Assembly (NCBI GenBank): GCA_913055845.1
Contig: CAJXKO010000024.1
Coordinates: 1-32,500, forward strand
Origin: an uncultured Bacteroidota bacterium
Lineage (GTDB): Bacteria; Bacteroidota; Rhodothermia; Rhodothermales; Salinibacteraceae
Length of the DNA stretch: 32,500 bases
Reading direction: 5' to 3'
In this document: positions 1 through 32,500 of the stretch, one piece after another
How the letters are laid out: the number at the start of each line of letters is the position of its first letter
How positions within the stretch are numbered: the first letter of the stretch is position 1
The notes under the pieces: generated by a model
Seen by the model: the letters and a program-made list of their open reading frames with translations, nothing else
Told to the model about the DNA's origin: nothing
Databases searched by the model: none
Position numbers and translations under genes: made by a program

Positions 1-2090
1 TCCGGGTCGTAGTTCGCCGGATAGAAGAGCGCGCCCTGCAGCTTCTCGCCGTCGCGATTGCGGTACGAGACGAGCGTGGAGCGGCCCCACGCGTAGTCCT
101 TCTGGAACGTATTCGTCTCGGTCACCTGCTGGGCGTCGGTGAGCATGGGCCCGGCCCGAACGTAATCGGGCGAGTCCTCGAAGTCCTCCATCCGGTAGGC
201 GTAGACGTCCGCCGAGTCGGCCCGCGTGAGTCCCATGACCATCTGCGGTTCCCACACGAGCCGCTCCGTATCGCTGCCCAGCTGCGACGAGTGGGCGTAG
301 CCATGTTCTTCGGTCCACTCGTTGTAGACGCTCCAGTAGATCGATTTGTCCCGGGGAATGACGTCCGGCTCTCCCGGTTTTTCGTCCGTCAGGTCCACGT
401 AGCGATGCTCCGTGGAGTCGGGGCGTCCGTTCGTAAGGCGTTCCGCGGTGGATCCGTCCGGGGCGATGCGCCACGCGTCGTACTCGCTGTAGAGGACCAC
501 CGAGCGGTCCCCGTCCGTCCAGCCCGCCACGCCGAATGGCGGCTTCTGCTCCACAGTGAGGTCATTGTCCTGGTCGACGACGGAGACGGGTAGATCTTCG
601 GTGAGGTTGGAGGTCGTTCCCGCCTGCACGTCGTAGGCGTAGTAGTGGTCGTCCTTCAGCCAGAGCAGGTGTTCGCCGTTAGGACTGCCGCCCTCCCAGT
701 ACTGCACCTTTTCGGCGACCTTCTCGCGCTCGCCCGTGGCCACGTCGATCGTGTAAATGTCGTGGTACACCGGGCCGAACATACGCTCCTGCCGGTAGGG
801 CGTCTGGTCAAGGCCCACGGCCATGTCGCCGCCGTGAAGGACCTGCACGTCCTCGGTCCGCTCGGTGCCGAGGCGGGTCCAGCGTTCGTCGCTGTCCGCC
901 GACAGGTGCCACGCGGCGAGATGGTTATCCCGCCGATCCTGCTTGGCCTGCACCTCCTGACGCGGGATGATCTCGACGTCACTCGTGTGCCACACCTGCA
1001 CATCGGCGGGGTCGTACTCTTCCGGGCCCGAGGCCTCAGTCGAGTCGGCCGCCGCGGAGTCGCTCTTTGCGGCGGATTGTGTCTTCTTCGCCGCACCGGT
1101 CGCAGCCGAGTCGCGTGCCTGCACGCCGAAGAAGAGCCGGTCGCCGTCTGCCGACCAGTCCAGGTCGCGGTAGTCGACGATGCGGAGGGTGTCGGGGAAG
1201 GTTTCAATCGTCGTCGGATCGAACTGGTGTGCCGGCGGCGACGGGGCGCCCACATCGTTCCAGGCGAGCACGACGTGGTTCGTCTTCTCCCAGTCGTCCG
1301 ACTCGCGCGCCCGGAGCGCCGCGAGGTCGTCCTCCGCGGGCCGCCAGGAGAGGCCGGTGTACTCGCCGGGCGTGGAGGCGAGCGTTTGTAGCCGACCGCT
1401 CGACGCGTCGTAGAGCCGCACGCCGTTGCCTGCTTTGTTCAGGCCGTCGATCACCATCGCCAGGTGCGGCGCGTCGTCCTGCCAGGCAAAGTCGGCGACG
1501 TTGCCGAAGCTAGTGTAGGTCTCGGTCCTCAGGTCACGGATCAGCAGGTCGGCTCCGCGCATCTCGTCGGGCGCCTCCTTGGGTGGGTAGCGCCGCATTG
1601 CGAGGTAGCGTCCATCGTCGCTAAACGCGAAGTTGGTCACCGATTCCACGAGCGTGGTGTCCCCAGTCTCCAGGTTTAAGAGCCCGAGCTTCTGGTGGGC
1701 CGGTTTCTTCTGCTTGCGGAGCTTTTTTCGCTTCTCCTCCGACATCCCGATGTGGTAGGCGAGCCACTGCCCGTCCGCCGAGAATGCCGGGGAGCGCCCA
1801 AAGTCGACGGTCCGCATTGAGTCCCGCTCCGTGTGGCGGATGCGGAGCTCGTGCTCGTCGTTCACGCGGCGAACCGGCACGGCCATCCACGTGCCCTCCG
1901 GGGAGAGGGTGCCGCCGGGCCCGAGGCGCTCCCATTGTCCGTAGTCGGCTTCGTCGAGTGTGGGCGTCTTGGCCTCCTCGGGGGCCGGTTGGGCCATGGC
2001 AGGGGCTCCGAGAAGTCCACCCATGAGAAGGACGGCGAGCAGGGCACCGAGGAGGAGGGGGACAGGGCGCATCGGAAGGGACGGAGACAT
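1..2090 (-). CDS. S9 family (prolyl oligopeptidase-type) peptidase, partial at left edge
   Basis: The reading frame is open on the minus strand from an ATG at 2088-2090 to the window edge, giving about 696 residues without a stop; the C-terminus lies outside. Residues 1-34 form a signal peptide (basic start, Leu/Ala-rich core, AMAQ-like cleavage site), so the enzyme is exported. The visible part has repeated beta-propeller-type strands with motifs such as LSPEGTWMAV, FSDDGRYLAM and LDWSADGDRLFFG, typical of the N-terminal propeller of S9 peptidases. The last visible residues (GEKLQGALFYPANYDPD) match the entry into the alpha/beta-hydrolase catalytic domain, so the Ser-Asp-His triad should lie just beyond base 1. 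A Lys/Ala/Ser-rich low-complexity stretch at about residues 330-355 is probably a loop insertion. Expected role: peptide degradation in the periplasm or outside the cell. It is divergent from umuD. Subfamily and substrate cannot be assigned from this part. Confidence 0.85.
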   Translation of the reverse strand, partial: MSPSLPMRPVPLLLGALLAVLLMGGLLGAPAMAQPAPEEAKTPTLDEADYGQWERLGPGGTLSPEGTWMAVPVRRVNDEHELRIRHTERDSMRTVDFGRSPAFSADGQWLAYHIGMSEEKRKKLRKQKKPAHQKLGLLNLETGDTTLVESVTNFAFSDDGRYLAMRRYPPKEAPDEMRGADLLIRDLRTETYTSFGNVADFAWQDDAPHLAMVIDGLNKAGNGVRLYDASSGRLQTLASTPGEYTGLSWRPAEDDLAALRARESDDWEKTNHVVLAWNDVGAPSPPAHQFDPTTIETFPDTLRIVDYRDLDWSADGDRLFFGVQARDSAATGAAKKTQSAAKSDSAAADSTEASGPEEYDPADVQVWHTSDVEIIPRQEVQAKQDRRDNHLAAWHLSADSDERWTRLGTERTEDVQVLHGGDMAVGLDQTPYRQERMFGPVYHDIYTIDVATGEREKVAEKVQYWEGGSPNGEHLLWLKDDHYYAYDVQAGTTSNLTEDLPVSVVDQDNDLTVEQKPPFGVAGWTDGDRSVVLYSEYDAWRIAPDGSTAERLTNGRPDSTEHRYVDLTDEKPGEPDVIPRDKSIYWSVYNEWTEEHGYAHSSQLGSDTERLVWEPQMVMGLTRADSADVYAYRMEDFEDSPDYVRAGPMLTDAQQVTETNTFQKDYAWGRSTLVSYRNRDGEKLQGALFYPANYDP

Positions 2091-2186
2091 GGGGAATGAG
2101 GACGAATGAGGAATTGTACGCTCCTTCCTTTAAGAGAATTTTCCCGTCTGGCTGTTCCTGTTGGCGCAGCCTCTAGGGAGAGTCTG

Positions 2187-2207
2187 TACCCCAAGAGGGT
2201 ATGTTTG
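2187..2207 (+). promoter_or_regulatory. Candidate umuD promoter with overlapping inverted repeat
   Basis: A perfect 5-bp inverted repeat, TACCC-CAAGA-GGGTA (2187-2201), overlaps TATGTTTG (2200-2207), which fits the Bacteroidota -7 element TAnnTTTG. It lies 63 bp upstream of the umuD ATG. An operator overlapping a promoter is what LexA repression of an SOS gene would look like, but the LexA box of this lineage is not known to me and no matching -33 TTTG is seen at the expected distance. This is inference. Confidence 0.3.
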
Positions 2208-2269
2208 AAATATGTGTGCTGGTTGCTATGTTGGGTGACAGCCGCGTTTTCCAAAAGCCCCCACCCCCC

Positions 2270-2713
2270 ATGTCCGATCGTGCCCCCACGGTCACCGACG
2301 TGTACCAGGCCCGTCCGGAGGAGGCCTGTCCGGTGGCCATCTACCTCTCGCGCGTCCCCGCCGGGTTTCCTTCTCCGGCCGACGACTACGTGGAGCAGAC
2401 CATTGACCTAAACGAGCACCTCATCCGCCGGGAGGCCTCAACCTTCTTTGTGCGGGTGGCCGGACACTCCATGACCGACGCGGGCATCCACGACGGCGAC
2501 ATCCTGGTAGTGGACCGGGCCGTGGAGCCGACGGATGGATCGGTCGTCGTGGCCGCCCTCGACGGCGAGCTCACCGTCAAGCGCTACCGGGTGGGGGAAA
2601 AGCATGCTTCTCTCGTTCCCGAAAGCGAGGGCTACCCGTCGATTCCGATTCGGAAAGAGCAGGAACTCGTGGTGTGGGGTGTGGTGCGGCACGTCATTCA
2701 TGAGGTGTCGTAG
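2270..2713 (+). CDS. umuD: UmuD-type SOS mutagenesis protein (S24 self-cleaving protease)
   Basis: This 147-residue protein matches the UmuD/LexA C-terminal peptidase family. The self-cleavage site is the Ala31-Gly32 pair in VPAGFPSPADDY. The catalytic Ser67 lies in GHSMTDAGI and the general base Lys104 in LTVKRY. Length is close to E. coli UmuD and there is no DNA-binding domain, so it is not LexA. RecA-stimulated autocleavage yields UmuD', the accessory subunit of DNA polymerase V. I chose the ATG at 2270 because the UmuD-like N-terminus begins there; an in-frame ATG at 2201 would add 23 unlike residues. umuC follows 187 bp downstream, an unusually long gap for this pair. A possible operator/promoter lies at 2187-2207. 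Confidence 0.92.
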   Translation: MSDRAPTVTDVYQARPEEACPVAIYLSRVPAGFPSPADDYVEQTIDLNEHLIRREASTFFVRVAGHSMTDAGIHDGDILVVDRAVEPTDGSVVVAALDGELTVKRYRVGEKHASLVPESEGYPSIPIRKEQELVVWGVVRHVIHEVS

Positions 2714-2760
2714 CTCCAGGGGAGGAATGACCGTGCCGGGTCGGTTGGAGCGTAGAACAT

Positions 2761-2833
2761 GACGAGTGAGGCGTGAGGAGTGAAGCGTGAGACGTGAGGT
2801 GCAAAATCACGCATCACGATTCACGTATTACGA
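2761..2833 (+). repeat. Heptameric hairpin repeat between umuD and umuC
   Basis: The left arm (2761-2799) is a run of degenerate seven-base units of the form GAGGCGT (GAGGCGT, GAGGAGT, GAAGCGT, GAGACGT). After a short A-rich turn the right arm (2806-2833) is a run of the complementary heptamer (ATCACGC, ATCACGA, TTCACGT, ATTACGA). The arms can pair imperfectly in several registers. It is non-coding and sits in the umuD-umuC gap. It resembles the short intergenic heptamer repeats seen in some bacterial genomes; function unknown. Confidence 0.7.
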
Positions 2834-2900
2834 CCTCGCTCATCGGCTCGGACTCACTTGTTGTGCGTCAACCCTATCCATCCGCAGCGCCGCCTCTCCC

Positions 2901-4199
2901 ATGGACACCGCCTTCGCTCTCGTCGACTGTGAGAACTTTTACGTGAGCTGCGAGCGCGTCTTCGAGCCGTCGCTTCGGACCCGCCCGGTGGTCGTGCTGT
3001 CGAACAACGACGGCTGCGTGATCGCCCGGTCGCAGGCGGTCAAGGACGCGGGGATACCGATGGGGGCACCATACTTTCAGTGGGAGGAGCGGCTCGATGC
3101 GATGGGCGCGGCCGTACGGTCGAGCAACTATGCCTTGTACGGCGATATGTCGCGGCGCGTCATGCACGAGTTGGAGCAGGTGGCCCTCCGCCTCGAACGC
3201 TACTCGATCGACGAGGCCTTCCTGACGCTGCCGGCGCTAGAGCGCGATGAATTGTACGCGGTGGCGCAGCAACTCCAGCGACGGGTGGCCCGGCGGCAGG
3301 GCGTCCCCATACGGGTTGGCATTGGACCTACGAAGACGCTCGCAAAAGTGGCCGACGAAAAGGCGAAGGGCAATCGGCCGGTGGACACTACCCTGCCCCC
3401 GCCGGGCCGCGTGTATGTGTGTCCGGACGGAGAGGCCCGCACCGCCATGCTGCGCACGGTGCCGGTGGCGGAGCTGTGGGGCATTGGGGCTGCCTGGGCA
3501 GAGACCCTGCACGAGCACGGCGTCGAGACGGCGGAGCAACTGCGCCAACAGCCCGATTCCTGGCTCCGGCGTGTCCTCACGGTCGTCGGCCTCCGGCTCG
3601 CCACCGAGCTCCGCGGCCTCCCGTGCCTGGAACTAGAGGATGTGCCGGCGACGCGAAAAAGCCTCATCCGCAGCCGGTCGTTCTCCGGGCGTGTGACCGA
3701 CGAGCCGACCCTCCGGGAGGCCGTGGGCAAACACGCCCAGCGCGCCGCCGAGAAGCTGCGGGCCGAGGGCCTCGTGGCGGGCTACCTGGAAGTCTTTATC
3801 ACGACGAAGCGGTTCGGGGAGCCGCCCCATTACGCCAACGCGGCCGGGGGCACTCTGCGTCCGGTGACCCACCACACGCCGATTCTTCTCCGCCACGCCC
3901 GCCGCCTCTTGCGGATCATCTACCGGGACAGTCCCACCTACAAGAAGGCGGGCGTCATCCTACAGCAGCTTCGTCCCGAGACGCCTCGGCAGGGGCACCT
4001 TTTTGACGATCCCGATCCGGACGACGTGGCCCTCATGGACGCAGTCGATCAGCTCAACCGGACGATGGGCCGCGGCACCGTGGGCTTCGCGGCGGCCGGC
4101 GTGCGGGGTGAGCGCGACTGGACGATGAAACGAGAGCAGCGCTCACCGCACTACACAACGCAGTGGAGCGACCTACCGGTGGCCAAGGCGGAAGGGTAG
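2901..4199 (+). CDS. umuC: DNA polymerase V catalytic subunit UmuC (Y-family)
   Basis: This 432-residue protein is a full-length UmuC. The Y-family catalytic carboxylates are present: Asp9 in the ALVDCENFYVSCE motif and Asp104-Glu105 in YSIDEAFL. SNNDGCVIARS near residues 34-44 is the conserved finger motif of UmuC. The helix-hairpin-helix region (WGIGAAWAETL) and the little-finger domain follow, ending with the UmuC C-terminal region that binds UmuD'. It performs error-prone translesion synthesis during the SOS response. The ATG at 2901 gives the family N-terminus exactly; the frame is open upstream to 2787 but that stretch is the hairpin repeat and does not look coding. It forms an SOS unit with umuD and probably shares its promoter. 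Confidence 0.95.
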   Translation: MDTAFALVDCENFYVSCERVFEPSLRTRPVVVLSNNDGCVIARSQAVKDAGIPMGAPYFQWEERLDAMGAAVRSSNYALYGDMSRRVMHELEQVALRLERYSIDEAFLTLPALERDELYAVAQQLQRRVARRQGVPIRVGIGPTKTLAKVADEKAKGNRPVDTTLPPPGRVYVCPDGEARTAMLRTVPVAELWGIGAAWAETLHEHGVETAEQLRQQPDSWLRRVLTVVGLRLATELRGLPCLELEDVPATRKSLIRSRSFSGRVTDEPTLREAVGKHAQRAAEKLRAEGLVAGYLEVFITTKRFGEPPHYANAAGGTLRPVTHHTPILLRHARRLLRIIYRDSPTYKKAGVILQQLRPETPRQGHLFDDPDPDDVALMDAVDQLNRTMGRGTVGFAAAGVRGERDWTMKREQRSPHYTTQWSDLPVAKAEG

Positions 4200-4348
4200 G
4201 ACGGTGGGAAAATCGGAAAAGTGGGAGAGGGAAGACTCGAGGGAGACGACCGGGGCGCCGCCCTTGAGGACGGGGGCGTTCGAACCATTCGGCGGGGCTC
4301 CGGGTAGCTACACCATGGCTCGATACCTGACGGCAAAACGAGAAATTT

Positions 4349-6559
4349 ATGACCGCTTGCCTGCGCACCGGACGTGCTGCGCTCATCGCCGTGGTATGGG
4401 GAAGTGCCGTCCTGCTCGGACTGGGAGGGCCCTGGTCCGCTCAGGCTCAGACGACGGCCTCCGACGACCCGAGTCCCCACAGTGAGGCGACGCTAGTCAG
4501 CGAGCAGTCCGCGGTTGTGCCGGGTGAGCCGTTCACCGTGGCGCTCCGAATGACCATGGAGGACGGCTGGCACAGCTACTGGAAGAATCCGGGCGCGTCC
4601 GGCGAGGCCACGTCCATCAACTGGTCGCTGCCGGCCGGGTATAAGGCCGCAGAAATACAGTGGCCGTATCCCCACCAGATCCAGTTTGGGTCGCTCGTGA
4701 GCTACGGGTATTCCGACGAGGTCTTCCTCCTCACTGAAATTACGCCGCCCGATACACTCACGGCCGGAACGACGGTGACCCTCGACGGGACGGCGAGCTG
4801 GCTGATCTGTGAGGAAATTTGCCTCCCGGCCCGTTCGGACATTGCGCTGTCCCTTCCGGTAGCCAAGGAGACGCCGGAGCCGACCCAGTGGGCCGAGGCC
4901 TTCGAGCGGGCGCGCGCGAAGCATCCCACGCCCGTGGCCGAATGGTCAGTGGGTGCGGGGCGTAGCGGGGGGAAGTACCAGCTGCTGCTGAACGCCTCCG
5001 ACGGGGTTCAACCGGACCTGGAGGGGGCGCACTTCTACGCCGCCGAGCAGTCGGTCGTCGATCCCGGGGCGCCGCAGCCGGTGACGAAGAACGGGGACAC
5101 CTACGCAATTTCCCTCACGCAGTCGGAGTACGCGCAGGCGCCGGCCGAGCGACTACGGGGTGTACTGGTGGCGCCAGAGGGGGAGCACTGGGATCCGGAG
5201 GGCGACGTGCGTGCCATGCACATTGACGTGCCGGTCGACTCGAGCCTTTCGGTGGCCACGGCGACGGGCGCCTCCTCCTCGACCGCAGGAGGCGGCCTCT
5301 CGCTACCGTGGGCCCTCGCGTTTGCGTTTATCGGCGGCGTGTTGCTGAACCTGATGCCCTGCGTCTTTCCGGTGCTGTCGGTCAAGATCCTCGGCTTTGC
5401 GCAGGAGGCCGAGGAGGGAAGCGGCGCGATGAAACGCAACGGGCTGCTCTTTGGGGCGGGCGTGTTGGCGTCGATGTGGGTGCTGGCCGGAGCCCTTCTG
5501 GCGCTGCGGGCCGCGGGGAGTCAGATTGGGTGGGGCTTTCAACTCCAGTCGCCCGTCTTTATCGCCCTCATGACGATGCTCTTCTTTGGCATTGGGCTCA
5601 ACCTGCTGGGGACATTCGAGGTGGGCACGACGCTGATGAACTGGGGCGGTCGTATGCAGACGAGTACCTCCAGTAGTGGGGGCACGAGCGCCTTTCTAAC
5701 GGGTGTTCTGGCCACGGTCGTGGCTACGCCCTGCACGGCGCCGTTCATGGGGGCGGCCCTCGGCGTGGCCCTCACGCTCTCGGCAGTGGGGGCCCTGCTC
5801 ATCTTTACGGCGCTGGGCGTGGGGATGGCGACGCCTTACGTGATCCTCGCCACCACGCCGGCACTCCTAGACCGTCTTCCCCAACCCGGCGGGTGGATGG
5901 AGACATTGAAGCAGGCCTTCGCCTTCCCCATGTTCGCCACCGCCATTTGGCTGGTGTGGGTCTTTGGGCGGCAGACGAGCAACGGGGGGGTGGCCTTTCT
6001 GCTCGCCGGCCTCCTCCTCCTGGGCGTGGCGGCCTGGATTGTGCACCGATGGTCGCCCCCCCAGCTCTCACGGACGGCCACCGTGCTTTCGCGAAGCCTT
6101 GCCGGGGCCGCCCTCGTGGGGGGCATCGCCGTTGCGGTCATCGGGGCCGGGAGCGCGCCCGCCGACCGCACGACCCCCGCCACGACCAACGCGTCCGCTG
6201 CGGAGACCGCTTGGCGCTCCTACTCTTCCACGACGGTCGAGCAACTCCGGGCTGAGGGACGTCCGGTCTTCGTCGACTTTACCGCCGCCTGGTGCCTCAC
6301 CTGTCAGGTGAACAAGCGCCGCGTGTTGACGACGGAACCGATCCAGAAGGCCTTCGACGACAAGAACGTAGCGCTCGTGCGGGCCGACTGGACAAACCGC
6401 GACCCCGAAATCACAAAAGCGCTCCAGTCCCATGGGCGAAGTGGCGTGCCCGTGTACGTGCTGTATCCGGGCGATGGCTCCGCCCCCACGCTCTTGCCTG
6501 AGGTGCTTACGGACGACATCGTCCTGAATGCACTGGACGATCTACAGCCTTCGTCGTAG
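4349..6559 (+). CDS. DsbD/ScsB-type thiol:disulfide interchange protein
   Basis: This 736-residue membrane protein carries reducing power from cytoplasmic thioredoxin across the inner membrane. A signal peptide spans about 1-33. The periplasmic N-terminal DsbD-alpha-like domain runs to about residue 300 and has the redox pair Cys154/Cys158 in LICEEICLP. A membrane domain of about eight helices (320-600) has Cys338 in LMPCVFPVLS and Cys462 in TPCTAPFMG, the CcdA-like redox pair. The C-terminal thioredoxin-like domain has Cys649-Leu-Thr-Cys652. All six redox cysteines are present, so a complete three-stage relay is expected. The long N-terminal domain is closer to ScsB than to classic DsbD. An exported redoxin lies 114 bp downstream and is a plausible client. 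The family is certain; the exact symbol is not. Confidence 0.92.
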   Translation: MTACLRTGRAALIAVVWGSAVLLGLGGPWSAQAQTTASDDPSPHSEATLVSEQSAVVPGEPFTVALRMTMEDGWHSYWKNPGASGEATSINWSLPAGYKAAEIQWPYPHQIQFGSLVSYGYSDEVFLLTEITPPDTLTAGTTVTLDGTASWLICEEICLPARSDIALSLPVAKETPEPTQWAEAFERARAKHPTPVAEWSVGAGRSGGKYQLLLNASDGVQPDLEGAHFYAAEQSVVDPGAPQPVTKNGDTYAISLTQSEYAQAPAERLRGVLVAPEGEHWDPEGDVRAMHIDVPVDSSLSVATATGASSSTAGGGLSLPWALAFAFIGGVLLNLMPCVFPVLSVKILGFAQEAEEGSGAMKRNGLLFGAGVLASMWVLAGALLALRAAGSQIGWGFQLQSPVFIALMTMLFFGIGLNLLGTFEVGTTLMNWGGRMQTSTSSSGGTSAFLTGVLATVVATPCTAPFMGAALGVALTLSAVGALLIFTALGVGMATPYVILATTPALLDRLPQPGGWMETLKQAFAFPMFATAIWLVWVFGRQTSNGGVAFLLAGLLLLGVAAWIVHRWSPPQLSRTATVLSRSLAGAALVGGIAVAVIGAGSAPADRTTPATTNASAAETAWRSYSSTTVEQLRAEGRPVFVDFTAAWCLTCQVNKRRVLTTEPIQKAFDDKNVALVRADWTNRDPEITKALQSHGRSGVPVYVLYPGDGSAPTLLPEVLTDDIVLNALDDLQPSS

Positions 6560-6574
6560 CGGACCCGCTGTTGT

Positions 6575-6592
6575 CACGATCGTAGCATCGTG
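6575..6592 (+). other. Small perfect hairpin in the ScsB-redoxin gap
   Basis: CACGAT and ATCGTG form a perfect 6-bp stem around the six-base loop CGTAGC, 15 bp after the DsbD/ScsB stop. No T-run follows, so it is not a standard intrinsic terminator. It could protect the 3' end of the upstream message or mean nothing. Confidence 0.3.
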
Positions 6593-6673
6593 GGCCCAAC
6601 CTCGGCCTTGTTCCTCCGGTTTGGACTGCTGTTCTTTTCGTGTTCGGTTCCTTCACATTCACTCCGTCACGCC

Positions 6674-7318
6674 ATGATCCAACGCGCATTCCACACTACG
6701 TGGGCAACCCTCGCTCTTGCTCTGCTCACAGCCGTTGCGTTCGCCCCTACGGCCGCCGCCCAGACCGATCAGGCTGAGGTGGGCGCTTCCGCGCCGGGCT
6801 TCACCCTCACGGCGGCGGATGGGGACACGCACAGCTTGTCCGAGTTTCAGGGCAAGTACGTTGTCCTAGAGTGGCTCAACTTCGAGTGCCCGTTTGTTGG
6901 TAAGCACTACGGCAGCGGTCACATGCAGGAGCTCCAGAAGACCTATACCGAGAAGGACGTCGTGTGGCTTTCAATTGTCTCCTCGGCCCCGGGCAAGCAG
7001 GGCTACTATCCACCCGAGGAAATGGTGGCGCAGAAGGATAAGCATGACGGCAACATGACGGCGATTCTCATGGATCCGGACGGCACAGTGGGCAAAACCT
7101 ACGGTGCCACGGTGACGCCGCACATGTACATTATCAATCCGGACGGAAAGCTCGTCTATCGGGGGGGCATCGACGATAAGCCGACCACCGACGAGGCAGA
7201 CATCAAGGGGGCCACGAATTACGTAGAGAACGCGCTCAACGCGGTGATGAATGGGGAGGAGGTGAGCCCGAAGCAGGCCCAGCCCTACGGCTGTAGCATC
7301 AAGTACGCCACGAAGTAA
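6674..7318 (+). CDS. Exported redoxin / thioredoxin-like protein
   Basis: This 214-residue protein has a signal peptide (1-29, cleavage near TAAAQ) and an AhpC/TSA-Redoxin fold (about 36-185) with the motif NFECPFVGKHY, so it acts in the periplasm. The N-terminal active-site region has one cysteine, Cys72, followed by Pro rather than a CxxC pair. A second cysteine, Cys207, sits in the C-terminal tail YGCSIKY, a combination seen in a recognised redoxin-like family. A Cys72-Cys207 resolving disulfide is therefore plausible, giving peroxiredoxin-like or thiol-oxidoreductase activity. I chose the ATG at 6674 because it starts a clean signal peptide; the upstream frame is open but not signal-like. 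It lies behind the DsbD/ScsB gene, its likely electron donor, and ends at a strong terminator. Confidence 0.85.
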   Translation: MIQRAFHTTWATLALALLTAVAFAPTAAAQTDQAEVGASAPGFTLTAADGDTHSLSEFQGKYVVLEWLNFECPFVGKHYGSGHMQELQKTYTEKDVVWLSIVSSAPGKQGYYPPEEMVAQKDKHDGNMTAILMDPDGTVGKTYGATVTPHMYIINPDGKLVYRGGIDDKPTTDEADIKGATNYVENALNAVMNGEEVSPKQAQPYGCSIKYATK

Positions 7319-7686
7319 ACACCTGCCGCGTGCGGTGGATACGCATCGGCCGACCGGTCCAGGACAGGGCCGGTCGGCTATTTTTGTAGGCCGGTGGTCC
7401 GTGCCTAGTTGTTGCCTTTCCGCCACACTGGTCCCAACTACTGCCGGGGGACACCGTCGTCATTGCAGTTATTTAAAAAACCTTCCCTGGTAGATCCTGT
7501 TACTGCCTGCGATCAAGACCCCCGAAGCACATCCGCCCTTACCCTTCGAAGACCCGTCAGGCCGCAGGTCGTGCCGGGCGAAAATGCCGATCGCCCGGGA
7601 CGGCTGGTACATCTTTTGTAGATGCATGTCCGGGCGGGCATCATCCCACATCACATTTGTCTCACAACTCTACTCTTCTTGCTCCG
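7319..7686 (+). other. Intergenic region upstream of ugd, with structured leader
   Basis: After the terminator, no supported gene is seen up to 7686; short open frames here lack protein-like composition. An AT-rich patch (7469-7480) could belong to a promoter, but no clear -35/-10 or -33/-7 pair stands out. Closer to ugd are three consecutive inverted repeats: CCGGGCG/CGCCCGG (7574-7598), CATCT/AGATG (7610-7624), and a bulged stem over 7621-7645. They may form a structured 5' leader of ugd. Confidence 0.45.
7349..7385 (+). terminator. Rho-independent terminator after the redoxin gene
   Basis: A perfect 9-bp GC-rich stem (GCCGACCGG at 7349-7357 with CCGGTCGGC at 7370-7378) is followed at once by TATTTTT. 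It lies 30 bp after the stop codon and should end transcription of the DsbD/ScsB-redoxin unit. Confidence 0.92.
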
Positions 7687-9075
7687 ATGGACATTGCAGT
7701 CATTGGTACGGGCTACGTAGGTCTCGTCTCTGGGACCTGCTTCGCAGAGATGGGCCACGACGTGACCTGCGTCGACGTCGACGAAGAAAAAATCGCGCAG
7801 CTTTCCTCAGGCGAGGTTCCCATCTACGAACCCGATCTCGACCGCTATTTTGATCGGGCCCGCGAGGAAGATCGGCTACACTTTACGACAAATCTGGCCG
7901 AAGGGCTCGACGGTGCAAAGATTGTCTTTTTCGCGCTGCCGACCCCGCCGGGCGAGGACGGCGCCGCCGACCTGTCGTACGTGCTCGACGCGGCGGACGA
8001 TGTGGCGGACCTGCTGGTTGCCGAAGAAGATTCCGACTACCGTATCATCGTCAATAAAAGCACCGTCCCGGTGGGCACGGGCGACAAGGTAGAATCCGTC
8101 TTTACCGACCGCGGACTGAACATTGGGGAGGACCTGGACGTGGTCTCCAACCCAGAGTTTCTGCGTGAGGGGGCGGCCGTGGAGGACTTCCTGAAGCCCG
8201 ATCGCGTCGTCATTGGCACCGAGAGCGACCGAGCCGCCGAGAAGATGCAGCGGCTCTACGAGCCGTTCGTGCGTCAGGGCAATCCCATCCTGGTGGTGGA
8301 TCGCCGCTCGGCGGAGATGATCAAGTACGCGGCCAACTCCCTGTTGGCCACACGCATCTCATTCATGAATGAAATTGCCAACGTGTGCGAGCGAGTCGGG
8401 GCCAACGTCGACAAGGTGCGGCTGGGCATCGGCAAAGACCACCGAATTGGTCCCCACTTCTTGTACGCGGGCATCGGATTCGGGGGCAGTTGCTTCCCGA
8501 AAGACGTGAAGGCCTTGGCCCGCAAGGGGCGACAGGAGGGATACGACTTTCAGATTCTGGACGCAGTTCTCGATGTGAACGACAAACAGCGCCGCCGCCT
8601 GGCCACGCAGGTCGAGGAGTACTTCGACGGGAACCTGGAGGGACGCCGGATTGCTGTCTGGGGCCTGTCGTTCAAACCCGGCACCGACGACACGCGCGAG
8701 GCGCCTTCCCACGTCATTATCGATTACCTCCTGGAGCGCGGTGCCAACGTTGTGGGGTACGATCCGGAAGCCATCGAGACCACGAAGGATACGTTCGGCG
8801 ACCGCATCGACTACGGCGACGGCATGTACGATGTCATTGACGGGGCCGAGGCGCTGCTGATCTGCACGGAGTGGCACGAGTTTCGCCGACCAGACTTAGG
8901 CAGGGTCCGGGATGGCCTCGAGAACCCGATCGTGCTCGACGGTCGCAACCTCTACGATCCGGCCCGAATGGCCGAGATGGGCTTCGAGTACCACTCCGTG
9001 GGACGGCCCAGCTACGCCCCGGAAACCAACCAGGAGGCCATCGAGGAGGCCATTGTTGAAAACGGCCAACCCTAA
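7687..9075 (+). CDS. ugd: UDP-glucose 6-dehydrogenase
   Basis: This 462-residue enzyme performs the two-step NAD-dependent oxidation of UDP-glucose to UDP-glucuronate in the cytoplasm. The N-terminal Rossmann domain opens with IGTGYVGLV (Gly7, Gly9, Gly12). The central domain has MIKYAANSLLA (Lys213, Asn217). The catalytic thiol is Cys269 in GFGGSCFPKD. The C-terminal UDP-binding domain includes WGLSFKPGTDDTREAPS. Length and layout are typical. The ATG at 7687 places the dinucleotide motif at the usual position; ten extra in-frame residues from 7657 do not fit the family. The UDP-glucuronate decarboxylase gene follows 42 bp downstream and uses its product, so the two are very likely one operon supplying UDP-sugars for polysaccharide or glycan synthesis. 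Confidence 0.95.
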   Translation: MDIAVIGTGYVGLVSGTCFAEMGHDVTCVDVDEEKIAQLSSGEVPIYEPDLDRYFDRAREEDRLHFTTNLAEGLDGAKIVFFALPTPPGEDGAADLSYVLDAADDVADLLVAEEDSDYRIIVNKSTVPVGTGDKVESVFTDRGLNIGEDLDVVSNPEFLREGAAVEDFLKPDRVVIGTESDRAAEKMQRLYEPFVRQGNPILVVDRRSAEMIKYAANSLLATRISFMNEIANVCERVGANVDKVRLGIGKDHRIGPHFLYAGIGFGGSCFPKDVKALARKGRQEGYDFQILDAVLDVNDKQRRRLATQVEEYFDGNLEGRRIAVWGLSFKPGTDDTREAPSHVIIDYLLERGANVVGYDPEAIETTKDTFGDRIDYGDGMYDVIDGAEALLICTEWHEFRRPDLGRVRDGLENPIVLDGRNLYDPARMAEMGFEYHSVGRPSYAPETNQEAIEEAIVENGQP

Positions 9076-9117
9076 CCTTTTCTCTTTCCGTTCTCCCACG
9101 CGCCCACGCTCAACATC

Positions 9118-10098
9118 ATGCCCCGCACCCTCATCACCGGCGGCGCCGGCTTCCTTGGCTCCCACCTCTGCGATCGCTTCATCGAGGAGGGCCACTCGGT
9201 CATTTGCATGGACAACCTCATCACGGGGGACACCGAGAACATTGAGCACCTGTTCGAGCTGGGACAGGACCGCTTCCGGTTCGTAGAGTACGACGTGACC
9301 GACTACCTGCACGTCAATGGCGATCTCGATTATGTTCTCCACTTTGCCAGCCCCGCCGCGCCGGACGACTACCTGGAGTATCCGATTCAGACGCTGAAGG
9401 TCGGGGCGCTGGGCACCCACAAGGCCCTCGGGTTGGCGAAGGCAAAGGATGCGCGCCTGCTTCTTGCCTCCACGAGCGAGGTGTACGGCGATCCGCTGGT
9501 GCATCCCCAGCCGGAGGACTACTGGGGCAACGTGAATCCGGTGGGCGAACGGGGCGTTTACGACGAGGCTAAGCGTTTTGCGGAGGCCCTCGCCATGGCC
9601 TACCACCGTTACCACGGGGTGGAGACCCGCATCGTACGCATCTTCAACACCTACGGCCCTCGCATCCGGGTGGACGACGGGCGGGCCCTACCCACGTTTA
9701 TGGCGCAGGCCCTGCGCGGGGAGCCGCTCACCGTGTACGGCGATGGGAGCCAGACGCGCGCCTTCTGTTACGTCGACGATCTGGTGGAGGGTATCTACCG
9801 GCTGCTGATGAGCGACGTATCGGACCCGGTCAACCTGGGCAATCCCGACGAGATTACGATCAAAGAGTTTGCGGAGGAGATCATCGAGGTGACCGGTAGT
9901 GACAGCGGCATCACCTACGAACCGCTCCCGGCCGATGACCCGCAGGTGCGGCAGCCTGACATTACGAAGGCGAAGGAGCACCTCGATTGGACCCCGCAGG
10001 TGGACCGACGGGAGGGCCTCCGCCGCACACTAGACTATTTCCGCAAGCAGCTCGGCATTCCGGCCCCGGCGGACGGAGAGGTAGGGAGCCAACCGTGA
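9118..10098 (+). CDS. uxs: UDP-glucuronate decarboxylase (UDP-xylose synthase)
   Basis: This 326-residue member of the extended SDR family starts with the NAD-binding motif [11 protein letters not shown] and has the catalytic Tyr148-x3-Lys152 in [12 protein letters not shown], with Thr119/Ser120 upstream. The [11 protein letters not shown] segment and the [15 protein letters not shown] segment are characteristic of UDP-glucuronate decarboxylases rather than simple 4-epimerases. It converts UDP-glucuronate to UDP-xylose and CO2. It is directly downstream of ugd in the same orientation, which supports this pathway. Its stop is only 15 bp from the stop of the convergent histidine kinase gene. 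No glycosyltransferase lies beside it, so the final polymer is unknown. dTDP-glucose 4,6-dehydratase-like activity is a less likely alternative. Confidence 0.88.
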
Positions 10099-10113
10099 GC
10101 GCTCCGCTCTGCC

Positions 10114-12210
10114 TCAAGACGTGTCCTGGCGCAGGGGCTCCGCCGCGGGGAGGCGCACCGCAATATTGGTCCCCTCGTTCTTCTCGGTGTCTACCTGGAT
10201 GGAGCCGCCCATCTGGGTGACGGCCTCCTTCGTCACTGCGAGGCCGAGGCCCGTTCCCTCGTACTCCCGGCCCACGCCCTCGGAAGCCTGCTTGAACGCC
10301 TCAAAGAGGCCCGGCACGTTCTCGGGATGCATGCCGATGCCGGTGTCTGCAACCTCTACCACGACGGCGCTATCCACGGCACGGGCGTGGGCGTGTATGG
10401 TCCCACCCTCACCCGTGAATTTCACGGCATTGCTGAGCAGATTCTTAAGCACGACCTGAAGCCCATCTCGGTCGGCCCGGGCCCGGAGCGGTGTGTTGGG
10501 CACCTCGACCGAAAGGGAGAGGCCTGCGTTTTCGGCCTCCACCGCGAAGAGCTCGATGGCATTCTCGAGTTCGGTCACCACGTCGACTGCCTCGCGGCTC
10601 AGGTCCATCTCGCCCGCCTCGAGCTTCGAGAGGTTGAGAACGGCCTTGAGGGTGTCCAGGAGGCGACGGCCGCTTTTCTCAATCAGGCCTGCGAACCGAG
10701 CGATGGGGCTGGACCCGTCCTCATTCGTCTCAGCGGCCTCGCCGATAGACCGGGCAAATCCAATGATTGACGTAAGTGGGGTGCGGATCTCGTGGCTCAT
10801 GTTGGCGAGCAGGGCCGACTTGAGCTGGTTGGCGCGCTCGGCCTCGTCGCGGGCCGCTCGGAGCTCCTGGGTGCGCGCCTGGACGCGTCGTTCGAGCTCT
10901 TGCTCGCGTTCCTTCTCGGCCGTAATGTCTTCCTGCACTGACACGAAGTGTGTGATGGCACCTTCCTCACTCACGATCGGCGAGATGCGCCAGCGCACGT
11001 GGTAGGGCGTACCGTCCTTCTTGTAGTTCACCACTTCGTTGACGACGGAGGTGCCCTGAGAAAGACGACGCTTCAGCTGGTTGAGTTTGTCCCGGTTCGT
11101 GTCGGGTCCCTGGAACATGCGTAGGGTATTGCCGAGCATTTCCTCCTCGTCGTACCCCGTCATCTCGGACATGGCCTCATTGACGTACTGAATCGTGGGG
11201 CCGGGCGGATCGAGATTGGGACCCGTGATGACCACGCCCGTCTCGGCCCGCTCCACCGCGTCGGCCAGGAGCCGAACCCGCTCTTCGAGCCGTCGGCGTT
11301 CGGTGACGTCGCGGGAGATGCCGATGAACGTGCCCAGGTCGGTCTCCTCGGGCAGGCGACGGCCCCTCGACTCCAGGATGCACCAGCCCCCGTCGGCGTG
11401 CCGGAAGCGAAAGGTGGCAGTCGGCCGCCGCTTCGGATCCGCAAGTGCAGCCTCCATCTTTTCCTTGAGCTCCGGACGATCATCCGGGTGCACATGCTCC
11501 CAGATCGAGGTGCCTTCCAGTTCGTGTGGGGCGTACCCGAGTACTTCTGAGGCCGACGGACTTTCGAATTGGATCGTCCCGTCGGGGGCGAGGACCGTCA
11601 CCACGTCCGTGATATTGTCCACGAGCGCCTCAAAGGCCTCGGTACGAGCCAGGAGCTGCTCTTGTAGTGCCTCGCGTCGGTTCAACTCCAGCCGTAGCTC
11701 GATCTCCGTACGGGCCGAGGCCGCAAAATCCTGGGCCGTGGTCACGGCCTCGTCCGTCCAGGTGCGCGGCTCCCATTCCACGAGGCAAAAGGTGCCCACA
11801 GTGTGGCCCGCCGAGGTAACAAGGGGAACGCCCAGGTAGGCCTCGATTCCGTACTCCTCAACGGCGGGGTGTCCGCCGAGATCGGGATCCGTCCCGACAT
11901 CGTCAATAACAAGTGGCTCGTTGCGGTCGAGGGTGTATGCACAAATCGAGTGCTCGATGGGCGTTTTTCGCGTCGAGTTCAGCGGCTCGGGAAGGCCCAC
12001 GCACCCGCGGAGAAACTGACCGTTCTCGGTTAAGAGGCTCACGAATCCGGCTGCGGCCCCCACCGCCTGCGCGGCCTGATGGGTCAGTCGATCGAAGTTC
12101 TCGACGGTGTTCTCCGCCAGCAGTCCCGTCTTTCGAAGTTCGCCGATCCGGTCCTCGTCGTAGAGCACGGAGGGAACATTCGGAAGTGTCGAGTCGGGAG
12201 AAGGGGACAT
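10114..12210 (-). CDS. GAF-PAS-PAS sensor histidine kinase
   Basis: This 698-residue soluble kinase has no signal peptide or membrane span. In order it has a GAF domain (about 30-175), a PAS domain (190-305), a LOV-like PAS (315-435), a coiled linker, a HisKA domain with phospho-accepting His473 in MSHEIRTPL, and an HATPase with Asn590/Asn594, DTGIG (622-626) and GTGLGL (652-657). The second PAS keeps the LOV-type NYKKDG and VSVQEDIT motifs, but the photoactive cysteine position is Leu363 (GNTLRMFQ instead of GRNCRFLQ). There is no receiver domain and no response regulator in the window. I chose the ATG at 12210; a TTG at 12231 would add seven residues. The BLUF gene lies 86 bp upstream in the same direction, so the two may be co-transcribed. 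Its catalytic core is a close paralogue of the giant kinase upstream. Confidence 0.93.
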   Translation of the reverse strand: MSPSPDSTLPNVPSVLYDEDRIGELRKTGLLAENTVENFDRLTHQAAQAVGAAAGFVSLLTENGQFLRGCVGLPEPLNSTRKTPIEHSICAYTLDRNEPLVIDDVGTDPDLGGHPAVEEYGIEAYLGVPLVTSAGHTVGTFCLVEWEPRTWTDEAVTTAQDFAASARTEIELRLELNRREALQEQLLARTEAFEALVDNITDVVTVLAPDGTIQFESPSASEVLGYAPHELEGTSIWEHVHPDDRPELKEKMEAALADPKRRPTATFRFRHADGGWCILESRGRRLPEETDLGTFIGISRDVTERRRLEERVRLLADAVERAETGVVITGPNLDPPGPTIQYVNEAMSEMTGYDEEEMLGNTLRMFQGPDTNRDKLNQLKRRLSQGTSVVNEVVNYKKDGTPYHVRWRISPIVSEEGAITHFVSVQEDITAEKEREQELERRVQARTQELRAARDEAERANQLKSALLANMSHEIRTPLTSIIGFARSIGEAAETNEDGSSPIARFAGLIEKSGRRLLDTLKAVLNLSKLEAGEMDLSREAVDVVTELENAIELFAVEAENAGLSLSVEVPNTPLRARADRDGLQVVLKNLLSNAVKFTGEGGTIHAHARAVDSAVVVEVADTGIGMHPENVPGLFEAFKQASEGVGREYEGTGLGLAVTKEAVTQMGGSIQVDTEKNEGTNIAVRLPAAEPLRQDTS

Positions 12211-12296
12211 GGAAGAAAAAGCCGTTAGCAATTCTGCGAAGACGTGGGAGGGGGAGCACGTCGCCCCAATCTCCGAACGCAGGAGTCAGGGCACGC

Positions 12297-13025
12297 TCAA
12301 TCCGCGGGCCCGCCGCTGCGAAACCGTTTGAGGGCCGCGATGACCTCGCTAATGGGCTCAGCGGCTGCGGGAAGGTTGCCGGACTGGAGAAAAGACGAGA
12401 GGCCGTCCAGATCGACAAAGGCCCCTGGACGTTCCAGGCCCATCTCCCAGTCGGGGAAGGTGCGTTTGGGAGGACGGGCGGTGAGGAGGGTCTCGATGCT
12501 CGTGTGGCGCGTGTCCGCCTGGATGGTAGCGTAGAGGGTGCGGACGGCGGGCTCGGGGCCTTCGAGCACCTGTAGAAACCGGTTCCCCGCGTAGAGCAGG
12601 AGCCCCGTTACCCCGAGTCGTTCGTTCTTGGCACGGGCCGTCTGCAGCAGTTCACGGAGATCCGCCTCGCTCATGGGACGCGTCGCCGTACTCTCGTAGA
12701 CCACTTGTACGAGCGCCTCGGAGGATGCCCCAGACATTGTGTCGTTGGCTGTGCCCGACGTGCGTTCGGCGAACCGTCGAATGCGGGCGGCCAGGCCCTT
12801 GGCGCTCCGGTCCATGAGGGCACTGTCGCCTTGCTGTCGGGAGGCCATAAAGAGTTGGGCCTCCCCCAGCCCCTGCCGGGTGGCCACCCAGGGAGCACCG
12901 AGTGCCCTGGACGGAGCCGGTAGGTCGGCGGCTTCAGCCTCTGCCACGGCGGTTTCCACAAACTCGCGTTCGTCGGCCGTCCAGTCGCCGTCGAAATGAA
13001 CAAGGGACGAGGGGGCAGCAGCCAT
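12297..13025 (-). CDS. BLUF-domain blue-light receptor with N-terminal extension
   Basis: Residues 101-200 of this 242-residue protein form a BLUF domain, which binds FAD and senses blue light. The key residues are present: Tyr110 (QVVYES), Asn134 (AKNERLGVTG), Gln152 (RFLQVLEG), Trp193 and Met195 (FPDWEMGL). The domain should therefore be photoactive. Residues 1-95 are an acidic, mostly helical-looking extension containing EREFVETAVAEAEAADL and ARIRRFAER that I do not recognise. Residues 200-242 may be the usual C-terminal BLUF helices. An internal ATG at 12737 (Met97) could give a stand-alone 146-residue BLUF protein, so two products or a different true start are possible. No output domain (EAL, GGDEF, cyclase) is fused, so signalling must be through a partner. 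The downstream histidine kinase is the obvious candidate. Confidence 0.88.
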   Translation of the reverse strand: MAAAPSSLVHFDGDWTADEREFVETAVAEAEAADLPAPSRALGAPWVATRQGLGEAQLFMASRQQGDSALMDRSAKGLAARIRRFAERTSGTANDTMSGASSEALVQVVYESTATRPMSEADLRELLQTARAKNERLGVTGLLLYAGNRFLQVLEGPEPAVRTLYATIQADTRHTSIETLLTARPPKRTFPDWEMGLERPGAFVDLDGLSSFLQSGNLPAAAEPISEVIAALKRFRSGGPAD

Positions 13026-13341
13026 GATTACGGGGCGGAAACATGCGAGGAGTTGAGAATGCTGTCCCGTGTTGAAGGTCGTCGGACACTGGGGGGCGTC
13101 GGCCCTTTCGGGGACAGGGGGGCTGGTCGGGCGCGACGGGGCGGGCAGCGAGACGATCGCACTGCGCGGGCCAATCACGACCGAGATCGCATGTCAACAT
13201 CAACAAATTTTGTGCCTCCGTGGCTCGGTCGCTCGCGTGGCGCGGTCGATTTTTTGGTGACGTAACAGAGGTGGCGGGCTTGCGGGAGGCGGGAGGGCTG
13301 CGAACGGTAGATCGGGGGACACAACGCAGCGGCTCTCTTTC
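13026..13341 (-). other. Intergenic region between the giant kinase and the BLUF gene
   Basis: No gene is supported in these 316 bp. On the minus strand, upstream of the BLUF start, there is a perfect TTGACA -35-like hexamer (plus-strand TGTCAA at about 13193-13198), but no good -10 hexamer follows at 16-18 bp. Nearby is an 11-bp AT-rich inverted repeat, ACAAA-T-TTTGT (13203-13213), in otherwise GC-rich DNA, which could be a regulator site. The BLUF gene may have its own promoter here. Confidence 0.35.
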
Positions 13342-16300
13342 TCAGTCCTGGGAGACACGAGAAGCATCCGCCAAGTCTGAGTCGGTTGCGTGTGCGGGCC
13401 GCGACCGCGGCAGTCGGACGGTAAACCGGCTCCCGGTTCCCTTCTCGGTCTCGACCTCGATGGAGCCCCTCATCTGGTCGACTGCCTGTTGGGTCACCGT
13501 GAGGCCCAGCCCTGTTCCCTCGTAGGTGCGGCCTATGCCCTCGGATTCTTGTCGGAATGGCTTGAACAGATTCCTCACCTTTTCCGGGGGCATCCCAATA
13601 CCAGTATCCTCAACGTCCAGAATCACGGCATCCGCGTCGTTCCGGACGCGTACGCTCACCTCCCCTCCCGCCTCGGTGTACTTGATCGCGTTCGAGATGA
13701 GGTTGTGAAGGATGATCTGCACACCGCCAGCATTAGCACAGGCGTTGGGGCATGATTCGTCGCGGTCGAGCCGAAGGGTGAGGTCGGCCTCTCGGGCCTG
13801 GGAAGCAAACCGCTCGACGGCGGCTTTGGCCTCTTCGGCCAGGTCGACCGTTCCTATATCCAACTCCATCTCGCCGGTCTCGAGCTTCGAGAGATTGAGC
13901 ACGGCGTCGAGCGTTTCCAGCAGGCGCTGGCCACTCTGCTCGATTAGCCCCGCGAACTGACTGAGGGTAGACAGGTCGGAGGCCTCCAAACGCGTTTCCA
14001 ACTTCGCCACTTCCGCGTCGATCGCTTCGGCGAACCCGATGACGGAGGTAAGGGGGGTGCGGATCTCGTGGCTCATGTTGGCGAGGAAGGCCGACTTCAT
14101 TCGGTTGGCGTGCTCGGCTTCGACCTTGGCCGTGCGGAGTTCTTCCTCGCGCTCAAGGCGGTTCAGGATGAGGGCGGCATAGCTCGCCAGCACCTCGAGG
14201 AGACGCTGGTCGAACGCATCGATGCCCCCGACCTCAAGGCTTCCCACCGAGATGAGTCCGTAGGAGCCCATCGGCACATACGCCGTTGCCCGGATATCGC
14301 CCCGGTCCATCGACTTCACAACGGCGGAAAGATCGTCGTAGATGCGAGTATTTCCGGTTCGGTAGGCCGCCGCCGCGGGCGTATCCCCCTCAATCTCGTA
14401 GGCTGGGCGCTCTGGCATGTGCTCCTGGACCGTCGGCGAGACCTGGCTGGGTAGGAGCTGACCGTCCTGGGCCAGGCGGATCGTCGTTGCTGAGTAGCCC
14501 AGCGTCTCGTCGACCAGGGTCACGAGACGCGCTCCGAGGGTCTCTTCGTCGTCGGCCTGCAGCAACTGGTTGGTTGCCTCGTAGAGCCGTCCCATCTTTT
14601 CTTGGCGGTCCTGGAGGGATTGCTCCTGCCGCTTTCGATCAGTAACGTCCCGGCCTATTCCCACCGCTCGCAGCTCTCCGTTCGGATGGGAGACGCGGTT
14701 GCCAATGAATTCGTAGGGCACGCGTGTCCCGTCTTTGCAGACAAGCAGTGCCTCCAACTGCGCGTAGCCTTCTTCGAAGCCGTGTTCGATGGTCGCAGTG
14801 AGCCGTGGCCAGTCCGCCTCCGGCACGAGGTCGAACGCGCTCATGTCGGCAATCTCTGCGTCGGTGTAGCCGGTCACCTCGGAAAAGCGGCGGTTCCAGC
14901 GCTGGAAGCGTCCGTCCTCGTCGAGGACAAAGAAGAGGTCGTCGATGGCATCGAGCAGGCGGTCGGTGTACTCGCGGTAGCGTTCGAGCTGGCGACGGTT
15001 TTGCTCCCGTTCCGTCACGTCCCGAATCAGGGTGCGTGCGACGGTCTCGTCCCCAATCTCGGTCGTGCTGGCCGACACTTCGCCCCAAAACGCCGGGCCG
15101 TCGACGCGATCGTACCGGGAGACCCCGCGATAGAACTCTCCTGCCCGCAAGGCCTCCAATTTCTCCTGGGCTGTGTCCTGCTCCTCCGGAACGTGTAAGT
15201 CGAAAACCGATCGGCCTTCCAGGTTCTCGACGTCGCGGCCGAAAAGCGATTCGGCCTGCGGATTGGCCTCCCGGATGCGCCCTTCCAGGTCGTGAACCAG
15301 GATGGCATTGTTGGAGTCGCGGAACAGCGACCGGTACCGCTCCCGGCTACGACGCAGTTTCTGCTCGGCCTGCTTGCGATCGTGGATGTCGAGGTGGATG
15401 CCCGCGGCCCGGGTTGGGGTGCCGTCGTCGTCACGGTCGATCACCTTGCCAATCGTCTGGATCCACTTCCAGTCGCCGGACTTGGTGCGCATCCGAATCT
15501 CGGGAGCATAGGTGTTGGTCTCGCCTGCGAGGTAGGCCTCCAGGGCCTTCATCGCTCGGGGTAGATCTTTGGAATGGACGAGGGTCTCCCACGTGCTGAA
15601 CTGGAAGGCCAACTCGTCCCGCGAGTAGCCGAGCATCTCGGCCCACTGCCGATTGAACAACACCTGGTTGGTGTCGAGGTCCCAGTTCCACGTGCCGATG
15701 TCGCCGCCCTCGACGGCCATGGAGAGTTGCTCCCGGCTACGCTGCAGCTCCGCCTCTGCTTCTTTCCGCTCGGTAATTTCTTGCAGGGCTCCAGCAACCT
15801 TGATAACCTCCCCGTCTCGTTTCCGGGCCGGTGCCCCCACTGCCCGTACCCATCGTTGATTCTCGTTAGCGGTGACGAGCGGAAGTTCGAGGTCGTAGGG
15901 GATTCCTTCTGCTGCACACCGCTCGAACGCGTCGCGAAGTTCGGAGCGAGCCTCCGGCGGAAAAAACTCAAGCGACGCCTCGACACCCACCTCGGTGCCG
16001 GGGGGAACTTCGTAGATTCGGTACGTCTCTTCCGACCAGGTGGTCTCTCCCGACTGCAGGTCTACCTCCCAGGCCCCCGCCAGCCGCTGGGTCTGCTCCA
16101 GCAGGTTCCGTTGTCGGCGAAGGGTCTCTTCCTGGTTCCGCTGCTCGGTCACGTCCCGCTGAATGGAAACCCAGTGCTCGGTTTCACCGGCGTCGTTCCG
16201 TACCGGCGCCAGGGTCCACTGCACGAGATACGGGCTTCCGTCCTTTCGGTAGTTGATGGTCTCGCCCTCCCACGACGTTTCTGCCTCCAAGGCCGCCCGG

Positions 16301-17553
16301 AGCGAGTCCAACACCGCCTGGTCCGTCTCCGGCCCCTGCAACATCCGGGGCGTTTTCCCCAAGAGTTCCGACTCCTCGTAGCCCGTCATCGCCTCGAAGG
16401 CAGCGTTGGCGTACACAATGCGCGGGCCAGGTTCCTCTAGCGGCTCGGCCTCCGTAATGAGCACGGCTTCCTGGGACTGCCCCACCGCTTTCGACAAGAA
16501 CCGGCGCTCTTGTTGCTGTTTCCGTCGCCGGAGTTCCTCCTCGGTCACGTCGGTCAGAACGACAAGGCGCCCACCGTGCCTGTGCCCAAACGTGCTTTCG
16601 TCGACCCGGTAATATCGGGGGACATCGGGCGCGGCCTCGTCGACCTGGATGACATTCGATCCGTGTTCTAGAGGCTCGTGGGATAAGGCGTTCGCCACCG
16701 CCGGTAGAATCTCTGCTAGGGGGATGTCGATCGTCTCCGGCGTGTCCAGCGGGGGGAAAAGAGCGGCGGCACGGTCATTGTAGTTTCGCACCCGCCCTGC
16801 GTCGGAGAGTACAAGAACCGGGTTCCCGCTCCGAGCCGTCTGCTCGATCTCCTCAAACCGGCCGGTACTCACGAACAGCACGCCGAGGACAAAGGCCGCT
16901 ACGCCAACCGGCTCGTGGCTGATGTCCAGCAGCCATGGACTGACGTATCCGATCGCGTTGGCCAGGGCTGGCAGGGCAGTGAGCCCGAACAGGATTCCCA
17001 GCGGTCGCCCTCCTACCTGGACCCGGCGGAGCGACTCGTACAGCATAAAGAAGCCGACCGCCGCCAGCGCGTAGGACAGCCCCGTGGTGATCCAGTATAG
17101 GGCGTGGTGGTCCACCGCCAGGTGGGGAAACGGACGCCCGACCGCCGCGGCCGAAAAGTAGATCCCGTGCCATGCGTTGGTGCACTTCGTCAGCGTGACG
17201 GCTCCCAGTACGACGATCGCTACTCCGCGGGCGGCCCGGCTCCGGTGCAGTGAGCGCCCGCTGTAGGCAGAGCAGAAGTAAAGCCAGGCCCACACCGTGG
17301 CAAATCCGACGATGAGGCCCACCTCGTAGAGCCGAACTTTGAGGAAGGGAGTGGGGGCGAGAAGCATGACGGCGTGGGCTGCGGCCCAGCCGCCGCTGGT
17401 AAGCAGGAGCGCCGTGAGTCCATGACGCACGTCCGGAGCCGAGATCTGGCGGGTGCGCCAGAGTCCTCCCAGGCAAATCAGGGCCGCGGCGGCGAAAAGC
17501 GTCGTATATCCGACGAAAAGAATACTGGGAGCCAAGAGTGGCTGGGAGGTCAT
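13342..17553 (-). CDS. Giant 7TM / multi-PAS / GAF sensor histidine kinase
   Basis: This 1403-residue membrane kinase starts with seven predicted helices (about 8-230), like the HisKA_7TM sensor domain. Six PAS-type domains follow at about 240-340, 355-470, 485-595, 605-730, 738-850 and 860-975. A GAF domain lies at 985-1135. The HisKA domain has phospho-accepting His1162 in ANMSHEIRTPL, and the HATPase has HNLISNAIKYT, DTGIG (1316-1320) and GTGLGL (1346-1351). The second PAS is LOV-like (GKTPRMLQGPETD, NYRKDGSPY, VSIQRDVT), but the photoactive cysteine is Pro402. There is no receiver domain, so a separate response regulator is needed and none is nearby. The kinase core is a close paralogue of the GAF-PAS-PAS kinase downstream. 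Such multi-PAS kinases are common in halophilic archaea and Salinibacter; the ligand is unknown. Confidence 0.93.
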   Translation of the reverse strand: MTSQPLLAPSILFVGYTTLFAAAALICLGGLWRTRQISAPDVRHGLTALLLTSGGWAAAHAVMLLAPTPFLKVRLYEVGLIVGFATVWAWLYFCSAYSGRSLHRSRAARGVAIVVLGAVTLTKCTNAWHGIYFSAAAVGRPFPHLAVDHHALYWITTGLSYALAAVGFFMLYESLRRVQVGGRPLGILFGLTALPALANAIGYVSPWLLDISHEPVGVAAFVLGVLFVSTGRFEEIEQTARSGNPVLVLSDAGRVRNYNDRAAALFPPLDTPETIDIPLAEILPAVANALSHEPLEHGSNVIQVDEAAPDVPRYYRVDESTFGHRHGGRLVVLTDVTEEELRRRKQQQERRFLSKAVGQSQEAVLITEAEPLEEPGPRIVYANAAFEAMTGYEESELLGKTPRMLQGPETDQAVLDSLRAALEAETSWEGETINYRKDGSPYLVQWTLAPVRNDAGETEHWVSIQRDVTEQRNQEETLRRQRNLLEQTQRLAGAWEVDLQSGETTWSEETYRIYEVPPGTEVGVEASLEFFPPEARSELRDAFERCAAEGIPYDLELPLVTANENQRWVRAVGAPARKRDGEVIKVAGALQEITERKEAEAELQRSREQLSMAVEGGDIGTWNWDLDTNQVLFNRQWAEMLGYSRDELAFQFSTWETLVHSKDLPRAMKALEAYLAGETNTYAPEIRMRTKSGDWKWIQTIGKVIDRDDDGTPTRAAGIHLDIHDRKQAEQKLRRSRERYRSLFRDSNNAILVHDLEGRIREANPQAESLFGRDVENLEGRSVFDLHVPEEQDTAQEKLEALRAGEFYRGVSRYDRVDGPAFWGEVSASTTEIGDETVARTLIRDVTEREQNRRQLERYREYTDRLLDAIDDLFFVLDEDGRFQRWNRRFSEVTGYTDAEIADMSAFDLVPEADWPRLTATIEHGFEEGYAQLEALLVCKDGTRVPYEFIGNRVSHPNGELRAVGIGRDVTDRKRQEQSLQDRQEKMGRLYEATNQLLQADDEETLGARLVTLVDETLGYSATTIRLAQDGQLLPSQVSPTVQEHMPERPAYEIEGDTPAAAAYRTGNTRIYDDLSAVVKSMDRGDIRATAYVPMGSYGLISVGSLEVGGIDAFDQRLLEVLASYAALILNRLEREEELRTAKVEAEHANRMKSAFLANMSHEIRTPLTSVIGFAEAIDAEVAKLETRLEASDLSTLSQFAGLIEQSGQRLLETLDAVLNLSKLETGEMELDIGTVDLAEEAKAAVERFASQAREADLTLRLDRDESCPNACANAGGVQIILHNLISNAIKYTEAGGEVSVRVRNDADAVILDVEDTGIGMPPEKVRNLFKPFRQESEGIGRTYEGTGLGLTVTQQAVDQMRGSIEVETEKGTGSRFTVRLPRSRPAHATDSDLADASRVSQD

Positions 17554-17904
17554 GATCTTATGCCCCGCCGGCGCGCGGTCCAGGATGGGGACGGCGCCGA
17601 GTCATGGATGGTGGTGCAAGACATCCTGCCATTGCCCCGTCGTTTTGCGTGGACATGATGGGAGGACCCTTCGACATCTACTACAGAATGAGTGATCGTT
17701 CAATGTCATTTTGTAGTGTCTGCATCCGTTATTTCGCGGAGGGTCCCGTGGTATGGGCTCCTAAGGGGGGCACGGTCCGAACTCCGTCTGTGATCGCTGC
17801 TAGGTGCAAAAATCATGCGGCGCCGGAACCGATGCTTCTTGGGGCAAACGGGGACCGGATCTGTAATGGGCTCGGGACGCCTTTGGAAACGACAGGTAGC
17901 GACA
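17554..17904 (-). other. Intergenic region between mscS-like gene and giant kinase gene
   Basis: No gene is supported in these 351 bp. The region is less GC-rich than its neighbours near 17680-17720, where a long inverted repeat lies. It should hold the end of the MscS transcript and the promoter of the kinase gene, but no convincing -35/-10 pair was found; TTGAAC inside the inverted-repeat loop is the best -35-like hexamer. Confidence 0.4.
17680..17717 (-). promoter_or_regulatory. Long inverted repeat upstream of the giant kinase gene
   Basis: The arms ACTACAGAATGA (17680-17691) and TCATTTTGTAGT (17706-17717) match at 11 of 12 positions around a 14-base centre. The single mismatch becomes a G-U pair in RNA. 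No T-run follows on either strand, so this is not a standard terminator. It lies about 130-165 bp upstream of the kinase start and could be an operator for a dimeric regulator or a leader hairpin. Confidence 0.45.
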
Positions 17905-18951
17905 CTACGCTTTGCGAATGCGAGGGCCATCTGTCATCTGAACCACGCGCTGCGGGAAGGGAATCTCGATGCCGGCCTCTCTGAACCGGGCGAGGGCACG
18001 TCGGTAGACGGCGTCTCGGACCGATCGCTTCCCACGAGGAGCGTCGATCCACACCAGTACCTGGAGGACGATGGCATTATCCCCGAGAGTGCGCACATTT
18101 ACCTCCGGTGTGGGCGTCGACAGAATTCGGGGCAGACCGCCAATGACGTCGTGCAGAATGGTGGTGGCCTCCGTGAGATCCGTATCGTACGCCACGCCAA
18201 TCTCCAGGTTGATCCGGGTTTTTTGCTCCGGAAGCATGTGGTTGACAATGACTTCCGTCCCGAGCACATCGTTGGGAATCATCACGATCTCGTTGTCCCG
18301 CGTGCGAATAACCGTTTTGTGCAGGTTGATTGCGAGAACGTCTCCCAGGTATCCGCCCACCTCAATTCGGTCGCCGACGCGGAAATTGGGGTCGGCCGTG
18401 AGGGTGACCCCCGCCAGGACGTTGGAGAGGACTGTCTTGGCGGCGAGGGCCACGGCCAGGCCCACGATGCCCATCGATGCGAGAAATGCCGTTACCTGGA
18501 TGCCGAGTTCACGTAGCGCAACCATCGTGCCCACGATCCAGATTACGTAGACGGCTGTCAGGTCCATCAGCCGGACGATTCGCTCGTCGATGTCGGTATC
18601 GGTTCGCTCGGCGAGCGGAAGCCCGTACTCCCGGATGAGGTTCTTGACCAGGCTCGCCAGAATCCAGGTGCCGGTGAGTACAAAGATTGCCTGTTGCGCT
18701 CCCTCCCACTGCCCGAACTGCTCACGGATCTGCGGGATGCGGTACAGGGCGTAGTTGACGGAGACGAGGGCCACCAGCACGCTGATGGGGGGACCCAGCA
18801 CGCGGACCAAGACTCCGTCGAGACGGAACCGGCCCCGGTCGGCTTTACGGCCTAGCCAGCGGAGCCCGTGGTACAGGAGAAAGGCCCCGGAAATTCCAGC
18901 CGCGACGATGGCGAGGGACACGATAATATTGTTGGGGGAGATCCCGTTCAT
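17905..18951 (-). CDS. MscS-family mechanosensitive channel
   Basis: This 348-residue inner-membrane protein has about five transmembrane segments (8-28, 50-70, 88-104, 130-148, 155-185). The last is the small-residue-rich pore helix (GIVGLAVALAAKTVLSNVLAG) followed by ADPNFRVGDRIEVGG, the hallmark entry to the MscS beta domain. The cytoplasmic alpha/beta domain continues to the end. The channel releases solutes upon hypo-osmotic shock, fitting a halophile that may face dilution. It has two more helices than E. coli MscS, placing it with the mid-size YbdG/YnaI-like forms. A likely promoter lies at 18997-19025. It reads toward the giant kinase gene but a 351-bp gap makes co-transcription uncertain. 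Confidence 0.93.
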   Translation of the reverse strand: MNGISPNNIIVSLAIVAAGISGAFLLYHGLRWLGRKADRGRFRLDGVLVRVLGPPISVLVALVSVNYALYRIPQIREQFGQWEGAQQAIFVLTGTWILASLVKNLIREYGLPLAERTDTDIDERIVRLMDLTAVYVIWIVGTMVALRELGIQVTAFLASMGIVGLAVALAAKTVLSNVLAGVTLTADPNFRVGDRIEVGGYLGDVLAINLHKTVIRTRDNEIVMIPNDVLGTEVIVNHMLPEQKTRINLEIGVAYDTDLTEATTILHDVIGGLPRILSTPTPEVNVRTLGDNAIVLQVLVWIDAPRGKRSVRDAVYRRALARFREAGIEIPFPQRVVQMTDGPRIRKA

Positions 18952-18996
18952 GGCTCAGCCCGAAGGGTGCCAGGGAAAAACATGGACGACAGGCAA

Positions 18997-19025
18997 AATA
19001 TAGCCCCAACTTGGGCAGTGCACAA
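18997..19025 (-). promoter_or_regulatory. Candidate promoter of the MscS channel gene
   Basis: On the minus strand TTGTGC (19025-19020) and TATATT (19002-18997) are separated by exactly 17 bp; the -10 matches TATAAT at five of six positions. The -10 lies about 45 bp upstream of the ATG. The same AT-rich run is one base off the Bacteroidota TAnnTTTG element. Inference from sequence only. Confidence 0.45.
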
Positions 19026-19200
19026 GGGGCAGCGCGCTTCCTGAAGATCCGGCAACGCGCGGAGCGAGACGATATCCGGGCACACCTGCAACGGCTGGAC
19101 GAGGCGACTGTGTGTCGTTCGAGGGGACACGTGTATGATAAACGAGCGAGACGAGAGAACGCGCCTTCGTAGATCTTTGGACCAATCCGCCTTGCCACCT

Positions 19201-19794
19201 ATGCTCGATGCCCAACTGCAGCGTGACGGACGATGGATCCTCGTGCAGCGCCCCGCCGTTTTTGCCGTGGCGCTACTGCTGGTTGCAATTGGGGGGTGCG
19301 ACAGCGTTGGCAGCGACGCAGACGACTCCCCAAACTATACGACCGAAGTCGCGACACAAACCTTGAAAGCCGACGGCGTGGACCTCGATCAGATTGACAA
19401 GGGACAGTACGGAAACATCGTAGACGGCACGCGCGCTGTGCTCCGCAATCAGACGGAGTACGAAGAGTTATGGGCGGACCTGCATGCGGATAAGAGCACG
19501 GTCCCCGCCCCCCCCAGCGTCGACTTTGGCTCGAAGGTCGTTGTGGCGATTGTCTTGGGGGAACGTCCAAACGGGGGATACAGTGTTGAGATTGATGGGG
19601 CGCAGGTCAGTGAGGACGGGGACCAGACTCGCATTCAGTTTACTGAGAAGGTGCCGGGCTGCGCAGCGACACAGGTCCTGACCTCGCCGTACGTGCTCGC
19701 GACGATGGACCGGGGCGGAGCAGCCGCGGCAGCAATTGGGGACGACGCCATCACGTTTGAGCACAGTGAGCAGACACGCTCCTGCACTAACTAA
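19201..19794 (+). CDS. PrcB-domain lipoprotein
   Basis: This 197-residue protein has a membrane-spanning signal (about 18-32) ending in the lipobox-like IGGC with Cys33, so it is likely a lipoprotein. The C-terminal part (about 90-180), with ELWADLHADK, VDFGSKVVVAIVLGERPNGGYSV and VPGCAATQVLTSPYVLATM, fits the PrcB C-terminal domain, named for a subunit of the Treponema dentilisin (PrtP) protease complex. No protease gene lies beside it, so a role in proteolysis is not shown. I chose the ATG at 19201 because it puts the lipobox at a usual distance; an ATG at 19135 would add 22 charged residues. It is divergent from the MscS channel gene and convergent with the CNNM/CBS gene. Confidence 0.75.
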   Translation: MLDAQLQRDGRWILVQRPAVFAVALLLVAIGGCDSVGSDADDSPNYTTEVATQTLKADGVDLDQIDKGQYGNIVDGTRAVLRNQTEYEELWADLHADKSTVPAPPSVDFGSKVVVAIVLGERPNGGYSVEIDGAQVSEDGDQTRIQFTEKVPGCAATQVLTSPYVLATMDRGGAAAAAIGDDAITFEHSEQTRSCTN

Positions 19795-19795
19795 G

Positions 19796-19813
19796 GCTCT
19801 TGGGCCAGAGAGC
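19796..19813 (+). other. Weak hairpin after the PrcB-like gene
   Basis: GCTCT and AGAGC form a 5-bp stem with an eight-base loop immediately after the stop codon, in the 78-bp convergent gap. It lacks a T-run, so terminator function is doubtful. Confidence 0.25.
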
Positions 19814-19872
19814 ATGGACGGCCGTGACCGATGGCCTTTGTCCGCGGGGGCGTCCTCTGCTCGGTAGGCCGG

Positions 19873-20991
19873 TCACTGCGAGGCAGGAGGCTGTGGAGCG
19901 GCCGGTCGGGACGCTTCCGTCCGGCGGCCCACATCTTTCGGATCCTCAAGCTCGCCCGCGATGGCCTCGAACGCATCGGTGGCGGTGACGAGACCGTGGA
20001 CATGGTTGTCCTCGCGGACGAGGGCTAGCTCCTGCTGCTTTTGTTGAAGTTGATCGATAAGGTCGCTGACGGGCAGCGTCGGGGCAACCCACACGACCGG
20101 CTCCGCGATGTCGTGGAGCGTGGCAGCCCCCCGCTCCAGGTCTGGGAGGTGTCGGAAGACCTTCGTCATGTACAAGATGCCGATCGCTTCCTCGCCATCC
20201 CCACCGAGGAGTGGATATCGGTCATGCGGGTGCGTCCGCATGCGATGCAGGGTTTCGTGGAGATCGTCGGCGGTGCTCAACGCCACGATCTCGGTGCGGG
20301 GCACCATGATGCGCTGCACCGGGATCTCTTCAATCTCAACGGCCCGTAGGATTTCGTTTCGGCGCTCGCGGGAGAGGTTGGCACGGCTGAGCACCTCTCC
20401 GATCTCTCTCCGCACGGCGCTGATGCTGGCGGGGGAGGAGTCGTCGCTAGTGTCCTCCGCTTCGGTCCACGACCGCTGCACCTCAATTCCGAAAACCCGA
20501 AGCGTGCCCTTCGCCAGCCCGTCGCCCGCCATGATGAAGGGGTAGGCGATGGTGGTCCATCCCTGAAGAGCCCAGGCGGTGCGTCGAGCCACCTGACGAG
20601 GCCGCTCTACCCCGAGATACGTCGGGGTTTGCTCGCCCCAGATTTTATGGATCAGGTTGATCAGTACGATGCCCACGACCACCGAGATCGCATGGGATAG
20701 GCCCTCAGGGGTCCCGACGAGGATGAACAGTGGCTGGAGCAAGTACGTGAAGGCGGGCTCGGCCACGACCCCCAAGAGAATGCTGGACGTCGTAATGCCG
20801 AGCTGGCACCCCGTGAGGTAGATTTCCAACTGGTCGGTAATGCGACGAGCTCGTTCCAGGCCCGGCGGGTCGTCGGCAGGGTCCAGTTGAGGGAGACGGG
20901 TGAGCGCAAACTCCGTGACGACGAAGAAGGCGTTTGCCCCCGTAAGCAGAACGCCCCCCACCAGTCGAAGTGCGATTTCAAGGGAGCTCAT
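19873..20991 (-). CDS. CNNM (DUF21)-CBS domain membrane protein, CorC/HlyC-like
   Basis: This 372-residue protein begins with a DUF21/CNNM membrane domain (about 1-185, three to four hydrophobic segments, with GCQLGITTSSILLGVVAEPAF as the conserved signature). A paired CBS module follows (about 210-345; IPVQRIMVPRTEIVALS and the second repeat near VVWVAPTLPVSDLIDQL). Related proteins take part in Mg2+ or Co2+ homeostasis, with CBS domains sensing adenine nucleotides. The usual C-terminal CorC_HlyC domain is absent; the protein ends in a short Pro/Ala/Glu-rich tail. It is the last gene of a possible tmk-fur-CNNM run on the minus strand, 55 bp after fur. Confidence 0.88.
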   Translation of the reverse strand: MSSLEIALRLVGGVLLTGANAFFVVTEFALTRLPQLDPADDPPGLERARRITDQLEIYLTGCQLGITTSSILLGVVAEPAFTYLLQPLFILVGTPEGLSHAISVVVGIVLINLIHKIWGEQTPTYLGVERPRQVARRTAWALQGWTTIAYPFIMAGDGLAKGTLRVFGIEVQRSWTEAEDTSDDSSPASISAVRREIGEVLSRANLSRERRNEILRAVEIEEIPVQRIMVPRTEIVALSTADDLHETLHRMRTHPHDRYPLLGGDGEEAIGILYMTKVFRHLPDLERGAATLHDIAEPVVWVAPTLPVSDLIDQLQQKQQELALVREDNHVHGLVTATDAFEAIAGELEDPKDVGRRTEASRPAAPQPPASQ

Positions 20992-21046
20992 TGAGTGCTA
21001 CACCAACAGTACCACAGGAGTAGAGTTAAGGAGACCGCGCTGCCAG

Positions 21047-21589
21047 TCACGTCTCCGGTTCCGTCGTGGCGGCCTCCCGGGCGGTCGACTCGTCGGCGGG
21101 AGAGGCGTCCTCGTCGGTGGCCTCTTCGGGGCGGTTAGGACAGTTCTCGCGGATGCAATGGCCGTACATGTTCAGCGAATGATGCTTGATGTCGAATTCG
21201 TAAATGTCGGCCACCATTTCCTGAATGCTCTGCAGTCGCGGGTCGCAGAACTCGAACAGCTCGTTGCAGTCCATGCAGATGAGATGATCGTGCTGCCAGT
21301 AGCTGTAGGCCCGTTCGTACTTGGCCTGGTTCTTCCCAAACTGGTGCCGCACCACTAGGTCGCATTCCAGCAGCAGCTCCAGTGTGTTGTAGACCGTAGC
21401 GCGGCTTACCTCTGTACCGTCCTGCTTGAGGCGGACGTACAGCTCATCGGCGTCGATGTGATCGTCGGTCTCGTAGATTTCCTCCAGGACGGCGAAGCGC
21501 TCAGGCGTCTGTCGCTTGTTGCGCTTCTTGAGGAACGCCTGGAAGATGGAGCGGACCTCATCGATCTTCTGTTGGGGGAGGGTCGACAT
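21047..21589 (-). CDS. fur: Fur-family metal-responsive transcriptional regulator
   Basis: This 180-residue protein has the Fur winged helix (about 15-85; RQTPERFAVLEEIYETDDHIDADELY and the recognition helix in SRATVYNTLELL). The metal-binding dimerisation part has HDHLICMDCNELFEFCD, with His100, His102, Cys105 and Cys108, and a second Cys145-x4-Cys150 pair that likely completes a structural zinc site. An acidic tail (155-180) is an extension fitting a salt-adapted proteome. Fur proteins bind DNA when loaded with metal. The HxHxxCxxC pattern fits Fur proper, but PerR or Zur cannot be excluded. It lies between tmk and the CNNM/CBS gene. No Fur-box-like palindrome was noticed near ferrochelatase. 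Confidence 0.88.
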   Translation of the reverse strand: MSTLPQQKIDEVRSIFQAFLKKRNKRQTPERFAVLEEIYETDDHIDADELYVRLKQDGTEVSRATVYNTLELLLECDLVVRHQFGKNQAKYERAYSYWQHDHLICMDCNELFEFCDPRLQSIQEMVADIYEFDIKHHSLNMYGHCIRENCPNRPEEATDEDASPADESTAREAATTEPET

Positions 21590-21676
21590 GCGACTTGCGA
21601 GCGCGTATTCGACAGCACGGAACGGAGCAGGACGGAGCGACGCGGCGGGGGCGTACCTTGAAACTGTAGGTCCTGC

Positions 21677-22339
21677 TCACGGGTCGGACGAACCGGTGCT
21701 GGCGAAGGGGGTTCCAGTTTGCTCCTCTAGCAGCGTCTCCACGTCGGTCCGGATTGCGTCGTGGATTGCGTCGATAGAGCGGTGCCCGTCGAGCCGTCGA
21801 AAGCGGTGGGGATGCTCGTCGGCGAGGGTGTCGTAGGCCGCCGCAACACGGTGATAAAACGACGTGGCCTCGGCCTCCATGCGGTCACGTTTCGTTCCCG
21901 CTTCCTCGCGACGCGCCTGGGCCGTCTCGGCATCGAGCTCCACGAGATAGGTGCGGTCGGGCACAAGGCCGTCGGTCACTCGGCGGTGAAAAGACTGCAG
22001 CCACGCGGGGTCGGCCACGCCCCGTCCCGCGCCCTGGTACGCGGTCGTAGAGTCGTAAAACCGGTCGCAAAGGACGATCCGACCTTCCTCCAGCGCAGGT
22101 CGAATGCGCTCCGCCACGAGTTGGGTGCGGGCCGCCGAGAACAAAAGCAACTCTGCCATCGGATGGACGTTTACGTCCGGCTCTAGTAATACAGAGCGAA
22201 TTTTTTCGGACAGCTCGGTGCCGCCGGGCTCGCGGACAAGCAGGGGATCCTGCCCGCGCTCCCGCAAGTACTCGGCCAGAAGCCGGGCCTGCGTGCTCTT
22301 CCCGCTTCCGTCAATGCCCTCAAAGGTAAGAAGAAGCAT
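21677..22339 (-). CDS. tmk: Thymidylate kinase
   Basis: This 220-residue enzyme phosphorylates dTMP to dTDP for DNA synthesis. The P-loop is FEGIDGSGKSTQ (residues 7-18). The DR(F/Y) motif is Asp92-Arg93-Phe94 in CDRFYDSTTAYQG, and VREPGGTELSEKIR binds the nucleotide. The lid region (AQARREEAGTKRDRMEAE) is present. Length is typical. The frame stays open far upstream on the same strand, but that stretch overlaps the divergent tetratricopeptide gene; the ATG at 22337-22339 gives the exact family N-terminus (MLLLTFEGIDG). fur follows 87 bp downstream. Confidence 0.96.
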   Translation of the reverse strand: MLLLTFEGIDGSGKSTQARLLAEYLRERGQDPLLVREPGGTELSEKIRSVLLEPDVNVHPMAELLLFSAARTQLVAERIRPALEEGRIVLCDRFYDSTTAYQGAGRGVADPAWLQSFHRRVTDGLVPDRTYLVELDAETAQARREEAGTKRDRMEAEATSFYHRVAAAYDTLADEHPHRFRRLDGHRSIDAIHDAIRTDVETLLEEQTGTPFASTGSSDP

Positions 22340-22422
22340 AGGGCGATTGGGCCCAAAGGAGCGGCCATGGTGCCGGGACGATTCCCCGTACGCAGACGAC
22401 TGGCCGCACGCAGGCGTTGTTT

Positions 22423-22452
22423 TTGCAAGTTCTTTCGAGGAGGCATTATACT
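22423..22452 (+). promoter_or_regulatory. Candidate sigma-70-like promoter of the tetratricopeptide gene
   Basis: TTGCAA (22423-22428) and TATACT (22447-22452) are 18 bp apart. The -10 matches TATAAT at five of six positions and the -35 matches at four of six. The element lies in the divergent gap between tmk and the tetratricopeptide gene, about 80 bp upstream of the latter's ATG. Confidence 0.45.
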
Positions 22453-22534
22453 TAGGGACGAACACGTTGGCCGGGGTCCGCCACATGGGCCCAGGGACGA
22501 CCGTGTGTTCTCGCGAATCACGTACTGGTGTGGT

Positions 22535-23944
22535 ATGAACACGTTCGATTTTGGCTTCGACGACCTCGAGGACTCGGACCGGGAGGATCCGCTCAAGGAT
22601 CTCGTGGCCGCGTACGAGGACGACCCGTCTGCGTATTTCGACTCCGGCGACCTCGAAGAAATTGCGTCGTTTTACTTCGAGGAGGGAGAGTTGGAAAAAG
22701 CGCTGGACGTCATTGATCGTCTCATTGAGCTTCATCCGTACACGTCCGATGCCTGGATGCGGCGCGGCATTCTCCTGAACAATCTCGATCGTGCGGAGGA
22801 GGCGCTGGAGGCCTACGAGCAGGCCCTGGACATTAACCCAACCGACACGGAGACGCTCATCAATTTGGGCATTACCCTTGATGGGCTGGGCCGGATCGAC
22901 GAGGCGCTTGAGGCTTACCACGAGGCGCTGTCGATCAATCCCCTCCACGGCGAGGCCCTTTTCAACCTGGGCGTCACCCTGGAGCGGGACGATCAGTTGG
23001 AAAAGGCGGTCGACGCTTTCGAACGGTGCACCGACGTGTATCCGGAGCACCCGGAGGTGTGGTACGAGCTGGGGTATTGCTACGACCGTCTCGGCCGCAA
23101 TGAGAAAAGCGTAGAGGCGTACGACAACCACCTCGACATCGACCCGTATTCGCAGGATGCTTGGTACAATCGGGGCATCGTACTCAATCGCCTGGGGCGT
23201 TTTGAAGAGGCGGTAGAGAGCTACGACATGGCCCTCGCTATCCAGGACGAATTTGCGTCGGCCTATTACAATCGGGGCAACGCACAGGCAAATCTGGGCA
23301 ATCTGGGGGCGGCCATCAAGAGCTACGAGCAGGTGCTGGAGCTAGAAGGCCCCGACGCGGCGACGTATTACAATCTCGCGCTGGCCTACGAGGAGCGGGG
23401 CGACCTCGGTGCGGCGCGAACCTACTACGAGAAGACGCTCGACCTGGAATCGAAGTATCCGGAAGCCTGGTATGGCCTCGGCTGCTGCTTTGACGCGGAG
23501 GATAAGTTTGAGGAGGCCCTCGAATGCTTCCGCTACGCCGTAACCCTGAAGTCGAACGTGCCCAAGTTCTGGAGGGGACGGGCCGATTGTGCGTATAAGG
23601 CTGGGCGGTTCGACGAGGCGCTGGAGTCGTATCGTCATGCGGTGCGGCTCGACGAGTCGGATCCACACGCCTGGATGGGGTACGCCGAGGCGCTCCTCGA
23701 AAATCAACAGCCGGAAGAGGCCCTCGATGCGTACCGGCAGGCCCTGGAGCTCGACCCCGACCGGGCCAGTACGTACTTCCGACAGGCGAAAGCCCTGTTG
23801 GCCCTGGGCCGGGCGGACGAGAGCATTCGGGCCCTCAAGACGGCCTTTCAGCTCGATCCTGCCAAGAAGGACGAGTTTCGGCAGGCCTACCCGAACCTCT
23901 ACGACAACGACCACGTCCGACAGCTTCTCGACCTCGATTCGTAA
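22535..23944 (+). CDS. Tetratricopeptide-repeat protein
   Basis: This 469-residue, strongly acidic protein consists almost wholly of about twelve 34-residue tetratricopeptide repeats from about residue 45 to 455. Units with the A-x-x-x-Y/A pattern, such as EEALEAYEQALDINPTDTETLINLG and FEEAVESYDMALAIQDEFASAYYNRG-like segments, repeat regularly. There is no signal peptide or membrane span, so it is likely cytoplasmic, and no catalytic domain is fused. Such proteins are scaffolds for complexes. I chose the ATG at 22535 because the upstream frame is basic and not protein-like. The DUF368 undecaprenyl-phosphate translocase follows 75 bp downstream in the same direction, so a role in envelope assembly is a reasonable guess only. 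Confidence 0.92.
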   Translation: MNTFDFGFDDLEDSDREDPLKDLVAAYEDDPSAYFDSGDLEEIASFYFEEGELEKALDVIDRLIELHPYTSDAWMRRGILLNNLDRAEEALEAYEQALDINPTDTETLINLGITLDGLGRIDEALEAYHEALSINPLHGEALFNLGVTLERDDQLEKAVDAFERCTDVYPEHPEVWYELGYCYDRLGRNEKSVEAYDNHLDIDPYSQDAWYNRGIVLNRLGRFEEAVESYDMALAIQDEFASAYYNRGNAQANLGNLGAAIKSYEQVLELEGPDAATYYNLALAYEERGDLGAARTYYEKTLDLESKYPEAWYGLGCCFDAEDKFEEALECFRYAVTLKSNVPKFWRGRADCAYKAGRFDEALESYRHAVRLDESDPHAWMGYAEALLENQQPEEALDAYRQALELDPDRASTYFRQAKALLALGRADESIRALKTAFQLDPAKKDEFRQAYPNLYDNDHVRQLLDLDS

Positions 23945-24019
23945 GGACGAAGGATCGTCGTACCGCCCCTGCGTGCGCCAGTCCCCGGTCTCGTTTCCGA
24001 ACCTGTCTTCTTGTCCTGC

Positions 24020-24928
24020 ATGCCCTCCACGCCGTTTGCTCTTCTCCGCTACGTGCTCTACGGCGTGCTCATGGGTGGGGCCGATGTGATTCCTGGGGTG
24101 AGCGGGGGCACCATGGCGCTCATCGTAGGCATCTACGAGCGCCTCGTGAGCGCCCTCAGCTCCGCGGTGTCGTTCGGCCTGGCGGTCCTGCGGCTCGACC
24201 TCGACGTGGCGCGGCGGCACTGGGCGGCGGTGCCGTGGCACATGATTGGGCCGCTTCTAGGGGGGATCGGCCTCGCTATCGTCGTTGGAGCGAAGGTGAT
24301 TCCGCCCCTGATGGAGGCCTACCCGCAATCTATGCGCGGGCTGTTCTTTGGGCTCGTTGCGGCATCGCTCCTCATTCCAGCCCGCCGCATCATGCGGGTG
24401 ACGGGACTGCGGGTGGCCATCGGGGGCGTTTGCGCCACCGGTGCGTTTTTGCTGACGGGGCTGCCTGTCCTGTCGGTGGCCGATCCGGGGCTGCTCCGAG
24501 TGTTCCTCTCGGCCGCGGTAGCAATCTGCGCGATGATCTTGCCGGGGGTCAGCGGCGCGTTCCTGCTGGAAGCGCTGGGCATCTACACCCCTACGCTCGA
24601 GGCCCTTAACGGGCTCGAATGGGGCTACGTGCTCACGTTCTGTGGAGGGGCGGCCGTAGGGCTGGCGACCTTCGCGACCCTGCTCGACTTGTTACTCAAA
24701 CATCGTCACGACGCCACAATGGCGGCCCTCGTGGGGCTTATTGCTGGGGCCCTCCGCGCCCTGTGGCCTTACGTGGGGCCGGAACGTGCCCTTCGATGGC
24801 CCGACGCCGGGGAGCCGGTATTGCCGGTGGTGATGCTGGGGGTGGTTGGGTTTGGGGCCGTGCTCGCGCTTCTGCGTTGGAGCCCGTCTGCGGAGGTAGA
24901 GGCGCAGGCGACAGCCCCTGGGTCGTGA
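24020..24928 (+). CDS. DUF368 family undecaprenyl-phosphate translocase (PopT/UptA-like)
   Basis: This 302-residue polytopic protein has about eight to nine hydrophobic segments. It carries the two diagnostic DUF368 motifs: VIPGVSGGTMALIVGIYE (about 23-40) and MILPGVSGAFLLEALGIY (about 172-189), an internal pseudo-repeat. Members of DUF368 (PopT) have been shown to recycle undecaprenyl phosphate across the cytoplasmic membrane for peptidoglycan and other glycan synthesis. The start at ATG 24020 follows the tetratricopeptide gene by 75 bp. The lipoprotein with an OmpA domain follows after 44 bp, so the three genes may form an envelope-related unit. Confidence 0.88.
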   Translation: MPSTPFALLRYVLYGVLMGGADVIPGVSGGTMALIVGIYERLVSALSSAVSFGLAVLRLDLDVARRHWAAVPWHMIGPLLGGIGLAIVVGAKVIPPLMEAYPQSMRGLFFGLVAASLLIPARRIMRVTGLRVAIGGVCATGAFLLTGLPVLSVADPGLLRVFLSAAVAICAMILPGVSGAFLLEALGIYTPTLEALNGLEWGYVLTFCGGAAVGLATFATLLDLLLKHRHDATMAALVGLIAGALRALWPYVGPERALRWPDAGEPVLPVVMLGVVGFGAVLALLRWSPSAEVEAQATAPGS

Positions 24929-24972
24929 ACAATAGTCCCGCTTCGTCTCGCTCCGCTGTCGTCTTCTGTCCG

Positions 24973-25650
24973 ATGCGTCACCTCGGTCTTTTGTTTGGCT
25001 TTGTGTGCGTGTTCGCCGCGCTCGGGGGCTGTGCCACAATGCCGATCGGGTCCTCCTCGTCGAGGGTCGATTCGCTGCGATCCGAAAACGCTGCCCTGCG
25101 TGCCCGCCTCCAACAGGTGCGGGACTCGTTGGCGTTGCGTGAGGATGTGGAGACGGGGCAGTACTACCGCGACCTGCGCGTCTTGCAGGACCAATTGAAC
25201 CGCCTCACCTACGAGGCCCGCACGCTCCGAAACGGCGGGCGTACGGTCCGTGTCCTCCCTGCCGATTCCCTTTTCGAGTCGGCGACCGCCACGCTCACGG
25301 ACGCCGGGGCCAAGCGGCTTCGTGTCGTCATTGCTCAGCTACAGACTGCCTATCCCACTCGCACGGTCTGGGTAGAGGGGCACGCCGACAATGCGCCGCT
25401 GAGCGAGTCGCTCCAGGAACAGTTTGCGTCGAACTGGGAGCTCTCGGCGGCCCGGGCCACCGCCGTGGTTCGGCACCTGGTTACGAACAGCGACCTGTCC
25501 CCCGGACAATTCGCGGCCGTAGGCTATGGGGCGACGCAGCCCGTGGCCTCCAACCAGACGGTTCGAGGGCGACGTCGCAATCGCCGCGTCCGCATCGCCG
25601 TGCTACCTCCGCCGCGCGACTACTCGCGCCCTTTCGAAACGTCCTGGTGA
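24973..25650 (+). CDS. OmpA/MotB-domain lipoprotein
   Basis: This 225-residue protein has a signal peptide ending in LGGC with Cys20 as the lipidation site. A coiled-coil-like segment (about 32-80; SRVDSLRSENAALRARLQQ) is followed by an OmpA C-terminal domain (about 90-215). That domain includes TRTVWVEGHADNAPLS and NWELSAARATAVVRHL, then GYGATQPVASNQTVRGRRRNRRV, the peptidoglycan-binding signature with its conserved Asp and Arg. It should tether the outer membrane to peptidoglycan, in a Pal-like manner, but its coiled coil differs from classic Pal. The frame is open far upstream inside the DUF368 gene; the ATG at 24973 is chosen for the signal peptide. Its 3' end overlaps the convergent gene by 31 bp. 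Confidence 0.9.
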   Translation: MRHLGLLFGFVCVFAALGGCATMPIGSSSSRVDSLRSENAALRARLQQVRDSLALREDVETGQYYRDLRVLQDQLNRLTYEARTLRNGGRTVRVLPADSLFESATATLTDAGAKRLRVVIAQLQTAYPTRTVWVEGHADNAPLSESLQEQFASNWELSAARATAVVRHLVTNSDLSPGQFAAVGYGATQPVASNQTVRGRRRNRRVRIAVLPPPRDYSRPFETSW

Positions 25651-26234
25651 ACTGCTCGGTACCGCCCGACGAACTGGAGGTAGCTGCGTGACCCGTCGTC
25701 GTTCGGATATACGCCGAATCCGTCGATCCGGTACTCGGGACCGGCGGGTGTCTCGACGACGCGCTCGCGGAAGCTCTCGACGAGGCCTGCTTGGGTGCGG
25801 CGATGCCACACAATGGCGCTGCCAGACACACGGCCGCGGTACGTGAGGGTCGTGCCGTCCGGCTGGTCGACCTCGCAGATGAGCATGCCCGCATCGTTCA
25901 CGTAGTTGCGCGCGGTTTTTCGCACGACACGCCCGTCGGGATAGCGGTCTACCTGCGTGCCCACCTGTACTGAGTCCGACCATCGGTAGCGGTGCGCCGC
26001 CGTGAGCGAGTCGACCTGGTTGCCTGCATAGTCGTACACCACGAACGGCCCTTTCCACTCTCCGGTGAGCGACTCCAGGGCAGCGCGCGGCGACTGGGCA
26101 GGCGCAGGAAGGTTTACGAGAAGGAGCAGAAATCCGAGTGTGAGGGAGGCCCACGCGGAAGGGGATTGCCGTCTTCCCTTCCGGCAGGAATGGGCCACTC
26201 GGGCACTTTCAGCGTTCCAAACTTCCGTATGCAC
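25620..26234 (-). CDS. Exported protein of unknown function, lipocalin-like
   Basis: This protein of up to 204 residues has a hydrophobic export signal (about 30-47, ending PAPAQ) after a long basic N-region. The mature part is rich in short beta strands (LESLTGEWKGPFVVYD, GTTLTYRGRVSGSAIVWHRR, EYRIDGFGVYPNDDGS), suggesting a beta-barrel such as in lipocalin/DUF1579-type proteins, but I do not recognise the family. The ATG at 26234 is only 17 bp from the divergent ATG at 26252; a GTG at 26198 would give a shorter and more usual signal peptide and more room for promoters. The end overlaps the OmpA lipoprotein gene by 31 bp. Confidence 0.65.
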   Translation of the reverse strand: MHTEVWNAESARVAHSCRKGRRQSPSAWASLTLGFLLLLVNLPAPAQSPRAALESLTGEWKGPFVVYDYAGNQVDSLTAAHRYRWSDSVQVGTQVDRYPDGRVVRKTARNYVNDAGMLICEVDQPDGTTLTYRGRVSGSAIVWHRRTQAGLVESFRERVVETPAGPEYRIDGFGVYPNDDGSRSYLQFVGRYRAVHQDVSKGRE

Positions 26235-26251
26235 TGGACAGGGAGGCGATT

Positions 26252-27304
26252 ATGAGACGAACGATTTGGGGGATCGGTATAGTCGTGGGAGGGACTCTGG
26301 CCGGAGTCGTAGCATTTTTTCTATGGGCCAGTTCGGGGCGTCTTCCGGCGGAGGACCTCGCGCAGGTCCGGACGTATCCCACCACTCCCGACGCAACCGT
26401 TCCGGACACGCTCACCGTTACGACGTACAACATCGGATATCTGTCGGGCATGACGAACAACGAGCCCGTGGTGCGCCCCGACAGCCTCTTCCACGCAAAC
26501 ATGGCCCAAGCCGTTGGTTTCCTGCGGGCGGTCCGCCCCGACATCATTGGAATGCAAGAGATTGATTTTGGGGGCGCCCGGGTTGCTTACGTCCACCAAC
26601 TCGATACGCTGGCCACGCGGCTGGGGTATCCCACCGCGGCGCAGGCCGTAAATTGGGACGAGCGCTACCTGCCGTTTCCATACGGCCGTCCCGCCGTTAA
26701 CTTTGGTCGCACCCTCTCGGGACAAGCCGTAGTCAGCCGCTTCCCAGTTGTGCAGCACGTGCGAAACGTCCTCCCGCGGCCGCCACAGCCATTTTATCGG
26801 GAGGCGTTTTATCTTGACCGTCTCGCTCAGGTCGCCGTCGTCGACCTCGGCGGGCCGTCGCTGGTCGTCATCAACGTGCACCTGGAGGCCTTCAATATCG
26901 GCACGCGTCAGGACCAGGCCCGTCGCGTGAACCGCCTCTATCGCCGGCTGGCCGGGGCGGGGGTTCCCACGCTTTTGCTTGGCGACTTCAACAGCCGTCT
27001 TTCCGACGCCGAATCCGCGTCGCGCGACCGCACGATGTGGCATCTGCTGGACGATACCGATCTGCGTCCGGCCGACACGACGGGACAGGCCACGTACCCG
27101 GCCGACGCGCCGACGCGCCCGATCGACTACATTTTTTATTCTCCGCGTTTCTTTCAGTCGATCGACGCGCAGAGATGGTGTGGAACTCCCAATCCGCCGT
27201 CCGACCACTGCGCCGTTACGGCCACCTTTCGCCTCAGGCCTTCCATCAAGAAGGGCCCGTCCCCCGAGGCCCTTCCATCACTAGACGTTCGGGCGGGCAA
27301 GTAG
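26252..27304 (+). CDS. Membrane-anchored endonuclease/exonuclease/phosphatase-fold hydrolase
   Basis: This 350-residue protein has an N-terminal anchor (about 4-27) and then an EEP domain (55-330). The active-site residues are visible: Asn60 in TTYNIGY, Glu103 in GMQEIDFGG, His210 in VINVHLEAF, Asp245 and Asn247 in LLGDFNSRL, and Asp318-His319 in PPSDHCAV. These make a Mg2+-dependent phosphodiesterase fold of the DNase I/sphingomyelinase type. With its export signal it should act outside the cytoplasm on DNA or phospholipid-type substrates; sequence alone does not decide. A purine-rich AGGGAGG about 8 bp before the ATG is the one clear Shine-Dalgarno-like site in the window. A hairpin lies in its last codons. 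Confidence 0.9.
   Translation: MRRTIWGIGIVVGGTLAGVVAFFLWASSGRLPAEDLAQVRTYPTTPDATVPDTLTVTTYNIGYLSGMTNNEPVVRPDSLFHANMAQAVGFLRAVRPDIIGMQEIDFGGARVAYVHQLDTLATRLGYPTAAQAVNWDERYLPFPYGRPAVNFGRTLSGQAVVSRFPVVQHVRNVLPRPPQPFYREAFYLDRLAQVAVVDLGGPSLVVINVHLEAFNIGTRQDQARRVNRLYRRLAGAGVPTLLLGDFNSRLSDAESASRDRTMWHLLDDTDLRPADTTGQATYPADAPTRPIDYIFYSPRFFQSIDAQRWCGTPNPPSDHCAVTATFRLRPSIKKGPSPEALPSLDVRAGK
27250..27275 (-). terminator. Possible terminator for hemH inside the convergent gene end
   Basis: GAAGGGCC (27250-27257) and GGCCCTTC (27268-27275) form a perfect 8-bp stem with a ten-base loop. It lies within the last codons of the EEP gene and 59-84 bp beyond the hemH stop. On the minus strand only a short TTG-type tail follows the stem, so intrinsic termination is uncertain. 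Confidence 0.4.
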
Positions 27305-27333
27305 CGGAAAGTACCCGTGACGCCCCCATCACG

Positions 27334-28617
27334 TTACGCCGTCTCCAGTTCGCGGGCTTGCTCTTCCTCCGAGGTGTTCCAGTTGGTCGCCTCGGCGACG
27401 TGCTGGCACTGGTGGCAGCGGATGTCGCGGTCCTTGACCTGGTAGCATGGGCGTTCGCAGGCCGGGGTTGGCGTCTGCACGTTGGGCAGCTGGAGCTGAG
27501 CGGCGGTCATGTCCGCCAGCGTCTCGATGAACTTGGGATGGCTGTTGAGGGCCGGCATCACCTCGTAGTGCTCCGGAATTGGGGCCCCCTCTTCCTCCAG
27601 CTCCTCCGGAATCTCGATGGCCAGCTCGTAGCTCGTTTCGATGTGCTCGGTCACGAACGCTACCGGGATGACGAGCACATCTTCGCCTTCTTCGGCGAGT
27701 TCTTCGACAGTGTCGTCCGTCGCGGGGGTAAGCCACTCCGACGGGCCCACCTTGCTCTGAAAGGCTGATGTGAAGTCGTGGTCGTGTCCTCGTTGCTCCA
27801 TGACGTGTTTTACGGTGGAGTGAACGAGGCAGCAGTACGGGTCGTCCCGATCCATCATCTCGTTGAGGGGCGTCCCGTGTGCGCTGAAGAGGAGGTGCAC
27901 GTCGTCGCGGATCTCCTCCGGAAAGCGCTCCAGGCCCTCGTCGATGCGGTCGTTTAAGGCCTCAATGTACTTCGGATACGTCGCGTACTCGAAGACCGAG
28001 GTCGTGGGCCAGGCCGGGATCTCGCCCGCCTTTTCCAGTTCGTGCCAGTACACGAGCGAGGCGCCGGTCGTGGTCTTGGAGTACTGCGGGTACAGGGGAA
28101 GCAGCACCACCTTGTCCACCCCGTCTTCCTGCATCTGGGCGGCGGCCTGCTCGCTGAACGGTTCCCAGTACCGCATGGCCATGTACGTCTTGAACGTGGC
28201 ACCCGTCTGCGCCGCGTACTGTCCGTTGAGGCGACGTTCGAGGTTGTCGGCCTGCTCGCGCGTGAGCGGGTTGATCGGAGAGCCCCCATCGTCGGTAATC
28301 TCCTTGTAGTCCTCGGCGACCGACTGGGAGCGGAAGTACGAGATGATTTTGGAGAAGGCCTGCCGGACCCGCCCTCGGGCCTGGAAGTACACGACTTGCG
28401 AGAAGTCGATGATGGCCGGGTCCATAAACAGGTTGTAGAGGAACGGCTCCACGGCCTCTTCGCTGTCGGGACCGCCCAGGTTAAGAAGCACAACTCCAAC
28501 AGTGTCACCCGACTCTACACCGAGCTTCGACGAGGGGAAAAATCCTCCCTCCACGAGCCGGGAGTCGCTATTATAATCTTCACGGTCGTAACGGCGCAAA
28601 AACTCGTAGGGAGTCAT
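27334..28617 (-). CDS. hemH: Ferrochelatase with C-terminal cysteine-rich tail
   Basis: This 427-residue enzyme inserts ferrous iron into protoporphyrin IX (or coproporphyrin III) at the end of haem synthesis. It has VGVVLLNLGGPDS (40-52), LLPLYPQYSKTTTGA (172-186), the catalytic His247 in LLFSAHGTPL and Glu324 in FVTEHIETSYEL. It is about 80-100 residues longer than a minimal ferrochelatase, with an acidic N-terminal extension and a tail holding four cysteines (Cys387, Cys391, Cys401, Cys404). The ATG at 28617 is chosen; an in-frame start at 28680 adds 21 proline-rich residues of unlikely function. It is divergent from the Kelch gene. Its stop is 29 bp from the convergent EEP gene. Confidence 0.95.
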   Translation of the reverse strand: MTPYEFLRRYDREDYNSDSRLVEGGFFPSSKLGVESGDTVGVVLLNLGGPDSEEAVEPFLYNLFMDPAIIDFSQVVYFQARGRVRQAFSKIISYFRSQSVAEDYKEITDDGGSPINPLTREQADNLERRLNGQYAAQTGATFKTYMAMRYWEPFSEQAAAQMQEDGVDKVVLLPLYPQYSKTTTGASLVYWHELEKAGEIPAWPTTSVFEYATYPKYIEALNDRIDEGLERFPEEIRDDVHLLFSAHGTPLNEMMDRDDPYCCLVHSTVKHVMEQRGHDHDFTSAFQSKVGPSEWLTPATDDTVEELAEEGEDVLVIPVAFVTEHIETSYELAIEIPEELEEEGAPIPEHYEVMPALNSHPKFIETLADMTAAQLQLPNVQTPTPACERPCYQVKDRDIRCHQCQHVAEATNWNTSEEEQARELETA

Positions 28618-28741
28618 AGGGGGCGAGGGTTGCTGCGGTGGACTAGGTCGTCGGTAGTACGTCGTGAATAGTACAAACAATCAAACGGAGCGAACAGTGC
28701 GAAGACCCACAAGTCCTCCGAATTGTTGCAGATGTGTTTCG

Positions 28742-28753
28742 GTTGTGCACAAC
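28742..28753. promoter_or_regulatory. 12-bp perfect palindrome in the hemH-Kelch gap
   Basis: GTTGTGCACAAC is a perfect palindrome in the 254-bp divergent region, about 130 bp from the hemH start and 120 bp from the Kelch start. Palindromes of this size also occur by chance, so an operator role is only a suggestion. A TATAAG -10-like hexamer (28813-28818) toward the Kelch gene lacks a clear -35. Confidence 0.25.
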
Positions 28754-28871
28754 GGTAACGAGCGTAGACCGTCGGGGAGGGCCGCTGGCCCAGAAAAACA
28801 CCTGCACCGCTATAAGATATGCACTTCGCGGCGAGTTTCTTCGCACTCGGTCCTTGAATGAACGCAGAATC

Positions 28872-29897
28872 ATGGCGATTTCTCGGAGACGTTTTTGTGC
28901 CCTCGGCGCTGCGGGAGCTACAGCACTGGCTATCCGTCCGTCGGTGGCGAGGGCTTGGGGACAGGAGGGATGGACAACCGGTCCCAAGCTGCCCTGGTCG
29001 ACGCAAGAAGTCTACTGCACAACCTGGAGGGGGCAGATCCTGGTTGCCGGGGGACTTCGCTCCGGCGCGGACAGTAGTCGGCGGTTCACGACGCTCCGGG
29101 AAACTGCTCTCTTCGATCCGTCGAGTGAGGCCTGGACGACCGGACCGAACCTCCCAGCGCCCCGCCACCATATCGTTCTGGCCACGGCCGGCGGCACGGT
29201 GTATGGGTTCGGCGGCTTCGAGGGCGAGACCCTGCGCACCGGCTTTCAGTTTCGAGGAGACGTGTATGCTTTCGAGGGGGAGGAATGGACCCGAGTCGGT
29301 ACTATGCCGACGCCGCTGGGCGAAACCGTTGCGCTCGCGCACGACGGGTGCATTCATCTTCTTACTGGCAGTCGGCACCCCGACGATGGGGCATCACGAG
29401 GCGCGTCTCGTACGCATCGAGTCTACGAACCCAATACGGACACCTGGACCGAGGCCCGTCCAGTGCCCACGGCCCGGAGCAGTGCCACCGGGGCTGTCAT
29501 TGACGGTCGCCTCTACGTGGCCGGCGGGCGCCGTACCGACGACGGGATCACCAATCTTGGGGCGCTGGAGCGGTACGACCCGGTCGCTGACACATGGACG
29601 GAGTTGCGTCCACTGCCGCAACCATCCGGAGGACTCGCCGGAGCAGCGCTCGATGGCCGCCTGTACGTCTTTGGTGGCGAATACTTTTCGGGGGATGGGG
29701 GCGTGTACGAATACACCTGGGCGTACGACCCGGAGGCCGATACCTGGACCAAACAGCCGTCCATGCCCACCCCTCGGCACGGACTCGCCGGCGCGACTCT
29801 CGGTGGACGCCTCTACGCCATCGGCGGAAATACCGCTGCTGGCATTGGGGCTGCTACCTCCTCTGCCGTTGAGATTTTCACGCCCGCCAACGGCTGA
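28872..29897 (+). CDS. Tat-exported Kelch-repeat protein
   Basis: This 341-residue protein has a twin-arginine signal (SRRRFCALGAAGATALA, residues 4-20), so it is exported folded by the Tat system. The mature part is a beta propeller of about six Kelch repeats, each with a double-glycine and spaced Tyr/Trp: LVAGGLR, YGFGGFEG, HLLTGSRH, YVAGGRRTDD, YVFGGEYFSG and YAIGGNTAA, each preceded by W-T-x-x-x-P-type strands. Such propellers bind proteins or sugars; no catalytic residues are evident. It is divergent from hemH and followed by the FrnE-like gene after 52 bp. I chose the ATG at 28872 for the Tat signal; upstream open frame is not signal-like. Confidence 0.9.
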   Translation: MAISRRRFCALGAAGATALAIRPSVARAWGQEGWTTGPKLPWSTQEVYCTTWRGQILVAGGLRSGADSSRRFTTLRETALFDPSSEAWTTGPNLPAPRHHIVLATAGGTVYGFGGFEGETLRTGFQFRGDVYAFEGEEWTRVGTMPTPLGETVALAHDGCIHLLTGSRHPDDGASRGASRTHRVYEPNTDTWTEARPVPTARSSATGAVIDGRLYVAGGRRTDDGITNLGALERYDPVADTWTELRPLPQPSGGLAGAALDGRLYVFGGEYFSGDGGVYEYTWAYDPEADTWTKQPSMPTPRHGLAGATLGGRLYAIGGNTAAGIGAATSSAVEIFTPANG

Positions 29898-29949
29898 CGG
29901 CCCGCCCGCCTTGTGTTCGGTTGTTACCCCCTCATCTCCCGTCAACGCT

Positions 29950-30591
29950 GTGATCATTGACGTGTGCGCAGACATTGCCTGCCCATGGTGTTATGTGGGA
30001 CGGGCCCGACTCGCGGAAGTCCCTGAGCAGCGTCCAGCCCTCGATGTGACGCTCCAGTGGCGCCCTTTCCAGCTCCAGCCCGATCTGCCGTCCATGGGGC
30101 GTAACTTCCGCACTGTGCTCGAGGAAAGGTTTGGTGGTTGGGACCGCGCGCAAAACATGTTCGACCGCATTCAGCGGATGAGGAAAGAGGAAGGGCTCAC
30201 GTTTGATTTTGAGGGGATCAAGATTGCGCCGAACACTGCCGATGCGCACCGGCTGGTCCTCTGGGCAGACGAGCAAGGTGTTGGGGATGCCGTGGCTACC
30301 GCGCTGTTCGAGGTCTATTTCTCGGAGGGGCGGAACGTCTCTGATCAGGCCGTGCTTGTGGACTGTGCTAATGAGGCCGGGCTTTCCGTGGAGAGCGCAC
30401 AGGCACTTCTCGAAAAGGCAGAGTACGCCCGTGAGGTTCAGGAGAGTCAGCAGGAGGCGCAGCAGCGGGGCATCACGGGGGTTCCATGCTACGTCTTTGA
30501 TGGGGACCGTGCCGTGAGGGGGACGCAGCGTGCAGGGGTCCTAACGGAAGCCCTCGACGTGGCCGTGGTTGAAGCGCCCGCCGACGGGTAG
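29950..30591 (+). CDS. DsbA-family oxidoreductase, FrnE-like
   Basis: This 213-residue protein has a thioredoxin-fold start (IIDVCADIACPWCYVGRARL) with the CPWC pair at residues 11-14. A helical insertion follows, and the cis-proline is Pro179 in GITGVPCYVFDG. This layout fits the FrnE/2-hydroxychromene-2-carboxylate isomerase branch of the DsbA family. There is no signal peptide, so it should act in the cytoplasm, perhaps in disulfide exchange or isomerisation under oxidative stress. The start is a GTG at 29950, since no ATG gives the family N-terminus. Cys180 next to the cis-proline is an extra thiol of unknown meaning. It follows the Kelch gene by 52 bp. Confidence 0.88.
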   Translation: MIIDVCADIACPWCYVGRARLAEVPEQRPALDVTLQWRPFQLQPDLPSMGRNFRTVLEERFGGWDRAQNMFDRIQRMRKEEGLTFDFEGIKIAPNTADAHRLVLWADEQGVGDAVATALFEVYFSEGRNVSDQAVLVDCANEAGLSVESAQALLEKAEYAREVQESQQEAQQRGITGVPCYVFDGDRAVRGTQRAGVLTEALDVAVVEAPADG

Positions 30592-30627
30592 GGCTGGGCG
30601 ATGTCTTCGATATTCGACCTCGCAAGT

Positions 30628-30660
30628 CGTAGGTTCAAGTGTAGAACCTTCTACGCTACG
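30628..30660 (+). promoter_or_regulatory. Candidate structured leader of pyrR
   Basis: CGTAG (30628-30632) pairs with CTACG (30651-30655), and GTTC (30633-30636) with GAAC (30644-30647), giving a nine-pair stem with a three-base bulge on one side and a seven-base loop. A second CTACG (30656-30660) offers an alternative pairing. No poly-T or known PyrR-binding consensus was seen, so attenuation is not shown. Confidence 0.3.
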
Positions 30661-30701
30661 AATGCCCCGCTTCGTCAGTCGAGTCGCTAAGCCGAATCCT
30701 C

Positions 30702-31262
30702 ATGGGTCGCACACGCATCATGTCGCCGGCGCGGGTTCACCGTACGCTCCGCCGCTTTGCCTACGAAATCATTGAGCAAAACCGTGGGGCGGGTTCGGTC
30801 GAGCTCTTTGGCATCCAGAAGAGTGGTGTGCCCCTGGCCCACGCTGTTGCGGCGGAAATCGGCGCCATTGAGGATACGACCCTCACGGCTCATGAGCTCG
30901 ACGTCACGCCCTTTCGGGATGACCGCCCCGACCTGTCTCCTCCTGCGCCCCCTCCGCACGACGTGGACGTGACGGACCGGGACGTTATCCTGATCGACGA
31001 CGTTGTCTTTACGGGACGTACGGCGCGCGCTGCGCTAGATGCTGTTCTCCAGTATGGGCGCCCCCGGAGCATCCAGCTTGTCGTACTCATTGATCGGGGC
31101 CATCGCGAATACCCTATCCAGCCCGACTGTACCGGGCACCGTCTCCAGACGAAGCAGGAAGAACAGGTTGTCGTGCAGGGGGATGAGGAGTTTGCAGTCT
31201 ACATTGAAGGGGAGGGCGCCCCCTCCGAAGCCCCTCAGTCGAGCAGCCTCGACGAATCCTGA
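30702..31262 (+). CDS. pyrR: PyrR-like uracil phosphoribosyltransferase / pyrimidine regulator
   Basis: This 186-residue protein is a type I phosphoribosyltransferase. The PRPP-binding signature is VILIDDVVFTGRTARAA (95-111), typical of PyrR, and it follows ELFGIQKSGVPLA (35-46). The segment GRPRSIQLVVLIDRGHREYPIQPDCTG matches the PyrR C-terminal region closely. In Gram-positive bacteria PyrR binds pyrimidine operon leader RNA and also makes UMP from uracil and PRPP; in other phyla RNA-binding is less certain. Start options are ATG 30702 or ATG 30720. It is 110 bp from the FrnE-like gene and a hairpin lies in this gap. No pyr biosynthesis genes are beside it. The acidic tail overlaps the convergent PASTA gene by 28 bp. 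Confidence 0.9.
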   Translation: MGRTRIMSPARVHRTLRRFAYEIIEQNRGAGSVELFGIQKSGVPLAHAVAAEIGAIEDTTLTAHELDVTPFRDDRPDLSPPAPPPHDVDVTDRDVILIDDVVFTGRTARAALDAVLQYGRPRSIQLVVLIDRGHREYPIQPDCTGHRLQTKQEEQVVVQGDEEFAVYIEGEGAPSEAPQSSSLDES

Positions 31263-32161
31263 GTAGTGGGGGGGGCGACGTCAGGAGAATCCCGTGAGAG
31301 GGGGGCAGGGCGGGGGACCTCCGTAGAGTCGGTGGTGGTGAATAGGCGGATTTCTGTTCCCGCCCGCACCTTCGTCCGAGGCGCGCGGCCTTGTCGACGA
31401 ACAAACCGTTTCGTCTCAGAACTATCCGTCGTTGTTGCGCTTGACGTGTCTGTCATTGATGTCGGGCCGGTCGTCGAACCCGATGATCGAGGATTGACGA
31501 CCACAAAACGGAGATTATGGCGGAGCAGGAGGCGTTGGGCACCCTTGACGGGACGACCTGCGACATTAGGGACTCGTACAGTGTCTTGGCCCAATCCCGT
31601 ACTGTACCAGAGGTCTATGGCCCCGCCCTTCTTCAGTGAGTCACCAGGCTCGGGTTTCTGTCGGGTAATGGTGTTTGGGTAGGGCGACGGAATCGAATCC
31701 GGTCTGACCGAGTCCACTTGGAGCCCGAGGGACGATGCACGGTTTTTGGCCTCCCGGACCGAAATGCCATTGAGGTCTGGAATACTGACCATGGGCGCCG
31801 TTCCCGAATTCACCGTCAGGTAGACGCGTCGTCCTGGCTTCACATCGGCACTGGCAGGTGGGTTCTGGTCCACGACGGTTCCCTGGGGCACGTTTGGATT
31901 GAAGCGGCCGACTTGGCGCATCACCGCCAGATCGCGACGCTGAACCAGTGCCTTCGCCTTCTCAAACGGACGGTCTTCAACGTCGGGCACGCGGACAGAC
32001 ACGCCATGCCGAGTGTACGAGGGCATGATCACTGCATCGACCAGAACATACGCTGTGAAGCCGAGAAGGAGAAGCCCCCCAAGTCCTCCCCAGAAGTAAG
32101 GATTCTGAAGGAGGGTTTGTGTCCAGCGCCGTACTGATCGGAGTGTCTGTGGAAGCTGCAT
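31235..32161 (-). CDS. Membrane-anchored PASTA-domain protein
   Basis: This 308-residue protein has a short basic cytoplasmic start, one transmembrane helix (about 22-45) and three PASTA domains outside (about 55-119, 122-188 and 192-290, the last with a Ser/Thr-rich insertion). Each has the V-P-D/N motif: RVPDVEDRPFEKAK, SIPDLNGISVREAK and RVPNVAGRPVKGAQ. PASTA domains bind peptidoglycan or muropeptides and are common in Ser/Thr kinases and penicillin-binding proteins; here no kinase or transpeptidase is attached. The Thr/Ser/Pro-rich tail is probably flexible. The ATG at 32161 is chosen; a TTG at 32233 would add 24 residues. It may sense or bind the wall. Confidence 0.88.
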   Translation of the reverse strand: MQLPQTLRSVRRWTQTLLQNPYFWGGLGGLLLLGFTAYVLVDAVIMPSYTRHGVSVRVPDVEDRPFEKAKALVQRRDLAVMRQVGRFNPNVPQGTVVDQNPPASADVKPGRRVYLTVNSGTAPMVSIPDLNGISVREAKNRASSLGLQVDSVRPDSIPSPYPNTITRQKPEPGDSLKKGGAIDLWYSTGLGQDTVRVPNVAGRPVKGAQRLLLRHNLRFVVVNPRSSGSTTGPTSMTDTSSATTTDSSETKRFVRRQGRAPRTKVRAGTEIRLFTTTDSTEVPRPAPLSRDSPDVAPPTTQDSSRLLD

Positions 32162-32500
32162 TGCAAGTGGGGAAATCGCTACAGGAATCAGAAGACGCCG
32201 GGCCCTCAATGCAGAAAGGCCCACTAGGGGCAATATGCCAGCACGGTAACATGGCTCGATACGTTCGGTTTCCCTGTGGGTCCCTTAGCCGGAGTCCCAA
32301 AAATTCCCATGCCAGTAGTCCATTCGTTCTTGACACAGTGGGCTGGAACAGCAAGACTCGTTCAATGTCTAACGCGGTCCCTTGAAAGAGGAGGGCCAGT
32401 GAGCCTGACGCCGAGGCCTCTGGACGAAAGAAAATTGCGACGCGGCGATTTAAGTTGGATTCACGCAAGAGTTTGAAACCAAGCCCTACGCGTTGAGTCT
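32162..32500. other. Region upstream of the PASTA gene, no supported gene
   Basis: These 339 bp to the window edge have lower GC than the genes and no open frame with recognisable protein features; the frames present are Ser/Cys/Arg-rich and unlike the acidic proteins around them. The promoter of the PASTA gene should be here, or the gene may be read through from a gene beyond the right edge. No clear promoter or terminator was found. Confidence 0.4.

Follow-up and report, generated by a model that had tools for sequence, protein, structure and literature searches.

The block studied here lies in a window of 32,500 nucleotides (the whole stretch of DNA that was analysed) from a bacterium with salt-loving relatives, and consists of three co-directional genes on the minus strand: a 7TM/PAS/GAF kinase, then a BLUF gene, then a second kinase, here called K2. 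The gene order, strand and coordinates of the initial annotation were reproduced on re-examination. The features, with the two genes that bound the block, are as follows.

17905..18951, minus strand: MscS-type channel, upstream boundary of the block (Pfam; synteny)
13342..17553, minus strand: 7TM / multi-PAS / GAF sensor histidine kinase, 1403 aa (Pfam)
16129..16491, minus strand: flavin-PAS-like domain of the 7TM kinase, with Pro replacing the LOV Cys (PDB matches)
12297..13178, minus strand: BLUF photoreceptor ORF from a GTG start, with a likelier ATG start at 13025
12762..13007, minus strand: N-terminal domain of the BLUF protein, predicted beta-alpha-beta-beta-beta-alpha, without a Pfam family
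12438..12713, minus strand: BLUF domain (PF04940, 103 bits)
10114..12210, minus strand: K2, a GAF-PAS-PAS-HisKA-HATPase kinase from an ATG start (mechanical ORF from TTG 12231)
10909..11280, minus strand: LOV-like PAS of K2 (PAS2; PDB matches)
9118..10098, plus strand: NAD-dependent epimerase, which we take to be UXS, downstream boundary of the block (Pfam; synteny)

The ATG at 13025 is backed by the start sites of both a BLUF pseudogene and a BLUF paralogue in G011, another genome of the genus, and places the BLUF gene 316 bp behind the 7TM kinase, enough room for a separate promoter. The distance from BLUF to K2 is 86 bp, as first annotated, provided that K2 starts at ATG 12210. Scanning of positions 9900-18000 gave no sigma-70-type promoter (1.1 ± 1.1 in shuffles) and seven terminator-like sites (5.6 ± 2.4 in shuffles, i.e. 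within chance); with counts at chance level, the scan is uninformative on co-transcription.

The ORF at 13178-12297 matches the Pfam BLUF family at 100 bits against a cut-off of 25 (100-103 bits across searches). The Tyr, Asn, Gln, Trp and Met residues, which have photochemical roles in BLUF domains, are invariant in 23/23 aligned BLUFs, and the photocycle residues of the window protein align to the BlrB and Tll0078 structures, confirming the original description of a BLUF protein with all key residues. The accompanying statement that it has no output domain overlooked a conserved and separately occurring domain, contained in the first 96 residues from ATG 13025. Among 114 genomes of the order, 17 carry this domain of ~85 residues, in up to six copies per genome and either alone (as in a protein of 87 aa), fused to BLUF or fused to an AraC-type HTH, the last in two genes of G047. 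It has no sequence match worth counting in Pfam or the PDB; the full-length model gave ten-residue pLDDT means of 67-95 over residues 11-90, consistent with a predicted fold. It appears to be a regulatory domain without a Pfam entry. Short BLUF proteins are described as a BLUF core with helical flanks only (PMC4844311), and the conserved N-terminal domain with its predicted fold rules out this class for the window protein.

The first seven Foldseek matches of the N-terminal domain (five-sequence model, mean pLDDT 74) were HPF/YfiA-type ribosome factors, with a best E of 5e-3, prob 0.90-1.00 and TM 0.44-0.59 by query length. Were the domain a divergent HPF/YfiA domain, light would control ribosome hibernation. 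We consider this highly improbable: no Foldseek match fell below E 1e-3, hhalign against 19 HPF sequences gave a probability of 0.4%, the HPF family (PF02482) was not matched in Pfam and no PDB sequence match was useful, a canonical HPF gene is already present in G000, and the AraC HTH fusion points to a general regulatory domain more than to HPF. The resemblance is at most one of fold, and the reading as an HPF homologue was not upheld. A literature search for BLUF together with hibernation promoting factor found nothing.

The domain architectures first given for the two kinases agree with Pfam. The 7TM kinase (17553-13342) matches HisKA_7TM (58.7 bits), PAS_3 (202.7), GAF_2 (32.7), HisKA (54.8) and HATPase_c (99.5), with several PAS matches along the chain, while the soluble K2 (12231-10114) matches GAF, PAS, PAS, HisKA and HATPase_c. 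Both contain the H, N, G1 and G2 boxes expected of HisKA-type kinases, and neither has a Response_reg match in Pfam; hence neither is a hybrid kinase, and the reported absence of receiver domains is correct. Their description as paralogues is justified by 55% identity in the kinase core and 41% in one PAS, but qualified by the fact that a similar core is common to many kinases of these genomes.

PAS2 of K2 has 9vf7 as its best PDB match (7.4e-22), and among the matches listed (60 of 158) most are named LOV-type photoreceptors or constructs from them. The PAS of the 7TM kinase at 16129..16491 matches best 3ewk (6.8e-28), which we take to be the redox sensor MmoS, followed mostly by LOV entries. 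The LOV Cys position holds Leu in K2 and Pro in the 7TM kinase. PMC4682037 describes LOV* as a Cys-less LOV with all nine other LOV-conserved residues kept; aligned by eye, K2 PAS2 keeps 5/9 of these and the 7TM kinase PAS 6/9, and a strict LOV* identity was therefore rejected. The same source reports flavin binding for the LOV-like domain of haloarchaeal BAT, which is also Cys-less; photoreduction was only slow in the wild type and faster in a triple mutant. BAT-LOV* and the window domains are alike in being LOV-like PAS domains with the Cys replaced, but the latter have several further LOV-defining residues altered. Given this likeness of the PAS domains of both kinases to LOV and other flavin-type PAS domains, the kinases could sense for themselves (redox, or light by flavin reduction), and BLUF could be a separate light sensor that works in parallel and is regulated together with them. 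With flavin binding putative and so few defining residues kept, this seems unlikely.

In G004 the MscS and UXS flanking genes are adjacent, without the block between them, indicating that the block is lineage-specific. Apart from the window's genome, BLUF was found in one of 12 genomes of the genus, G011 (a draft, 83% complete), and was not seen in 11 of the 13, several genomes being incomplete drafts and two of the 11 just 62% and 83% complete. In G011 a K2 gene, 79% identical to that of the window, follows a BLUF pseudogene that groups with the window BLUF (support 94/91). The pair is thus conserved beyond one strain, a check proposed with the initial annotation, in that the BLUF-K2 neighbourhood recurs in a second species, but the BLUF there has decayed. 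The G011 K2 is itself intact and under purifying selection (dN/dS about 0.05, with dS saturated at 2.8); given this, and the many BLUF-free genomes of the genus, K2 does not need this BLUF. An intact BLUF paralogue lies in G011 directly behind a 7TM kinase (gap 101 bp). Two different BLUF paralogues adjoin kinases beside the same flanking genes in two species. K2, initially called the natural candidate partner, has no better claim to that role than the 7TM kinase of the window: the G011 relative of the latter directly precedes that intact paralogue. The nearest relatives of the 7TM kinase occur in G003 and G010, both without BLUF. In the 7TM-kinase tree the window, G011 and G003/G010 sequences form one group in which the branching is not resolved, and the tree decides for neither a single nor a double origin of the 7TM-BLUF pairing.

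Outside the genus, BLUF meets kinases in two further arrangements within the order. In G023 (62% complete) a single reading frame, extending to the contig end, carries GAF, PAS, PAS, BLUF and HATPase_c, with a divergently oriented response regulator alongside. HisKA is absent and the HATPase, by eye, lacks the usual G boxes; the fusion may be a non-working kinase. Its GAF-PAS-PAS part shows 58% identity over 161 residues to another family kinase against 27% over about 390 to K2, so it was rejected as a direct relative of K2 and stands as a parallel case rather than as the window pair joined into one gene. In G352 a response regulator (Response_reg 87, Trans_reg_C 90 bits), a HAMP-HisKA-HATPase kinase and BLUF run in one direction, the ORFs lying 6 and 3 bp apart; as their starts are mechanical, these gaps may be larger. 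Both arrangements back the general idea, put forward at the outset, of BLUF control of a histidine kinase, but because the kinase classes differ they do not back this particular pair.

For comparison, 76 BLUF loci of named genomes were surveyed; in 73 the available DNA reaches at least 500 bp to either side. At none of the 76 does a kinase with the same direction as BLUF lie within 500 bp, the nearest such kinase being 639 bp away, and at two loci there is a kinase within 500 bp on the opposite strand. The architecture is therefore unusual, as proposed, in having BLUF encoded beside a co-directional kinase, although the literature already mentions sensor kinases that contain a BLUF unit (PMC6798134). 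Within the order, 27 further BLUF loci were examined with up to 1.5 kb of flanking DNA, and 26 of them are without a kinase. None was found on the 5.8-kb contig that carries the other BLUF gene of the window's genome, within the 12-17 kb inspected around the N-domain BLUFs of G020, G024 and G026, or in 11 and 15 kb around the plain BLUFs of G023 (C89) and G054. Nor did a kinase turn up in 243.5 kb of DNA from the family and the order, made up of 22 stretches picked without regard to kinases, several of which are BLUF or N-domain loci. These kinase counts rest on a model from 34 kinase cores of this family, by which distant kinases may be missed, and the relatives set on the best 80 of 438.

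We tentatively propose, at little short of an even chance, that the BLUF protein works in trans as the light input of a neighbouring histidine kinase, and that the block is a module, specific to the lineage, which feeds light into two-component signalling. Blue light would change the FAD-Tyr-Gln network of the BLUF domain, as established for the BLUF family, and the N-terminal domain, the C-terminal helices or both would receive the change. The protein would then act in trans on the kinase, probably docking on the PAS or DHp region, and would make the transfer of phosphate to a response regulator from another locus depend on light. As the kinases retain their own GAF, PAS and 7TM inputs, BLUF would modulate rather than switch them. 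The domains, gene order, conserved residues, second-species linkage and other BLUF-kinase arrangements in the order are observed, whereas the physical contact, the direction of the effect, which of the kinases is addressed and what the N-terminal domain does are inferred. The conserved BLUF residues and kinase boxes, the position of BLUF beside K2 in two species, the 7TM-BLUF pair of G011, the G023 and G352 arrangements, the 76 comparison loci and 22 stretches in which such a neighbouring kinase was not found, and the PixD and PYP precedents described below support the proposal. It is weakened by the survival of K2 with a decayed BLUF, by the BLUF-free genomes of the nearest 7TM-kinase relatives, by the kinase-free setting of most other BLUF loci of the order, by the 316-bp gap and by the doubtful kinase function of the G023 fusion.

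A credible though somewhat doubtful alternative is that the BLUF protein signals via its N-terminal domain to a partner encoded elsewhere, and that the kinases are its neighbours by chance, within an accessory block that was inserted between MscS and UXS. The persistence of K2 in G011 without an intact BLUF fits this, as do the 24 loci at which the N-terminal domain occurs without BLUF, two of which have a kinase in the surrounding 1.5 kb or so, its joining to an AraC-type HTH in G047, and the 4/7 N-domain BLUF copies without a kinase on the DNA examined. Chance neighbourhood accounts less readily for two BLUF paralogues beside kinases at the same flanking genes in two species, and for the recurrence of BLUF-kinase arrangements in the order.

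The proposed action in trans on a kinase can be compared with several known systems. Short BLUF proteins (BlsA; PapB is another) likewise carry BLUF without a known enzymatic domain and act through partners, as the window protein would, but lack its extra N-terminal domain. PixD of Synechocystis, also a BLUF protein, exerts its effect in trans through a two-component-type partner, the response regulator-like PixE (PMC5899715), whereas a kinase is proposed here; PixD is, moreover, a short chain (structures of about 140-150 residues) without the N-terminal domain, and no Response_reg partner was found among the 33 larger window ORFs scanned, though one could be encoded elsewhere. Sensor histidine kinases containing BLUF exist, although less characterised (PMC6798134), and share the BLUF input to a histidine kinase. 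In these the BLUF lies within the kinase chain, whereas the window BLUF is a separate protein and would represent a variant of this input; the G023 fusion is closer, but without HisKA. For PYP, of a different photoreceptor family from BLUF, 17 operons containing HisKA and HATPase genes are described (PMC12826048), a comparable case of a soluble blue-light receptor encoded next to kinase genes.

Partners of bacterial LOV and BLUF proteins were known in few cases as of 2014 (PMC4844311). If true, a BLUF acting in trans on a histidine kinase would be a way to add light to an existing sensor kinase without a rebuild, and a plug-in part for optogenetics; the window, G023 and G352 arrangements would provide ready-made pairs, the G352 gene row being the cleanest. 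A broader and more doubtful suggestion is that bacteria of the order have repeatedly drawn a BLUF unit into ordinary two-component systems, where it would form a third, light-responsive component. The forms of such recruitment would be a separate protein beside multi-sensor kinases (window), the last gene of a row (G352) and a kinase-like chain with BLUF in place of DHp (G023), and the N-terminal domain would be a lineage-specific coupling domain, open to attachment either to a light sensor or to an output that binds DNA. As judged from the sequence, a BLUF gene beside kinases may add a light input to ordinary two-component signalling.

The window is one complete contig (C24 of genome G000). 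The block comprises three genes on the minus strand, in the order 7TM kinase, BLUF protein and second kinase (K2), with the two kinases as follows:

Minus strand, 1403 aa: 7TM kinase (Pfam HisKA_7TM, PAS repeats, GAF_2, HisKA, HATPase_c)
Minus strand, 705 aa: K2 (Pfam GAF, PAS, PAS, HisKA, HATPase_c)

The Pfam scan detected no receiver domain in either kinase. The BLUF protein is likely to start at the ATG at 13025, because a pseudogene and a paralogue in the genus relative G011 begin at the matching place, and with this start it lies 316 bp from the 7TM kinase and 86 bp from K2. Its BLUF domain scores 100–103 bits in a profile scan. Its Tyr, Asn, Gln, Trp and Met, the residues with photochemical roles, do not vary in any of the 23 aligned sequences and line up with BLUF structures that have been solved. 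The initial annotation was accurate in its gene order, strand, 86-bp distance, key BLUF residues and receiver-less kinases. Elsewhere in the window, adjoining genes for a Peptidase_S24 protein and for a Y-family polymerase that carries a DUF4113 tail (2201–4199, plus strand) form a UmuDC-like pair. Plus-strand ORFs at 28734–29897 and 28858–30591 overlap in two frames, each with a Pfam match (Kelch repeats; DSBA-like domain), and may be two adjoining genes with mechanical ORF starts.

The BLUF protein had also been annotated as having no output domain, and this was not confirmed. The first 96 residues from ATG 13025 contain a stretch conserved in related BLUF proteins and also found without BLUF in other proteins; in two genes of genome G047 it precedes an AraC-type HTH (HTH_18, 97 and 88 bits; L287, L294). 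A profile of 13 sequences, none of which matched a Pfam family below E 0.1, located this N-terminal domain at no fewer than 35 places in the order, spread over at least 17 of 114 genomes, with up to 6 per genome (a lower bound, at most 48 candidates being scored per genome). In an even sample of the phylum, it was present in at least 3 of 296 genomes (at most 18 candidates scored per genome). Two genomes of one genus carry it at 5–6 places each (G016: L288, L295, L299, L302; G022: L290, L297, L300, L303). The structure model predicts a beta-alpha-beta-beta-beta-alpha fold, for which the first seven Foldseek matches were HPF/YfiA-type ribosome factors (best E 5e-3, none below 1e-3); profile comparison with 19 HPF sequences gave a probability of 0.4%. 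We regard the domain as regulatory and undescribed, and its fold as HPF-like at most. Separately, several genomes show a second, weaker Ribosomal_S30AE match besides the canonical HPF (L278, on contig C72 of the window's genome G000, and relatives).

This domain is the least expected part of the find. Most BLUF proteins were described as short in PMC4844311, whereas the window protein adds the N-terminal domain. BLUF units inside sensor kinases are noted to exist, and to be less characterised, in PMC6798134; there BLUF lies within the kinase chain, whereas in the window it is a separate protein. A limited search of partly accessible literature returned no account in which BLUF is a protein of its own and has a histidine kinase as its partner, which is weak evidence of absence.

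For the family, 27 genomes were searched, of which 8 carry BLUF; within the genus it occurs in 2 of 13 (G000 and G011). In the window the block is flanked by genes for an MscS channel and an epimerase (UXS). The site comparison rests on G003, G004, G005, G006, G010, G011 and the window, with G002 and G008 left out; in G001, G007, G009, G012 and G013 these two genes do not lie together on the stretches examined, so these are uninformative on the site. The matched MscS and UXS ends lie 44 bp apart in G004 with no block between them. The block is likewise absent at the site in G003, where the MscS gene is interrupted, and in G005, G006 and G010, where no MscS match was found. Either the block was added between MscS and UXS in this lineage specifically, or it was lost several times. 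The insert in the G003 MscS gene (L101 4640–6481) contains an ORF that is transposase-like by eye.

G011 carries MscS, a BLUF remnant and K2 on one contig; on another, UXS is found with a 7TM kinase and an intact BLUF gene. The remnant retains its start and last part in different frames, the middle being gone. In the BLUF tree the window BLUF joins this remnant (support 94/91), which fills only 41% of columns, and the second G000 BLUF (contig C140) joins the intact G011 copy (96/95). This grouping, together with 79% identity between the two K2 proteins, suggests that the BLUF–K2 linkage probably predates the split of the two species. K2 was retained in G011 although its BLUF decayed: it keeps its kinase boxes (H-box HEVRTP), with a dN/dS of about 0.05 at a saturated dS of 2.8. 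The pairing thus extends beyond one strain as a linkage, but with a decayed BLUF in G011 and sparse BLUF in the genus.

Adjacency was compared at BLUF loci from named genomes, taking the best 80 of 438 relatives. A kinase lay anywhere on the examined DNA at 8 of 80, and a co-directional kinase within 500 bp at one, the G011 contig (L111). With the four N-domain BLUF loci removed, none of the remaining 76 (73 of them flanked by 500 bp or more on each side) had a co-directional kinase within 500 bp; the nearest was at 639 bp, and two had an opposite-strand kinase within 500 bp. No kinase was found in 22 family and order stretches (243.5 kb) not selected for kinases, several of which are BLUF or N-domain loci. 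A further 27 BLUF loci from the order, with flanks up to 1.5 kb, included one with a kinase (G352); these loci are a subset of the order's BLUF matches, and three of them overlap another. Among other N-domain loci, 2 of 24 had one within about 1.5 kb. The DNA examined held no kinase beside the N-domain BLUFs of G020, G024, G026 and the second copy in G000, or the plain BLUFs of G023 (C89) and G054; such kinase-free loci count against a BLUF–kinase association.

Two other arrangements occur in the order, in G352, from another family, and in G023:

L304 7389–6646, minus strand: G352 response regulator (Response_reg 87, Trans_reg_C 90 bits)
L304 6639–5083, minus strand: G352 HAMP-HisKA-HATPase kinase
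L304 5079–4696, minus strand: G352 BLUF, last of the gene row
L065 4700–8074: G023 fusion (GAF, PAS, PAS, acidic linker, BLUF, HATPase_c), 1125 aa up to the end of the contig, where the frame is still open

In the G352 row the ORFs are separated by 6 and 3 bp (ORF starts mechanical). In the G023 fusion (BLUF 106 bits; HATPase_c 38.9 bits, cut-off 26.4) Pfam detected no HisKA, and BLUF takes the position expected for it, behind the acidic linker, which is of low complexity. The gene that adjoins the fusion in the opposite direction encodes a response regulator (Response_reg 101, Trans_reg_C 90 bits).

The kinases' own PAS domains were also considered. For the second PAS of K2, most PDB matches are LOV entries (best 9vf7, 7.4e-22), but Leu stands in place of the adduct Cys. 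The 7TM kinase PAS, with Pro replacing this Cys, best matches 3ewk (6.8e-28), the redox sensor MmoS, ahead of LOV domains. By our own mapping of the nine residues that define Cys-less LOV in PMC4682037, K2 keeps 5 of 9 and the 7TM kinase 6 of 9; neither therefore qualifies. Flavin-based redox sensing by these domains is possible.

Receiver domains were absent from all 33 ORFs of the window that were scanned, so the target regulator does not lie beside the block. K2 had been proposed as the natural partner of the BLUF protein; with K2 kept where BLUF decayed, this preference no longer holds, and the 7TM kinase has an equal claim. A model is offered by PixD, a BLUF protein that, according to PMC5899715, holds and releases a response regulator-like partner, whereas the window protein would contact and act on a kinase. 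By this analogy, the BLUF protein would most likely modulate one of the kinases beside it in a light-dependent way.
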